From contig NZ_CP045354.1 in NCBI RefSeq assembly GCF_009363435.1, positions 3,252,501 through 3,316,500 on the forward strand: a stretch of 64,000 nt of DNA. The letters are read 5' to 3'. Positions 1 through 64,000 of the stretch are shown here, piece by piece (within the stretch, counting starts at the first letter, position 1; each line of letters opens with the position of its first letter). Made by a program: the position numbers and the translations under genes. The DNA is from Labrenzia sp. THAF82 (GTDB taxonomy: Bacteria; Pseudomonadota; Alphaproteobacteria; Rhizobiales; Stappiaceae). The notes beneath the pieces are model-generated. The model was not told where the DNA came from, ran no database searches, and saw only the letters and a list, made by a program, of their open reading frames with translations.

Positions 1-2321
1 TTCACGCAGCGGACGGTAGTCTCATGGCTGAATACGCCACGCAGCGCCGCATGTTCTTGCCGATCCAGGCCATTCCAGACCGTGTGAAACAGGCTTTTAT
101 CGCCGCGGAAGACAAGAATTTCTATTCTCACATCGGTGTTGACCCTGAGGGCATAGCCCGTGCCGGTGTGCGCTTCGTTCAAAACTACGGTTCTGGGCGG
201 CGCCCGGAAGGGGCCTCCACCATCACGCAGCAGGTCGCGAAGAACTTTCTGTTGTCAGACCTGGTCAGCGAAGAACGCCGCCGCCGCTCAGCTGCCTACG
301 AGCGCAAAGTCAAGGAAGCAATCCTTTCGCTGCGCATCGAACAGGCCTTTACCAAGGACGAGATTCTCGAGCTCTATCTCAACGAAATCTATTTCGGGTT
401 TGGAGCCTATGGCGTAGCTGCCGCTTCATTGATCTATTTCGACAAATCCGTGCACGAGCTCAATTTGGAAGAGATCGCATATATGGCCGCGCTTCCGAAG
501 GGGCCCAGCAACTATCATCCGTATCGCAAAACCGAAGCGGCCATCGCCCGTCGTAATTATGTGCTCGATCGTATGATGGCTGATGGCTATATTTCGACAG
601 CGGAAGGCGAAGAGGCCAAGAAGAAATCGATCGTCGTCAAGCCTCGCGAACGCGGGTCTTTCCTGTTTGCCGCCGAGTATTTCACCGAAGAAGTCCGGCG
701 TGAAGTCGCCGAAATTTTCGGGGACAAGCGTCTTTATGAAGGCGGGCTTTCGGTCAGATCCACTTTGGATCCCGAACTTCAGAAAATGGCGCGCAAATCC
801 CTCATGGATGGCCTGATCGACTTTGACCGCAAACGCGGCAGTTGGGGTGGCCCGGTCGACAAGATTGACCTTGGCGCTGATTGGGGCGTCGACCTGGCCA
901 AAGTGGAACCCTTGAGCGACATCCCGGAATGGCAGCTGGCTGTCGTATTGGAGGCCGGCGGCGACGAAGCGCGTGTCGGCGTTCAGCCGAAACGGTTGGT
1001 AAGCGGCAGTCTTGATGAAGAACGCCAAATCGGACAGCTTTTCCTTGATACAATGAAATGGGCACGGGTCTCCGGTCGTGCGCCGTCCGCTGTTTCGGAT
1101 GTGCTGACACCTGGAGATGTCGTCTACGTGCAGGAAAGCCCGGTTGCGCCGGGAACCTTTGAACTTCGTCAGATCCCCAAGGTCTCCGGCGCGCTTGTGG
1201 CCATGGACCCGTATACGGGCCGTGTTCTCGCGATGGTTGGCGGGTTCAGTTTCGCACAAAGTGAATTTAACAGGGCGACACAGGCCTACCGCCAGCCTGG
1301 ATCCTCGTTCAAGCCGTTCCTTTACGCTGCTGCGCTCGACAATGGCTACACGCCGTCGTCCGTGATCATGGACGCGCCTCTGGAAATCAGTCAGGGACCG
1401 GGGCTCGGCACATGGCGGCCTCAAAACTATGGCGGAAAATTCTACGGCCCATCTACATTGCGTACGGGTATTGAACTGTCCAGAAACGTCATGACCGTGC
1501 GTTTGGCGCAAGATATGGGTATGCCCCTCGTTGCTGAATACGCCAAGCGTTTCGGCATCTATGACAACATGCTTCCCGTTCTGTCGATGTCACTTGGCGC
1601 CGGTGAAACCACCGTGCTGCGTCTGACCACGGCCTACGCAACGATTGCAAATGGTGGCCGGAAAGTGCGTCCAACCCTGATCGACCGGATTCAGGACCGG
1701 TACGGTCGTACCATCTATAAACATGACAGCCGGATCTGTGATGGCTGTACCCAGGACAACTGGGAAGGACAGGGAGAGCCGTCTCTTATAGACAATCGTG
1801 AGCAGGTTCTGGACCCGATGACGGCCTTCCAGATAACGTCCATGATGGAAGGCGTCGTTCAGCGGGGTACAGCAACCTCCGTACGTGCTGTCGGTCGCCC
1901 TGTTGCCGGAAAAACGGGCACCACAAACGACGAAAAAGATGCCTGGTTCATGGGCTTCACGCCTGACCTCGCAGTCGGCGTCTTTGTAGGCTTTGACAAT
2001 CCGAAACCGATGGGCCGTGGCGCGACCGGTGGTCAGGTTTCTGCGCCGATCTTCACGGACTTCGTCAAAAAGGCGCTTGCCGACAAACCGCCAGTGGAAT
2101 TCAGAGTGCCCAAGGGCCTGCAGTTGATTGCTATCAATCGCAGGACCGGACTGAGCGCAGCTGCAGGAACACCTGGAGCGATTCTGGAAGCCTTCAAACC
2201 GGGCATGGCGCCAAACGACAGCTTCTCCGTGATCGATTTCCAGGACTCCATGGGGGTCCCGGCCAATGTTTCACAAGAGGCGCTCGACGCGGTTGCAGGC
2301 GGCACAGGCGGCCTCTACTAA
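1..2321 (+). CDS. mrcA: Penicillin-binding protein 1A, class A (5' end outside window)
   Basis: Bifunctional peptidoglycan glycosyltransferase / DD-transpeptidase anchored in the inner membrane. The reading frame is open to the window edge (codons from base 3 read HAADGSLMAEYA, typical of the segment after the N-terminal membrane anchor), so the true start lies upstream. The GT51 domain shows EDKNFYSHIG with the catalytic Glu, GASTITQQVAKN, and ELYLNEIYFG. The transpeptidase domain shows SSFKPF (nucleophilic Ser codon at 1302), SRN and KTGTTND (Lys codon at 1911). An OB-like insert lies between the domains. It ends 154 bases before prfB, a gene order common in alphaproteobacteria. Confidence 0.96.
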   Translation, partial: HAADGSLMAEYATQRRMFLPIQAIPDRVKQAFIAAEDKNFYSHIGVDPEGIARAGVRFVQNYGSGRRPEGASTITQQVAKNFLLSDLVSEERRRRSAAYERKVKEAILSLRIEQAFTKDEILELYLNEIYFGFGAYGVAAASLIYFDKSVHELNLEEIAYMAALPKGPSNYHPYRKTEAAIARRNYVLDRMMADGYISTAEGEEAKKKSIVVKPRERGSFLFAAEYFTEEVRREVAEIFGDKRLYEGGLSVRSTLDPELQKMARKSLMDGLIDFDRKRGSWGGPVDKIDLGADWGVDLAKVEPLSDIPEWQLAVVLEAGGDEARVGVQPKRLVSGSLDEERQIGQLFLDTMKWARVSGRAPSAVSDVLTPGDVVYVQESPVAPGTFELRQIPKVSGALVAMDPYTGRVLAMVGGFSFAQSEFNRATQAYRQPGSSFKPFLYAAALDNGYTPSSVIMDAPLEISQGPGLGTWRPQNYGGKFYGPSTLRTGIELSRNVMTVRLAQDMGMPLVAEYAKRFGIYDNMLPVLSMSLGAGETTVLRLTTAYATIANGGRKVRPTLIDRIQDRYGRTIYKHDSRICDGCTQDNWEGQGEPSLIDNREQVLDPMTAFQITSMMEGVVQRGTATSVRAVGRPVAGKTGTTNDEKDAWFMGFTPDLAVGVFVGFDNPKPMGRGATGGQVSAPIFTDFVKKALADKPPVEFRVPKGLQLIAINRRTGLSAAAGTPGAILEAFKPGMAPNDSFSVIDFQDSMGVPANVSQEALDAVAGGTGGLY

Positions 2322-2356
2322 CTGACCAAAGCTCCTTTGGTCGCGATGGGACAATG

Positions 2357-2446
2357 GAGACCAGTCAGCCCGGTTTACAGCAGCTGGTCTCACAGGTAAT
2401 GTCCCGCTCCAATTCCCGGCCCGTGTCTCCTCGTCGAGACCGGGCC
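2357..2446 (+). promoter_or_regulatory. Two hairpins in the prfB leader
   Basis: Two inverted repeats fill the mrcA-prfB gap: GAGACCAG (2357-2364) pairs with CTGGTCTC (2384-2391), and GGCCCG/GTCTC (2418-2429) pairs with GAGAC/CGGGCC (2436-2446) around a 6-base loop. Neither is followed by a T tract, so they look more like leader structure than an mrcA terminator. Function unknown. Confidence 0.4.
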
Positions 2447-2475
2447 GCTTCACATAAATTGACGCGAGGTACCCG

Positions 2476-3607
2476 ATGCGCGCCGAAATGGAAGCGATCG
2501 TCGATGAAATCAAGCAGGCCATAAGCCTGCTGAGGAGGCATCTTTGACTGGGACAATGCACTTGTCCGCCTGGAGGAACTGAACGCTCTTTCCGAAGATC
2601 CAGAGCTGTGGAACGAACCGAGCCGGGCTCAGAAGCTCATGCGGGAACGGCAGCAGCTCGACGACGGCATCAACGGTGTCAAGGGACTAGAGCAGGACTT
2701 GGCCGACAATGTCGAGTTCATCGAACTCGGCGAGATGGAAGACGACAAGTCTGTTGTTGAAGATGCCGAAGAGGCGCTTCGTGGCCTGAAAGACAAGGTC
2801 AACGAGCTGCAGCTGCAATCATTGCTGTCCGGTGAAGCCGATGCCAACGATACCTATCTGGAGATCAATTCCGGGGCAGGTGGCACGGAAAGCCAGGACT
2901 GGGCGTCCATGTTGCTCAGGATGTACAGACGTTGGGCTGAAAAACACGGTTTCAAGGTAGAAATACTTGAATACCATGATGGTGAAGAAGCCGGCATCAA
3001 ATCCGCGACACTCCTCATCAAGGGAGAGAATGCCTACGGTTGGATGAAGACGGAATCTGGTGTTCACCGGCTGGTTCGAATCTCGCCCTATGACAGCAAC
3101 GCGCGTCGGCACACAAGCTTTTCGAGCGCTTGGGTCTATCCGGTGATCGATGATTCCATCGAAATTGACGTTAACGAAAGCGATTGCCGTATCGACACCT
3201 ACCGGGCTTCCGGTGCAGGCGGACAGCATGTCAACACAACGGATTCAGCCGTGCGCATTACGCACCAGCCGACCGGAATTGTCGTTCAATGCCAGTCAGA
3301 GCGTTCACAGCACAAGAACCGGGCAACGGCTTGGGGCATGCTTAAGGCGCGCCTCTATGAGGCAGAGCTGAAAAAACGCGAGGAAGCTGCCAGCGCTGAA
3401 GCTGCGTCCAAGACCGACATTGGTTGGGGTCACCAGATCAGATCCTACGTGCTTCAACCCTATCAGCTTGTGAAGGATCTTCGCACCGGTGTTGAAAGCA
3501 CTTCACCGGGTGATGTCCTGGATGGAGACCTTGACTGCTTTATGGAAGCGGCGTTGGCGCAGCGAGTCTTCGGAGGAGAACCGGTTGAGGTCGAGGACGT
3601 CGAATAG
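2476..3607 (+). CDS. prfB: Peptide chain release factor 2, with programmed +1 frameshift
   Basis: RF2 reads UGA and UAA stop codons and triggers peptide release on the ribosome. Translation starts at ATG 2476, reads 23 codons to an in-frame TGA at 2545-2547, and must shift +1 at CTT-TGA-C to continue from GAC at 2546. The site has the classic signals: AGGAGG at 2533-2538, three bases, then CTTTGAC. The full product is about 376 residues, normal for RF2. The long second frame carries GAGGQHVN (peptidyl transferase GGQ) and, for stop recognition, SPY (codons 3083-3091) where E. coli has SPF. The gene looks autoregulated by RF2 supply. A tool that ignores the shift would call it truncated, with a false start at 2639. 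Confidence 0.95.
2533..2548 (+). promoter_or_regulatory. RF2 programmed frameshift site
   Basis: AGGAGG, CAT, CTT, TGA, C: internal Shine-Dalgarno three bases before the CTT-TGA slip codons. This matches the conserved prfB autoregulatory frameshift signal. Confidence 0.93.
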
Positions 3608-3629
3608 TCCCGAAAACTATTGAAACAGT

Positions 3630-3652
3630 CGGGGCCCCAGTGGCCCCGTTTT
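3630..3652 (+). terminator. Intrinsic terminator after prfB
   Basis: CGGGGCC (3630-3636), 5-base loop, GGCCCCG (3642-3648), then TTTT. It lies between convergent prfB and the M23 peptidase gene. Confidence 0.85.
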
Positions 3653-3654
3653 GC

Positions 3655-5013
3655 TTAGAGCGACAGTGCCGTCAATTTTTCGCCTGCAGCCAGGAACGAG
3701 GCCGGATTGTTGGGCTTTTCATTGCGGCGAATCTCATAGTGCAGATGAGGGCCTGTTGATCGACCTGTAGAACCGATATTTCCAATCAGGTCGCCCGCCA
3801 GCACATGATCGCCCTCAGAGACGCGAATGCGGCTGAGATGCGCATAACGGGTCACGAACCCGTTAGCGTGTCGGATCTCCACCATTTTGCCGTATCCACC
3901 TTGCCATTTGGCGCTCAGGATCGTTCCCGGCGCCGTCGAATAGACGCGGGAACCATAGGGTGCCTTGAAGTCTGTACCGGTGTGCATTGCAAGTCGGCCA
4001 AGGAAAGGATCGACACGAGGTCCATAGCTGCTGGAAACTGACCCGTTTTTAATCGGACGTTTGACGGGGAGCCGTAGTGCAGTGAATTTTATTCGCCGCA
4101 ACGCGTCTAAGGCATTGCTGGCACGTTCTATTCTTTGTGGGAAGTTCTCATCGGTTATGGGCAGGAATGGGCCGCCGACGGATGTCTTTTTGCGCAACGC
4201 TGTGTTTACGGAAGGTGCTATCTTCCGGGTGATGTCGAGAATATCGTTGATCCGACCTTCAGTCGCGACCGTGATCGCATCAATCGCTGCAGTGCTTTCG
4301 ACATCCATCGCCGAGATGTCAGCCTTCACCGCATCGAGAGCAGTTTGCTTCTCAGAGTTTTTTTTTTCGTCGAGCAGCTCGGCGTTGGCGCCATCGACCG
4401 GTTGTTGCAGGATTGTGAGTGGGTCGACACTCCTGCTCGTACCGTCGCGAAGACCAAGTGCCTTTACCGGCTCATCGATCAGTTCACTTTCGCCACCGAT
4501 CGCAGATTTGTCATGCGTATCAGCTGCTGCAAGGCCACGGCCGTCCAGACTGGGCTTTTGAGGCGGCAGCGGTTTGTCACTGCTGAGATAGATGCCTGCA
4601 TTTTCAGCCCGCGCAACAAGATCAGCAACAATAGCATGACGCTGATTGAGATCCTGCTGCCTGCGCAGCACGTCCATGACCTGAATTTCAACCGATTCCC
4701 GATCAACCATCTGCCGGCTGTTCAGGTTTTCAATTTCGGCACGCAGGCGATCGATGTGATCCTGGTACTCAAGGACAAGTTCAGTGCGCTCAGCGCTTGC
4801 TTCCGCCATCATGTCGTTGCGCAGAAGATAGTAACCGACTGTCCCAACCACTGCGAGCGTGGCTGTTACACAGGCGATAGCGCCGCAGACAAGGTGAGCG
4901 GGACGCACCGTATATGTGGTTGTCTTGGCGTTTTTCCCCAAGGGCGCATGATGGGCTGCTGCCCTTTGGTTTGGGTATGTCCGCGTCTTTTCTCGGCGCT
5001 GTTGCATGGTCAC
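3655..5013 (-). CDS. M23 family metallopeptidase, membrane anchored
   Basis: Predicted murein endopeptidase of the LytM/M23 type acting in the periplasm. The 452-residue protein has a basic cytoplasmic N-terminus, one membrane helix around residues 41-65, a coiled coil around 70-125, a polar linker and a C-terminal M23 domain. The zinc ligands are intact: H344 and D348 (HTGTD) and H425 of HLH (423-425), plus H392 in RYAHL, so it should be an active enzyme rather than a LytM activator. The start is GTG 5013, or ATG 5007 two codons later. It is convergent with prfB and follows the DUF455 gene on the same strand after about 85 bases. Confidence 0.88.
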   Translation of the reverse strand: MTMQQRREKTRTYPNQRAAAHHAPLGKNAKTTTYTVRPAHLVCGAIACVTATLAVVGTVGYYLLRNDMMAEASAERTELVLEYQDHIDRLRAEIENLNSRQMVDRESVEIQVMDVLRRQQDLNQRHAIVADLVARAENAGIYLSSDKPLPPQKPSLDGRGLAAADTHDKSAIGGESELIDEPVKALGLRDGTSRSVDPLTILQQPVDGANAELLDEKKNSEKQTALDAVKADISAMDVESTAAIDAITVATEGRINDILDITRKIAPSVNTALRKKTSVGGPFLPITDENFPQRIERASNALDALRRIKFTALRLPVKRPIKNGSVSSSYGPRVDPFLGRLAMHTGTDFKAPYGSRVYSTAPGTILSAKWQGGYGKMVEIRHANGFVTRYAHLSRIRVSEGDHVLAGDLIGNIGSTGRSTGPHLHYEIRRNEKPNNPASFLAAGEKLTALSL

Positions 5014-5097
5014 TCAGTCACTGCCTGCATTCTGCAAAAGAACTGAGTGTGATTAGAATTTGGTAAGGTTAATAAATCGTCTTCAAAGGGGGTGAAA

Positions 5098-5934
5098 TTA
5101 CCCGACAAGAGGCGCCAATGGCTTGTAAAACCCAGGGGTTAGGCCAGCTTCCGAGCGCGCACGATCGTTAAAAGGTGGTTTCAGAGCTCCGCGGAAGTGT
5201 CGCCGAACATAAGCATGGAATGCCGGTTCAGCTCTGATTCCCTGTCGATCGCATAAGAATCGGAACCATTTCGCTCCAAATGCAACGTGATTCTTTTCGT
5301 CCCGGTAGATGATATCCAGGCACTTCGCAGTGTCTTCGTCACCAATCTGACGGGCCTTTTCGATCATTGGAGGTGTGATATCGAGACCCCGGGCCTCCAG
5401 AACAAGGGGAATGATCGCCAATCTGGCAGCCAGGTCGTGTCCGGTGTCTTGCGCTGCCTGCCAGAGACCATCGTGCGCAGGCAGGTCGCCGTAGGTGGCA
5501 TCCAATCGTGACAGCCTGTCTTGGAGCATTGCAAAATGCTTTGCTTCCTCCAGTCCGACACGGACCCAGTCGTCATAATAGGATCTGGGTAGTCGTACAT
5601 AAGCAAAGCGCCCGATAAGGTCCCAGGTCAAATCAACGGCATTCAACTCGATATGTGCAAGCGAATGGATGAGCGCCAGTCTGCCGGCCTTGCCGGTAAG
5701 GCTTCGCTTGGGCATGTCGCGCGGCGCCAGGAGTGTTGGGTTCGGCGGACGGCCTGGCCGTTCCGGCATGTCACCGTCCTTTGAAAGCGACCCCAAAGCC
5801 AGGCTTCTTTGAAACCAGGCTTTGGACACGCCGTAAGCGAGCCGAACCTTTTCGCTTGTCTCTTGAGCTGCGACAATCGCACGCGCACCGGCTACGAGGC
5901 TTTCAGGGATGTCTGGTTTTTCCGTAGTCGGCAT
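5098..5934 (-). CDS. DUF455 family ferritin-like protein
   Basis: About 278 residues with the ferritin-like helical pattern of DUF455 proteins: HIELNAVDL, EEAKHF and RDEKNHV hold the Glu/His residues expected to bind a di-metal centre. The molecular function of the family is not established; some members are linked to tRNA hydroxylation (MiaE-like fold), which is only a fold-level hint. ATG 5934 is preferred because AAGG lies about 8 bases before it and it starts just after the bcp stop (5942). An in-frame start at 5979 would overlap bcp by 38 bases. Likely co-transcribed with bcp. Confidence 0.83.
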   Translation of the reverse strand: MPTTEKPDIPESLVAGARAIVAAQETSEKVRLAYGVSKAWFQRSLALGSLSKDGDMPERPGRPPNPTLLAPRDMPKRSLTGKAGRLALIHSLAHIELNAVDLTWDLIGRFAYVRLPRSYYDDWVRVGLEEAKHFAMLQDRLSRLDATYGDLPAHDGLWQAAQDTGHDLAARLAIIPLVLEARGLDITPPMIEKARQIGDEDTAKCLDIIYRDEKNHVAFGAKWFRFLCDRQGIRAEPAFHAYVRRHFRGALKPPFNDRARSEAGLTPGFYKPLAPLVG

Positions 5935-5941
5935 GCTTACC

Positions 5942-6409
5942 TTAGAGTGTGCCTGCTGCTTCAAGAACGGCCTCGGCATGCCCGGGCACTTTCACTTTCC
6001 GCCAGATTTGAGCGATTTTTCCCTCTGCGTCTATCAAAAACGTGGCTCGCTCTACACCCATGTATTTCTTGCCATACATGGATTTCTCCACCCAGACACC
6101 AAAACTTTCTGCTGTTTGTGTATCGGTATCGGCCCCAAGTCTGACCGCGAGGTTGTGTTTGGCAATGAAGTTGTCGTGTTTCTTGGCGGAATCGGGTGAA
6201 ATTCCGATGATGGTTATTCCGAGGTTCTTGAAGGCTTCCATGTTTTCAGAGAAGGCAATTGCCTCCTTTGTGCAGCCTGGTGTGTTGTCCTTGGGATAAA
6301 AATAGACCACCACGGGTTTCCCTTTCAGGGAACTTAGTGAGACCCGACCGCCACCATCGCTCTCCAGATCAAAGTCAGGTGCTGCATCGCCAATGGTCAA
6401 ATCACCCAT
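5942..6409 (-). CDS. bcp: Thioredoxin-dependent peroxiredoxin, BCP type
   Basis: A 155-residue cytoplasmic peroxiredoxin that reduces hydrogen peroxide and organic peroxides. The peroxidatic cysteine is C46 in TPGCTKEA. In E. coli BCP a resolving Cys sits five residues later; here that position is Ile51 (TKEAIAF), and no other Cys is visible, so this is a 1-Cys-type BCP needing an external thiol for resolution. A strong Shine-Dalgarno (GGAAGG) lies before ATG 6409. The next gene on the same strand (DUF455) starts within 10 bases of its stop, suggesting an operon. Confidence 0.94.
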   Translation of the reverse strand: MGDLTIGDAAPDFDLESDGGGRVSLSSLKGKPVVVYFYPKDNTPGCTKEAIAFSENMEAFKNLGITIIGISPDSAKKHDNFIAKHNLAVRLGADTDTQTAESFGVWVEKSMYGKKYMGVERATFLIDAEGKIAQIWRKVKVPGHAEAVLEAAGTL

Positions 6410-6610
6410 ATTGCCTTCCTTCCGTCAAAGTTTGTGCGTTAATGCCCGAATCCGCCAGTTCGCGGGATCGCGGCTGTCGCTTTTGTCAAAGAGTTCGCAG
6501 TATCATAGGTCGCTCGGCGACTCGTTCAATGCTGCGCGGGAGCAAGCCAGATCTTGTTCCAGGAAACACTGGATCGCCTGACTGATACGCACAGGCTTTA
6601 GAATGGATTT

Positions 6611-9600
6611 GTGGAGTTGCCAACCAAAGGCGGAGCGACAGAGCTGAAAGAGCCGGGTAAAGCCAGGCCCAAACGGAAGCGACTACGTTACTTCGTCGCT
6701 TTCCTTCTCGTCTGCTTGGTTGCGGCGACTATCGCCGTGTTTGCGTCTGGGCCAGTTCGCGTGCCTATGCTGGGAAGCCTGTTGGCAATGCAAGGGACAC
6801 GTGGTCCGGTCACGCTTTCCGTCGACGGTGCGAGCCTTGATTTCACCGCGCGTGACGGCATCAACATTATCCTTGAAGGTGCAGAGGCCAGTATCAGTGG
6901 CCCCTCGGCTGTCACACTACGCCTTCCCAAACTGACCGCGCCGCTTAACAGGGATGCGCTGTTCTCGGGCAAAGTCCATTTCTCTTCCCTGATTCTCGAT
7001 CAACCGCACGTCGAAATCGAGCTGAAAGGCGGTCCGGCAAAGATACCGGAAATCGGTCCTCTTATGGAGGCGGTTGATCGGGTTAGCGACGTTGTCGATG
7101 ATCAGTTCGCGCGCAGAGCGCTGAAGTTTGTCAGTGTCACGGATGCATCGGTTGAACTGTCCGGGGCGACCAAGCGAAAGTTCACAGGCATTGACGCCAA
7201 TGTGTTCAGGGGAAGTAACCGTGCGATCCGCGCTTTTGCAAAGGTATCGGGTGGTGTTTCCACCTGGCGGATGGAACTTGCACGCAGCGCCCCCGAGGGG
7301 GGAGCAGAGAAGAGCATAGGCGTTGTGGTCAACGGTATCACTCTCGCAGAACTCCTTGGACCCAATGCCACACCGCAATACGGCAAGGGCTTCGGGTTAC
7401 CGGCTTCGGCCAAAATTGAAAGTCGATTGGATGCGGAAGGAGAGTTTCTTTCAGCAAACGCGGTCGCGCGGGTCCGAAATGGCTGGTTTCAAATGGGAAG
7501 GACATTGGTTGCATTTGATGATGCAGCTTTATCACTTCTGTTTAAAAAGTCCGGCCAACCTATTGAAATAACAAAATCTCATATCATTCGAGGCAATAGT
7601 CGAATCTTTTTCACCGGTGCGTTGGAGCCCGGTCTCGGTGGCGGGCGCGAATGGGGCATCAAGCTGGATGCGGAGCATCCTCAATTCGGTTCGGCCGACA
7701 TTCGCGAAGTGCCTCATATGCTTGATGGGGTTCAGGTGAGAGCGCGCTTTGACCCGCAAGACCGGCTTTTGTCGATAGATCGCTTTACCGCGCGTTCCGG
7801 AAAGGCGGTTGTTCATGGCGTGGCCGTTCTCGAGATAACCTCTAAGGGGCCTTATCTGGCACTTGCCGCTGAGGGCGAGCAGATCCCAATCGCCGTGGCC
7901 AAACAGCTTTGGCCAATAACACTCGTTCCACCTGCGCGGCGCTGGATCATCGACAGAATAACCGGCGGGAAAATTGAAAAGGTCTCCTATACCGGCGCCA
8001 TCCGTCCACCTGCATTCAACCATCGTGATCCGGACCCAGGTTGGTCCGGCGACGACATGCGTCTTGACATGACTTTTTCCGGTGGGTCCGTCACGCCCAT
8101 TGGAGAAGTTCCAGAGATAAAGGGGCTTGCGGGGACGCTGACCGTTCAGGACGAAACGCTCACTGTTTCAGCAACCGATGGCTTTGCGACGACCCCCGAT
8201 GGCGGCGAAATTGTTTTGCCAGAGGGTGTCTTCAATATTTTCAACTTGCCCCTCCGACACGGAAAGCTTGCCCAGATTACGACGAAGCTGCAAGGCGAGG
8301 CCAAGGATCTGGGCGAGGTTGTCGATAGCGCTCCCTTTAGAGTGCTTGAACGTGCCGGATTGAAAAACGATGGTGTCAGCGGTCAGGGCGAACTCGACGT
8401 AACGGCAACTTTTCCGCTTGGAAAACCCGTCGATATTGTCGATCTCGATTGGCGAGCTACGGGCGAGTTGGAGAATTTCACCGATAAAAACCCGATATTG
8501 GGGCACACCGTTGCAGATGCAGATGTGTCAATTGATGCGAACAAGCAGCAGGTCGCGATAACGGGGAGGGGCAAGCTGGACGGCCTGCAGGCCGATATCG
8601 ACCTCGTCGTTCCCCTTGGCGAAAACGGAGTTGCCGGCAAACAAGACGTGATCGTCTCCACCACTGCCGCCCAATTGAAAGACAAAGGAATTGATCTGAC
8701 AGCGTTTCTGGACGGACCCATGACGCTGAATGTCACCCGGGCAGAGGACGCACAGGACTTTGTGATCGACCTGAAACCTACGGACGTGCGCTTGCTGGCA
8801 CTTGGATGGCATAAGGCCAATGGCGTTCCGGCAACCGCCTCGTTCAGGCTCGTGGAGACGGAAACTTCTCGCAAAATCGAAAACTTCAAGCTTACGTCTG
8901 AAGGTGTCAACGTCACCGGGAATATGAACCTGTCGGCAGATGGAGACCTCGTTACTGCGTCGTTTGATACTTTTCAGTTGCGACCGGGAGATGATGTGGA
9001 AGTCGACATACAGCGCGCTTCTGGTGGTCGGTACGACATCATTTTTGCGGGTGCTGCGTTCGACGGTCGTGGACTCATTCGCAGCATTCGTAGTCCCGGT
9101 GGAAGTAAGGGAGCGGGTGACTTCGAAGATGGCGCGAGAATCTCCGCTACGATTGATCGCGTCACAGGCTTCAACGGTCAAAGTATCTCAGGCTTTGCCG
9201 GGCAGATCGAGACCGGAAGCAAAGGATTGGTGTCGGCTGATCTGGGCGGACTGATGAACGGAAACTCCGGTTTTGAATTCTCTGTGACACCGCAGAACGG
9301 ATCGCAGACTGCCAACGGAAACTTTGCCGATACCGGAGCAACACTTCGCTTCCTGGATCTTTACGAGCGTATGCAGGGCGGCAATGGCACCGTGAATGTT
9401 GCCATGGCCGATGAAGACAGTTGGGTCGGTGACTTCAATGTTCGAAGCCTGAAAATTACCGAAGACCCGGCGATCAAACGCATTCGGGAGCGTGATCGAA
9501 ATGGGTTAAACCCGGACGGTTCGGTTACCAATCGGCGGGAGGTTGATGGAACGGCGAGTTTCGATACACTCGATATCAGTTTCACGCGCGACGGCGACTT

Positions 9601-9904
9601 GATGACAATTACCCGAGGAGCCCTGCAGGGGACCGCGCTCGGCGGCACGGTCAGCGGCACCGTTGATCTTGATCAGCAGACACTCAACCTGACCGGGACA
9701 TTCGTACCGATTTATGCGTTGAACAATTTCTTTGCCAAAATACCGCTGCTTGGGTTTGCACTCGGTGGCAATTCCGGTGAAGGGCTGATTGGCGTCACCT
9801 ACAAACTGTCCGGATCTGTTTCCGATCCGGTCCTGTCAGTCAATCCGATCTCAGCGATCGCGCCCGGTATCTTTCGCAAGATGTTTGAATTCCAGGCCAA
9901 TTGA
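6611..9904 (+). CDS. Large AsmA-like / DUF3971 (YhdP-type) envelope protein
   Basis: A 1097-residue protein with a lysine/arginine-rich N-terminus, one membrane helix around residues 25-48 and a very long beta-rich periplasmic region. The C-terminal part (GTVSGTVDLDQQTLNLTG, then two GxSxDPVxSVNP-like segments) is typical of AsmA/YhdP/TamB-related bridge proteins thought to move phospholipids between the membranes. The start is GTG 6611; no better ATG is in frame. It is divergent from bcp and convergent with tyrS. The family assignment is firm at superfamily level; the lipid transport role is inferred from relatives. Confidence 0.82.
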   Translation: MELPTKGGATELKEPGKARPKRKRLRYFVAFLLVCLVAATIAVFASGPVRVPMLGSLLAMQGTRGPVTLSVDGASLDFTARDGINIILEGAEASISGPSAVTLRLPKLTAPLNRDALFSGKVHFSSLILDQPHVEIELKGGPAKIPEIGPLMEAVDRVSDVVDDQFARRALKFVSVTDASVELSGATKRKFTGIDANVFRGSNRAIRAFAKVSGGVSTWRMELARSAPEGGAEKSIGVVVNGITLAELLGPNATPQYGKGFGLPASAKIESRLDAEGEFLSANAVARVRNGWFQMGRTLVAFDDAALSLLFKKSGQPIEITKSHIIRGNSRIFFTGALEPGLGGGREWGIKLDAEHPQFGSADIREVPHMLDGVQVRARFDPQDRLLSIDRFTARSGKAVVHGVAVLEITSKGPYLALAAEGEQIPIAVAKQLWPITLVPPARRWIIDRITGGKIEKVSYTGAIRPPAFNHRDPDPGWSGDDMRLDMTFSGGSVTPIGEVPEIKGLAGTLTVQDETLTVSATDGFATTPDGGEIVLPEGVFNIFNLPLRHGKLAQITTKLQGEAKDLGEVVDSAPFRVLERAGLKNDGVSGQGELDVTATFPLGKPVDIVDLDWRATGELENFTDKNPILGHTVADADVSIDANKQQVAITGRGKLDGLQADIDLVVPLGENGVAGKQDVIVSTTAAQLKDKGIDLTAFLDGPMTLNVTRAEDAQDFVIDLKPTDVRLLALGWHKANGVPATASFRLVETETSRKIENFKLTSEGVNVTGNMNLSADGDLVTASFDTFQLRPGDDVEVDIQRASGGRYDIIFAGAAFDGRGLIRSIRSPGGSKGAGDFEDGARISATIDRVTGFNGQSISGFAGQIETGSKGLVSADLGGLMNGNSGFEFSVTPQNGSQTANGNFADTGATLRFLDLYERMQGGNGTVNVAMADEDSWVGDFNVRSLKITEDPAIKRIRERDRNGLNPDGSVTNRREVDGTASFDTLDISFTRDGDLMTITRGALQGTALGGTVSGTVDLDQQTLNLTGTFVPIYALNNFFAKIPLLGFALGGNSGEGLIGVTYKLSGSVSDPVLSVNPISAIAPGIFRKMFEFQAN

Positions 9905-9913
9905 GCATCAAAA

Positions 9914-9941
9914 AAAGGCCGATCAACATGAGCCGGCCTTT
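9914..9941. terminator. Bidirectional terminator between the AsmA-like gene and tyrS
   Basis: AAAGGCCG (9914-9921) pairs with CGGCCTTT (9934-9941); A-rich on the left and T-rich on the right, so it can serve both convergent genes. Confidence 0.75.
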
Positions 9942-9961
9942 GTATGGGTCTTTGCTATTGT

Positions 9962-11215
9962 TCAGACCGGCTTCAAGAGCACGTGCTTTTTCTTACCAAG
10001 TGACAGTTTGACAATTCCCTCGTCGGTGACATCGTCGAGAGACAGTTGCCGGCGGTCATTTTGCTCACCCTTGTCGTTGATCTTGACCGCACCGCCCTTG
10101 ATATTGCGACGGACGTCGCCGTTAGAAGCGCACAGTCCGGCGGTAACAAATGCGGACAACACCCCCAGACCCGCTTCAAGATCAGCTTTGGAAATCTCTA
10201 CAGTAGGCAAACCCTCCGCAGACTGACCTTCTTCGAAGGCCTTGCGTGCAGTTTCTGCGGCAAGCTCTGCCTTGTCACGGCCATGGATCAGAGCTGTTGC
10301 CTCTGTAGCGAGGATCTTCTTGGCTTCGTTGACATCGGCACCCTCGAGTGCGGCCAGCCTTGCGACCTCGTCCATTGGCAGGACTGTGAAGAGTTTCAAA
10401 AAACGCTCGACATCCGCATCTTCCGTATTGCGCCAATACTGCCAATAGTCATAGGCGGAAAGCTGCTCCTCATTCAGCCAGACAGCTCCAGCTGCGGTCT
10501 TGCCCATTTTGGCACCTGAGGCAGTGGTCAACAACGGGGATGTCAGGGCATAGGCATCCGCCTCGCCGAGGCGTCGCACAAGGTCGGTTCCGGAAAGGAT
10601 GTTGCCCCATTGATCCGAGCCGCCCATCTGCAGCCGACACCCGGTCCTGCGGAAAAGCTCCAGATAGTCATAGCCCTGCAAGAGCATGTAGTTGAATTCC
10701 AGGAAGGACAGATGTTGTTCACGCTCAAGTCGAAGACGGACCGAGTCACGTTGGATCATCTGATTGACCGAGAAATGCCTGCCGATGTCCCTCAGGAAGT
10801 CGACATAGTTCAGTTTCAAGAGCCAATCGGCATTGTCCAGCATGAGCGCATCAGTCGGACCGTTTCCAAAGGTCAGAAGCTTTTCGAATACCTTCCTGAT
10901 ACCAGCCTTGTTTTCTTCAATGTCTTCTTCCGTCAGCATTCGGCGGGTTTCGTCCTTGCCGGATGGATCGCCGACACGGGTTGTGCCGCCGCCCATCAAG
11001 GCGATTGGACGGTGCCCGGTTTTCTGAAACCAGTGGAGCATCATGATTGGCACCAGCGATCCGGCGTGAAGGCTCGGTGCCGTGCAATCAAAACCGATAT
11101 AAGCGGTTACGGTCTCCTTGGCGCAGAGTGTGTCGAGCCCGTCTGGGTCGGATATCTGGTGAATAAAATCGCGTTCTGAAAGAACGTTTAGAAAGTCCGA
11201 TTTGAACTCGCTCAT
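9962..11215 (-). CDS. tyrS: Tyrosine--tRNA ligase
   Basis: Class I aminoacyl-tRNA synthetase that charges tRNA-Tyr. The HIGH-equivalent HAGS is at residues 50-53, KMGKT stands for the KMSKS loop, and GGSDQWGN is present. The C-terminal S4 RNA-binding domain (KINDKGEQ region) is complete. From ATG 11215 the product is 417 residues, the usual length; an upstream in-frame start at 11308 would add 31 residues that do not look like TyrS. Confidence 0.96.
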
Positions 11216-11348
11216 GCCTGTCTGTCCGTCCGTAGTCGTCTTCTGCGCCATCAAGGGCCCTGTTGGACGTGCTCTAGCGCGTGCTGCCGGAGTTGTAAAT
11301 TGCAGCACATAGGAAAAGGGGGTGTTGTTGCAGCTTGACCGAAAAAGT

Positions 11349-11567
11349 TCAGTTTGGAGTGCGTCCTACCGGGCGAACTTTCAGACATACATACTTCAAT
11401 TGACCTTCTTCCCAGGCGATACGCAATTCTTCGCTCAGTGTTCGAGGCACCAATTCATTCAGCACAGCCTGGCACTCAGCCTCGGTTTCGAAAGTACCTT
11501 CATCACTTACTGGCCAAACATTCGGACCGGTTAGCATTTGAATGGATACTGCAAGAATAGCCCACAT
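11349..11567 (-). CDS. Small hypothetical protein, 72 residues
   Basis: Short ORF with a hydrophobic N-terminus ([12 protein letters not shown]) that could be a signal or membrane segment, then an acidic region with two Cys (AECQAV, KYVCLK). A good Shine-Dalgarno (AGAGGTGA) lies 6-7 bases before ATG 11567, which is the main reason to accept it. It resembles many small exported alphaproteobacterial proteins of unknown function. It is on the tyrS strand, but upstream of it and separate. Confidence 0.6.
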
Positions 11568-11736
11568 ATTGAATCACCTCTCTTTTGTGATTTACATCAT
11601 AAAATGTAACAAAGCCGCGGCTAATCATATGAAAGTAACCCAACGTGATGGCAGTCACAGCCGAACAATTGCGGCAAGTCTATGTTCTTCTCATCGGCGC
11701 AGCGAATTGCGCCAGGATCAAAAGAGAGGACCTGAC

Positions 11737-12006
11737 ATGTTTCGTAAGTTCGCAATCGCCGCCGTTACTGTTGCCACCGTCGCAACTGCTGCCGTTTCCA
11801 TGACACCGAGCGAAGCTCATGCAAAAAACCGTGCCGGAGCCGTCGCTGCCGGAGCGATCTTCGGCCTTGCTGCTGGCGCTATTATCGCCTCCCAGGCACG
11901 TCCGCGCTATCAGCCGCCGGTTCGCTGCAGCTACCGTCCAATTACACGCTGGGATGCTTACTATGGCCGTTACGTTGTCGTTGGTCATCGTCAAGTTTGC
12001 TACTAA
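11737..12006 (+). CDS. Small exported glycine/alanine-rich protein
   Basis: An 89-residue protein with a clear Sec signal peptide (MFRKFAIAAVTVATVA, cleavage expected after SEAHA), a Gly/Ala hydrophobic stretch (AGAVAAGAIFGLAAGAIIA) of the glycine-zipper type, and a C-terminal region with two Cys that could form a disulfide. ATG 11737 follows AAGAGAGGA with 6 bases of spacing. A strong terminator follows the stop, so it is probably a single-gene transcript. Function unknown. Confidence 0.75.
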   Translation: MFRKFAIAAVTVATVATAAVSMTPSEAHAKNRAGAVAAGAIFGLAAGAIIASQARPRYQPPVRCSYRPITRWDAYYGRYVVVGHRQVCY

Positions 12007-12036
12007 GATCTTTCAAGATCCAATCGCTAGCGAATT

Positions 12037-12057
12037 GCCTCCTCCGGGAGGCTTTTT
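12037..12057 (+). terminator. Intrinsic terminator
   Basis: GCCTCC (12037-12042), tetraloop TCCG, GGAGGC (12047-12052), TTTTT. Confidence 0.88.
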
Positions 12058-12120
12058 CGTATTGTGAAGTGTGTCATTTCACCTTCAAATACGGGACCCG
12101 CGAATCTTGGCCGGTGTTCC

Positions 12121-13173
12121 ATGTCATCTCATCAACTTTCACCCTCACGCCGTTTTGGCCTGCTCTGTGGCTCGCTGGAGCCGGGGGCCACAAATTCGAT
12201 TTCTGATGTCAACGGCGTTTCCGTTGGGCACAAGACAATGCGAAACGGCGATGTGAATACAGGCTTCACTGCTTTGGTCCCGCATCCAGGGAACATCTTC
12301 CAGGAAAAGCTCAATGCGGGTGTCGAAATAATAAATGGTTTTGGAAAGAGTGCCGGACTGATTCAGGTTGATGAGCTTGGGACACTTGAGACGCCAATTC
12401 TCCTAACAAATACATTCGCCATCGGCGCTGGCGTCAACGCGTTGATCCGACAGGCAATCCTGAAAAATCCAGAGGTGGGTCGCACGACAAGTACGGTCAA
12501 TCCTGTGGTTCTGGAATGCAATGACGGGTTTCTGAACGATATTCAAGCCATGCCTCTTGCCGAAGTTGATGCAATTGCGGCTCTCGAAGCGGCGTCGTCT
12601 GAAGTCGAGCAAGGCAGTGTTGGCGCAGGTACCGGCATGAGTGCATTCGGTTTCAAAGGCGGCATTGGATCGGCTTCCAGAACGTTCGAACTAGATAGTG
12701 GCCGTTTTGTGCTGGGGGCATTGGTGCTTGCCAATTTCGGGCGCGCGGGCGACCTGGTCTTGCCGGATGGTCGCCGTCCGGACCCCAAGGATACACAAAC
12801 CTCTGAAGAGCGTGGCTCGGTTATTGTGGTCCTTGCGAGCGACGTTCCACTTGAGAGCCGACAGTTGAAACGCATTGCGAAGCGGGCAGGGGCGGGACTT
12901 GCCCGTCTTGGTGCATTTTATGGAAATGGCAGTGGTGATATAGCGCTGGCGTTTTCCACTGCACAAAATGTTCTTCATCAGGAAGAAAATGATTTTGTCG
13001 ACCGACGGTGCTTGAACGAAGACCGGATCGATATCCTCTTCAGAGCCGCTGCGGAAACTACTCAAGAAGCCGTCTTGAATGCGATGATCGCTTCGCCTTC
13101 GACAACAGGCAGAGAACGGCATCAGAGGCCGTCGCTGACCGATTGGCTTCAAGACACGTCGAACCAGCTTTAG
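12121..13173 (+). CDS. P1 family self-processing peptidase (DmpA-type)
   Basis: About 350 residues of the DmpA/BapA L-aminopeptidase / beta-peptidyl aminopeptidase family (MEROPS P1, Ntn-hydrolase-like). These proenzymes cut themselves at a Gly-Ser bond to expose the catalytic Ser. Here the site is ERG/SVIVVLASDVPL (Ser about residue 233 from this start). The conserved segments NTGFTAL, GAGTGM and FGFKGGIGSASR are present. ATG 12121 is chosen over GTG 12064, which would start a few bases after the preceding terminator; neither has a strong Shine-Dalgarno. Substrate unknown. No signal peptide is seen, so it is probably cytoplasmic. Confidence 0.85.
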   Translation: MSSHQLSPSRRFGLLCGSLEPGATNSISDVNGVSVGHKTMRNGDVNTGFTALVPHPGNIFQEKLNAGVEIINGFGKSAGLIQVDELGTLETPILLTNTFAIGAGVNALIRQAILKNPEVGRTTSTVNPVVLECNDGFLNDIQAMPLAEVDAIAALEAASSEVEQGSVGAGTGMSAFGFKGGIGSASRTFELDSGRFVLGALVLANFGRAGDLVLPDGRRPDPKDTQTSEERGSVIVVLASDVPLESRQLKRIAKRAGAGLARLGAFYGNGSGDIALAFSTAQNVLHQEENDFVDRRCLNEDRIDILFRAAAETTQEAVLNAMIASPSTTGRERHQRPSLTDWLQDTSNQL

Positions 13174-13189
13174 GGAACGAACCCAACAG

Positions 13190-13217
13190 AAAACCCCGGA
13201 GTTGCCGCCGGGGTTTT
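13190..13217. terminator. Bidirectional terminator between P1 peptidase and glnA
   Basis: AAAACCCCGG (13190-13199) pairs perfectly with CCGGGGTTTT (13208-13217) around an 8-base loop; it works for both convergent genes. Confidence 0.88.
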
Positions 13218-13240
13218 CGATGTAGCAAGCTACGATCCGA

Positions 13241-14650
13241 TTAGACGGAGTAGTACAGGTCGAACTCGACCGGATGCGGCGTCATTTCGTAACGCTCGAC
13301 TTCTTCCATCTTCAGTTCGATGTAGGCGTCGATCTGGTCGTCGTCGAACACACCGCCGGCTTTCAGGAACTCACGGTCAGCATCGACAGCTTCAAGCGCT
13401 TCACGCAGCGAGCCGCAAACTGTCGGGATTTCTGCAAGCTCTTCCGGCGGAAGATCGTAGAGGTTCTTATCCATGGCATCGCCAGGATGGATCTTGTTCT
13501 TGATACCGTCGAGGCCTGCCATCAGCAGCGCGGAGAAGCACAGGTACGGGTTGGCAGTCGGATCCGGGAACCGGACTTCGACGCGCTTGGCCTTCGGAGA
13601 CGCCGTGAACGGAATACGGCAAGATGCAGACCGGTTGCGCGAGGAATATGCAAGGAGAACAGGAGCCTCATAACCCGGAACCAGACGCTTGTAGGAGTTG
13701 GTGGACGGGTTGGTGAAGGCGTTGAGTGCCTTGGCATGCTTCAGGATGCCGCCGATGAAGTAGAGGCAGGTTTCGGATAGATCCGCATACTGGTTGCCAG
13801 CAAATGTCGGCTCGCCATCTTTCCAGATTGACAGGTGACAGTGCATGCCGGTGCCGTTGTCGCCGAATACCGGCTTAGGCATGAAGGTGGCGGACTTGCC
13901 GTAGGCATGGGCAACCTGATGGACGACGTATTTGTAGACCTGCATGTTGTCGGCGCAGCTTGTCAGAGCGTCGAATTTCATGCCGAGTTCGTGCTGAGCT
14001 GCAGCCACTTCGTGGTGATGCTTCTCAGTAGGCACACCCATTTCGCCCATTACGGACAGCATTTCGGAACGGATATCCTGCGCGCTGTCAACCGGCGGAA
14101 CCGGGAAGTAGCCACCCTTGGTGCGCGGACGGTGGCCAAGGTTTCCTGTCTCGTATTCGGAACCCATGTTGGACGGCAGTTCCGTGCTGTCCAGAATAAA
14201 GCCAGTGTTATAAGGATCAGCGTTGAAACGAACATCGTCGAACATGAAGAATTCAGCTTCCGGACCAACGTAGATCGTGTCACCGAAACCGCCGGACTTG
14301 ACGTATGCTTCTGCCTTTTTGGCAGTCATGCGCGGGTCGCGGTTATAGCCTTCACCGGTGATCGGGTCGACGATGTCGCAGAAGATAGCCATGGTGGACT
14401 GTGCGAAGAACGGATCGATGTGAGCTGATTCCGGATCCAGGATCAGCATCATGTCGGACTCGTTGATGGCTTTCCAGCCGGCAATGGACGATCCGTCGAA
14501 GGCAACGCCTTCGGCAAACATGTCTTCATCAACAAGAGCAACATCCATCGTGACGTGCTGCATTTTACCACGGGGGTCGGTAAAGCGCAGATCGACGAAT
14601 TTCACGTCCTTTTCCTGAATCTCCTTCAGGACTTCAGCGGCAGTGGTCAT
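13241..14650 (-). CDS. glnA: Glutamine synthetase type I
   Basis: ATP-dependent ammonia assimilation: glutamate + NH3 to glutamine. The product is 469 residues from ATG 14650, the usual GSI length. AAGGG lies 9 bases before this ATG; the in-frame ATG at 14659 sits directly on that Shine-Dalgarno and is rejected. [19 protein letters not shown] and NRSASCRIP mark the active site, and Tyr398 in NLYDLPPE is the expected adenylylation site, so the enzyme should be controlled by GlnE. It lies downstream of glnB on the same strand, the standard alphaproteobacterial glnBA operon. Confidence 0.97.
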
Positions 14651-14776
14651 AGTGTCCATCCCTTAATTATCATGTGAACGGTTGGGTAATGTTCCGGCCC
14701 TGCTGAGGTTCAGATAGAGCTCTTTCAGACGCTGGACCGGAATTCGGATAGCCGGCAAATGCCGGAATTAGGTGGG

Positions 14777-15301
<525 letters not shown>

Positions 15302-15486
15302 TCAGCAATTCAAGCAGTGCAGTTTCGAATAACACACGCAGCCCAACATGTAGATGACTACTTACTAGGCAACTCGCCTAATTAATAGGCGGAAATTGTG
15401 CTGCTTCCATCATCAAAAGGTTGGATCTCGACAAAACTGACCATCCCTTGCAAAGGTGCCCCTGCAGGATATTGAGGTTCGAACCA

Positions 15487-17022
15487 ATGACAACAGACTG
15501 GCACTCACCATACACCTTCTTGCTGTCTCCCACAGAAATGGGCCGGGCTGACAGACTGACTATCGAGGGTGGCATTGCCGGTATCGAATTGATGGAGCAG
15601 GCCGGGCAGGCGGTGGTGCGTGCAGCCGTGGAATTGGTATCAGCAGGTGCGCGAATTCTTATTCTTTGTGGCCCTGGAAACAATGGAGGTGACGGTTTCA
15701 TTGCGGCACGATGCCTTGCCGCCATGGGATATGGCATCGACGTTCTTCTGATCAGCCCGGCTGATCGGCTTAAGGGCGATGCACGCCTGGCCTTTGAGAG
15801 GATGGGGTTGCCTGCCGAACGCATCGGTGAAGGCCAAGAAGGACAAAAACGCCTGCCCATGCTTCTGGACAGCGTGGACCTGATCATCGACGGTCTATTC
15901 GGTGCCGGTCTAGACCGGCCTCTCGAGGGTGAGATCAAGCAAATTGTCGACGCTGTGAATGATAGCGGCAAACCGGTATTGGCCATCGATCTTCCCTCTG
16001 GTGTCAATGGCGCCAGTGGCCAGAAACTGGGATCAGCGGTCAGGGCACAAAGAACGGTTACGTTCTTTTGCGAAAAGCCTGGTCATTTGCTTTTTCCTGG
16101 TCGGGAACTCTGTGGCGCAGTTGTCGTGGCACAGATCGGGATCCGGCCGGACGTGTTTGGCGATATCAGGCCACAAACCTTCGAAAATGCGCCTGCACTT
16201 TGGCGACATGCCTGGCCGATGGCGAGCCAGCAGGGGCATAAATACACCAAGGGCCACGCAGTTGTCTTCAGCGGCTCTGTTTCTTCAACAGGGGCCGCCA
16301 GACTGGGCGCTGCTGCAGCACTGCGCGCCGGGGCCGGGCTTGTAACGCTCGCATCACCCCCGGATGCAATGATGGTCAACGCCTGCCACTTGACCGCTGT
16401 CATGCTGAAAAAACTGGCTGGCGAAAAGGCTGTCCAGGATTTGCTGTCAGATGAGCGATATTCTTCTGTTCTAATCGGTCCCGGGTTCGGTATTGGTGCT
16501 GGGACTCGCTCTTCGGTAGAGGCCATTCTTCGCGCCAGTCGAGCGACCGTACTAGATGCAGACGCCTTGACCAGTTTTTCTGAAACTCCCGAACATCTTT
16601 TTTCCCTGGTCAAACTATGTGATGCACCGGTTGTTCTGACACCACATGAGGGCGAGTTCGCAAGGATTTTCCCGCAGGTCGAGGGTGACAAACTCGCGCG
16701 TGCACGATTGGCAGCCAGGCTTTCCGGCGCCACACTCATATTGAAGGGGCCCGATACCGTCATCGCTTCACCTGATGGCCGTGCCGCGATCAACCACAAT
16801 GCACCGCCCTGGCTGGCGACGGCTGGATCCGGCGACGTTCTTGCCGGCATCACGACCGGATTGCTTGCTCAAGGTGTTTCCGGCTTTGAGGCCGCCTGCC
16901 AGGCGGTGTGGTTCCATGGAGAAGCAGGAAATATCGTTGGGCCCGGACTGATAGCTGAAGACCTTGCCCCGGCTCTCAAAGAGGTGCTGCGAGCGCTTGT
17001 GGACAAATTCGGTGAGGGGTAG
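15487..17022 (+). CDS. nnr: Bifunctional NAD(P)H-hydrate repair enzyme (epimerase + ADP-dependent dehydratase)
   Basis: Repairs hydrated NAD(P)H: an N-terminal YjeF-N epimerase domain (GPGNNGGDGF, about residues 60-70) fused to a C-terminal ribokinase-like dehydratase (LTPHEGEFARIFP; ATAGSGDVLAGI, with the catalytic Asp of the GSGD motif). ATG 15487 is preferred: GAGG lies about 9 bases upstream, and the extension back to 15421 is not protein-like. The product is 511 residues, normal for the fusion. It is divergent from glnB, a neighbourhood conserved in rhizobia. Confidence 0.93.
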   Translation: MTTDWHSPYTFLLSPTEMGRADRLTIEGGIAGIELMEQAGQAVVRAAVELVSAGARILILCGPGNNGGDGFIAARCLAAMGYGIDVLLISPADRLKGDARLAFERMGLPAERIGEGQEGQKRLPMLLDSVDLIIDGLFGAGLDRPLEGEIKQIVDAVNDSGKPVLAIDLPSGVNGASGQKLGSAVRAQRTVTFFCEKPGHLLFPGRELCGAVVVAQIGIRPDVFGDIRPQTFENAPALWRHAWPMASQQGHKYTKGHAVVFSGSVSSTGAARLGAAAALRAGAGLVTLASPPDAMMVNACHLTAVMLKKLAGEKAVQDLLSDERYSSVLIGPGFGIGAGTRSSVEAILRASRATVLDADALTSFSETPEHLFSLVKLCDAPVVLTPHEGEFARIFPQVEGDKLARARLAARLSGATLILKGPDTVIASPDGRAAINHNAPPWLATAGSGDVLAGITTGLLAQGVSGFEAACQAVWFHGEAGNIVGPGLIAEDLAPALKEVLRALVDKFGEG

Positions 17023-17043
17023 GGCCGCAGCCTCGTTTTTCCT

Positions 17044-17071
17044 TTGACGGAAAAGTCAGTGGTGCTATAGA
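17044..17071 (+). promoter_or_regulatory. Sigma-70 promoter of tRNA-Leu
   Basis: TTGACG (17044-17049), 16-base spacer, TATAGA (17066-17071), about 40 bases before the tRNA. Confidence 0.65.
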
Positions 17072-17110
17072 AGCCCCGCTTCATCGGCAGAGCGACAAAG
17101 GCTCTGCAGT

Positions 17111-17195
<85 letters not shown>

Positions 17196-17285
17196 ATATT
17201 CTACGCGTTTCCGGTCCTTCAGCCTGACTTGATAAAGCGTTGTTCGAGAGAGCACCATCAAACACACCCGAATATTGCGACCTGC

Positions 17286-18098
17286 TCAATCGACCTCGTT
17301 CTGCTGTGGCTTTTGGCGGAACAGGTGATTGGCTACCTCACCAAAATTTGGTGTTTTCACAATGACATAACGCTGATTGGCAACTTCGATTGACGGTGGC
17401 ATGCCTGTCTTTTCAAAGGCGTCGTGTCCCTCTTTCAAGTTTTGCCAGAAATCAGACCACTCAGAGGAGGTTTGCTGGGAATGATTTTCATCGGTCATTC
17501 GAAAAGGAAACACATGTACGTCAAAGGCTTCCTGTCCGTTTTTGAAGGCTTCATTCGCAGCCAAATAGATCTCTTCAATGCCTGCATCCGTCATCGCATA
17601 GCAGCCAATTGAGACACAGCTCCCGTGGATCATCAGGAAGCTTCCGGTCCGGCCAAGAGCGCGGTCATAGGCGTTGGGAAAACCCAAATTGAAGGAAAGG
17701 TGATAGTGACTGTTCGGGTTCATGAGCCCGCGTGTGACCTTGTAGAAACCTTCAGGGCTTTGCCTGTCACCTTCCTTCAGCTTCGGTCCCAGCTCACCTG
17801 AAAAGTTGCAAATTGGATAGGTCTTGAAGCGCTTGAATCCATTTATGGTCGCCGCCCAGAGTTCAAGCTCGCTGGATGCCTTGAAAACCCGGATAAATAC
17901 GGGTGAACCTAGTCTCAAACCCTTTTCGGCAAACTCTTTTTCAAGCCTCGGCAGCACTCTTGCCGCAACGTTCTCCAAGCGTTCAGAAGTTGGCAATTTG
18001 TGTTGCGCAAAAACGGAGGTCGCCAACAGTGAGAACACAAAGATCAAAATGAGCCCGGAGAGCAGCAGGAAAATGTGTCTTTGCGTATTTTGCTTCAC
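17286..18098 (-). CDS. Exported L,D-transpeptidase (YkuD domain)
   Basis: About 270 residues. A GTG start at 18098 is chosen because GGAG lies 7 bases upstream and it begins a clear signal peptide (MKQNTQRHIFLLLSGLILIF, cleavage near VFAQ); a longer reading back to 18269 adds 57 residues that would bury that signal. The YkuD catalytic motif is complete: H158, S163 and C166 in HGSCVSIGC. It probably crosslinks peptidoglycan or attaches a protein to it; the YafK-like subgroup to which it seems closest has members with hydrolase activity, so the exact reaction is open. Divergent from the amine oxidase gene. Confidence 0.85.
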   Translation of the reverse strand: MKQNTQRHIFLLLSGLILIFVFSLLATSVFAQHKLPTSERLENVAARVLPRLEKEFAEKGLRLGSPVFIRVFKASSELELWAATINGFKRFKTYPICNFSGELGPKLKEGDRQSPEGFYKVTRGLMNPNSHYHLSFNLGFPNAYDRALGRTGSFLMIHGSCVSIGCYAMTDAGIEEIYLAANEAFKNGQEAFDVHVFPFRMTDENHSQQTSSEWSDFWQNLKEGHDAFEKTGMPPSIEVANQRYVIVKTPNFGEVANHLFRQKPQQNEVD

Positions 18099-18291
18099 GC
18101 AATGTCTCCAAAACGCCGAATGCTGAAGGCTGTGGCGAGGGAAGGTTGAATTGCCAAACTTGTGAAAGTTAAGGTGAGATGTCCAGTCACGCGGCTGAAC
18201 CTGCTTGAAAATTCCGATAAATTGCGGCCGAATTGGCGTTGCAGGCACTTGCAAGCATCCAGGGCGCAACGATCAGAGTGGCAAGGCCTTT

Positions 18292-19656
18292 ATGAAGCTA
18301 CGGATGAACAGACGGCACGTGTTGAAGCTTTCAGCCAGCTCCGTGATGGCAACGTCCACCCTGCTGCCGCGCTATGCGTCGGCTGTTCAGACGAGTTTCG
18401 ATGTGATTGTGATCGGGGCGGGAATTGCCGGCCTTGCGGCGGCTGGCAGGCTCACGGAACTTGGATATTCCGTCGTCGTTCTGGAGGCTACAGATACCGT
18501 CGGTGGCCGGATCAGAACGGATTGGCGCTTGGGAGCCCCCTTTGAAGTTGGCGCTGGTTGGATACATGGCCCGCAGAAGAACCCGATATCTGGTCTCGCG
18601 GCCAGGATTGATGCACCGATCTTTGTGACCCGGGATGACAGTTTCGAGGTCTATTCCCGAACGGGAGAACGGCAATCCCGTCAGCGAATATATGATGCAT
18701 ATGAAGACCTTACGGAGCTTTATGAGCAGGTCGACGCACAAGTCGGCACTGGGCAATCGCTTGAAGCTGCTCTTCGTTCCTTGCCTGATAACCGCCTGGC
18801 AGATCCAGTTTTGAACTGGATGGCGAGTGCCTATACGGAGTTCTCGACCGGAGGCGCCTTGGAGACATTGTCAGCCTACTATTTTGACGAAGATGACGTC
18901 CTCGAAGGCGATGACGTCATCCTCCCGGAAGGCTATGACAAAATTCCCAGCGCTCTGTCGGGCGGATTGGACATACGCTTCAATACTCCGGTTGAAGCTG
19001 TCGAATATGAGAAAGGCGAGGGAGCAACTGTGTTGAGCGCAGGTGGAAAATTCGAAGCGGATTTTGTCATTTGTACCGTTCCACTTGGTATGCTCAAGCA
19101 GCAACGAATTGATTTCGATCCACCTCTGCCAAAAAAGCTCCGCTCGCATATCGCCAATCTTGGCTTTGGAAACGTAACAAAGCTCGCACTTAAGTTCGAT
19201 GCTCCATTTTGGCCGTTGGACATCCAATATTTCGGCTATATGAGCGAACCAAGAGGGCGATGGAACTACTTCCTGAACTACCGGACTTTCAGTAACGAAA
19301 ACATACTTTTAGGCGTCAGTGTTGGCGCTTATGCTCTGGAAGTTGAAAAGCTTTCCGACGCTGAAATGGTGGCCGACTGCATGGCAGCCATCCGTGCAAT
19401 GTTCGGACCCGGTGCGCCGGAACCTGTTGCGCATATTGCAACCAGGTGGTCAGAAGACCTTTGGACCGGCGGCGCCTATTCCTATTCGAAACTGGGCAGT
19501 TCACCGCAGGATTTCGAGGGCCTTCAAGAGCCTGTCGCCGATACGCTTTTATTCGCAGGCGAACATACGAATTTTGCGTATCACGGGACTACGCATGGCG
19601 CTTACATGAGCGGTTTGCGCGCCGCAAAATCAATTGACGAGGATTTGGCGGACTGA
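18292..19656 (+). CDS. Tat-exported FAD-dependent amine oxidase
   Basis: A flavin amine oxidase of the MAO/polyamine oxidase type, about 454 residues. It starts at ATG 18292 (AAGG five bases upstream) with a twin-arginine signal (MNRRHVLKLSASS, cleavage near YASA), so it is folded with FAD before export. The dinucleotide fold is DVIVIGAGIAGLAAAGRL, followed by GGRIRT; the C-terminal FAD contact is LLFAGEHTNF with GAYMSGLRAA. The substrate cannot be read from sequence; polyamines or another primary or secondary amine are possible. Confidence 0.88.
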   Translation: MKLRMNRRHVLKLSASSVMATSTLLPRYASAVQTSFDVIVIGAGIAGLAAAGRLTELGYSVVVLEATDTVGGRIRTDWRLGAPFEVGAGWIHGPQKNPISGLAARIDAPIFVTRDDSFEVYSRTGERQSRQRIYDAYEDLTELYEQVDAQVGTGQSLEAALRSLPDNRLADPVLNWMASAYTEFSTGGALETLSAYYFDEDDVLEGDDVILPEGYDKIPSALSGGLDIRFNTPVEAVEYEKGEGATVLSAGGKFEADFVICTVPLGMLKQQRIDFDPPLPKKLRSHIANLGFGNVTKLALKFDAPFWPLDIQYFGYMSEPRGRWNYFLNYRTFSNENILLGVSVGAYALEVEKLSDAEMVADCMAAIRAMFGPGAPEPVAHIATRWSEDLWTGGAYSYSKLGSSPQDFEGLQEPVADTLLFAGEHTNFAYHGTTHGAYMSGLRAAKSIDEDLAD

Positions 19657-19805
19657 GGAAAATTTCATCGACTGAGGAATCTCGGCCCAAGGGTGAAAGA
19701 TGTTTCAAGAAGCCAATTGTTTTCTGGTGGAATCGCGATCGGGACCGTTCTTGGTTTTAGAACAACTTTCCGCATGTCTTATCGCTGCGATTTCCCCGTC
19801 TCCCC

Positions 19806-19834
19806 TTGACACTTCGGACCCCAAGCAGTATCGC
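19806..19834 (+). promoter_or_regulatory. Sigma-70 promoter of tig
   Basis: TTGACA (19806-19811), 17-base spacer, TATCGC (19829-19834), giving a leader of about 145 bases. This is the only clear signal in the 330-base gap before tig. Confidence 0.65.
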
Positions 19835-19986
19835 GCTCCCATCGTGCGTCTCGGACTCCGTTCAAGGCGATGCGCTGCTGTTTGAACGCTTCCGGAAAAA
19901 GGGGAGTACCGGCAGCGCGGCACACGGAATTTTAAAACAAAACCTCCGGGGCGGATTGCCGCTCGGGATTGAGGACGACTAAACCC

Positions 19987-21336
19987 ATGCAGGTAACCGA
20001 AACCCTCTCTGAGGGCCTCAAGCGTGAGCTGAAAATCGACATTCCGGCTGGTGATCTTGCCGCCAAGCTCGAAGACTACATGGCCGACCTGAAATCCAAG
20101 GCCAACATCAAGGGCTTTCGTCCGGGCAAAGTGCCGCTTGGACACCTGAAGAAAATGTATGGCCGTCAGGCCATGGCAGAAATTCTGTCCAACACCATTC
20201 AGGAAACCACGCAGAAGGCCGTTGAGGAGCGCTCCGAGCGCCCGGCATTGACACCGGAAATTGATCTTCCGGAAGAAGATGCTGAAAAGATCATGGCTGG
20301 AGACGCCGATCTTTCCTTCAAGATGACCTACGACGTTCTGCCTGATTTCGACATTGTCGATTTCGCCGGCATTGAAATCGAGCGCCCGGTCGTTGAGATC
20401 GAACAAGGTGAAGTCGACGAACAAGTTGCTGAAATCGCCAAGAACAACACACCGTTCGATACCAAGGACGGTGCTGCGGAAAATGGCGACCGGGTGACTA
20501 TGTCTTACCTCGGCAAGATCGACGGTGAGCCGTTTGAAGGCGGTGCTGACGAGAACGGTCAGCTGGTGCTGGGCTCCGGTCAATTCATTCCTGGCTTTGA
20601 AGATCAGCTGGTCGGTGCCAAGGCAGGCGACGAAAAAGTCGTTGAAGTGTCCTTCCCGGAGGACTACCCGGCGGCTCACCTTGCCGGCAAGGCAGCTGCT
20701 TTCGATGTCGTTGTCAAGGAAGTTGCAGCGCCTGGTGAAGCAACCATCGACGATGAGTTTGCCAAGGGACTTGGTCTCGAATCACTTGAAAATCTGAAAG
20801 AGATTGTTCGTGGTCAGATTGAAGGTCAGTTCGGCCAGATGACCCGTCAGCGCGTAAAGCGTCAGCTTCTCGACAAGCTCGACGAGCATTATTCTTTCGA
20901 GCTTCCCGAAAAACTGCTCGACAGTGAATTCGATGTTGTCTGGCGCCAGGTCGAAGAAGACATGAAGCGCAACGAAAAGACCTTCGAAGACGAGGACACC
21001 ACGGAAGAAGAGGCGAAGGCGGAATACCGCAAAATCGCCGAGCGCCGCGTGCGCCTTGGCCTGGTCCTGTCCGAGATTGGTGAGAAGAACGGCATTCAGG
21101 TTACTGACGAAGAGCTGCAGCGTGCGCTTTATGACCGTGTGCGCCAGTTCCCGGGTCAAGAACAGCAGGTGTTCGAGTTCTACAAGAACAACCAGCAGGC
21201 CCTGGCAAGCCTTCGTGCGCCGATCTACGAAGAAAAAGTCGTCGACTACATGCTGGAGCTTGCCAAGGTAAGCGACAAGACGGTGACCAAGGAAGAGCTC
21301 GAAAAGCTGGTCGCCGACGACGAGGAAGACGCGTAA
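19987..21336 (+). CDS. tig: Trigger factor (ribosome-bound chaperone / peptidyl-prolyl isomerase)
   Basis: Binds ribosomal protein L23 at the exit tunnel and shields new chains. The product is 449 residues from ATG 19987 (MQVTETLSEGLKR). The N-terminal domain holds the ribosome-docking signature GFRPGKVP; the FKBP-type PPIase domain follows (about 150-240, NGDRVTMSYLGKIDG); then comes the helical C-terminal chaperone domain with an acidic tail (ADDEEDA). A TTG at 19969 is an alternative start but adds nothing recognisable. First gene of the tig-clpP-clpX-lon set; its terminator makes it a separate transcript. Confidence 0.96.
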   Translation: MQVTETLSEGLKRELKIDIPAGDLAAKLEDYMADLKSKANIKGFRPGKVPLGHLKKMYGRQAMAEILSNTIQETTQKAVEERSERPALTPEIDLPEEDAEKIMAGDADLSFKMTYDVLPDFDIVDFAGIEIERPVVEIEQGEVDEQVAEIAKNNTPFDTKDGAAENGDRVTMSYLGKIDGEPFEGGADENGQLVLGSGQFIPGFEDQLVGAKAGDEKVVEVSFPEDYPAAHLAGKAAAFDVVVKEVAAPGEATIDDEFAKGLGLESLENLKEIVRGQIEGQFGQMTRQRVKRQLLDKLDEHYSFELPEKLLDSEFDVVWRQVEEDMKRNEKTFEDEDTTEEEAKAEYRKIAERRVRLGLVLSEIGEKNGIQVTDEELQRALYDRVRQFPGQEQQVFEFYKNNQQALASLRAPIYEEKVVDYMLELAKVSDKTVTKEELEKLVADDEEDA

Positions 21337-21417
21337 GCTTTTTCCCCCATATCCCCAGATGCGGCAGTGGTTTTAACTTTGCTTTCATGCCGCATCTGTC
21401 ATGACTTTGCGTTGAGG

Positions 21418-21451
21418 GCGACATCTCATATATACGGGATGTCGCTTTTTT
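21418..21451 (+). terminator. Intrinsic terminator after tig
   Basis: GCGACATC (21418-21425) pairs with GATGTCGC (21438-21445), then six T. A second inverted repeat (GATGCGGCA at 21358-21366 with TGCCGCATC at 21388-21396) lies just before it. Confidence 0.85.
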
Positions 21452-21537
21452 CGAGTCAGGCCCTGAATCGATGCGCTTCAAGGCCTGTTTCAAGCCAGGG
21501 AATCATCCCGGCATCATCTCAAGCATATGGATGAGGT

Positions 21538-22173
21538 ATGAAGGATCCTGTCGATATCTACATGAACACACTCGTGCCGATGGTTGTCGAGCAGACAAAC
21601 CGGGGCGAGCGGGCCTTCGATATCTTCTCGCGCCTGCTCAAGGAGCGCATCATCTTCCTGACCGGTCCGGTCGAGGATCACATGGCAACCCTGGTCAGCG
21701 CGCAGCTTCTTTATCTGGAAGCGGAGAATCCGAGCAAGGAAATCGCAATCTACATCAACTCACCGGGCGGTCTGGTGACATCTGGTCTTGCGATTTACGA
21801 CACAATGCAGTTTATCCGACCGGCGGTATCGACCCTTTGCATTGGCCAGGCGGCCTCTATGGGGTCTTTGCTGTTGGCAGCCGGACACAAGGACATGCGC
21901 TCAATTCTGCCCAATGCCCGTGTGATGGTTCATCAGCCATCGGGCGGTTTCCGTGGGCAGGCGGCGGATATCATGCTTCATGCACAGGAAATCCTGGCTA
22001 TGAAGCGCCGGCTGAATGAAATCTACGTGAAGCACACCGGACAAAGCCTTGATCAGGTTGAAGAAGCGCTTGAGCGTGACAACTTCATGACTGCTGAAAA
22101 GGCTAAGGAATTCGGCATCGTAGATAATGTCATCACTGACCGTACAGGTCTTGGTGGCGAAGAGACCGAATAA
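21538..22173 (+). CDS. clpP: ATP-dependent Clp protease proteolytic subunit
   Basis: Serine peptidase forming the ClpP tetradecamer that partners ClpX (next gene) and ClpA. 211 residues. The catalytic triad is Ser107 (GQAASMGS), His132 (VMVHQPSGG) and Asp181. ATG 21538 follows GGATGAGGT. It has its own transcript start downstream of the tig terminator, possibly overlapping the terminator loop (CTCATATAT resembles a heat-shock -10), but I cannot fix the promoter. ClpXP in alphaproteobacteria degrades cell-cycle regulators. Confidence 0.97.
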
Positions 22174-22223
22174 CGGGCTTACCTGGTCTTAAGCAAAGAT
22201 TGAATTTCTTTGATTGAGACCGG

Positions 22224-22250
22224 GAAAACCCCAATTGATGCCGGGTTTTC
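22224..22250 (+). terminator. Possible terminator after clpP
   Basis: GAAAACCC (22224-22231) pairs with GGGTTTTC (22243-22250), followed by a short T-rich stretch. Weak; read-through into clpX is likely. Confidence 0.5.
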
Positions 22251-22405
22251 ATCTTCGCCTTAAACCTATATTGATTTTTAATGGCGAAGCATGGTGACAT
22301 CGGACCTAGAGAAGCGGCGCTTCGGTGTCTCTTCGGTACCGGTGGGTCCGGATGGGCCAAACCGGCTGAAAAGGGGAAACGCCCCACAAACGCGAGGTTG
22401 ACTAC

Positions 22406-23671
22406 ATGACCAAGGCCAGCGGCAGCGATTCCAAGAATACGCTTTACTGCTCCTTCTGCGGCAAGAGCCAGCATGAGGTTCGCAAGCTGATCGCCGGCCC
22501 GACTGTTTTCATTTGCGATGAATGTGTCGAGCTGTGCATGGATATCATCCGTGAGGAGAACAAATCCTCGCTGGTGAAGTCTCGGGACGGGATCCCGACC
22601 CCTCAAGAGATCCGCGACGTTCTGGATGACTATGTCATCGGACAGGGTAGTGCCAAGAAGGTACTATCGGTCGCCGTTCACAATCACTACAAGCGCCTGA
22701 ATCACGCATCGAAAAGCAACGATGTGGAGCTGGCGAAATCGAACATCCTTCTGGTTGGTCCGACCGGGTGCGGCAAAACTCTGCTAGCGCAAACACTAGC
22801 CCGCATTCTGGACGTGCCCTTCACCATGGCGGATGCGACGACACTTACAGAAGCCGGTTATGTCGGTGAAGATGTTGAAAACATCATTCTGAAGTTGCTG
22901 CAGTCCGCTGACTACAATGTTGAGCGTGCGCAGCGTGGCATTGTCTATATCGATGAAGTCGACAAGATCAGCCGGAAAGCCGACAACCCTTCGATCACGC
23001 GTGACGTGTCGGGAGAAGGTGTTCAGCAGGCGCTCTTGAAGATCATGGAAGGCACGGTCGCTTCCGTTCCACCGCAAGGCGGGCGAAAGCATCCGCAGCA
23101 GGAATTCCTGCAAGTGGACACCACCAACATCCTGTTCATCTGCGGTGGTGCGTTCGCTGGTCTCGACAAGATTATTTCCGACAGGGGCACCCAGTCGTCG
23201 ATAGGTTTCCAGGCGCAGGTTCACGCACCTGAAGACCGTCGTATCGGTGAGCTCTTTGCCGAGCTGGAACCTGAAGACCTGCTGAAATTCGGTCTCATTC
23301 CGGAATTCGTCGGTCGTTTGCCGGTGATCGCGACGCTGGAAGATCTGGACGAAGATGCGCTGGTGACAATTCTGACGGAGCCTAAGAATGCTCTGGTCAA
23401 GCAGTATCAGCGTCTGTTCGAAATGGAACAGGTAGAGCTTTCCTTCCACGAAGACGCGCTCAAGGCAATTGCGCGTAAGGCAATCGAACGCAAGACTGGC
23501 GCGCGTGGCCTTCGGTCGATCCTTGAATCGATCCTGCTGGATACGATGTACGAGCTGCCTGGCCTGAAAGGCGTCAAGGAAGTCGTGATTTCGCCGGAAG
23601 TCGTGAAGGGAGAGGCGCGGCCCCTCTATATTTACGAGGACCGTGAGGAAAGCTCGGCGTCAAGCGCCTGA
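22406..23671 (+). CDS. clpX: ATP-dependent Clp protease ATP-binding subunit
   Basis: AAA+ unfoldase that feeds substrates to ClpP. 421 residues. The N-terminal zinc-binding domain has C15, C18, C37 and C40; Walker A is GPTGCGKT; Walker B is [10 protein letters not shown]; the pore and ClpP-docking (IGF) region is [12 protein letters not shown]. Typical clpP-clpX order with about 230 bases between them. Confidence 0.98.
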
Positions 23672-23705
23672 GACCTTTGACTGACAGTTGAAAATAAGCG
23701 TGAAT

Positions 23706-23732
23706 AAATGCCGCTCCATAAGAGCGGCATTT
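23706..23732 (+). terminator. Intrinsic terminator after clpX
   Basis: AAATGCCGCTC (23706-23716), 5-base loop, GAGCGGCATTT (23722-23732), then a T-rich stretch. Confidence 0.88.
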
Positions 23733-23824
23733 TGCATTTTCCAGCTGAAGCCACTGATGTGACGCGTTTTCCACCGCAGGTGTGAGTCGTCAACAGACAA
23801 GGCTTCACAAGGACGCGTGATTAC

Positions 23825-23856
23825 CTTGACACCAGCAGGTCTGGTGTCCACCTAAT
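23825..23856 (+). promoter_or_regulatory. Candidate heat-shock-type promoter of lon with internal inverted repeat
   Basis: CTTGAC (23825-23830) and, 17 bases later, CCACCTAAT resemble a sigma-32 promoter (CTTGAA...CCCCATNT). The spacer carries a perfect 8-base inverted repeat: GACACCAG (23828-23835) and CTGGTGTC (23841-23848), a possible operator. Placed about 150 bases before lon. Sequence resemblance only. Confidence 0.4.
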
Positions 23857-24009
23857 AGGCCTAAAGAACGGCTCGTGCGGACTGTCGGTGCGCCCATCTG
23901 GGGTGCCGAGGTCAGGCCACTCGGTTCTTCCAGGATCCGAAAGCTGTTTTCCAGTGTTCTGGCTGCCTTTTAATGAGTGGGGCCCGGACACGCTGAGAAA
24001 GGAAAAAAA

Positions 24010-26439
24010 ATGAGCGACGCAGAAATCCGCGCCACAGATCCGGACAGCACGGCTGTCTATCCAGTCCTGCCCCTGCGCGACATTGTCGTCTTCCCGCATA
24101 TGATCGTGCCGCTGTTTGTCGGCCGCGAGAAGTCGATCAAGGCGCTCGAAGAAGTGATGACCACCGACAAGCACATTCTGCTGGCGACCCAGATGAATGC
24201 AGCTGATGACGATCCGAATCCGGATCAGATCTACAATGTCGGTACGCTCGCAACCGTGCTTCAATTGCTGAAACTGCCTGACAACACCGTCAAGGTGCTC
24301 GTGGAAGGCGGTGCTCGTGCGCAGATTGGAGACTATTCTGATCGCACGGACTATTTTGAAGCGACCGCTACAGTTCTTCCCGAGCGCGATGGCGAGAACA
24401 TCGAGGTCGAAGCTCTCGCACGCTCAGTCGTTTCCGAGTTCGAAAATTATGTGAAACTGAATAAGAAGGTTTCGCCGGAAGTGCTCGGTGCGGTCAATCA
24501 GATCGACGATTATTCCAAGTTGGCCGATACCATTGCGTCGCATCTGGCTATCAAGATCCCTGAAAAGCAGGAAATTCTCGGCGTTGTTTCCGTCGCAGAG
24601 CGTCTTGAGCGCGTTCTTGGCATGATGGAAAGCGAAATTTCCGTTCTTCAGGTTGAAAAACGCATTCGTTCGCGCGTCAAGCGGCAGATGGAGAAAACGC
24701 AGCGCGAGTACTACCTGAATGAGCAGATGAAGGCCATTCAGAAGGAACTTGGCGACAGCGAAGACGGCCGCGACGAAATTGCTGAACTTGAGGAAAAGAT
24801 CAAGAAGACGAAGCTCACCAAAGAAGCACGTGAGCGGGCTGCTGCTGAGATCAAGAAGCTCAAGCAGATGAGCCCAATGTCCGCTGAAGCGACCGTCGTG
24901 CGCAACTATCTCGACTGGCTGATCGGCATTCCCTGGAACAAGAAGTCCAAGGTCAAACACGATCTGGCGCTGGCCGAGAAGGTGCTCGACACCGACCATT
25001 ACGGTCTCGACAAGGTTAAAGAGCGGATCGTCGAATATCTTGCGGTACAGAGCCGGGCCAACAAGTTGCGCGGCCCGATCTTGTGCCTCGTCGGTCCTCC
25101 CGGCGTCGGTAAAACGTCACTAGGCAAGTCCATAGCCAAGGCCACGGGACGTGAATTCGTTCGAATGTCGCTCGGCGGCGTGCGTGATGAAGCCGAAATC
25201 CGGGGTCACCGTCGCACCTATATCGGCTCGATGCCCGGCAAGGTCATCCAGTCGATGAAAAAGGCGAAGAAGTCCAATCCGCTTTTCCTTCTCGACGAGA
25301 TCGACAAGATGGGCATGGACTTCCGGGGCGACCCGTCTTCAGCTTTGCTCGAAGTTCTTGATCCGGAGCAAAACTCTTCGTTCATGGATCACTACCTCGA
25401 GGTTGAATACGATCTTTCCGACGTAATGTTCGTGACCACGGCCAATACGCTGAATATCCCCGGTCCGTTGATGGATCGTATGGAGATCATCCGTATTGCT
25501 GGTTACACCGAAGAAGAGAAGGTGGAAATCTGCCGCCGTCACCTCATTCCAAAGGCGGAAAAAGATCACGGCCTGAGGGATGGTGAGTTCTCCATCGAGG
25601 ACGATGCGCTGCAGTTCGTCGTGCGTCGCTATACCCGGGAAGCGGGTGTGCGAAACCTTGAGCGCGAAATGGCGACCCTGGCCCGTAAGGCGGTCAAGGA
25701 TATCCTGATGAGCGACAAGGAAAGCATTACCGTTACGCCGGAAGTGGTCGAAGAATATCTCGGCGTTCCGCGGTTCCGGTATGGTGAAGCCGAACTGGAA
25801 GACCAGGTTGGTGTTGTCACCGGTCTAGCGTGGACGGAAGTCGGCGGCGAACTTCTTACCATCGAAGGCGTGATGATGCCGGGTAAGGGCAAGATGACCG
25901 TAACCGGCAATCTGAAGGACGTGATGAAAGAATCGATTTCAGCGGCTGCGTCCTATGTTCGCTCCCGCGCGATCGATTTCGGCATTGAACCACCGACCTT
26001 CGACAAGAAGGATATTCACGTTCACGTGCCTGAAGGTGCGACGCCGAAGGACGGTCCTTCTGCAGGCATCGCGATGGCAACAGCCGTGATTTCCACAATG
26101 ACCGGAATTCCGGTTCGCCGCGATGTTGCCATGACCGGCGAGATTACGCTTCGCGGACGGATACTGCCGATCGGTGGCCTGAAGGAAAAACTGCTCGCTG
26201 CGCTGCGCGGTGGCATCAAGCTTGTCATGATCCCGGAAGACAATGCCAAGGACCTGGCTGACATTCCGGACTCGGTCAAGAATTCGCTTGAAATCATCCC
26301 GGTATCCGGAATGGAAGAGGTGCTGAAAAATGCTCTGATCCGTCTCCCGGAGCCCATCGAATGGGATGAAGCAGCCGCAAATGCCGCAACCAAGGCGAGT
26401 GAAAAAGAAGAAGACGGGTCTGGAATTTTGGCTCACTAA
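24010..26439 (+). CDS. lon: ATP-dependent protease Lon (class A)
   Basis: AAA+ serine protease for misfolded and regulatory proteins. 809 residues from ATG 24010, preceded by AAGGA; an upstream in-frame start at 23977 adds 11 residues without support. Domains: N-terminal LON substrate domain (1-210), coiled coil, AAA+ with GPPGVGKTS and FLLDEIDKM, and a protease domain with the catalytic Ser in PKDGPSAG and catalytic Lys in [12 protein letters not shown]. The acidic/Ala C-terminus is unremarkable. Sits between clpX and hupB as in rhizobia. Confidence 0.98.
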
Positions 26440-26466
26440 GAGCCAATTTGCACCGCACAAAACGTC

Positions 26467-26496
26467 AAGCCCCGGGTCAACCGGGGCTTTTCTTTT
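26467..26496 (+). terminator. Intrinsic terminator after lon
   Basis: AAGCCCCGG (26467-26475), 5-base loop, CCGGGGCTT (26481-26489), then TTTTCTTTT-type tail. Confidence 0.9.
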
Positions 26497-26626
26497 GAAA
26501 AATCGGTAGAAATGGCTGTTTTCTGCGAAAAAACCACTTGCGTTTCGCGTCAATTCGCACGAATTTCGCGCAACGGCGCTGACAGGAATCGTCGGCACTC
26601 TGCCGTTTCTTAGAAAGGTATCTGCT

Positions 26627-26902
26627 ATGAATAAGAACGATCTGATCGCAGCTGTTGCAGAAAAGACTGGCCTCACCAAAGCGCAGGCAGGCGAAGCAGT
26701 TGACGCAACTTTTGATGCAGTCACAGAAACGCTGAAAAGCGGTGACGAGGTCCGCATCATCGGCTTTGGTAACTTCACGGTTTCTGCCCGTGCTGCAACC
26801 GAAGGCCGGAACCCGCGGACTGGCGAAACGATCCAGATCCCGGCTTCTAAGACGCCGAAGTTCAAGGCTGGTAAAGGCCTGAAAGACGCTGTGAACTCTT
26901 AA
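26627..26902 (+). CDS. hupB: DNA-binding protein HU
   Basis: Nucleoid-associated histone-like protein that bends DNA. 91 residues, standard length, with the HU signature [20 protein letters not shown] covering the beta-arm that enters the minor groove. Its own transcript is bounded by the lon terminator upstream and a strong terminator downstream. GAAAGG lies before ATG 26627. Confidence 0.97.
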
Positions 26903-26925
26903 TCGTTCCAGACCGTTTTCAATTG

Positions 26926-26960
26926 ACCCCGGGCTTGCGATTGCAGGACCGGGGTTTTTT
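26926..26960 (+). terminator. Intrinsic terminator after hupB
   Basis: ACCCCGG (26926-26932) pairs with CCGGGGT (26949-26955), followed by six T (26955-26960). Confidence 0.85.
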
Positions 26961-26971
26961 GTGTCTATAAT
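26941..26971 (+). promoter_or_regulatory. Candidate promoter of the orphan 218-residue gene
   Basis: A perfect -10 TATAAT (26966-26971) sits just after the hupB terminator; TTGCAG (26941-26946) is a possible -35 with a long 19-base spacer. The leader that follows is AT-rich compared with its surroundings. Confidence 0.45.
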
Positions 26972-27037
26972 AGCAATCTATGAGTGCTTCTCTTTGAATT
27001 ACATATTTAGATTTATCTTTTCCCTGGCGATGCAGAA

Positions 27038-27051
27038 CTCCTTGCAAGGAG
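27038..27051 (+). promoter_or_regulatory. Hairpin covering the Shine-Dalgarno of the orphan gene
   Basis: CTCCT (27038-27042), loop TGCA, AGGAG (27047-27051): the ribosome binding site of the gene at 27058 is one arm of a palindrome, which could limit translation. Confidence 0.5.
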
Positions 27052-27057
27052 AGAGCC

Positions 27058-27714
27058 ATGACACTTCAAGCGCTGATTAGCCGCCGGCAACGCGCATTAT
27101 TTGACGCCTGGGTTCGCGACCCGCTTGTCCAGGTCCAGGTGGAGCACCCGGAATGGTTGGGACGCCTTGTCTTTCTTGATGATTATGATGATGGCATTGA
27201 ACCAGAACGGGCAGGGCGTAGAAGCCTGAAAAATGTGGCCATCGTCCGTAGGCCTGGAAACCCGGACGAAAACGCAAGTGTCTGGGTGCGGGCGGGCTAC
27301 TCTTCCTATCAAAAGGCATGGCTGGCTTTCGTGAATCAGGTTTACGGCATCAAAGCCACCAGCACCGACCTTGCGGGCTACAACATTGATCATTTGCTGA
27401 ACAAAGCGCGCAGCCCTAACAAGGCAGGGTTCATTCGTGTTGAGGCAATCAACGACGCAGTCAATCAGGCGTGGGGAGGTTTGTTTGAGCGGGCAGCGAG
27501 CAACCCGGAATTTTCTGCAAATCAAAAGAGACTCAGGCGAACAATGTCGTGGATCATTGCCGCCAAACTGATGGATCAACCCCCACCAAGAGGGCCGAAC
27601 GATCAACAGGGAATCGCCCGGCTTGTCCAGTTTTTCAATCGTAATGGCCTTGCCGGTGACAATCCTCAGCGCGGTCTGACGGATATGCTGCAGTTTGCGT
27701 ACCGGTTTCGATAA
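27058..27714 (+). CDS. Orphan hypothetical protein, 218 residues
   Basis: I do not recognise this protein. It has no signal peptide or membrane helix, is rich in Arg, Asn and Gln, and has a basic N-terminus (LISRRQRALF). The central part, around residues 107-143, reads NIDHLLNKARS...FIRVEAIN...VNQAWGGLFE; an Asp-His pair followed by a conserved-looking Asn and Gly is reminiscent of HNH-type nuclease cores, but this is only a visual resemblance and the family cannot be confirmed. AAGGAGAG before ATG 27058 supports translation. It is flanked by hupB and tRNA-Val, where rhizobial genomes usually have no such gene, suggesting lineage-specific gain. Confidence 0.75.
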   Translation: MTLQALISRRQRALFDAWVRDPLVQVQVEHPEWLGRLVFLDDYDDGIEPERAGRRSLKNVAIVRRPGNPDENASVWVRAGYSSYQKAWLAFVNQVYGIKATSTDLAGYNIDHLLNKARSPNKAGFIRVEAINDAVNQAWGGLFERAASNPEFSANQKRLRRTMSWIIAAKLMDQPPPRGPNDQQGIARLVQFFNRNGLAGDNPQRGLTDMLQFAYRFR

Positions 27715-27897
27715 CCGGTCTTCAGGTCGTTCCGTTCGAACACAGGGCCTATCAGAGTTCAAGACGCTCCATATTGCTGGCTTTGTCAGGTGGAAGGATG
27801 CCTCTGCTGGTGTTGTGTTTGCTCAGGCTCGACAAAGCTGGTTTGAAGCCGTCATCCACAAGTATGGTTAGGAATGCTATTTTCTTGGAAATAGGAC

Positions 27898-27926
27898 TTG
27901 CCAAGAAAGTGGCGACAACCTAAAAG
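27898..27926 (+). promoter_or_regulatory. Sigma-70 promoter of tRNA-Val
   Basis: TTGCCA (27898-27903), 17-base spacer, TAAAAG (27921-27926), ending 18 bases before the tRNA. Confidence 0.6.
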
Positions 27927-27943
27927 GCGTCTCACCTCGTTGA

Positions 27944-28019
<76 letters not shown>

Positions 28020-28350
28020 TTTTCTTTCCTAAATTCAAAGACTTTGGCTTTTGCTGGGGACGCTATGCGTCCCGGTCTTCCTTCGTTTCTGTTCAGTGAG
28101 TTTTTTCCGGTCGGCACGGCATCGTCTGTTCTTTCGCGAACAGGTCTGATCCTATGAAACAGTAATTGCAAAAAGATGGATGGAGTTCGTTTGAATTTCT
28201 TGGTGCAGCTTCAAGGACTTGGCTGCAATCCATGGACTAACTTCACTATTAAATGAGCACTGAGTGCACTTTTTTGCTTGTTTTTCGCCGTGTTTGGTTC
28301 TTATAAATTTCACCGGCTAATAAAAAAAGCATCGAAGAATTAGAAGTTTA
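28020..28350. other. Gap between tRNA-Val and the Na/Pi cotransporter gene
   Basis: No gene seen. It holds two inverted repeats: CTGTTC (28126-28131) with GAACAG (28138-28143), and TGCAGC (28204-28209) with GCTGCA (28222-28227), the latter with an inner CAAG/CTTG. A short GCAC/GTGC hairpin followed by six T lies near 28262. No convincing -35/-10 pair or Pho box found. Confidence 0.4.
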
Positions 28351-28355
28351 ATGAG

Positions 28356-30014
28356 ATGGCGATTGTCCTTTTTATCAAGATATTGGGATCAGTTATGCTC
28401 CTCCTCTATGCAGTTCGCATGGTGAGGACCGGTTTTGAACGGGTGTCAGGTCCCGCGCTCAAACGCACCATCAACAAAGCCGCCTCCGGACGGGTGACCG
28501 GCGCAATGTCCGGCATGGCGGTGGCGGTTCTGCTGCAAAGTGCTACGGCGGTAGCCGTGCTGGCTGCGAGCTTTGCAACCTCTGGCATCCTTTCAACGGC
28601 TGCAGGGCTTGCAGTCCTGCTTGGCGCCGATCTCGGCTCGTCTCTCCTCGTACAGATCCTTGTGTTCGACCTTAGCTGGCTGGTGCCGCTGTTGCTGGCA
28701 GCAGGAGGGTGGTTGTTCCTGAAACTTGAGTCGCGAACGACGAAACAGGCAGGACGGATCCTGATCGGCATTGCACTCGTGCTGATCTCGCTTCAGATGA
28801 TCGGGGAATCGACGGCACCTTTGAAAGAAGCTCAGTTCATGCCGCATATTGCCGGTTATCTGGCTGGCGATGCGTCAACAGCACTGGTGCTTGGAGCGGT
28901 GCTCGCTTTTCTAATTCATTCCAGTGTGGCAGCCGTATTGATGATTGCAGCCTTCGTGCAAAATGCAGGCCTGCCATTGGAGGCTGCTGTGCCGATGGTT
29001 TTAGGCGCGAATATCGGGGCAGGGTTTGTTGCGCTCTGGCTGACACGGGGCATGGATCAAAAGGCCCGGCAGCTACCACTCGGGAATTTGATCTTCAGGG
29101 CAGGTGGCGCTTTGATTGCGTTGACGTTGGTCACATCCATTCCTCTTCCATTGGAGACGTTAAGCAGCGTTCCTGCGCAACAAGTCGTGGCGGTGCATAT
29201 CTTGTTCAATCTGCTGCTGGTATTGACCTGTCTACCTTTGACCGGACCCGTCGCGAGACTAGCCGCGCGGTTGATGCCCGCAAGAGAGCGGGGATCCGAC
29301 ACCAGCGACACCCTAGTCAAAAGTGCTCTGGATCAACGGGTCGTACATGTCCCCAGACTGGCACTTGCAAGTGCGACCCGGGAGCTCCTGCGAATGGGGG
29401 AACTGGTTGAGCTTATGACCCGTCCGGTGATGGCGATGCTTGAAAACGGCGATCAAAAGGAAATCAATCGCCTTCAGGCAATAGATGAGAACGTCAACAG
29501 GATCCACTCCGACATCAAGCTCTATATTGCCGAGGTAAACCGCGGTGAGTTGACGTCTGAAGAGGCCGAACGGAGCATGGAGCTGGCAAGTTTTGCGATC
29601 AATCTGGAGAGGGCTGGCGATCTGGTGTCAAAAAACCTTCTGGAGCGTGCGGTTGAGCTCCAGGAAAGGGGGATCAGTTTTTCCAGAGATGGGCAAGTCG
29701 AACTTGAAAACATGCATGATCGTGTGTTGGCCAACATGCAGTTGGCGCTCAATGTACTTGTCTCCGGTGATGTTGCTTCAGCACGAGAACTGATCGCCGA
29801 GAAAGACAGGATGCGGCAATTGGAACGGGAATGTCATGACCGGCATCTGGACCGGTTGAAATCGAGAACACCGGAAAGCATTGATTCAAGCAACGTGCAT
29901 ATGGAAGTCGTACGCAGTCTCAAGGAAATCAATTCGCTCTACGCCACCGTGGCGGTACCGATACTGGCACTGGAAGGGCAATTGATGGACAGCCGCCTTG
30001 TGCCAGCACAATAA
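28356..30014 (+). CDS. Na/Pi cotransporter family protein with PhoU-like domain
   Basis: Predicted sodium-phosphate symporter of the NptA/YjbB type in the inner membrane; 552 residues. About nine membrane helices (1-300) include the duplicated Na/Pi signature: LLQSATAVAVLAASFATSG followed by GADLGSS, and HSSVAAVLMIA followed by GANIGAG. Residues ~330-545 form a PhoU-like helical bundle facing the cytoplasm. YjbB relatives mostly export phosphate, so direction is not certain. ATG 28356 has only a weak ribosome binding site. Stands alone between tRNA genes. Confidence 0.88.
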   Translation: MAIVLFIKILGSVMLLLYAVRMVRTGFERVSGPALKRTINKAASGRVTGAMSGMAVAVLLQSATAVAVLAASFATSGILSTAAGLAVLLGADLGSSLLVQILVFDLSWLVPLLLAAGGWLFLKLESRTTKQAGRILIGIALVLISLQMIGESTAPLKEAQFMPHIAGYLAGDASTALVLGAVLAFLIHSSVAAVLMIAAFVQNAGLPLEAAVPMVLGANIGAGFVALWLTRGMDQKARQLPLGNLIFRAGGALIALTLVTSIPLPLETLSSVPAQQVVAVHILFNLLLVLTCLPLTGPVARLAARLMPARERGSDTSDTLVKSALDQRVVHVPRLALASATRELLRMGELVELMTRPVMAMLENGDQKEINRLQAIDENVNRIHSDIKLYIAEVNRGELTSEEAERSMELASFAINLERAGDLVSKNLLERAVELQERGISFSRDGQVELENMHDRVLANMQLALNVLVSGDVASARELIAEKDRMRQLERECHDRHLDRLKSRTPESIDSSNVHMEVVRSLKEINSLYATVAVPILALEGQLMDSRLVPAQ

Positions 30015-30143
30015 TGCCACCTTATTGAAAAGACTGCGCCAATTCGCACAATGGGTTTGTTCAAAACACTGAAGGCACCGTGTCACAAAATCAGTTTGCC
30101 GGTTTCGCTTTTTTGCATTGCAGACTTGTTGGTCGGGGGTGAG

Positions 30144-30152
30144 TTATCCACA
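30144..30152 (+). promoter_or_regulatory. Perfect DnaA box
   Basis: TTATCCACA, identical to the consensus DnaA 9-mer, alone in the gap between the Na/Pi gene and tRNA-Asp. No cluster of further boxes or AT-rich unwinding region is visible, so this is not an origin. Confidence 0.4.
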
Positions 30153-30234
30153 TTGAAGAGCGGCAACTTAGAAGCGGAAAAACCGAGTTGTCTGCGGCTT
30201 TGTCAAAAAAGGCAATTTGGATGCGTCAGTGCGC

Positions 30235-30263
30235 TTGACTTCGCTTTCCAGCCGCCGTACATC
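30235..30263 (+). promoter_or_regulatory. Sigma-70 promoter of tRNA-Asp
   Basis: TTGACT (30235-30240), 17-base spacer, TACATC (30258-30263), about 38 bases before the first tRNA-Asp. Confidence 0.6.
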
Positions 30264-30300
30264 AGCGCCACTTCACGGCAACACTGCGTTGCCGCGCGAA

Positions 30301-30377
30301 GCGGGTGTAGCTCAGTTGGTTAGAGTGCCGGCCTGTCACGCCGGAGGTCGCGGGTTCGAGCCCCGTCACTCGCGCCA
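30301..30377 (+). tRNA. tRNA-Asp (anticodon GUC), copy 1
   Basis: 77 bases with encoded CCA. Acceptor GCGGGTG/CACTCGC, anticodon stem CCGGC/GCCGG around CTGTCAC (GTC), T-arm GGTTCGAGCC. Confidence 0.96.
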
Positions 30378-30436
30378 CTTCTCACTAAGATGCAAATTGT
30401 ATCTTGAAAGAAGCGGCGCAAATATACCGTGATTGT

Positions 30437-30513
30437 GCGGGTGTAGCTCAGTTGGTTAGAGTGCCGGCCTGTCACGCCGGAGGTCGCGGGTTCGAGCCCC
30501 GTCACTCGCGCCA
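30437..30513 (+). tRNA. tRNA-Asp (anticodon GUC), copy 2
   Basis: Identical over all 77 bases to the copy at 30301; the flanks differ. Probably co-transcribed with the first copy, 59 bases away. Confidence 0.96.
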
Positions 30514-31023
30514 CTCACGGTTCCCGAACTTGTTCCCTTAAATCTCAAATGCCGAATGGTGTGACCGCACATGCGGCCAACCAGGCACGACCAGATTCTT
30601 GTCGCTTGGGTCTGAATGGTGCGCGTAGGTTCGCGTAAAAGTATTCGACAGCGTCAGCCTCTTCAATTTGTTACTGTTTTGGGTCTTCCCTTGTTTTTGA
30701 ATGGCGATTCTACTCAAGGGGTGGAATTCCGGCTCGGGTGCGTCATAATCCCGCGCAGCCTGTGTAAAGATTTTGCGATTGCACAAACTGGCTAAAATAA
30801 AGGAGTTGGCAGGGGTCGTTTGGAAATTGGCTCATATGTGGCAAGAGTTTGACCCGGTAGGGGTCTTGCGTTGCACCAAGCCGTAAGTTAAGCGTGCGCT
30901 CGCATGTTGGTTTCATAAAGCCGACGGGTTCTGCGCGACCAGCCGGCTCTATGAGGCTAAGAGGTGCAGCCCCGGCTCCGGATCGCCTCTCGATCCGCCT
31001 CCATATGCAAGGACGCGAAAGAC
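30514..31023. other. Long gap upstream of nuoA
   Basis: About 510 bases without a supportable gene. It should contain the nuo operon promoter; TAAAAT near 30793 with TTTTGC 16 bases before it is the best pair I see, but it is weak. GACCC/GGGTC (around 30851-30865) is a short inverted repeat. Nothing else stands out. Confidence 0.35.
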
Positions 31024-31389
31024 ATGGAAGAACTCTTGCGGGAATATGTCCCGATCGTCGTGTTCATCGGCATTGCACTGGTGATCGGCCTTGCCTTGCT
31101 GATTTCACCGTTTTTATTGGCCTATAAAAACCCGGATCCGGAAAAGCTGTCGGCCTACGAGTGCGGTTTCAACGCATTCGACGATGCACGTATGAAATTC
31201 GACGTGCGTTTCTATCTGGTCTCGATTCTCTTCATCATCTTCGATCTTGAAGTTGCCTTCCTGTTTCCATGGGCGGTCGTATTCGGCGACCTCGGCTGGT
31301 ACGGGTTTTGGTCCATGATGGTCTTTCTTGGCGTCCTGACTGTTGGCTTTATCTACGAATGGAAAAAAGGAGCGCTGGAATGGGATTGA
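31024..31389 (+). CDS. nuoA: NADH-quinone oxidoreductase subunit A
   Basis: Small membrane subunit of complex I, 121 residues, three membrane helices. The conserved loop [23 protein letters not shown], with the Cys near the quinone site, is present (shown here only as [10 protein letters not shown] and KFDVRFY). Start ATG 31024 after AAGGA. First gene of the nuo operon; its stop overlaps the nuoB start by 10 bases. Confidence 0.97.
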
Positions 31390-31958
31390 GCACTACCGAT
31401 CCGATCGTCGCTCCCAAATCCAAAGGCATCATTGATCCGAACACCGGTAAGCCTATCGGAGAGGACGACGCGTTTTTCCTTGAGGTCAACAACGAGCTGG
31501 CCGACAAAGGCTTTCTTGTGACTTCGACGGACAACCTAATTCAATGGGCCCGCACGGGCTCTTTGATGTGGATGACCTTTGGTCTCGCGTGCTGTGCTGT
31601 TGAAATGATGCAGATGTCCATGCCGCGCTATGATGCGGAGCGTTTCGGATTTGCCCCGCGAGCTTCCCCGCGTCAGTCAGACGTTATGATCGTGGCCGGA
31701 ACGCTGACCAACAAGATGGCTCCTGCGCTTCGCAAGGTCTACGATCAGATGCCTGAGCCACGTTATGTGATTTCGATGGGATCATGCGCAAACGGCGGTG
31801 GCTACTATCACTATTCCTATTCGGTGGTTCGAGGATGTGACCGGGTCGTGCCGGTAGACATCTACGTTCCCGGGTGCCCGCCGACGGCGGAAGCGCTGCT
31901 ATACGGCGTGATGCTGCTGCAAAAGAAAATTCGTCGTACGGGAACCATCGAAAGATAA
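31380..31958 (+). CDS. nuoB: NADH-quinone oxidoreductase subunit B
   Basis: Peripheral-arm subunit carrying cluster N2, the last iron-sulfur cluster before quinone. 192 residues from ATG 31380, which has AAGGAG seven bases upstream inside nuoA. Cluster ligands are visible: the tandem Cys pair in [18 protein letters not shown] and [10 protein letters not shown]. Overlaps nuoA by 10 bases, implying coupled translation. Confidence 0.97.
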
Positions 31959-32050
31959 GGGTTTTAACGCCTGAGTTTGCGGCGAATTCAAAGGATAGGC
32001 GCTTGCCGGCGCGTTAAATGGAAGGCTCCGAGGGAGTGAGGTCAAACACC

Positions 32051-32656
32051 ATGGACGAGACTTTGAAGGAACTCGCTGAGCACGTCGAGCTTGGCCTTGG
32101 CGAGTCTCTCGTGTCCTGGAAAGCAGAATTCGGTGAATTAACGCTGAGCGTGAACGCGACCGACATTCTGGATGTGGTGCGCTTTCTGCGTGACAATGCG
32201 TCTTGCAAATTCGTCAATTTGACCGACATTTGCGGCGTTGATTATCCGGAGCGTGAAAAACGCTTCGATGTTGTATATCACTTCCTGTCACCTGTTCAGA
32301 ACCAGCGTATCCGCGTGAAAATCGCGACCGATGAGACGACAGCTGTCGCCTCACTGACGCCGCTCTTTCCGGGCGCGGAGTGGTTCGAGCGCGAAGCTTA
32401 CGATATGTACGGGATCCTGTTTTCAGGTCATCCGGACCTGCGGCGCATCCTCACTGACTACGGCTTTGACGGACATCCGCTGCGCAAGGATTTCCCGGTA
32501 ACCGGTTTTGTGGAAGTTCGCTATGACGACCAGAAGAAACGTGTCGTCTACGAGCCTGTTCGACTGAACCAGGAAATGCGTTCCTTCGACTTTCTCTCGC
32601 CTTGGGAGGGTACGGACTACGTACTGCCTGGCGATGAGAAGGCGACAACCAACTGA
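32051..32656 (+). CDS. nuoC: NADH-quinone oxidoreductase subunit C
   Basis: 30 kDa-type peripheral subunit, 201 residues from ATG 32051 (GAGG nine bases upstream; in-frame start at 32018 rejected). Signature [20 protein letters not shown] is present in part as [10 protein letters not shown] and HPDLRRIL. NuoC and NuoD are separate here, unlike the fused form of E. coli. Next in the operon is a non-nuo gene, not nuoD. Confidence 0.95.
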
Positions 32657-32670
32657 TCGGCAGGGCAGGG

Positions 32671-33114
32671 ATGAGCGAGCGGCTTTCTGGTGGATGTCTT
32701 TGCGGCGCAGTACGGTTCAGTGCGCAGCCTGACAACGGCGAAATGGGTGTGTGTCATTGCGGCATGTGCCGGCGCTGGACAGGCGGGACATTCATGGCTG
32801 TTGGCTGCGGCCCCATGAGCAGCATTCAAATTGAAGGTGAGGACGCTCTCAGCGTCTATAAAGCTTCAGACTACGGCGAGCGGGTTTTTTGCTCGAAATG
32901 CGGCTCGACATTGATTTGGCGCATGGCTGACGGCTCTCACGCCAGCCTTTCCGCTCAGGCCTTTGACGATCCGTCGCAATTCAAATTCACCACGGAGATT
33001 TTCGTGGACGAACAGCCGGCCAACTACGCGTTTGCAAACGAGACGCGCAAAATGACCGGCCCTGAAGTTTTTGCGTATTACACGCAGCAAATGCAGGAAC
33101 CTCAAAATGGCTGA
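32671..33114 (+). CDS. GFA / CENP-V family zinc protein inside the nuo operon
   Basis: 147 residues with the zinc-binding pattern of the glutathione-dependent formaldehyde-activating enzyme (GFA) fold: [19 protein letters not shown] and FCSKCGSTL give seven conserved Cys. Family members are often small oxidoreductase- or thiol-linked proteins; the true substrate is rarely known and the formaldehyde role is doubtful for most. It sits 15 bases after nuoC, and its 3' end overlaps nuoD by 8 bases, supplying the nuoD Shine-Dalgarno (AGGAA). So it is expressed with complex I. Confidence 0.88.
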
Positions 33115-34291
33115 GGCTCAGGTCCGTAACTTCAACATCAATTTCGGGCCCCAGCACCCGGCGGCCCACGGCGTTTTGCGTCTGGTCCTGGAGCTGGACG
33201 GTGAGGTGGTGACACGCGTTGATCCGCATATCGGTCTTCTTCACCGGGGTACCGAAAAGCTGATCGAGCAAAAGACCTATCTGCAGGCCGTTCCTTATTT
33301 CGACCGTCTCGACTACGTGGCGCCGATGAACCAGGAGCACGCCTTTGCTTTGGGCGTCGAGAAGTTGCTTGGCATCGAGGTTCCAAAGCGCGGCCAGCTT
33401 ATCCGGGTGCTTTATTCGGAAATCGGACGGTTATTGTCTCACCTTTTGAATATCACGACGCAGGCTCTCGATGTCGGTGCTCTGACACCGCCGCTTTGGG
33501 GGTTTGAGCCGCGCGAAGAATTGATGGTGTTCTATGAGCGCGCCTGTGGTGCCCGCATGCACGCAGCCTATGTGCGTCCGGGGGGAGTTCACCAGGACCT
33601 GCCAAGGGATCTTCTGGATGATATCTGGGACTTTTGCGATCCGTTTTTGCAAACCTGTGATGACATTGAAGGACTGTTGACGGACAACCGTATTTTCAAG
33701 CAACGGAACGTCGACATCGGTGTTGTCGATCTGGATGATGCGTGGGCCTGGGGCTTTTCCGGTGTCATGGTCCGGGGATCGGGCGCTCCTTGGGACCTTC
33801 GCAAATCTCAGCCATATGAGTGCTATTCCGAACTCGACTTCGACATTCCCATTGGAAAGAACGGCGATTGTTATGACCGCTATTTGATCCGGATGGAAGA
33901 AATGCGGCAGTCGGTTCGCATCATGAAGCAGTGTCTTGAGAAGCTGACTGTTGAGACAGGGCCCGCGTCATCAATCGATGGCAAGATCGTTCCTCCGAAA
34001 CGGGGTGAAATGAAGCGGTCGATGGAAGCGCTCATACACCACTTCAAGCTCTACACCGAGGGTTACCACGTTCCCGCCGGTGAGGTTTATGCAGCGGTGG
34101 AAGCACCCAAAGGCGAATTTGGCGTTTATCTGGTCTCTGACGGCACAAACAAACCTTATCGCTGCAAGATCAAGGCGCCAGGTTATGCGCATCTGCAAGC
34201 GATGGATTTCCTTTGCAAGGGTCATATGCTTGCCGACGTTTCTGCGGTTCTCGGTTCCATGGACATCGTTTTTGGCGAGGTCGACCGCTAG
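33107..34291 (+). CDS. nuoD: NADH-quinone oxidoreductase subunit D
   Basis: 49 kDa-type subunit forming the quinone pocket with NuoB. 394 residues from ATG 33107. Signature motifs: [26 protein letters not shown], and the C-terminal DIVFGEVDR typical of alphaproteobacterial and mitochondrial proteins. The Arg of HRGTEK is the equivalent of the site methylated by NDUFAF7/MidA in mitochondria. Overlaps the upstream GFA gene. Confidence 0.97.
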
Positions 34292-34294
34292 ATC

Positions 34295-35290
34295 ATGACC
34301 TCGGTTGGAAACCCCATTGTTGTTGATTGGCGCACCGGTGCGATTTCAAACGCATCGCCTGTTGAGCGCGCCGGCCTCACTGCCATGAGCATTGCGGCTA
34401 GAGCGCTTGCGCCAGTAAACAGTCGTGGAATTTCCTATGTGGCCAAACTGATCAGCAAAGCTCTGCCCAGTCAAAAAGACATCTGCCTCGTGATGGACGA
34501 GGACCTAGAATTCTCATTCCCCTATGGAGATGCTTATTGGAGCCGCTTGTTGCAGCCCTTGAGCCTCTATGAGGAGGAAATCGAGGCGCTTCTGCTGACT
34601 TTTGTTGATCTTGACTACGCCTTCATCGATTGCGGTGCGAACTACGGTTATTGGTCGGCAAAGGTAACCAGCAGACGGTTCGGCAAACGCCAGACTGCCG
34701 CGGTGGAACTCGACCCGGTGAATTTCAAAAGGCTGCGCGAGAACGCGGTTCTGAACGACAACCGGTTCATTTGCATCAACCGGGCGGTGTTCGACAAGGA
34801 TGGAGAAGTCCTGAACTTCTTCGGCCGCAAACATGAGGCTAGATCGCTGGTCGATCAGCAGGTTTCAGGGCGCGCGCTCGGTGATGTCGAGACGATAACT
34901 CTGGACAAGATTATCGAAGAAGCCGGGCTTGAGGATCACTCGAACATAATCTTGAAACTCGACGTTGAAGGAAGCGAGATTGAAGCTCTGAAGGGAGCAA
35001 GCAATCTTCTGCAAAAAGATGTTCTGATCATCTATGAAGACCATGGCGCCGATAGGAGTCATTCGGTTTCGAAGTACCTTTCCGAAGAATGTGGCATGCG
35101 GCTGTTTGGCTACAATGCTGATCGTTACTTCGAACTGGGCGCGGTTTTGGAGCTTGACGGCCTGAAACCCGACCGCCGCAAAGGTTATGATTTTTTCGCG
35201 ACACAAAGCCGATTCTGGGTGGATCGTCTTGCCGGCCTTGTGGCCGGTCAGACGCAGACCAGAGATGGCGGTGTGGCAGTCGCGCAGTAA
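34295..35290 (+). CDS. FkbM family methyltransferase inside the nuo operon
   Basis: 331 residues. SAM-binding motif I is [12 protein letters not shown], followed by an acidic VELD and by [12 protein letters not shown], which marks the FkbM family. A non-catalytic N-terminal ~95 residues precede it. FkbM enzymes are mostly O-methyltransferases of sugars or natural products; no such pathway is near. It starts 3 bases after the nuoD stop and ends 14 bases before nuoE, so it must be co-transcribed with complex I. Target unknown. There is no signal peptide. Confidence 0.88.
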
Positions 35291-35304
35291 ACGGGGATAA
35301 CACC

Positions 35305-36555
35305 ATGGCAGTTCGCCGACTTGCCGCGGAACAACCAGAAAGCTTCGTGTTCACTGAGAAAAATCTCGCGTGGGCCCATAAGCTGATCGACCGCTATCCG
35401 GCCGGACGTCAGGCCTCCGCGGTCATTCCGGTCTTGTGGCGCGCGCAGGAACAAAACGACGGTTGGGTGAGTGAGCCGGCAATCCGCTATATTGCCGAGT
35501 TGCTGGACATGCCCAAGATCCGTGTCCTGGAAGTTGCGACATTCTACACGATGTTCCAGCTGCAGCCGGTCGGAAAGAAAGCCCATATTCAGGTTTGCGG
35601 CACAACACCTTGCCAGCTGCGCGGTTCGGAAGACCTTGTCAAGATCTGCAAGTCGCGCATTGCCAAACATATGCACGAGATCTCAGAAGACGGCATGTTC
35701 TCGTGGGAAGAAGTCGAGTGTCTCGGTGCCTGCGTCAACGCCCCAATGGTACAGATCTTCAAGGACACCTATGAGGACCTGACGCCCGACAGTTTCAACA
35801 AGTTGCTCGATGATATCTCCGAAGGCAATGAAGTCACACCGGGTCCCCAGAACGGGCGACGCTTCGCAATGGCCGAAGGTGGCCAGACGTCCCTTACCGA
35901 GATCGACGACACCAGCCAGGGCGCGTTGCCCGTTGCTCATGTCGTTGACGGGGCTGAAAAGGCATCGCATGACTTTGCCGGAGCTTCCATCAATGTCGGT
36001 GGAAACGACTATGATGGCGTGCCGACTCCGGCAGAGGATGCTGTTGCCAAGGTGAGGGCAGCATTCGCGGCGAAAGCGGAGAAAAAGGCAGATGCACCGG
36101 CGCCAGCAGCTGAGGCTAAGAAATCAGAGGCTCCCGCTGCACAGAAAGCCGATACCAAAGACGCCAACAAGGCAGACAAGCCAGCCAAGAAGGCGGCTGC
36201 ACCAGAGTCTGCCGTCAAACCAAAGGCGGAAAAAGCTGCGGCCTCAGTTGAGGAAAAGGCGCCGGAAACACTGGCCGAAGCGCGTGGTGGAAAACCCGAT
36301 GATTTGAAGAAATTGAAGGGTGTTGGACCGAAACTGGAAGCAACGCTTCATGAACTCGGTTTCTTCCATTTTGACCAGGTCGCGAACTGGGGCCCTGCGG
36401 AAGTCGCGTGGGTGGATAGCAGGTTGAAGTTCAAAGGTCGCATCGAACGCGACGGCTGGATTGAGCAGGCCAAGGTCCTGGCGTCCGGCGAAGACACAGA
36501 ATTTTCCAAGCGCGTGGAAGCCGGTGATGTGGCCTCCTCCAAGAGCGAAGACTAG
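35305..36555 (+). CDS. nuoE: NADH-quinone oxidoreductase subunit E with C-terminal extension
   Basis: 24 kDa-type subunit carrying 2Fe-2S cluster N1a; ligands C98 and C103 (QVCGTTPC), C139 and C143 (ECLGAC). The core ends near residue 200, but the protein has 416 residues. The extra half is an Ala/Lys/Glu/Pro-rich low-complexity linker (about 235-330) and a folded tail (about 332-400) with [17 protein letters not shown], a helix-hairpin-helix-like motif. Extended NuoE proteins are known in alphaproteobacteria; the role of the tail is not established. Confidence 0.95.
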
Positions 36556-36564
36556 GGGGTCGAG

Positions 36565-37866
36565 ATGCTGAAAGATCAGGATCGGATCTTCACCAATATC
36601 TACGGTCTGCATGACTGGGGTCTGCAAGGCGCGAAAAAGCGTGGCCAATGGGATAACACCAAAGCACTGCTGGACAAGGGCCGTGACTGGATCGTTCAGG
36701 AAATGAAGGATTCGGGCCTTCGCGGCCGCGGCGGTGCGGGTTTTCCGACGGGCTTGAAGTGGTCCTTCATGCCAAAGGAGACCGACGGACGTCCAGCTTA
36801 CCTTGTAGTCAATGCAGACGAATCGGAGCCGGGAACCTGCAAGGACCGCGAAATTCTCCGGCATGATCCGCATACCCTCGTTGAGGGCTGCCTTGTCGCC
36901 GGGTTCGCGATGGGGGCCATTGCTGCATACATTTATGTGCGCGGCGAGTTCATCCGGGAACGCGAACGTCTGCAGGCTGCGATCGATCAGGCATATGACG
37001 ATGGCCTGATCGGCAAGAACAACAAGAACGGCTACGATTTCGATATCTACGTTCACCATGGCGCCGGAGCCTATATTTGCGGTGAAGAGACTGCTCTGCT
37101 TGAGAGCCTTGAGGGCAAAAAGGGCCAGCCGAGGCTGAAGCCGCCGTTTCCGGCCAATGTCGGGCTTTATGGCTGCCCGACAACGGTAAACAACGTTGAA
37201 TCGATCGCAGTTGCCCCGACAATCCTGCGTCGCGGTGCGGCCTGGTTCTCGGCGCTTGGACGTCCGAACAACACCGGCACGAAGCTTTTCTGTGTCTCCG
37301 GCCACGTCAACAAACCTGCGACATTCGAAGAGGAACTTGGTGTTCCTTTTGACGAAATGATCGACAAGCACTGCGGTGGCATTCAGGGCGGTTGGGAAAA
37401 TCTGTTGGCGGTCATTCCGGGTGGGTCTTCGGTACCCTGCTGCACGGCCGAACAGATCAAGGAAGCGCCCATGGATTTCGACACCTTGCGTGGCATGGGA
37501 TCGGGTCTGGGCACGGCTGCGGTGATTGTCATGGACAAGTCCACTGACATCATCAAGGCGATCGCAAGGCTTTCCTACTTCTACAAGCACGAGAGCTGCG
37601 GACAGTGTACCCCGTGCCGAGAAGGAACGGGTTGGATGTGGCGCGTCATGGAACGCATGGTCAAAGGCGAATCCTCTTATGAGGAAATCGACATGCTGTT
37701 CAAGGTGACCAAGCAGGTCGAAGGCCACACCATTTGCGCCCTCGGAGATGCGGCCGCCTGGCCGATCCAGGGTTTGATCAAGAATTTCCGGCCGGTCATC
37801 GAACAGCGCATCGATGACTATGTCGCCAAGTCGAAGTCCTCTTCGACCATGGTGGCGGCTGAGTAA
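36565..37866 (+). CDS. nuoF: NADH-quinone oxidoreductase subunit F
   Basis: 51 kDa-type subunit that binds NADH and FMN and holds 4Fe-4S cluster N3. 433 residues. [13 protein letters not shown] is the FMN/NADH-binding glycine-rich loop; [12 protein letters not shown] follows; [13 protein letters not shown] plus a downstream Cys (TICALGD) bind N3. ATG 36565 lies 9 bases after nuoE. Confidence 0.97.
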
Positions 37867-37892
37867 GCGGAACGGGATTTGGAGAGCAACGG

Positions 37893-39956
37893 ATGACGAA
37901 GCTCATCATCGACGGCAAAGAAGTGGAAGTCCCGGCGGACTATACGCTGCTTCAGGCCTGTGAAGAGGCGGGCGCCGAGGTTCCGCGCTTTTGTTACCAT
38001 GATCGCTTGTCGATCGCGGGCAACTGCCGCATGTGCCTTGTGGAAGTGAAGGGTGGTCCTCCCAAGCCGACGGCATCCTGTGCCATGGGCGTGAAGGATC
38101 TGCGCCCCGGTCCGAACGGCGAACCACCTGTGGTCGACACCAAATCCGAAATGGTCAAGAAGGCCCGCGAAGGGGTGATGGAGTTTCTCCTCATCAATCA
38201 CCCGCTCGATTGCCCGATCTGCGACCAGGGCGGTGAGTGTGACCTGCAGGACCAGGCGATGGCCTACGGGGTCGATGGCTCCCGTTTCCATGAAAACAAA
38301 CGTGCGGTTGAAAACAAGGAAATCGGGCCGCTGATCAAGACGATCATGACCCGGTGCATCCACTGCACACGCTGCGTTCGTTACACGACGGAAGTGTGCG
38401 GCGTAACCGATATGGGGCTTATTGGCCGCGGCGAGGACGCCGAAATCACCACGTATCTCGAGGCCGCGCTGTCGTCGGAGATGCAGGGCAACGTTGCAGA
38501 CCTTTGTCCGGTGGGTGCGCTCACCCACAAACCATACGAGTTCCATGCACGTCCGTGGGAGCTGACCAAGACGGAAAGTGTCGACGTGATGGATGCTGTG
38601 GGCTCCGCCATTCGGGTCGACACCCGTGGCAAGGAGGTCATGCGAGTGATGCCGCGGCTGAATGAAGAGATCAACGAAGAGTGGATCTCCGACAAGGCGC
38701 GCTACATCTGGGACGGACTGAAAACACAACGTCTCGACAGGCCATATGCCAAGGTTGACGGCAAGCTGCAGGCGGTTTCCTGGAATGAAGCTTTCCAGAT
38801 CATTGCGGAAAAAGTGAAGGCAACATCCGCAGACAGGATTGGATCTCTGGCCGGGCAGTTGGCAGGCGTTGAAGACATGTTTGCGCTCAAGAGCCTGATG
38901 GAAAAGCTCGGTGTTGCCAACATCGACAGCCGTTTCCCGGGATCGCCTTTGCATCCGAAGAACGGACGTGCCAGCTACATTTTCAATTCCACGATCAAGG
39001 GGATTGAAGAAGCTGATGCAATCATGCTGATCGGTACCAATCCGCGTCAGGAAGCACCGGTTCTGAATGCCCGTATCCGCAAGCGGTGGTCCCAGGGTAA
39101 CGTCAATATAGGATTGATCGGAGAAAACGCTGATCTGACCTATCCGGTAACCTACCTTGGTGCAGGCCCTGACAGCCTGAAGCAATTCGTCGATCATGCG
39201 CCGGCAAATGCCGAACGTCCGATTTTCATAGTTGGGCAAGGTGCTCTCAATCGGCCGGACGGTGATGCCGTCTTTGCCAACATCGTTGCAGCTGCAAAGT
39301 CGCTCGGCGTGATCAAAGATGGCTGGAACGGCCTCAACATATTGCACACTGAAGCCTCACAGGTTGGCGCTCTTGATCTTGGTTTTGTGCCAGGAGAAGG
39401 CGGCAAAGACACTGGTGGAATGCTTGAGCAGGGCGCACTGGATGTTTTGTTCCTGCTGGGTGTTGACGAAGTGGACGTTCCTGAAGGTGCATTTGTGGTC
39501 TATCAGGGCACACACGGCGACCGCGGAGCGCATCGTGCCGATGTGATCCTTCCTGGCGCAGCCTACACCGAGAAATCCGCGATCTATGTGAATACCGAGG
39601 GTCGTGTTCAACTCGCCGACAGAGCGGCATTTCCTCCCGGAGATGCCCGTGAGGATTGGGCGATACTTCGAGCCTTGTCCGGGCATCTTGGGCAGACGCT
39701 TGAGTTCGATTCACTGAGCGAGTTGCGTGCGAAATTGTTTGAGGCGGTGCCGCATATGGCAAGCATCGACTCGATTGAAGAAGGCAATGCAACCGATCTT
39801 CAGAAACTGGCCAACGCCAAGGCCAAAATGGATGGTGCCGGATTTGCCAATCAGGTCCGGGACTTTTATCTGACTAACCCGATCGCGCGTGCCTCCAAGG
39901 TGATGGCCGAGTGTTCGTCGCTCGCAAAAACGCGCGCGGCAGAAGCAGCAGAATAA
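37893..39956 (+). CDS. nuoG: NADH-quinone oxidoreductase subunit G
   Basis: 75 kDa-type subunit of the peripheral arm, 687 residues, the alphaproteobacterial/mitochondrial length. 2Fe-2S N1b ligands in [22 protein letters not shown] (key Cys in CYH and NCRMC), [14 protein letters not shown] with His-Cys ligation for N5, and [10 protein letters not shown] for N4. The molybdopterin-like C-terminal domain is degenerate, as usual. Confidence 0.97.
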
Positions 39957-39972
39957 GGGGCAGGGGACCGAT

Positions 39973-41031
39973 ATGGCTGAGTTCATGACGACCTATGGTT
40001 GGCCGTTCCTCTGGATGGCATTCCAGAGCGTTCTGCTGATGGTCGTGCTTCTGGTGATTGTCGCCTATGTTCTTTACGCGGACCGGAAAATCTGGGCAGC
40101 CGTGCAGATCCGCCGTGGACCGAATGTTGTCGGACCCTGGGGACTGTTTCAGAGTTTCGCCGATCTTCTCAAGTTTGTGCTGAAGGAGCCGGTTATTCCG
40201 GCGGCATCGAACAAGATCCTGTTTCTGCTGGCTCCGCTTGTTTCTGTGCTTCTGGCACTCGCCGCATGGTCGGTAATACCGGTGGCCGACGGCTGGGTCG
40301 TCGCCAACATCAATGTCGGAGTGCTTTTCGTCTTTGCCGTATCTTCACTTGAGGTTTATGGCGTCATCATCGGCGGTTGGGCTTCCAACTCCAAGTATCC
40401 GTTCCTGTCTGCACTGCGCTCCGCGGCGCAAATGGTCTCATATGAAGTGTCGATCGGCTTCGTCATTGTTACTGTCCTGTTGTGTGCCGGAACGCTGAAC
40501 CTTTCTGGCATCGTCCACGCACAGGAGACTGGCCTGGCGACCATGCTGGGCGTGCCTTGGCTGTCTTTCCTGAATTGGTATTGGCTGCCGCTGTTCCCGA
40601 TGTTCGTGGTCTTCTTTATCTCAGCCCTTGCTGAAACCAACAGGCCTCCATTCGATCTGGCCGAAGCAGAATCAGAACTTGTTGCGGGTTTCATGGTCGA
40701 ATATGGCTCGACCCCGTACATGATGTTCATGCTTGGTGAGTATGTCGCGATCTGCCTGATGTGCGCACTGATGACCATCTTCTTTATGGGGGGCTGGCTT
40801 CCGCCGTTTGATTTCGCGCCATTCACATGGGTACCCGGCGTCGTCTGGTTTATTTTGAAGTGTCTGCTGGGCTTCTTCATGTTCGCCATGGTGAAGGCAA
40901 TGGTGCCGCGTTACCGCTATGACCAGTTGATGCGCCTGGGCTGGAAAGTGTTCCTGCCGCTGTCTTTGGCGATGGTCGTGGTTGTCGCCGCTGTTCTGAT
41001 GGTCATGGGCTGGGCGCCGGGCGCAGCGTGA
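39973..41031 (+). CDS. nuoH: NADH-quinone oxidoreductase subunit H
   Basis: Membrane subunit at the junction of the two arms, 352 residues with eight or more helices. [28 protein letters not shown] and [20 protein letters not shown] (shown as [10 protein letters not shown]) are the quinone-channel signatures. The last codons overlap the next small ORF by 4 bases. Confidence 0.97.
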
Positions 41032-41264
41032 GTATCTCGATAGCCGGCCTTGTCGGTGCAGCTGTTGGACTTTACATCGGCTGGCTCGATTGGAAGATCC
41101 TGAAGGGTATTCTTCAGGCGAGCGAGACGAAAAACAGACAGGCGGGCGGCGACGGTGGCGCCGTCGCAAAGCACAAGGCGCTTCTGGGCGCTCTGATATT
41201 TGGAGTTCCGGTGATCGGCTTCCCGATCATCGGTTATTGGGCCGCCAGCGCGCTGGCAGGTTGA
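41028..41264 (+). CDS. Small two-helix membrane protein between nuoH and nuoI
   Basis: 78 residues starting at GTG 41028, overlapping the nuoH stop as GTGA, a translational coupling arrangement. Predicted helices at about residues 4-27 and 50-76 flank a short polar, Gly-rich loop ([15 protein letters not shown]). I do not recognise it; it is not a standard bacterial nuo subunit. The coupling, lack of gap and position suggest a genuine gene linked to complex I membrane-arm assembly or stability, which is inference. Confidence 0.7.
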
Positions 41265-41284
41265 GGAAAGAGAGGCAAAAAGCG

Positions 41285-41773
41285 ATGGGACTCAGTCAAT
41301 CCGTCAAATCGCTGTTTCTGCAGGAGTTCGTGTCTGCCTTCATTCTGGCGATGCGCTACTTCTTCAAGCCGAAGCCGACGATCAATTACCCTTTCGAGAA
41401 AGGGCCCGTCAGCCCGCGTTTCCGCGGGGAGCACGCCCTTCGCCGTTATCCGAATGGCGAGGAACGGTGTATTGCCTGCAAACTCTGTGAGGCGATCTGC
41501 CCGGCGCAGGCCATTACGATCGAAGCGGGCCCGCGTCGCAACGACGGAACGCGCCGGACGACGCGTTACGACATCGACATGGTCAAGTGCATCTATTGCG
41601 GCTTCTGCCAGGAAGCCTGTCCGGTGGATGCAATCGTCGAAGGACCGAATTTCGAATTCGCAACGGAAACCCGCGAAGAGCTCTACTATGACAAGGAAAA
41701 GCTGCTCGCAAATGGGGATCGTTGGGAGCGCGAAATCGCACGCAACATTGAAATGGACGCTCCTTACCGCTAG
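41285..41773 (+). CDS. nuoI: NADH-quinone oxidoreductase subunit I
   Basis: 23 kDa (TYKY-type) subunit with clusters N6a and N6b. 162 residues from ATG 41285 (GAGAGG upstream; upstream in-frame starts would overlap the preceding small gene). Two ferredoxin motifs: [12 protein letters not shown] and [12 protein letters not shown]. Confidence 0.97.
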
Positions 41774-41863
41774 GAGCTAACCGCACATAACGATTTTCGC
41801 CTGGCAATCCGGCCGGGCCCCGCACTTCCGGCCGAAAGGCCACACCACAGGCAGGTCTTTGAA

Positions 41864-42478
41864 ATGATCCTGAAAGCCCTCTTTTTCTACCTGTTTGCCG
41901 GCGTCACGGTGGCGTCAGCATTCATGGTGATCGCGTCCCGCAACCCGGTGACGTCGGTTCTGTTTCTGATCCTGGCCTTTGTGAATTCTGCGGGTCTGTT
42001 CATCTTGCTGGGCGCTGAATATCTGGCGTTGCTGCTGGTGGTTGTCTATGTCGGTGCAGTCGCAGTTCTGTTCCTCTTTGTCGTGATGATGCTCGATGTG
42101 GACTTTGTCGAGTTGCGTCAGGGTTTTCTGCAGTATTTGCCTGTTGGTGCGCTGGTCGGTCTTGTCCTGATGGTTGAGCTTCTGATGGGTGTGGGCGCCT
42201 GGATCATTGCTCCTGAAATTTTGGGGCAGGGATCCGAACCGACACCGGATCTGAGCCAAATGAGCAACATCGAAGCGCTCGGCTCGGTGCTTTACACGAA
42301 ATACATCTATTTCTTCCAGGTCGCGGGCCTGGTGCTGCTTGTGGCAATGATCGGAGCAATCGTTCTGACACTGCGTCACAAGCCAAATGTCAAACGCCAG
42401 AGCATTCCGGACCAGGTTGCGCGGAACCGCGAAACAGCCATTGAGGTTCGGAAAGTTGAGCCTGGCAAAGGCATCTGA
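41864..42478 (+). CDS. nuoJ: NADH-quinone oxidoreductase subunit J
   Basis: Membrane subunit of the proton-pumping arm, 204 residues, five predicted helices. The pi-bulge helix segment YVGAVAVLFLFVVMML is conserved. ATG 41864 follows a 90-base spacer after nuoI. Confidence 0.95.
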   Translation: MILKALFFYLFAGVTVASAFMVIASRNPVTSVLFLILAFVNSAGLFILLGAEYLALLLVVVYVGAVAVLFLFVVMMLDVDFVELRQGFLQYLPVGALVGLVLMVELLMGVGAWIIAPEILGQGSEPTPDLSQMSNIEALGSVLYTKYIYFFQVAGLVLLVAMIGAIVLTLRHKPNVKRQSIPDQVARNRETAIEVRKVEPGKGI

Positions 42479-42574
42479 CGCGTAGTTCGCGTCACAAGAG
42501 AATGTCCGGTGACCGACACGCTCCTCCGTGCGGTTTCTGGTTGGGGTAAACGAGGGGAGCACGGCGAGGCGCCC

Positions 42575-42883
42575 ATGGAAATCGGTCTGTCGCACTATTT
42601 GTCGGTCGCGGCGATCCTGTTCACAATCGGGATTTTCGGGATCTTCCTGAACAGGAAAAACGTGATTGTCATCTTGATGTCCATCGAGCTGTTGTTGCTG
42701 TCGGTGAACATCAACTTTGTTGCCTTTTCGTCGTTCCTCGGCGACATGATGGGACAGGTTTTCACCATGCTGGTTCTCACCGTGGCCGCTGCAGAAGCGG
42801 CAATCGGTCTGGCGATCCTGGTGGTCTTCCACCGGAACCGCGGCTCCATCGCCGTGGAAGACGTCAACGTGATGAAAGGTTAG
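42575..42883 (+). CDS. nuoK: NADH-quinone oxidoreductase subunit K
   Basis: Mrp-type small membrane subunit, 102 residues from ATG 42575 ([11 protein letters not shown]), the usual length; the in-frame start at 42509 adds 22 unrelated residues. Conserved intramembrane Glu residues are in [11 protein letters not shown] and [11 protein letters not shown], as expected for proton transfer. Confidence 0.95.
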
Positions 42884-42889
42884 GAACCG

Positions 42890-44899
42890 ATGTATTCCGC
42901 AATTCTGTTCCTGCCGCTGCTCGGCTTTCTGATTGCCGGCCTCTTTGGCCGCACAATCGGAGCTAAAGCCAGCGAGTACATTACGAGCGGTTTTCTTATT
43001 ATCGCGGCATTGCTGTCGTGGATCGTCTTTTTCGGCTTCTGGCTTGGCGGGGCGCAACTGGAAATCGTCGAGCTTTTCCGCTGGATCAATACCGGCGATT
43101 TGAAGGTTTCCTGGTCCATCAGGGTGGACACGCTGACTGCGGTGATGTTGGTGGTGGTGACCACGGTCTCGGCGCTGGTGCACGTCTATTCCATCGGCTA
43201 CATGCATCACGATCCGCATCGGCCTCGGTTTTTCGCCTACTTGTCGCTATTCACCTTCACCATGCTGTCATTGGTGACCGCGGACAATCTGCTGCAGATG
43301 TTCTTCGGTTGGGAAGGCGTGGGTCTTGCGTCTTATCTTTTGATCGGGTTCTGGTACAAAAAACCGTCGGCCAATGCCGCGGCCATCAAGGCTTTCGTCG
43401 TCAACCGTGTCGGTGATTTCGGATTTGCGCTTGGCATCTTCGGCGTCTTCTACGTTTTCCAGAGCATCGACTTCACCACGATTTTCAATGACGCGCCGTC
43501 CTTTATCGAGGAGCAAGGCGAAGTGATGCCGTTCCTTGGTTATCACCTTGATGCGCAATCAGCGATGACGGTCATCTGCCTGCTGCTCTTCATGGGTGCG
43601 ATGGGCAAGTCCGCGCAGTTTCTGCTTCACACATGGTTGCCGGATGCGATGGAAGGCCCGACACCGGTTTCCGCGCTTATTCACGCCGCGACCATGGTGA
43701 CGGCAGGTGTCTTCATGGTGGCGCGTCTGTCTCCGCTGATGGAGCTGTCCGACACAGCGTTGACGGTAATTGTGTTCTTCGGCGCGACGACGGCTTTCTT
43801 TGCGGCAACGATTGGTCTTGTTCAGAACGATATCAAACGCGTGATTGCCTATTCGACCTGTTCGCAGCTTGGTTACATGTTCGTTGCGCTTGGGGTCGGC
43901 GCTTATTCCATCGGGATCTTCCATCTGTTCACGCACGCCTTCTTCAAGGCGCTTTTGTTCCTGTGCGCGGGTTCGGTAATCCACGCCGTCAGCGACGAGC
44001 AGGATATGCGCAAGATGGGTGGCCTTCGGAAACACATTCCAATTACCTATTGGACGATGATGATCGGAACGCTGGCGCTCACGGGTGTCGGAATTCCGTT
44101 CACCCATCTGGGATTTGCCGGATTTGTCTCCAAAGACGGGATTATCGAAGCTGCGTTTGCAGCATCTGGCGGAGAGCACGCCAATCCGATGGCGCTATAC
44201 GGCTTTTGGCTGACGGTGATCGCTGCGGCGCTCACATCGTTCTATTCCTGGCGCCTGACATTCATGACTTTCCATGGCAAGCCGCGTGCGCCTGTGGACG
44301 TGATGAAGCATGTGCATGAGTCGCCGCTGGTAATGACTGTTCCGCTGTTCGTCCTGTCGATTGGCGCCGTTCTTGCCGGGATGGTCTTCTACGGCTCGTT
44401 CTTCTATTCGGAAGAGGCTTACAACGCCTTCTGGGATGGTTCGCTGCCAGCCTTTGCCGACAGCCATGTCCTGCATGCCATGCATGAAGTGCCTGCCTGG
44501 GTGCGGGTCTCTCCATTCGTGATGATGGTGCTTGGCTTACTGGTTGCCTACCAGTTCTATATCCGCAAGCCGGAGATGCCGAAGCAACTGGCAGAACGCC
44601 ATACCGGTCTCTACAAGTTTCTGCTGAACAAGTGGTACTTCGACGAGCTTTATGATTTCCTCTTTGTCCGTCCTGCAATGTGGCTTGGCCGTGTTCTTTG
44701 GAAGAAGGGCGATGGCACTGTAATTGACGGGTTTGGCCCGAACGGTGTTGCCTCCCGAGTCCAGAACGTGACCGCATGGGTCGTCAGACTGCAGACCGGA
44801 TATCTCTATCACTATGCATTTGCGATGCTGATCGGGGTGGCTGCACTGATCACCTGGTCGATGTTCACCGGTGCTGGCACCGGCGGGGGTGCACACTAA
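42890..44899 (+). CDS. nuoL: NADH-quinone oxidoreductase subunit L
   Basis: Antiporter-like subunit at the distal end of the membrane arm with the long lateral helix; 669 residues. Key residues lie in [38 protein letters not shown] and [10 protein letters not shown]. Starts 6 bases after nuoK, and its stop overlaps the nuoM start (TAATG). Confidence 0.97.
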
Positions 44900-46428
44900 T
44901 GATTGACTGGCCAATTCTGTCACTCACAACATTCTTGCCGCTGCTTGGCGTGCTCTTCATCCTGCTTGTTTCTGGCGACGATGAGGGCAGCAAGAAGAAC
45001 ATCCGCATGGTCGCTCTGGTGACGACAGGTGTCACCTTCCTGCTGTCTCTCTTCATCTGGGCGAATTTCGACTACGACAATCCGGGCTTCCAGTTCGTGG
45101 AACACCGCGACTGGTTGGGCGGTGGCATCAACTATCGGATGGGCGTCGACGGCATTTCCGTGCTGTTCGTAATCTTGACCACCTTCCTGATGCCATTCTG
45201 TGTTCTGGCTTCCTGGGAGAGCATTCAGAAGCGCGTCAAGGAATACATGATCGCTTTTCTGGTGCTGGAAACACTTATGATCGGCGTATTCTGTGCGCTG
45301 GATCTGGTGGTATTCTACGTCTTCTTCGAAGCCGGTCTTATCCCGATGTTCCTGATCATCGGTGTCTGGGGAGGCGCGCGCAGGGTCTACGCTTCGTATA
45401 AATTCTTCCTCTACACATTGCTCGGTTCTGTCCTGATGCTGATCGCGATCATGGCGATGTACTGGACGGCCGGCACGTCAAATATTGAGGAGCTGCTTGC
45501 AACATCCAAGTTCCCTGCGCATATGCAGACTTGGCTCTGGCTGGCATTCTTTGCAAGCTTTGCCGTGAAGATGCCGATGTGGCCGGTGCACACCTGGTTG
45601 CCCGATGCGCACGTGGAGGCTCCGACAGCCGGATCCGTGATCCTGGCGGGTATTCTGCTAAAACTTGGCGGTTACGGCTTCCTGCGCTTTTCGCTGCCCA
45701 TGTTCCCGATAGCTTCGGACATGTTTGCGCCGATGATCTACACGCTTTCGGTGGTCGCGATCATCTATACATCGCTGGTGGCTCTCGCCCAGGAAGACAT
45801 CAAGAAGCTGATTGCCTATTCGTCGGTTGCTCATATGGGCTACGTGACCATGGGTATTTTCACGATGACAGAGCAGGGCGTTCAAGGCGGCATCTTCCAG
45901 ATGTTATCGCATGGCATCGTCTCCGGCGCGCTCTTCCTGTGCGTTGGCGTGATCTACGACCGTATGCACACGCGTGAGATCTCGGCCTATGGCGGGCTGG
46001 TCAATCGGATGCCGAAATATGCGGTCGCTTTCCTGATCTTCACGATGGCCAATGTTGGCCTTCCCGGAACATCGGGCTTTGTCGGAGAGATCCTGACCTT
46101 GATGGGGGCCTTCCAGGTCAACACCTGGGTGGCACTGTTTGCCACAACGGGTGTGATCCTGTCTGCGGCCTACGCACTTTACCTTTATCGACGCGTTGTG
46201 TTCGGCGCGCTGGAGAAGGAGAGCCTCAAGTCGATGCTCGATCTCAACCTTCGGGAAAAGGCGATCCTGATCCCGATGGTTGTCCTGACGATTTTCTTCG
46301 GCTTCTACCCGATGGCAATCCTGGATGTTACCCAGGGAGCGGTCGACAATCTCATCAATCAGTATAGCGCTGCACTTGACGCTGCCGGCGTCACACAGCA
46401 CGCCGCGGCCGCTGCGGTTGCCCACTAA
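44899..46428 (+). CDS. nuoM: NADH-quinone oxidoreductase subunit M
   Basis: Antiporter-like proton-pumping subunit, 509 residues from ATG 44899, which overlaps the nuoL stop by one base. [13 protein letters not shown] with the conserved Glu, [19 protein letters not shown] and [11 protein letters not shown] are present. A longer reading from 44776 lies inside nuoL and is rejected. Confidence 0.97.
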
Positions 46429-46451
46429 GGTTTCGAGGACGAGACAGAGCT

Positions 46452-47891
46452 ATGTCAGACGTGACCCAACTGCCAGATCTCATGCCGGTTCTACCGGAGA
46501 TCATCCTGGCCCTCGGAGCAATGGTGCTTTTGATGATCGGTGCCTTTGGTGGCAAAGGTGTCAGCTACGCCATATTCGGCGGTGCCATGGGCCTGCTGGG
46601 CGGTGCCTTCCTGGTCCTATTGCTGGTGCCTTCCTTCGGAGAAACCTTCGGGGGTTCATTCGTTCTGGATGAGTTCGCGCATCTGCTCAAGCTGCTCGTT
46701 ATGGCGGGTTCGTTCTTTGCTATCGCGATGTCCTGGGCCTATGCCAAAAGTCAGTCGTTCGACCATTTCGAGTATCCGATCCTGATCGTCATGGCGACGC
46801 TCGGCATGATGCTGATGCTGTCTGCCAACGACATGATCGCGCTTTATCTCGGTCTCGAGCTCCAGAGTTTGTCACTGTATGTGGTGGCCGCGATCAACCG
46901 AGACAGCGTCCGCTCCACGGAAGCCGGTCTTAAGTATTTCGTTCTTGGTGCCTTGTCTTCCGGCATGCTGCTTTACGGTATGTCTCTGGTTTACGGCTTC
47001 ACGGGGCAAGTTTCATTTGTCGGTATAGCGGAAACTCTGACCCATGAAGGTGCATCCATCGGTCTTGTCATCGGTCTGACGTTTATTCTTGCAGGGCTCG
47101 CCTTCAAGATTTCTGCCGTTCCGTTTCACATGTGGACGCCGGACGTTTATGAAGGTGCTCCGACCCCTGTCACCGCGTTCCTTGCAGCAGCTCCTAAGGT
47201 TGCCGCCATGGGTATGTTGGTGCGGATCGTGATCGAGGCTTTCCATCCGGTCACCAGCGATTGGCAACAAGTGATCGTCTTCGTGTCGATTGCTTCCATG
47301 GCGCTTGGGGCATTCGCTGCGATCGGACAACGCAACCTGAAACGGCTGATGGCATATTCCTCAATAGGTCATATGGGCTATGCGCTCGTGGGTCTGGCAG
47401 CCGGTACGCAGACCGGAGTTGAGGGCGTGATCTTCTACATGGTTGCCTATCTGGGAATGACGCTCGGCGTTTTTGCCTGCATCTTGTCCATGAGGCGCAA
47501 GGACGGCATGGTTGAAGAAATCGACGATCTTTCAGGTCTTTCCCAGACCAATCTTCCAATGGCGATCTTGCTGGCCTTGCTGATGTTCTCACTGGCAGGC
47601 ATTCCTCCGCTCGTCGGATTTTTCGGCAAGTGGTATGTCTTCGTGGCCGCTGTTGAAGCAGGGCTCTATCCGTTGGCAATCATCGGCGTCCTTATGTCGG
47701 TTGTCGGTGCCTACTATTACCTTCGTATCGTCAAGGTCATGTTCTTCGATGAACCCGTAGAACGCTTTGAGGCCATGCCGATGGAACTTCGCGTGGTGCT
47801 CGGTCTTTCCAGCATTTTCGTGATCTTCTTCTGGCTGGCTCCAGGTCAGGTCGTCAATGCAGCAAGTGCTGCCGCACAGTCACTGTTCTGA
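46452..47891 (+). CDS. nuoN: NADH-quinone oxidoreductase subunit N
   Basis: Third antiporter-like subunit, 479 residues, about 14 helices. [33 protein letters not shown] and [12 protein letters not shown] carry the conserved charged residues. Last nuo gene; birA follows after 8 bases, so the transcript probably continues. Confidence 0.97.
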
Positions 47892-47899
47892 TTACACAC

Positions 47900-48670
47900 A
47901 TGAGCATTTCGGGAATGGAACATCCGGCGCCAGGTGCGCCGGATTTTCGCTTTGAGGCCCATGAAAGCGTCGGGTCGACGAACAATCTTTGTTTTGAACG
48001 GGCTCGTGATGGAAACCCGGGAAATCTTTGGATCAGATCAGATATCCAGACGGAAGGCAGGGGCCGACGCGGACGGGATTGGGCATCACCGGTCGGGAAC
48101 CTTTTTGCCAGCCTTCTGCTGGTCAACCCCGAACCTGCGGCAAGGATAGGTGAATTGCCGCTGGCTGCAGCGGTTGCCCTTGCGGAAGCCGTTGACAAAG
48201 CTGCCGGTACGCTGCAACTGGTAAAACTGAAATGGCCAAATGACCTTTTGGTCGAGGGGGCAAAACTTTCCGGCATTCTGCTGGAGGCGGAAACACTAAA
48301 CGATGGCCGACAGGCCGTCGTTCTGGGGTTCGGTGTGAACTGTGTTTCCCATCCACCGCTGTCGCTCTATCAGGCGACGGATTTGCGTAGTCTCGGGTTC
48401 CAGGTGTCCGCTGAAAGACTGTTTGAAGCGTTAACGAGCACCATGGCGGATCAATTGGTGCAGTGGCAGCAGCCTGGCGGTTTTGAAACCATTCGCAGGG
48501 CGTGGTTGAAGCGCGCAGCGCATCTGGGCAATCGCATAACGGTCAAGCTTGGCCAGGAAGAAATTACCGGCATTTTTGCCGATTTGGATGCGCGCGGTCA
48601 TCTGGTGCTTCGCCAGGACGACGGTCGCCAGCGCACCATCTTTGCGGGTGATGTGTTTTTACCTGGCTGA
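47900..48670 (+). CDS. birA: Biotin--[acetyl-CoA-carboxylase] ligase, monofunctional
   Basis: Attaches biotin to carboxylase carrier domains. 256 residues with the ligase core: ESVGSTN, GRGRRGRDW (biotinyl-AMP loop), LKWPNDLLV and KLSGILLE. It lacks the N-terminal winged-helix domain of E. coli BirA, so it should not repress biotin genes. Placed between nuoN and RNase J, an order conserved in rhizobia. Confidence 0.93.
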   Translation: MSISGMEHPAPGAPDFRFEAHESVGSTNNLCFERARDGNPGNLWIRSDIQTEGRGRRGRDWASPVGNLFASLLLVNPEPAARIGELPLAAAVALAEAVDKAAGTLQLVKLKWPNDLLVEGAKLSGILLEAETLNDGRQAVVLGFGVNCVSHPPLSLYQATDLRSLGFQVSAERLFEALTSTMADQLVQWQQPGGFETIRRAWLKRAAHLGNRITVKLGQEEITGIFADLDARGHLVLRQDDGRQRTIFAGDVFLPG

Positions 48671-48715
48671 GAGCCGAAACACATCAGCCGGCAACAAGTT
48701 CTGAAGGAGCACTCA

Positions 48716-50395
48716 ATGGCTTCGGCCAAATTGAATGAAAATGAAATCGTCTTTCTACCACTTGGTGGTGTCGGCGAAATCGGAATGAATCTCGGCCTTT
48801 ACGGCTTCGGTCCCGACGGCGACCGGACATGGCTGATAGTCGACTGCGGTGTCAGTTTCGCCGGGCCTGAATTGCCTGGAATTGACGTCGTTGTTCCAGA
48901 TATCAAATTCCTGGAGGACGAGGTCGATAACATTGCCGGTATGGTGATCACCCACGCACACGAAGATCACTACGGCGCTATCTTGCACCTTTGGCCTTAT
49001 TTGAAGGTGCCAGTCTATGCGACGGCCTTCACCGCGGGGCTGCTTGCCGCCAAATCGGAAAGCGAGACGCTTGAGGAAGATGTTCCGGTTACCGTCGTCA
49101 AGCAAGGCGAGCGGCACAAGATCGGACCGTTCGACGTTGAATTCGTTGCCATGGCACACTCAATCCCTGAGCCGTGTGCCCTGGCGATCCGAACTCCAGC
49201 CGGCCTCGTTCTGCATACAGGCGATTGGAAAATAGATCCGACGCCCGGCGTAGGACTTCCGATCGACATGAACCGGTTGGCAGAGCTTGGACGCGAGGGC
49301 GTCATGGCGCTGGTCTGTGACAGTACAAATGCGGTCCGGGATGGTGTCAGCCCGAGCGAAGCCGATGTTGCCGAAGAATTGAAGAAAGTGATGGCAGAGG
49401 CCGATAAGCGAATTGCGGTCACGACATTCGCGTCGAACGTTGCCCGAATTCGAGCGGTTGCAGAAGCCGCCGCCGCTAACGATCGCGATGTCGTCGTTGT
49501 CGGACGATCCATGCACAGGGTGATCGATGTTGCAGGTGAACTTGGCTATCTGGATGGCCTGAAACCTTTTCATGACGAGGAAGCCTACGGCTATCTGCCA
49601 CGCGAAAAGGCCGTGCTTCTTTGCACCGGTTCGCAGGGCGAAAGCCGGGCCGCACTTGCCCGGATTGCCTCAGGCGATCATCGCAACATTGCCTTGTCGA
49701 AGGGGGACATGGTGATTTTCTCTTCACGTACGATACCTGGAAACGAGAAGGCTGTCGGTGAGGTATTGAATAATCTTGCCGACAAGGACGTGGAGATTGT
49801 CACAGACAGAGATGCGCTTGTGCATGTTTCGGGACATCCGCGCCGTGGTGAGCTTGAGCAACTCTATAAGGTGATCAAGCCGAAAGTCGTGCTTCCCGTT
49901 CACGGTGAACCGTTGCATCTTGCTGCGCATGCCGCATTTGCGAAGGAACAAGGCGTTCCGGAAGTTGTGCGTGGCAAGAACGGGGACATCATTCGCCTTG
50001 TTGCAGGAAAGGCTGCGGTGATCGACGAAGCACCCTTCGGCATCCTGGTGAAGGATGGTGCCATACTTGATGATCCGGAAGTCACCGGTGTGCGTGAAAG
50101 ACGCAAGCTGTCTTACGCTGGTGCTGCCGTCGTTGCGTTGGTGGTGAACCGAGGCGGCGATCTCCTTGATGACCCGCATGTCACTCTTCTCGGGTTGCCG
50201 GACACGGACGACGACGGGGAGCCAATGGAGGACATTGTTACCAAGGCGATTGTTGGAGCGGTGACGAGCATTCCGAAGGGAAGGCGCAAAGACAAGGACC
50301 TGGTGGGCGAAGCCGCTCGGAAGGCAGCGCGCGCGCAGATCCTGGATGTGTGGGGCAAAAAGACGCTCTGCAAGGTGGTGGTGACCCAACTATAA
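48716..50395 (+). CDS. rnj: Ribonuclease J
   Basis: Metallo-beta-lactamase/beta-CASP RNase with endo- and 5'-exonuclease activity in rRNA maturation and mRNA decay. 559 residues. Metal-binding THAHEDHYGA motif, then VHTGDWKIDPTP, the beta-CASP region with CTGSQGE and SSRTIPGNE, and VHVSGHPRRGELE. ATG 48716 follows AAGGAG. Confidence 0.94.
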   Translation: MASAKLNENEIVFLPLGGVGEIGMNLGLYGFGPDGDRTWLIVDCGVSFAGPELPGIDVVVPDIKFLEDEVDNIAGMVITHAHEDHYGAILHLWPYLKVPVYATAFTAGLLAAKSESETLEEDVPVTVVKQGERHKIGPFDVEFVAMAHSIPEPCALAIRTPAGLVLHTGDWKIDPTPGVGLPIDMNRLAELGREGVMALVCDSTNAVRDGVSPSEADVAEELKKVMAEADKRIAVTTFASNVARIRAVAEAAAANDRDVVVVGRSMHRVIDVAGELGYLDGLKPFHDEEAYGYLPREKAVLLCTGSQGESRAALARIASGDHRNIALSKGDMVIFSSRTIPGNEKAVGEVLNNLADKDVEIVTDRDALVHVSGHPRRGELEQLYKVIKPKVVLPVHGEPLHLAAHAAFAKEQGVPEVVRGKNGDIIRLVAGKAAVIDEAPFGILVKDGAILDDPEVTGVRERRKLSYAGAAVVALVVNRGGDLLDDPHVTLLGLPDTDDDGEPMEDIVTKAIVGAVTSIPKGRRKDKDLVGEAARKAARAQILDVWGKKTLCKVVVTQL

Positions 50396-50441
50396 TTACG
50401 GACGGCCGCACATGGCCGTTTCTATTTGGGAAGGAATTCGA

Positions 50442-50846
50442 ATGATTGGTCGGCTCAACCATGTCGCCATCGCGGTTTCGGATATTGACGCTGCAACTGC
50501 GGTTTATCGGGACACGCTGGGTGCAGAAGTTTCGGCAAAAGAAGAACAGCCCGATCATGGTGTCAGCACGGTTTTCATCAACCTGCCCAACACGAAGATC
50601 GAACTGCTTGAACCGCTCGGCGACAATTCTCCGATTGCAAAATTTCTGGAAAAGAACGCTTCTGGCGGAATTCACCACGTTTGCTACGAGGTGGATGATA
50701 TCATTGCAGCGCGCGACAAGTTGCTGGCGGACGGGGCCCGAGTATTGGGTGATGGTGAGCCGAAGATTGGAGCCCACGGGAAGCCAGTGTTGTTTCTGCA
50801 TCCAAAGGACTTCCTCGGAACTTTAACTGAGCTGGAAGAGGCGTAA
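50442..50846 (+). CDS. mce: Methylmalonyl-CoA epimerase
   Basis: Interconverts (S)- and (R)-methylmalonyl-CoA in propionyl-CoA breakdown. 134 residues of the VOC fold; metal ligands expected in LNHVAIAV (His), GGIHHVCYEV (His) and LTELEE (Glu). AAGGA six bases before ATG 50442 decides against the longer reading from 50412. Ends 4 bases before the DUF1467 gene. Confidence 0.92.
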   Translation: MIGRLNHVAIAVSDIDAATAVYRDTLGAEVSAKEEQPDHGVSTVFINLPNTKIELLEPLGDNSPIAKFLEKNASGGIHHVCYEVDDIIAARDKLLADGARVLGDGEPKIGAHGKPVLFLHPKDFLGTLTELEEA

Positions 50847-50850
50847 GGCG

Positions 50851-51141
50851 ATGTCCGTGGCATTTGGCATGGCAGTGTTTTTCATGCTGTGGTGGATCAT
50901 TCTGTTTGCAATCCTTCCTTTTGGACTGCACCGTACGCAGGAAGAAGCAGGGGAAGTCATTCCAGGTTCTGAGCCGAGTGCCCCGGACAAACCGAAGTTC
51001 TTCAAGGTGATCGTTCTGACGACTATTATCACCACTCTTGTATTTTCGGCGTACGTCTCATTGCGGGCGCAGGGTTTCGGATTGGACGATATTCCGTTCT
51101 TCAAGCCACCAGGAGCGAACTACAGTCAGCCGGGCAGCTGA
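50851..51141 (+). CDS. DUF1467 family membrane protein
   Basis: 96 residues, two membrane helices (about 4-26 and 50-72) with a conserved FFMLWWIILFAILPFG start and a short periplasmic C-terminus. Family of unknown function, usually found between mce and proS in alphaproteobacteria, as here. Likely co-transcribed with mce. Confidence 0.88.
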   Translation: MSVAFGMAVFFMLWWIILFAILPFGLHRTQEEAGEVIPGSEPSAPDKPKFFKVIVLTTIITTLVFSAYVSLRAQGFGLDDIPFFKPPGANYSQPGS

Positions 51142-51227
51142 CCGTCGCCTTAGTTCTACCAGAATTGAAGGCGGGCAATTTGATGACAAAACCTTGGCTG
51201 CTGAAAAGTTGAAAACAGCCCGAATAA

Positions 51228-51425
51228 AAGAAAAAAGGCAGAGCTAAGCTCTGCCTTAAAAAAGTTCCGCGTCTAAACTGACCCTTTTCCCTTACCGGTT
51301 GGGATAACAACCTGGTTGGGCGGCTGCGTACCAAATGGCGCGCCTTAGAGTCCTTCCTCCCAAGACTCAGACCGCGATGTCCTTGAGCTTCTTAGCATTT
51401 CTGCCGAGGCATCTTTTTGTTATGG
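51228..51425 (-). ncRNA. Candidate small RNA, minus strand, ~197 nt
   Basis: On the minus strand a promoter-like pair GTGACA (51460-51455), 17 bases, TACGTT (51437-51432) precedes a stretch without ORFs that ends in a strong intrinsic terminator: AAGGCAGAG / CTCTGCCTT (51257-51235) followed by TTTTTTCTTTT. An internal hairpin (51368-51348, GAGTC/GACTC) presents GGGAGGA in its loop; GGTTG/CAACC forms another. The terminator has no use for the plus-strand genes, since its T tract is on the minus strand only. Not recognised as 6S, SRP, RNase P or tmRNA. Confidence 0.5.
51235..51257 (-). terminator. Intrinsic terminator, minus strand
   Basis: AAGGCAGAG, loop CTAAG, CTCTGCCTT; read on the minus strand it is followed by TTTTTTCTTTT. 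Confidence 0.8.
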
Positions 51426-51706
51426 GAACGGAACGTAGCTCATTGTTTGCAGTTTGTCACCTATTTGTCGTGCGGAGATGAAAATTTTTGCTTGTCTAAT
51501 TTCGAACCTTGAATTTGAACATTTGGTCAGGATTTGCAAGGCGTAAAACTAAGCCGGCAAAACTGCTGGTATTCTGTCAATTTTGATGATTTTCGGGCGA
51601 AAAAATGCGAAAGCCGGCAGTGCTTAAGTAAAGGGCTTGTTTTTGCCTTCCGCATGCGCTTTGACTGCGCACCAAACAGGCACTGCCAGAAACTGAGAGA
51701 ACCTTC
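51426..51706. other. Gap before proS
   Basis: About 280 bases that must hold the proS promoter and the minus-strand promoter of the candidate RNA. The 7-mer GCCGGCA occurs twice (near 51553 and 51613) on the plus strand. No convincing plus-strand -35/-10 pair found. Confidence 0.3.
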
Positions 51707-53035
51707 ATGCGTCTTTCCCGTTATTTCCTGCCCATCCTGAAGGAAACGCCCAAGGAAGCAGAAATCGTGTCCCACAGGCTGATGTTGCGCGCGGGCATGA
51801 TTCGACAGCAATCCGCAGGGATCTATTCCTGGCTGCCGCTCGGGCACAAGGTTTTGCGCAAGATTGAGCGAATTGTTGAAGAAGAACAGGCCCGGGCTGG
51901 TGCGGTTCAACTGTTGATGCCGACTATCCAGTCAGCTGATCTGTGGCGCGAAAGCGGGCGGTATGATGCTTATGGCAAGGAAATGCTGCGCATCACCGAC
52001 CGGCACGAGCGGGATATGCTTTTCGGGCCGACCAATGAGGAAATGATCACCGATATTTTCCGCGGCTATGTTCGTTCCTACAAGGATTTGCCGCTGAACC
52101 TCTACCATATTCAATGGAAGTTCCGTGACGAGGTTCGTCCGCGATTTGGCGTGATGCGCGGCCGCGAATTCTTGATGAAAGATGCCTATTCGTTTGATCT
52201 GGACAAGGAAGGAGCCCGGCACGCCTATAACCGCATGTTCGTCGCCTACTTGCGCACCTTCGACCGCATGGGCCTAAAAGCGATCCCTATGAAAGCCGAC
52301 ACGGGTCCAATCGGTGGCGATATGAGCCACGAGTTCATCATTTTGGCAGATACCGGCGAGAGCGAGGTTTTCTGCGACAAGTCACTGCTTGAAATGCCGA
52401 TCCCTTCAGAAGATACGGACTTCTATTCAGACCTCACGTCATTGGTAACCGGCTGGACGACACCCTATGCTGCGACCGATGAAATGCATGACGCGACTGC
52501 TTTCGATGCGTTGCCCGACGATGCGAAAGTGTCAGCACGCGGGATTGAAGTCGGTCACATCTTCTATTTTGGCACCAAGTATTCTGAAGCGATGGGGGCC
52601 AAGGTTGCCACGGCAGAAGGGACAGAGGTTCCTGTGCATATGGGATCCTATGGCGTCGGTGTTTCCCGCCTTCTTGGCGCCTTGATCGAGGCCAATCATG
52701 ACGAGAACGGAATCATCTGGCCGAAGTCCGTCGCGCCGTTTCATGTCGGGTTGGTTAACCTCAAGCCGGGTGATTCACTGACGGATACGACGTCGGAGGA
52801 TCTCTATGCCAAGCTTGAAGCAGCCGGTATTGAAGTTCTCTACGATGATCGGGACACACGCGCTGGTGCGAAGTTCGCAACTATGGATTTGATCGGTTTG
52901 CCGTATCAGGTGGTCGCTGGTCCGCGTGGCCTGAAAGACGGTCTTTTGGAGGTCAAGGACCGCGCAACTGGGGAAAAGGAGATGCTTTCCCCTGAAGCGG
53001 CCATGAACAAGCTGACGGCGGCATTGACGGACTGA
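51707..53035 (+). CDS. proS: Proline--tRNA ligase, short alphaproteobacterial type
   Basis: Class II synthetase for tRNA-Pro, 442 residues. It lacks the ~180-residue INS editing domain found between motifs 2 and 3 in E. coli ProRS, normal for alphaproteobacteria, where separate editing proteins serve. Motif 2 [25 protein letters not shown] (key Arg in KFRDE and GREF), motif 3 [11 protein letters not shown]-terminal anticodon-binding domain. Confidence 0.96.
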
Positions 53036-53135
53036 TCAAGTCCGGTGATCCTCCGTGATGGGGATTCGGTCGCGGTTCGCTGCGGCCAGACGGGCTATTT
53101 TGATTGCTCTGGGGCGTTGCTGAAGTGGATGGACA

Positions 53136-54440
53136 ATGACAGCGGCAGACACTGCGGACATTGAGCGTGACGAAAAACAAGCCGCCCCAACGCGCCCCTT
53201 TTCCCCATTTGAATGGATGATCGCCGGCCGCTACTTGCGGTCGCGGCGCCGGGAAACCTTTATTTCCGTGATTGCCGGCTTTTCCTTCGCGGGCATCATG
53301 CTTGGTGTGGCGACGCTGATCATCGTCATGGCAGTGATGAACGGATTTCGCACCGAACTCCTGGGCAAAATCCTCGGTATCAATGGACATATGCTGGTCC
53401 AGCCGATCGACCTTCCGTTGACGGACTATGATGCAGTTGCTTCACGTCTTGAGGGCGTGCCTGAAGTTGTCAGTGCCATTCCCTTTACCGAAGGCCAGGC
53501 ACTCGTCTCTGGACCGGCCGGAAATTTCGGTGCGCTGGTTCGGGGTATCTACGAAAGTGATCTGAGACGTGTCCCGCTGATCGCAAACACGGTTCGAAGC
53601 GGAACCCTGGATGGATTTGACGAGGGTGAGGGCGTTGCCATCGGCTCGCGTATGGCGCAACAGCTCGGAATTACAGTCGGTGACAATGTCACCATTATCT
53701 CGCCTCGTGGCAGCGTGACCCCCATGGGTGTAACGCCACGGGTCAAGGCCTATCCGGTTTCAGCGATCTTTGAAATCGGAATGAGTGAATACGACGCGAC
53801 GTTCTTGTTCATGCCGTTGAACGAGGCTCAGGCCTATTTCAACATGGACACCAAGGCGACAGGCATTGAGATTTATGTTCTTGATCCGGACCGGGTCGGA
53901 ACAATGAAGGCAGCAATCGAAGAGGCCGCAGACCGTCCAACCTTCGTGACGGACTGGCGGCAGCGCAACATAACCTTCTTCTCTGCCCTGGAAGTTGAGC
54001 GCAACGTGATGTTCATCATCCTGACACTGATCGTTCTGGTCGCTGCACTGAACATCATTTCAGGAATGATCATGCTGGTGAAAGACAAGGGCAAGGATAT
54101 TGCAATCTTGCGCACAATGGGTGCTTCACGTGGCGCCATCATGCGTATCTTTCTGATCACGGGAGCAAGTATCGGCTGCGTGGGAACTCTAGCAGGATTT
54201 GTTCTCGGGCTGGTTGTCTGTCTGAACATTGAAAGCATCCGCCAATTCGTATCTTGGCTGACAACCACCGAACTGTTCTCGCCCGAGCTCTATTTCCTGT
54301 CGAAACTACCTGCTGAAATCGATAGTGGAGAGACGACCACCGTCCTGTTGATGGCGTTGCTCCTGTCCTTGTTGGCAACGGTTTATCCGGCATGGCGTGC
54401 CGCGCGCCTCGATCCGGTTGAAGCGCTCAGGTATGAGTAG
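53136..54440 (+). CDS. lolC: Lipoprotein-releasing ABC transporter permease LolC/LolE type
   Basis: Inner-membrane permease that extracts outer-membrane lipoproteins for LolA. 434 residues, four helices: one near residue 45-70, then three in the C-terminal FtsX domain (about 290-420), with a large periplasmic MacB-like domain between. Only one permease gene is present beside lolD, so the transporter is presumably a homodimer here. Overlaps an alternative lolD start; effectively adjacent. Confidence 0.93.
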
Positions 54441-54450
54441 GAGCGGGGAG

Positions 54451-55167
54451 ATGAACATGGCTGTCGATCCGCGTCAGACGCCAGGCACTGCTCCGGCCGC
54501 GCTTGAACTGTCCGGCATTACGCGCAGCTTTGATGAAGGCGATCGGCAATTGCACATCCTTCGGGGAGCTAATCTTCGGATTGAGCCCGGAGAAATGGTA
54601 GCTCTCGTCGCGGCTTCAGGAACCGGTAAATCGACACTTTTGCATATCGCGGGTCTCTTGGAGCGCCCGGATGAGGGTGATGTATTTCTCGGTCCCGTCA
54701 ATTGCTCCGAACTCTCTGACGCGGAGCGCACCACGATCCGACGAAATGACATTGGTTTCGTCTACCAGTTTCATCATCTGTTGCCGGAATTCACCGCCGT
54801 TGAAAATGTGATGATGCCGCAAATGATCCGTGGCTTGCCGCGCAAGGAGGCTGCCAATAGAGCCGACGAGTTGCTCAAATACATGAGGTTGGGCGACCGA
54901 GGCAGTCACCGGCCGTCGGAACTCTCAGGCGGGGAACAACAGCGCGTTGCAGTCGCGCGGGCGGTGGCGAATGCTCCGCGCATTCTCCTTCTCGATGAAC
55001 CGACCGGGAACCTTGATCCCAAAACAGCCAGTTATGTTTTCGAAGCGCTTTCCGCACTGGTACGTGCTTCAGGTGTCGCGACGCTCTTTGCCACGCACAA
55101 TCTTGAACTGGCTGGTCGCATGGATCGCGCTATCACACTTGCGGATGGCCAGGTCAAAGACCTTTAG
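54451..55167 (+). CDS. lolD: Lipoprotein-releasing ABC transporter ATPase
   Basis: ATPase partner of LolC, about 238 residues. Walker A reads AASGTGKST: the first Gly of GxxxxGKS is Ala, a variant I associate with alphaproteobacterial LolD. Signature [14 protein letters not shown], Walker [15 protein letters not shown]-loop in [15 protein letters not shown] 54451 (GGAG seven bases before) or 54457 (GGGGAG six bases before) are both possible starts. Confidence 0.93.
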
Positions 55168-55261
55168 CCGGGTCAAGTCTTCCAACTTTAGAGATGATTT
55201 TTCAGGACACGATGCCGAATTGAGGCAATCGGCATTGCTTTACTGTGCCTGGAACAAAGCA

Positions 55262-55276
55262 AAAACCTCAGGTTTT
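55262..55276 (+). terminator. Weak terminator-like hairpin after lolD
   Basis: AAAACC, loop TCA, GGTTTT in the lolD-dnaE gap. Short and without a good T tract. Confidence 0.3.
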
Positions 55277-55319
55277 CATCGAATTTGATTTGCCTACTGA
55301 CAAGAGGAACAAAAAGGGC

Positions 55320-55348
55320 TTGCAAAAGGAACAAAAATAGAACATGAT
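55320..55348 (+). promoter_or_regulatory. SOS-controlled promoter upstream of dnaE
   Basis: TTGCAA (55320-55325), 17-base spacer, CATGAT (55343-55348). The LexA box fills the spacer, so LexA binding would block RNA polymerase. Predicted transcription start near 55355. Confidence 0.55.
55329..55343 (+). promoter_or_regulatory. LexA (SOS) box, alphaproteobacterial type
   Basis: GAAC (55329-55332), 7 bases, GAAC (55340-55343): the direct-repeat operator GTTC-N7-GTTC known for alphaproteobacterial LexA, read here on the other strand. The spacer is all A/T. Confidence 0.7.
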
Positions 55349-55381
55349 CTCATCAACGTTAGGTCAGGTCTGGAGAATGAA

Positions 55382-55480
55382 ATGTTCTATATCGCTCGTG
55401 ACTTTGCAGCTTTTGGTTCGCTTGTTTGCTTCTGCACGACACTTGCTGTTTGGGGTGAAGTACTTTTCTCCGCAGGTTGA
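55382..55480 (+). CDS. Candidate SOS-induced single-helix membrane peptide, 32 residues
   Basis: Very short ORF starting at ATG 55382, with GGAG (55372-55375) six bases upstream, about 27 bases after the predicted SOS promoter start. The peptide begins MFYIARD, continues with the hydrophobic run FAAFGSLVCFCTTLAVWG and ends EVLFSAG: one transmembrane helix with a short charged N-terminal part. This is the layout of LexA-controlled membrane peptides such as Caulobacter SidA (division inhibitor) and E. coli TisB. No homology can be claimed from sequence alone. dnaE follows 189 bases later with no clear terminator between, so it may share this transcript. Confidence 0.55.
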   Translation: MFYIARDFAAFGSLVCFCTTLAVWGEVLFSAG

Positions 55481-55669
55481 GGCCGGTAACTGAGCGCTGC
55501 TGTGCGCTTTGTCGAAGAATATCAGGATTGCGGACGGTGGTGTCCGGCTGAGGTTTGCGCCTTTCGCCAATAGAAAGAACAACGGTAACAACCGGGTTGA
55601 TGGCTCGACAGAGCCCTCGCAAAGCGTTTCACTTGTGTGCTGATTCTGAACGGGCGTGCGAGTGCATCA

Positions 55670-58600
55670 ATGACGAATTCCGAAACCTCAACTGGTGGCG
55701 CCAAAGCGGGTGTTGGAGCAGCTTCAGGCCCTGGGTTTGTACATTTGAGGGTTCATTCCGCATTGTCCCTTCTTGAAGGGGCTCTGCCCATCAAGAAGCT
55801 TTTGGATCTTGCAAAGGCAGACGAACAGCCGGCAATGGCTGTTGCAGACACCAACAATCTCTTTGGCGCGCAAGAGTTCTCCTCGAAGGCATGGGGAGCC
55901 GGTATTCAGCCGATTACTGCCTGCCAATTGTCAATTGCATTTGAAGACGGGCTTGAGAGCGGTCGCCGCGGAGAGCCAGCCCTTGCGGATCTGGTTCTGA
56001 TTGCAATGACGGAGACCGGATACGGCAATCTCATGGAATTGTCGTCGCGGGCCTTTCTGGATACGGAAACCGGATTGCGACCGCATGTGTCGCTAGAGTA
56101 CCTCCTTTCAAAGTCTGAGGATGTCATTGCCCTCACAGGCGGTGCTTATGGTCCGATTGGAGCCGCGCTTCTCGCGGGTCGCAAGGATTTGGCAAAATCG
56201 CGTTTGCGGCAGATCTCAGACGGCTTTCCCGGACGCTGTTATGTGGAGTTGCAGCGGCATGGCATGGATGTCGAGCGCAAGACCGAAGATGCGTTTCTGG
56301 ATCTAGCCTACGAGCTGGATTTGCCTCTGGTCGCAACAAACGAAGCTTTTTTCCCGAAGCGCGAAGATTATGAAGCGCACGATGCGCTGATCTGCATATC
56401 CGAAGGGCGCGTGCTTATTGAGGATGACCGCAGACGCCTGACACCTGAACACTATTTCAAAAGCCGCGCAGAAATGTGCGCACTGTTTGCCGATCTGCCT
56501 GAAGCGCTCTCATCGACTGTTGAAATTGCTCGTCGTTGCAGTTTCCGGCCGATGAAACGGGACCCGATCCTGCCGCGATTTGCCGGTGCGGATGCTGACC
56601 CGGAAGAAGCAGAACATGCAGAAGCGGAAGAGCTCAAAAAGCAGGCTCGGGAAGGACTGCAGGCACGGCTTGATGCTCACGGTCTTGCTCCGGGTCTTGA
56701 GGAGAAGGACTATTGGGACCGGCTCGATTATGAGACCGGTATCATCGAACGTATGAAGTTTCCCGGCTATTTCCTTATCGTTGCCGACTTCATCAAATGG
56801 GCCAAAGGCAATGACATTCCCGTTGGCCCGGGTCGTGGGTCAGGAGCTGGTTCGCTCGTTGCCTGGTCGTTGACGATCACCGATCTCGATCCGATGCGCT
56901 TTTCGCTGCTCTTTGAACGGTTCCTCAATCCGGAACGTGTTTCGATGCCGGACTTTGACATCGACTTTTGCCAGACGCGCCGTGAAGAGGTCATCCGCTA
57001 CGTTCAGGAAAAGTATGGCCGCAAGCAAGTGGCTCAGATCATCACCTTTGGTTCGCTGCAGGCGCGTGCGGTCTTGCGGGACGTCGGCAGGGTGCTGCAG
57101 ATGCCATACGGTCAGGTAGACAGGCTATGTAAGCTTGTGCCTGCCAACCCGGCCAACCCGGTAACGCTCGCCCAAGCGATCGAGGATGAACCGCGCCTTC
57201 GCGAAGCAGCAAAGGAAGAGGAGATTGTCGAGCGCTTGCTTGGCATGGCGCAGAAGCTTGAAGGGCTTTACCGCCATGCCTCAACGCATGCGGCTGGTGT
57301 GGTGATTGGCGACAGACCCCTTGAAAAGCTGGTGCCGCTTTATCGTGATCCGCGTTCCGATATGCCGGTTGCTCAGTTCAATATGAAAATGGTTGAAGAT
57401 GCCGGTCTCGTAAAATTCGATTTCCTGGGTCTGAAAACACTTACTGTCATCGACACTGCGGTGGAGTTGATTGAGCGTCGTGGGGTCAATGTCGATGTCG
57501 CCGGTTTGCCTATCGACGACATCAAGACCTATGAAATGCTCGCCCGAGGCGAAACCTTCGGTGTGTTCCAGCTGGAAAGTCAGGGCATGCGCCGCGCAAT
57601 CGCCGGTATGAAGCCAGACCGCTTTGAAGACATTATTGCGCTGGTGGCGCTTTACCGGCCGGGACCGATGGAGAACATTCCGGTCTACAACGCGGTGAAA
57701 CACGGCGAGCAAGACCCGGACTGCTTGCATCCGTTGCTAGAACCGATCCTGATGGAAACCAATGGCATCATCGTCTACCAAGAGCAGGTGATGCAGATTG
57801 CACAGGTGCTTTCCGGGTACTCGCTCGGCGAAGCGGACCTTCTACGGCGGGCAATGGGCAAGAAAATTGCTGCCGAAATGGAGGTTCAGCGTGCGCGTTT
57901 TGTCGATGGTGCTGTCGAACGTGGCATCAACAAGTCACAGGCCGGAACAATATTCGATCTGGTGGCGAAGTTCGCGAACTACGGATTTAACAAATCCCAC
58001 GCTGCGGCCTATGCGCTGGTCTCCTACCATACAGCCTGGTTGAAGGCGAACCATCCCGTCGAGTTCATGGCGGCTTCCATGACACTTGACATGGGCAACA
58101 CAGACAAGCTCGGAGACTTCCGCCAGGAAGCGCGCCGCATGGGTATCGAAATTGTGCAGCCGTCCATTAACCGCTCACAAGTCTTTTTCGATGTTGCCGA
58201 TGGCAAAATCCTCTATGCGATGGGCGCGATCAAGGGCGTCGGCGAGCAAGCTGTTGAACACATTGTGGAGGCGCGTGGCGACGCGCCGTTCAAGAGTGTC
58301 GGCGATTTTGCCAGACGAATTTCACCGCGAGCACTCAACAAACGGACATTAGAAAACCTGGTTGCCGCTGGTGCTTTCGATGAGTTGGAGCGGAACCGGG
58401 CAAAGGTTTTCGAAGGGCTGGATCGAGTCATGGGCTTGGCGCAACGAACGGAGGAAAACAAGACGCTCGGCCAGGATGAACTGTTCGGCGCCAGCGACAG
58501 CGAAGAGCCGTTGCAACTGGACGAAGTGCATGGATGGACCAACGAGGAAAAGCTTCAGCGGGAGCACTCCGCCATTGGGTTCTACCTTTCAGCACATCCG

Positions 58601-59161
58601 ATCGACGAATACGCACCAATCCTTGAGAAAATGAGGGTTCAGCCTTGGACGCAATTTGCTGAAGCAGTCAAGAAAGGCGCCTCGGCGGGAAGACTTGCAG
58701 GGACGGTCGTCTCAATGCAGGAGCGTAAAACCAAGACCGGCACACGCATGGGGATCGCGCGTTTGTCAGATGCGACAGGTCAATACGAAGCCTTGCTGTT
58801 CAGGGAAAAGCTGGAACAATTCCGCGATGTCCTTCAATCCGGCAGATCCGTTGTGGTTCTGGTTGGCGCAGACATGCGTGACGATGAACCTTCGTTGCGG
58901 GTTGAACAGGTTGATCCGATCGACAAGGTGGCCGCACGTCTTCAAAAAAGCATGCGTGTCTTTGTTCGTGACGAACGTCCGATCCGAAGCCTTGCCAATC
59001 AACTGAAGGTCCGCGGGGAAGGGGACGTGACAGTCATCGTGCTTCTGGAAAACGGGGCACGTGAAGTGGAAGTCAAGCTTCCCGGAAGGTTCAGATTGTC
59101 CCCGGAAATCGCAGGCGCGCTCAAGGCTGTTCCAGGTGTAATGGACGTACAGATGGCGTGA
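55670..59161 (+). CDS. dnaE: DNA polymerase III subunit alpha
   Basis: Replicative polymerase, 1163 residues from ATG 55670 (a GTG at 55637 would add 11). N-terminal PHP domain (FVHLRVHSALSLLEGA), polymerase core with PGRGSGAGSLVAW and catalytic Asp pair in SMPDFDIDFC, YQEQVMQIAQ and FNKSHAAAYALVSYHTAW, then helix-hairpin-helix and OB-fold regions. This is the main DnaE1 type, not the error-prone ImuC/DnaE2, to judge from length and the complete C-terminal half. Confidence 0.96.
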   Translation: MTNSETSTGGAKAGVGAASGPGFVHLRVHSALSLLEGALPIKKLLDLAKADEQPAMAVADTNNLFGAQEFSSKAWGAGIQPITACQLSIAFEDGLESGRRGEPALADLVLIAMTETGYGNLMELSSRAFLDTETGLRPHVSLEYLLSKSEDVIALTGGAYGPIGAALLAGRKDLAKSRLRQISDGFPGRCYVELQRHGMDVERKTEDAFLDLAYELDLPLVATNEAFFPKREDYEAHDALICISEGRVLIEDDRRRLTPEHYFKSRAEMCALFADLPEALSSTVEIARRCSFRPMKRDPILPRFAGADADPEEAEHAEAEELKKQAREGLQARLDAHGLAPGLEEKDYWDRLDYETGIIERMKFPGYFLIVADFIKWAKGNDIPVGPGRGSGAGSLVAWSLTITDLDPMRFSLLFERFLNPERVSMPDFDIDFCQTRREEVIRYVQEKYGRKQVAQIITFGSLQARAVLRDVGRVLQMPYGQVDRLCKLVPANPANPVTLAQAIEDEPRLREAAKEEEIVERLLGMAQKLEGLYRHASTHAAGVVIGDRPLEKLVPLYRDPRSDMPVAQFNMKMVEDAGLVKFDFLGLKTLTVIDTAVELIERRGVNVDVAGLPIDDIKTYEMLARGETFGVFQLESQGMRRAIAGMKPDRFEDIIALVALYRPGPMENIPVYNAVKHGEQDPDCLHPLLEPILMETNGIIVYQEQVMQIAQVLSGYSLGEADLLRRAMGKKIAAEMEVQRARFVDGAVERGINKSQAGTIFDLVAKFANYGFNKSHAAAYALVSYHTAWLKANHPVEFMAASMTLDMGNTDKLGDFRQEARRMGIEIVQPSINRSQVFFDVADGKILYAMGAIKGVGEQAVEHIVEARGDAPFKSVGDFARRISPRALNKRTLENLVAAGAFDELERNRAKVFEGLDRVMGLAQRTEENKTLGQDELFGASDSEEPLQLDEVHGWTNEEKLQREHSAIGFYLSAHPIDEYAPILEKMRVQPWTQFAEAVKKGASAGRLAGTVVSMQERKTKTGTRMGIARLSDATGQYEALLFREKLEQFRDVLQSGRSVVVLVGADMRDDEPSLRVEQVDPIDKVAARLQKSMRVFVRDERPIRSLANQLKVRGEGDVTVIVLLENGAREVEVKLPGRFRLSPEIAGALKAVPGVMDVQMA

Positions 59162-59220
59162 TCGCGACGCTTGAAACAATTGGACAGTCTGGGCGAAACC
59201 GTTGAACACCAGTCTGTGCT

Positions 59221-60153
59221 CTAGTCGATTTCCACACTTTCGATCAATTTCGGAATTTGGTCGGCTGCGAGGTCGACAAAGGCCCTTACAGCAGGGCGCA
59301 TCAGCCGCTGGGGCTGATAGACCAGATGCACCGGGACGTGGCGCGCAAACCAATCAGGAGCCACTCTGGAGAGTTGGTTGGTTCGAAGAGCTGGCGCTGC
59401 AATCAATTCAGGCAAAACGACGATGACATCACTCGCCAAAGCAGCCTCTAGTAACAACCACGGGTTCATACAAATGAGGCGTGGTTTTACGGCGAAGGAT
59501 CGGCTTTCGCCATCGGCGGAACGAAGTTGCAGTGTGGGTTCGGGTTTCATGCCTCTGTGAAGGAGCGCCACGGGCAAGTCGCTGAGATCTTTCAGGTCTA
59601 GATCCGGTGCTCCACTACGCCGATAGAGTCCTGCACGTACTGTTCCGAGATTTCTAGCAACAAGCGTATCGTCAACAATCGGTCCGACCCGTATTGCAGC
59701 ATCATAGCCTTCTTCCGCCAGGTTTATATGACCGTCGGCGAGGTCAATATGAAGGTCGCAGGCCGGGAATTGGGCAAGGAATTTACTGACAATCGGGCTC
59801 AGAAGAGCTTGTCCGAAGATCGTTGGCGTTGTGATCCTGATAGTGCCGACGGGAGCATCGCGCATAGACGACAATGACGTTTCTACTGCCTCTACTTCCG
59901 AGATCATTCTCTGTGCGTGATTTACAGCCAATGACCCGGCTTCCGTTGGGCATACGGATCGTGTGGTTCGGTCAAAAAGACGCAAACCGGCCCTGTCTTC
60001 CATGCGCATAATGCGGCGGCTAACCGTAGCCGGCGGTATGCCGAGCGCTTTGGCGGCTTCTGCAAAACTCAATCGGTTATGCAGCTCGACCAGTATCCGC
60101 GCGTCAATAAGGTCTTCGATGATCATTCCATTTTCATCACTATTGAGATGCAT
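59221..60153 (-). CDS. LysR family transcriptional regulator
   Basis: 310 residues: N-terminal winged helix-turn-helix ([21 protein letters not shown]) and a substrate-binding domain (VGTIRITTP onward). The group resembles CrgA-like LysR proteins. ATG 60126 (MIIEDLIDARIL) is an alternative start that matches the family better by nine residues; no Shine-Dalgarno decides. Divergent from the isochorismatase-like gene with 149 bases between, so it probably controls that gene. Confidence 0.9.
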   Translation of the reverse strand: MHLNSDENGMIIEDLIDARILVELHNRLSFAEAAKALGIPPATVSRRIMRMEDRAGLRLFDRTTRSVCPTEAGSLAVNHAQRMISEVEAVETSLSSMRDAPVGTIRITTPTIFGQALLSPIVSKFLAQFPACDLHIDLADGHINLAEEGYDAAIRVGPIVDDTLVARNLGTVRAGLYRRSGAPDLDLKDLSDLPVALLHRGMKPEPTLQLRSADGESRSFAVKPRLICMNPWLLLEAALASDVIVVLPELIAAPALRTNQLSRVAPDWFARHVPVHLVYQPQRLMRPAVRAFVDLAADQIPKLIESVEID

Positions 60154-60302
60154 TTGTTGCTGCTAGTCGCATTGATGCAATTGTCTATATCGCGTTTTGA
60201 GCTCGGGCCTCAACGCGCAATGCGCTGTTTGCCTGGCTCTGTCTCAACCGAAGTGTGGTCAACTTTCTGGCCTTTCACACTTCAAAACGCAGGAATTAGT
60301 GA

Positions 60303-60983
60303 ATGACCCTTCCAACATCCGAGCTCACCCCTGACAATTGCGTTTTCCTCATGATCGATCATCAGGTCGGGCTCATGCAGTTTCTGTCCTCGATTGACCC
60401 AATGCTGCTCAAGAACAACATTCTTGGTCATGCGAAAACAGCCAAGGCAATGAACATTCCTGTTGTAATGGGAACGAGTTGGCCACAGGGCCCGAATGGC
60501 CCGACCATGCCTGAGTTAAAGGCGTTGTTTCCGGAGGTTGACGTGATAGACCGGCCATTTGTCAATTTCTGGAACGATGAGGCCTCTCGGGAAGCCGTCC
60601 GTGCAACTGGGAGGAAGAAATTGGTCATCTCCGGACTTGCAACGGAGGTTTGCGCCGCATTCCCAGCAATCGCGGCCTTGCGCGAGGGGTATGAGACTTA
60701 CGTGGTGATGGACGCAAGTGCTGACTTCAACCCCTTCATACAGCAGGTCACGATGACCCGACTGGCGGCGGCTGGTGCGATTGTGACAACGTGGGTCGCC
60801 GTTCTTGCTGAACTATCGGCCAACACGCAAGTGAACGGGCAGCATATCGGGCGGTTGCTCAGCGAGCATATGGGTCAATATCAAGCCGCCATGAACAATT
60901 TCCTTGGAACGGCTGCAAATGCGACTGAAGTCCGCGAAGGTGTCGGGCTTACCGGCAATCCACCGATCCCAATGGCGCTGTAA
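60303..60983 (+). CDS. Isochorismatase family hydrolase (YcaC-like)
   Basis: 226 residues of the cysteine-hydrolase fold shared by nicotinamidases, isochorismatases and YcaC. Catalytic Asp in LMIDHQVG (residue 19), Lys in GRKKLVISG and nucleophilic Cys in GLATEVCAAF. The C-terminal ~45 residues (GQYQAAMNNF...) extend beyond the core. Substrate unknown. Divergent LysR regulator suggests inducible expression. Confidence 0.88.
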   Translation: MTLPTSELTPDNCVFLMIDHQVGLMQFLSSIDPMLLKNNILGHAKTAKAMNIPVVMGTSWPQGPNGPTMPELKALFPEVDVIDRPFVNFWNDEASREAVRATGRKKLVISGLATEVCAAFPAIAALREGYETYVVMDASADFNPFIQQVTMTRLAAAGAIVTTWVAVLAELSANTQVNGQHIGRLLSEHMGQYQAAMNNFLGTAANATEVREGVGLTGNPPIPMAL

Positions 60984-60996
60984 CACCAGATCTGAC

Positions 60997-61035
60997 GCCG
61001 CCGAGGCACGAGTTTTATAAAATTGTCTCGGCGGC
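60997..61035 (+). terminator. Terminator after the isochorismatase-like gene
   Basis: GCCGCCGAG (60997-61005) pairs perfectly with CTCGGCGGC (61027-61035) around a 21-base AT-rich loop; AGTCTTTTC follows. Confidence 0.65.
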
Positions 61036-61149
61036 AGTCTTTTCGAAACGGTCCTTCCGGTTCAGCCGATCTCAAACGGTCCAGATTTTTGTTGAAACTG
61101 TTGGGTCTGATGCGCAGCAGCACAGTTTCGTCTCAAGGATCAAAAAGGT

Positions 61150-62829
61150 CTATTGCTCAAACGGTTCTACGCGTTTGATACGCCAAACGTTGTCGGATCC
61201 GAGCAATTGTTTGAAGTCTTCAGGCTCCAGCTGTGAAAAAGTGGAATAGGTCTCCATGACCGCTTCGATTGACGAGGCTTCTTGAACAAAACGGGTTCGT
61301 TTGAAACTTCCCGGGTAAGCTTTTTCGCCAATTTGGTCGAGGAAGTCTTCGGAAAAAACATAGGCTCCATCGAAATCGACCGAGGCAAGGATTGCCCCGT
61401 TAAACTCTGCGTGTCCAAGGACTGCGTCTTTGAAGGTCGACCCGCTCAGATCCGCCCCGCTGAAGTCTGTTCCCATGAGCGTTGCCCGGTTGAAGTTTGC
61501 AGCTGTGAGCCGAGCGTTTTCGAACCAGACGAATTGCAGGAATGCGTCGGTGAGATCAATACCGCTCAGGCGGGAAGACAGAATTTCAGAAGTTGAAACG
61601 ACTGGGGGAAGAGCAAGTTCCGGCAGCAGCGAAGAAAACCGCGCGGATTCAATGCGTGCTTCGCGCAAGATCGCGTTTTCAAGATTTGCTCCCTGAAAAT
61701 CAACTTCTGTGAAATGGCTCCTTGCGAGATCGGCATACGCCATCTTGCCATTTTGAAAACTGAAGGGACCAAAGAAGAAATCGCGTAATGCGGCGTGCGA
61801 AAGATCAAGTCCATAAAAGTTCAGGAATTCAAATGACCTGATACCAGAGCGCACAAGCGTGTCCAGAAGCTGACCACGTTCGGGGCTGTAACTGCGCGCA
61901 ACCAAAGCTCGTGCTTCGGGAGCGTCTTGCCAGTTCCCTAAGCGGGCCATACGCGCAAACGATTTCGGGAGTTCTTCACGCCGCCGCTGCATGGCGTCCT
62001 TTATCGCGCTTTGTACGCTGCCGAAGTCGTCTCCGGCGTCCAGATATCTGTATGGCTTGGAGGCTTGCGAAGATGCAACGATACGCATGATGAGGCTTTG
62101 ATTGAGATCTTTGGCCGGATCAACAATCGGTATCTTGTCAGCGGCAACATCACCCGTTGAAGCGTTTGCGCTTTCCGGCTGTGCCGCAACCTTGTCCATC
62201 ACGTCGCCAAGCAGAGCGGCAATCCGGGTGATTTCAACGGCAATCGCTGCGTTTCGGGCAGCTTCTGCAAGCTCGACTTGCTGGTTCAGCAGTGCAGTCT
62301 GTTCCTCAATGCGGACATTCTGACTGGCAATCAATTCATTTTGCCTGAAAAGGAGCGCCGTGCCGGCGAGGGCTGCCAACGAAGCAATCAGACCAGTCAG
62401 CGAAGCGATGATCCACCGGCGGGCCGTGATCCAGCTATATCTGGCCAGTGTCAACTGGACCAGTTCGCGGGCCGCATGAGTTGCGCCTTCAGGATCTCTG
62501 TCAATGGCTTTCTGGGTAACGCGGGACAAGGGTTCGGCAAACATGTCGAGCCGGGATTCCGCAATGCCGAACAAGCTTGCCATCAACTTGCCGCGGAACA
62601 CGTAAAGGCCAAGACCCGTCAGAACAATCAGGGTCACGAGAACAACGAATCCGGCTAGCACGTGCGTGAAATAGACTTCAAACAGGTCAAAGCCCGAAAA
62701 GGCCAGAAAGAAACCGGCAGCGATTCCGAACAGAAAAAACAAGATGCCGAAACTGAAGGAATGGGTCTTTCGGTTCAGACGTTCTGTTTCGGTCGCCGCC
62801 ATTCCTGCTGTGTCTTCATTTTCATCCAT
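61150..62829 (-). CDS. Membrane-anchored pentapeptide-repeat protein
   Basis: 559 residues. Two adjacent helices (about 26-48 and 57-79), a third (about 138-160), then a coiled coil (about 160-190), an Ala-rich stretch and a C-terminal right-handed beta-helix built of pentapeptide repeats, A(D/N)LxX style (for example ADLARSHFTEVDFQGANLENAIL, given here only as ADLARSHF and GANLENAIL; FSGADLSGSTF). The coil length is modest, about 375-510. Such coils act as protein-binding or DNA-mimic scaffolds; nothing specific can be assigned. No obvious operon partner. Confidence 0.82.
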   Translation of the reverse strand: MDENEDTAGMAATETERLNRKTHSFSFGILFFLFGIAAGFFLAFSGFDLFEVYFTHVLAGFVVLVTLIVLTGLGLYVFRGKLMASLFGIAESRLDMFAEPLSRVTQKAIDRDPEGATHAARELVQLTLARYSWITARRWIIASLTGLIASLAALAGTALLFRQNELIASQNVRIEEQTALLNQQVELAEAARNAAIAVEITRIAALLGDVMDKVAAQPESANASTGDVAADKIPIVDPAKDLNQSLIMRIVASSQASKPYRYLDAGDDFGSVQSAIKDAMQRRREELPKSFARMARLGNWQDAPEARALVARSYSPERGQLLDTLVRSGIRSFEFLNFYGLDLSHAALRDFFFGPFSFQNGKMAYADLARSHFTEVDFQGANLENAILREARIESARFSSLLPELALPPVVSTSEILSSRLSGIDLTDAFLQFVWFENARLTAANFNRATLMGTDFSGADLSGSTFKDAVLGHAEFNGAILASVDFDGAYVFSEDFLDQIGEKAYPGSFKRTRFVQEASSIEAVMETYSTFSQLEPEDFKQLLGSDNVWRIKRVEPFEQ

Positions 62830-62884
62830 GGGCGTACTCCGGAACGGTCCAGATGAGACAGAAAAGCGCTTGGCTTGCTATTCA

Positions 62885-63292
62885 TCAGAGCGCTTGGCTC
62901 GCAGGCCAAATGATTTCGACACGAATACCTCCCGGCTCAAGGCACATCATATGCATGCGCGGTCCGCCTGAAAGCAACTCCGGCTCGAATTCAACGTCGA
63001 CGCCGGGCCAATTGCGAATTTTGTCAGCAAGGTCAAACAGACTTTCCCTAGTCGGCACTTCGAAGGCAACGTGATGCAAGCCGATATTGGATTTGCGATC
63101 AAATGAAATCACGTGTTTGGAAGTATCTGCCTGCCAAAGTGTCAAGCGGCATGTGCCGTCAGAAACAGTAGTGCGTGGATAGCTGTCGTCTTTGGCCAGC
63201 AGTGACCAACCGAGTGCTTCCGTGAAAAACTCGGTCGTGTTGGTGAGGTCCAGAACCGTCAGGCCCAGATGGTTTATGCCTTGTGTTGTCAA
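62885..63292 (-). CDS. VOC family (glyoxalase/bleomycin resistance-like) protein
   Basis: 135 residues with the paired beta-alpha-beta-beta-beta modules of vicinal oxygen chelate proteins: GINHLGLTVLDL carries a likely metal His, GLHHVAFEVP the second, and IRVEIIWP a Glu. A dioxygenase or lyase is possible; substrate unknown. Located 55 bases upstream of the pentapeptide gene on the same strand, so co-transcription is possible. Confidence 0.85.
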   Translation of the reverse strand: MTTQGINHLGLTVLDLTNTTEFFTEALGWSLLAKDDSYPRTTVSDGTCRLTLWQADTSKHVISFDRKSNIGLHHVAFEVPTRESLFDLADKIRNWPGVDVEFEPELLSGGPRMHMMCLEPGGIRVEIIWPASQAL

Positions 63293-63458
63293 GAGAACCC
63301 TTCCACTCGTCAGATTGGTTCAAAAATCTTGTTAAAATAGCTCTTTTGCAGGTCAAGGTTTGCGACCTGGGTTCGTAATCTATCCAAGTGCTTGGTCAGG
63401 TCGAGTTTGAAATTGCACAATCATTGCCTTGAAGCCAAAGAAATCCGGTGCTTAGGCC

Positions 63459-63487
63459 TTGAAATAAAATTTCTTCCCAACTATAAG
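63459..63487 (+). promoter_or_regulatory. Sigma-70 promoter of rpsB
   Basis: TTGAAA (63459-63464), 17-base spacer, TATAAG (63482-63487): a strong promoter with a leader of about 120 bases. It accounts for the 323-base gap after the VOC gene. Confidence 0.75.
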
Positions 63488-63515
63488 GCGCCCATTCCAC
63501 ACGCAAGGGGCGGAA

Positions 63516-63530
63516 ACCGAGCTTATCGGT
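63516..63530 (+). promoter_or_regulatory. Hairpin in the rpsB leader
   Basis: ACCGA, loop GCTTA, TCGGT; further short inverted repeats follow (GGAA/TTCC, CCTC/GAGG). Ribosomal protein leaders are often autoregulated, and S2 control of rpsB is known in other bacteria; whether this leader does so is inference. Confidence 0.4.
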
Positions 63531-63615
63531 GTCCATCCGGTGGTTGAGGGAAAGTTTCCTTCGGCCCAAACCCTCTTGCGGAGGTTAAACCGGAAAACTC
63601 AGGAGTTTAAGGGCC

Positions 63616-64000
63616 ATGTCTTTGCCCGATTTCACCATGCGCCAGCTGCTTGAAGCAGGTGTGCACTTTGGTCACCAGAAACACCGTTGGAACCCGCGCA
63701 TGGGTCAGTACATCTTTGGTGTGCGCAATGATGTTCATATCATGGATCTGTCTCAGACCGTTCCGCTTCTCCACCAGGCTCTGAAAGCTGTGTCTGACAC
63801 AGTTGCTGGCGGCGGCCGTGTTCTGATTGTCGGCACCAAGCGCCAGGCACAGGAAGCAGTTGCTTCTTCTGCGCGCAATTCCGCACAGTACTTCGTGAAT
63901 GCACGTTGGCTCGGCGGTATGCTGACCAACTGGAAAACGATTTCTCAGTCCATTCAGCGCCTGCGCAAGCTGGAAGAAACACTTTCTTCCGACGCCGCAA
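63616..64000 (+). CDS. rpsB: 30S ribosomal protein S2 (3' end outside window)
   Basis: First 128 codons. ATG 63616 follows [22 protein letters not shown] and [16 protein letters not shown] identify S2; [12 protein letters not shown] is the family signature. The tsf gene would be expected next, beyond the edge. Confidence 0.97.

Follow-up and report, generated by a model that had tools for sequence, protein, structure and literature searches.

How alphaproteobacteria outside Caulobacter restrain division during DNA damage is, to our knowledge, a mostly open question. A short gap upstream of dnaE in Labrenzia sp. THAF82 poses it in concrete form, and the window analysed here (the whole stretch of DNA, 64,000 nt) contains this gap. 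According to the original prediction, made from the letters of the window, a tiny ORF in the gap encodes an SOS-induced membrane peptide that acts as a checkpoint, like SidA, which stops division, or TisB, which depolarises the membrane. Is this ORF a gene at all, and if so, to which of the known peptides does it belong?

A 32-codon reading frame between two larger genes

The ORF lies between two genes that we take, by similarity, to be lolD and dnaE (Table 1), and its predicted product is MFYIARDFAAFGSLVCFCTTLAVWGEVLFSAG. As had been claimed, the ORF is 32 codons long, with GGAG six bases 5′ of the ATG. A single hydrophobic helix had also been proposed for the peptide, and an AlphaFold2 model built from single-sequence input is indeed one helix, spanning residues 2–31 (mean pLDDT 90.7); the best 15-residue mean of the hydropathy is 1.96. 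Pfam and NCBIfam gave no match with the window peptide as query. Foldseek gave none with the single-helix model, a query that is uninformative anyway.

A second, overlapping ORF (55344–55493) was ruled out as a gene: its ATG sits inside the −10 site, and in 13 of 35 copies its frame is interrupted by a stop in the region of the peptide.

Table 1. Features of the lolD–dnaE gap and its flanks, in window coordinates. The names lolD and dnaE are our assumption.
Feature	Position	Strand	Basis
lolD-type ABC transporter ATPase gene, upstream neighbour	54397..55167	+	ORF list
−35-like hexamer TTGCAA	55320..55325	+	exact in 32 of 36 aligned distinct loci, including the window's
LexA-type box GAACN7GAAC	55329..55343	+	exact match; exact in 35 of 37 distinct relative loci
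−10-like hexamer CATGAT (CATnnT in relatives)	55343..55348	+	CATnnT in 33 of 36 loci
GGAG ribosome-binding site	55372..55375	+	sequence; kept in 37 of 37 distinct loci
ORF, 32 codons, putative single-helix membrane peptide, SidA relative	55382..55480	+	conservation, profile, homology
dnaE, DNA polymerase III alpha subunit	55637..59161	+	ORF list; synteny anchor

A conserved LexA-type box in the promoter spacer

The perfect LexA box that had been noted before the ORF is exact (GAACAAAAATAGAAC), with 38 nt between box and ATG. Exact GTTCN7GTTC sites occur four times in the window against 2.76 expected, the other three all inside larger ORFs, and by this count the box on its own is not significant and could be chance. 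It becomes significant because it is conserved in relatives. All 28 automatically read relative loci (of 30) carry it, 27 exactly and one with one mismatch, at a distance of 36–52 nt from the start; the 52-nt value comes from a later ATG taken in one locus (L025), where the box is 46 nt from the first ATG.

The box occupies the 17-nt spacer between a −35-like and a −10-like hexamer, and its last base is the first base of the latter. Both hexamers occur together, at this spacing, in 30 of the 36 alignable distinct loci; the 37th (L271), which has a one-mismatch box, was left out of the alignment. A strict sigma-70 scan of positions 55150–55720 called no promoter, including none at TTGCAA/CATGAT. 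A repressor sitting on the box in such a spacer would block polymerase.

Further LexA-like sites were seen upstream. The window has a one-mismatch site (GAACAAAGCAAAAAC) at 55252–55266, starting 77 nt 5′ of the main box. In two neighbouring genera, all six loci (L069–L074) have a second box, GTTCN7GTTC, that starts 75 nt 5′ of the main one; this inverted box is possibly a second LexA operator.

Selection acts on the peptide

Conservation at the protein level had been named as a check on the prediction, and the outcome was favourable. Among 86 loci scanned, three escaped the search pattern, one of which (L266) has an intact 32-residue peptide. Of 37 distinct loci, two have an ORF of another length and were excluded, which left 35 distinct copies of 32 codons as the test set. 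Over these copies, which are related by descent and whose substitutions are not independent events, dN/dS was ~0.10 (average pS 0.63, pN 0.13), and the variability at codon positions 1, 2 and 3 was 0.18, 0.08 and 0.48. When the window copy was compared with the rest, pN/pS was 0.15; when equal numbers of changes were placed at random, it was 0.96 (lowest value of 300 runs, 0.79), and 44% of copies were broken. A stop occurs in none of the 34 other copies.

These figures bear on a different reading of the locus, in which dnaE itself is the target of the LexA box, so that the replicative polymerase is SOS-boosted, and the ORF is no more than a leader without protein function. The listed GTG start of dnaE (with an in-frame ATG at 55670) lies 156 nt past the peptide stop codon, and a scan of positions 55150–55720 found no terminator-like site, so read-through into dnaE is possible. 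A leader would, however, hardly explain the comparison of the window copy with locus L053, in which 19 of 23 synonymous sites have changed and only 3 of 70 replacement sites, nor the conservation of the entire peptide rather than of a run of regulatory codons. The spacing also speaks for the ORF as the target of the box: box and ORF keep a narrow distance of 36–46 nt, whereas box and dnaE are ~160–720 nt apart in the family's other genera. We regard the leader reading as very improbable. As judged from its substitutions, the ORF is evidently a real gene under strong protein-level selection.

A profile of the peptide matched 85 of 87 family genomes (E up to 0.1), covering seven of seven genera; of the two misses, one keeps the ORF intact after an exact box and the other has a broken copy. 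Roseibium or Labrenzia account for 22 of the 26 named loci found with this profile. In the other genera of the family, all 40 places matched by the profile (40/40) are near dnaE, and 38 of the 40 have an exact box 5′ of dnaE. A tiny hydrophobic ORF qualified in 35 of these 38, under criteria that were fixed after ORFs had been seen in some loci. The ORF is also present in the other three (L076, L083 and L088): in two the ribosome site is weak, and one narrowly misses the hydropathy limit.

Only one broken copy was noticed in the family (L299, genome G470). Its frame is lost midway and it has no exact LexA box; the assembly consists of 980 contigs, and the break may be an error.

Beyond the family, sequence searches faded quickly. 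A genus-only profile found nothing convincing past the window genome among 385 class genomes (two weak matches), and a search with a 201-base DNA stretch hit the same genus only (31 of 61 genomes, and 0 of 24 of other families). Synteny with dnaE served in their place.

A counterpart in Caulobacter and the relation to SidA

According to excerpts of PMC4211646, SidA is an inhibitor of 29 residues that is induced by the SOS response, resides in the inner membrane and interacts with FtsW, and an excerpt of PMC10769358 gives the sidA locus of Caulobacter crescentus as CCNA_02004. Our Caulobacter set comprised 18 genomes of one genus whose DivK shares 94–100% identity with the PDB chain of C. crescentus; the DivK query was confirmed against that chain. 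In 18 of 18 genomes, a 29-codon ORF stands before dnaE behind an identical box (GAACATCTTGTGAAC). NCBIfam model NF033228 names this ORF SidA (72.4 bits, E 2e-20, cut-off 35), the match ending 47–50 nt before the dnaE match in three of three genomes tried, and Caulobacter vibrioides, the named control, was likewise above the cut-off.

The window peptide gave no match to this curated model at E up to 10, and a search of the window genome (G000) with it returned none at E up to 1; the peptide is thus not within the curated SidA equivalog (>35 bits). One relative (L270) scored 17.4 bits against the model (E 0.0032).

Shuffling of single pairs proved weak: the ungapped scores of the window peptide against three SidA-type peptides were equalled by 12–75 of 1000 plain shuffles, and by 19–119 of 1000 shuffles that kept the hydrophobic pattern. 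We therefore used profiles with column-shuffled controls. A family-only profile (44 peptides) was run on 469 segments from the dnaE upstream regions of 28 Caulobacteraceae loci (L246, with its upstream region missing, was excluded), and SidA-type peptides took ranks 1–21 with a best score of 12.9 bits. Twenty column-shuffled control profiles placed at most 10 SidA-type peptides in their top 21, and the best score was 5.4 bits. The alignments of the window family and of Caulobacter matched in hhalign over the first 18 columns (probability 78%, E 1.8e-5). With a Caulobacter-only profile, the window ORF was first among the 18 segments of the lolD–dnaE gap, but only 14th (E 8.8) when all 1769 segments of the window were ranked. 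The resemblance to SidA is mainly in the N-terminal half, the C-terminal halves differing.

By homology, position 5′ of dnaE, predicted LexA box, and size and helix, the peptide falls within a wider SidA family. The claim of a LexA-controlled checkpoint peptide resembling SidA or TisB is supported to this extent, and position, box, size and homology favour SidA. The window peptide is, on present alignments, evidently a diverged SidA relative, and the ORF is a relative of an established system, not a new system.

Box-linked ORFs before dnaE across the Alphaproteobacteria

A dnaE match was present in 359 class genomes, and 109 upstream regions were taken from the best listed matches rather than by random draw; one of them (L187) is incomplete. 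An exact box in the same orientation stood 5′ of dnaE in 21 of the 109, and each of these 21 had a tiny hydrophobic ORF starting ≤90 nt after the box. Such ORFs were found at 91 of 2180 random positions (real ORFs included) and in 5 of 88 boxless loci. The 21 boxed regions represent 11 families, or 13 with the window's and the Caulobacter family, although some of these class-wide members score poorly and were assigned from position alone. Within the Caulobacter family, the box was exact in 24 of 28 loci and 22 of the 24 had a qualifying ORF; two (L242 and L243) have an ORF under the hydropathy limit. Random positions in the two better-populated groups often strike a real ORF (122 of 800 and 84 of 560), and in their boxless loci the ORF was present in 2 of 2 and 4 of 4. 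Since a few boxless loci have the ORF, the box is not strictly required.

Run class-wide, the family-only profile returned box-linked ORFs of this kind as all eight of its best among 1805 segments, and all five best segments of the Caulobacter-only profile were such ORFs as well. Could this likeness to SidA be convergence, small membrane peptides having arisen independently behind a conserved dnaE LexA promoter? Several peptides from other families have poor scores (E above 1), and some signal comes from composition alone: a shuffled profile can place as many as 8 boxed ORFs among its 16 best. The real profile, however, had 13 in its top 16 and 21 in its top 21, where the 20 shuffled profiles had at most 8 and 10. 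Moreover, three loci (L104, L116 and L120) ranked in the best five with the family-only profile and again with the Caulobacter-only one. We therefore hold independent origins to be highly unlikely.

In one further locus (L158, genome G197), dnaE is likewise preceded by a tiny ORF of this sort, and the box in front of the ORF has one mismatch. The upstream neighbour, in place of lolD, is presumably a GGDEF-domain-like gene, as judged by its motif.

Public models see little of this group. Pfam gave only two stray single matches for 26 dnaE-upstream peptides, and among the peptides tried only those of Caulobacter type were above the NF033228 cut-off. The literature searched, which did not include the founding SidA paper, contained nothing on SidA homologs 5′ of dnaE outside Caulobacter. 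The SidA-like peptide thus appears under-recognised here and in many families, the kind itself being known. With moderate confidence, we propose that a SidA-type, LexA-controlled division-stop peptide before dnaE is an old and widespread alphaproteobacterial SOS checkpoint, which gene finders and the curated model would miss outside the relatives of Caulobacter. If so, a block of the septum is tied to the locus of the replicative polymerase. The gap is one of annotation, such peptides being easily overlooked for their small size, and the fixed position, the LexA box and the profile together give a ready candidate gene per lineage.

A proposed mechanism and its target

The ORF is probably a diverged sidA ortholog, whose product, once released from LexA control, would act in the inner membrane and block septum synthesis via FtsW/FtsI/FtsN. 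We infer LexA binding, SOS induction, membrane insertion, the FtsW target and the division block as follows. In undamaged cells, LexA on the box between −35 and −10 would keep the promoter shut. DNA damage would remove LexA, so that a short mRNA is made, and the GGAG site would direct translation of the 32-residue peptide. The peptide would enter the inner membrane as one helix and hold the septum-building complex of FtsW, FtsI and FtsN inactive, and cells would grow without dividing until repair is complete.

The window genome has one FtsW-type gene (L280), whose product is identical to Caulobacter FtsW at 169 of 390 aligned residues. Of three positions at which changes suppress SidA in Caulobacter, the window FtsW shares A31 but has Leu for F145 and Ser for A246. 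According to an excerpt of PMC4211646, FtsW F145L suppresses SidA in Caulobacter. Because the window FtsW has Leu at this very site, the FtsW contact or its set-point may differ; the peptide may have changed in step with FtsW, or it may act on another target site.

Two related observations concern FtsW more widely. The column of Caulobacter F145 is Leu in two and Met in one of three other family members. FtsW/RodA/SpoVE-type matches number one in the window genome, and two above the cut-off in both Caulobacter genomes searched.

The changed suppressor residues, at two of three sites, would also suit a LexA-controlled membrane-active peptide that acts otherwise, by TisB-like depolarisation or by DidA-like binding of another divisome protein such as FtsN, and a short hydrophobic helix suffices for either. 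SidA homology and the matching position argue against such an action. So do the columns that are invariant in the genus: they comprise an N-terminal Ala-Arg-Asp together with small or hydrophobic residues, and not a stretch of positive charges. We think this alternative rather unlikely, and a SidA-like action on the FtsW complex is the reading that we prefer.

Comparison with known systems

Small SOS or division inhibitors of several kinds resemble the window peptide in part. TisB of E. coli is likewise a tiny membrane peptide under LexA control, but it is a type I toxin with an antisense RNA and belongs to a different lineage. YneA of Bacillus and SosA of Staphylococcus differ in being Gram-positive proteins, and both are larger than the window peptide. 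In excerpts of PMC13396833 and PMC6851548 they are, likewise, SOS-induced division inhibitors, and YneA is reported to interact with FtsW. DidA of Caulobacter, as given in excerpts of PMC4211646, is also a single-helix division inhibitor induced by damage, but it has 71 residues, is SOS-independent (DriD) and binds FtsN.

SidA (C. crescentus, CCNA_02004, NF033228) differs from the window peptide in length (29 residues vs. 32) and in its C-terminus, which is VWGEVLFSAG here and otherwise in the Caulobacter ORF. The window peptide also falls under the cut-off of the curated model, and its role in division is putative. In both, ~30 residues form a single hydrophobic helix with a common N-terminal half, M-x-x-[IVL]-A-R-[DE]...A...S...F, and both are encoded behind a LexA-type box and a short 5′ leader, directly before dnaE.
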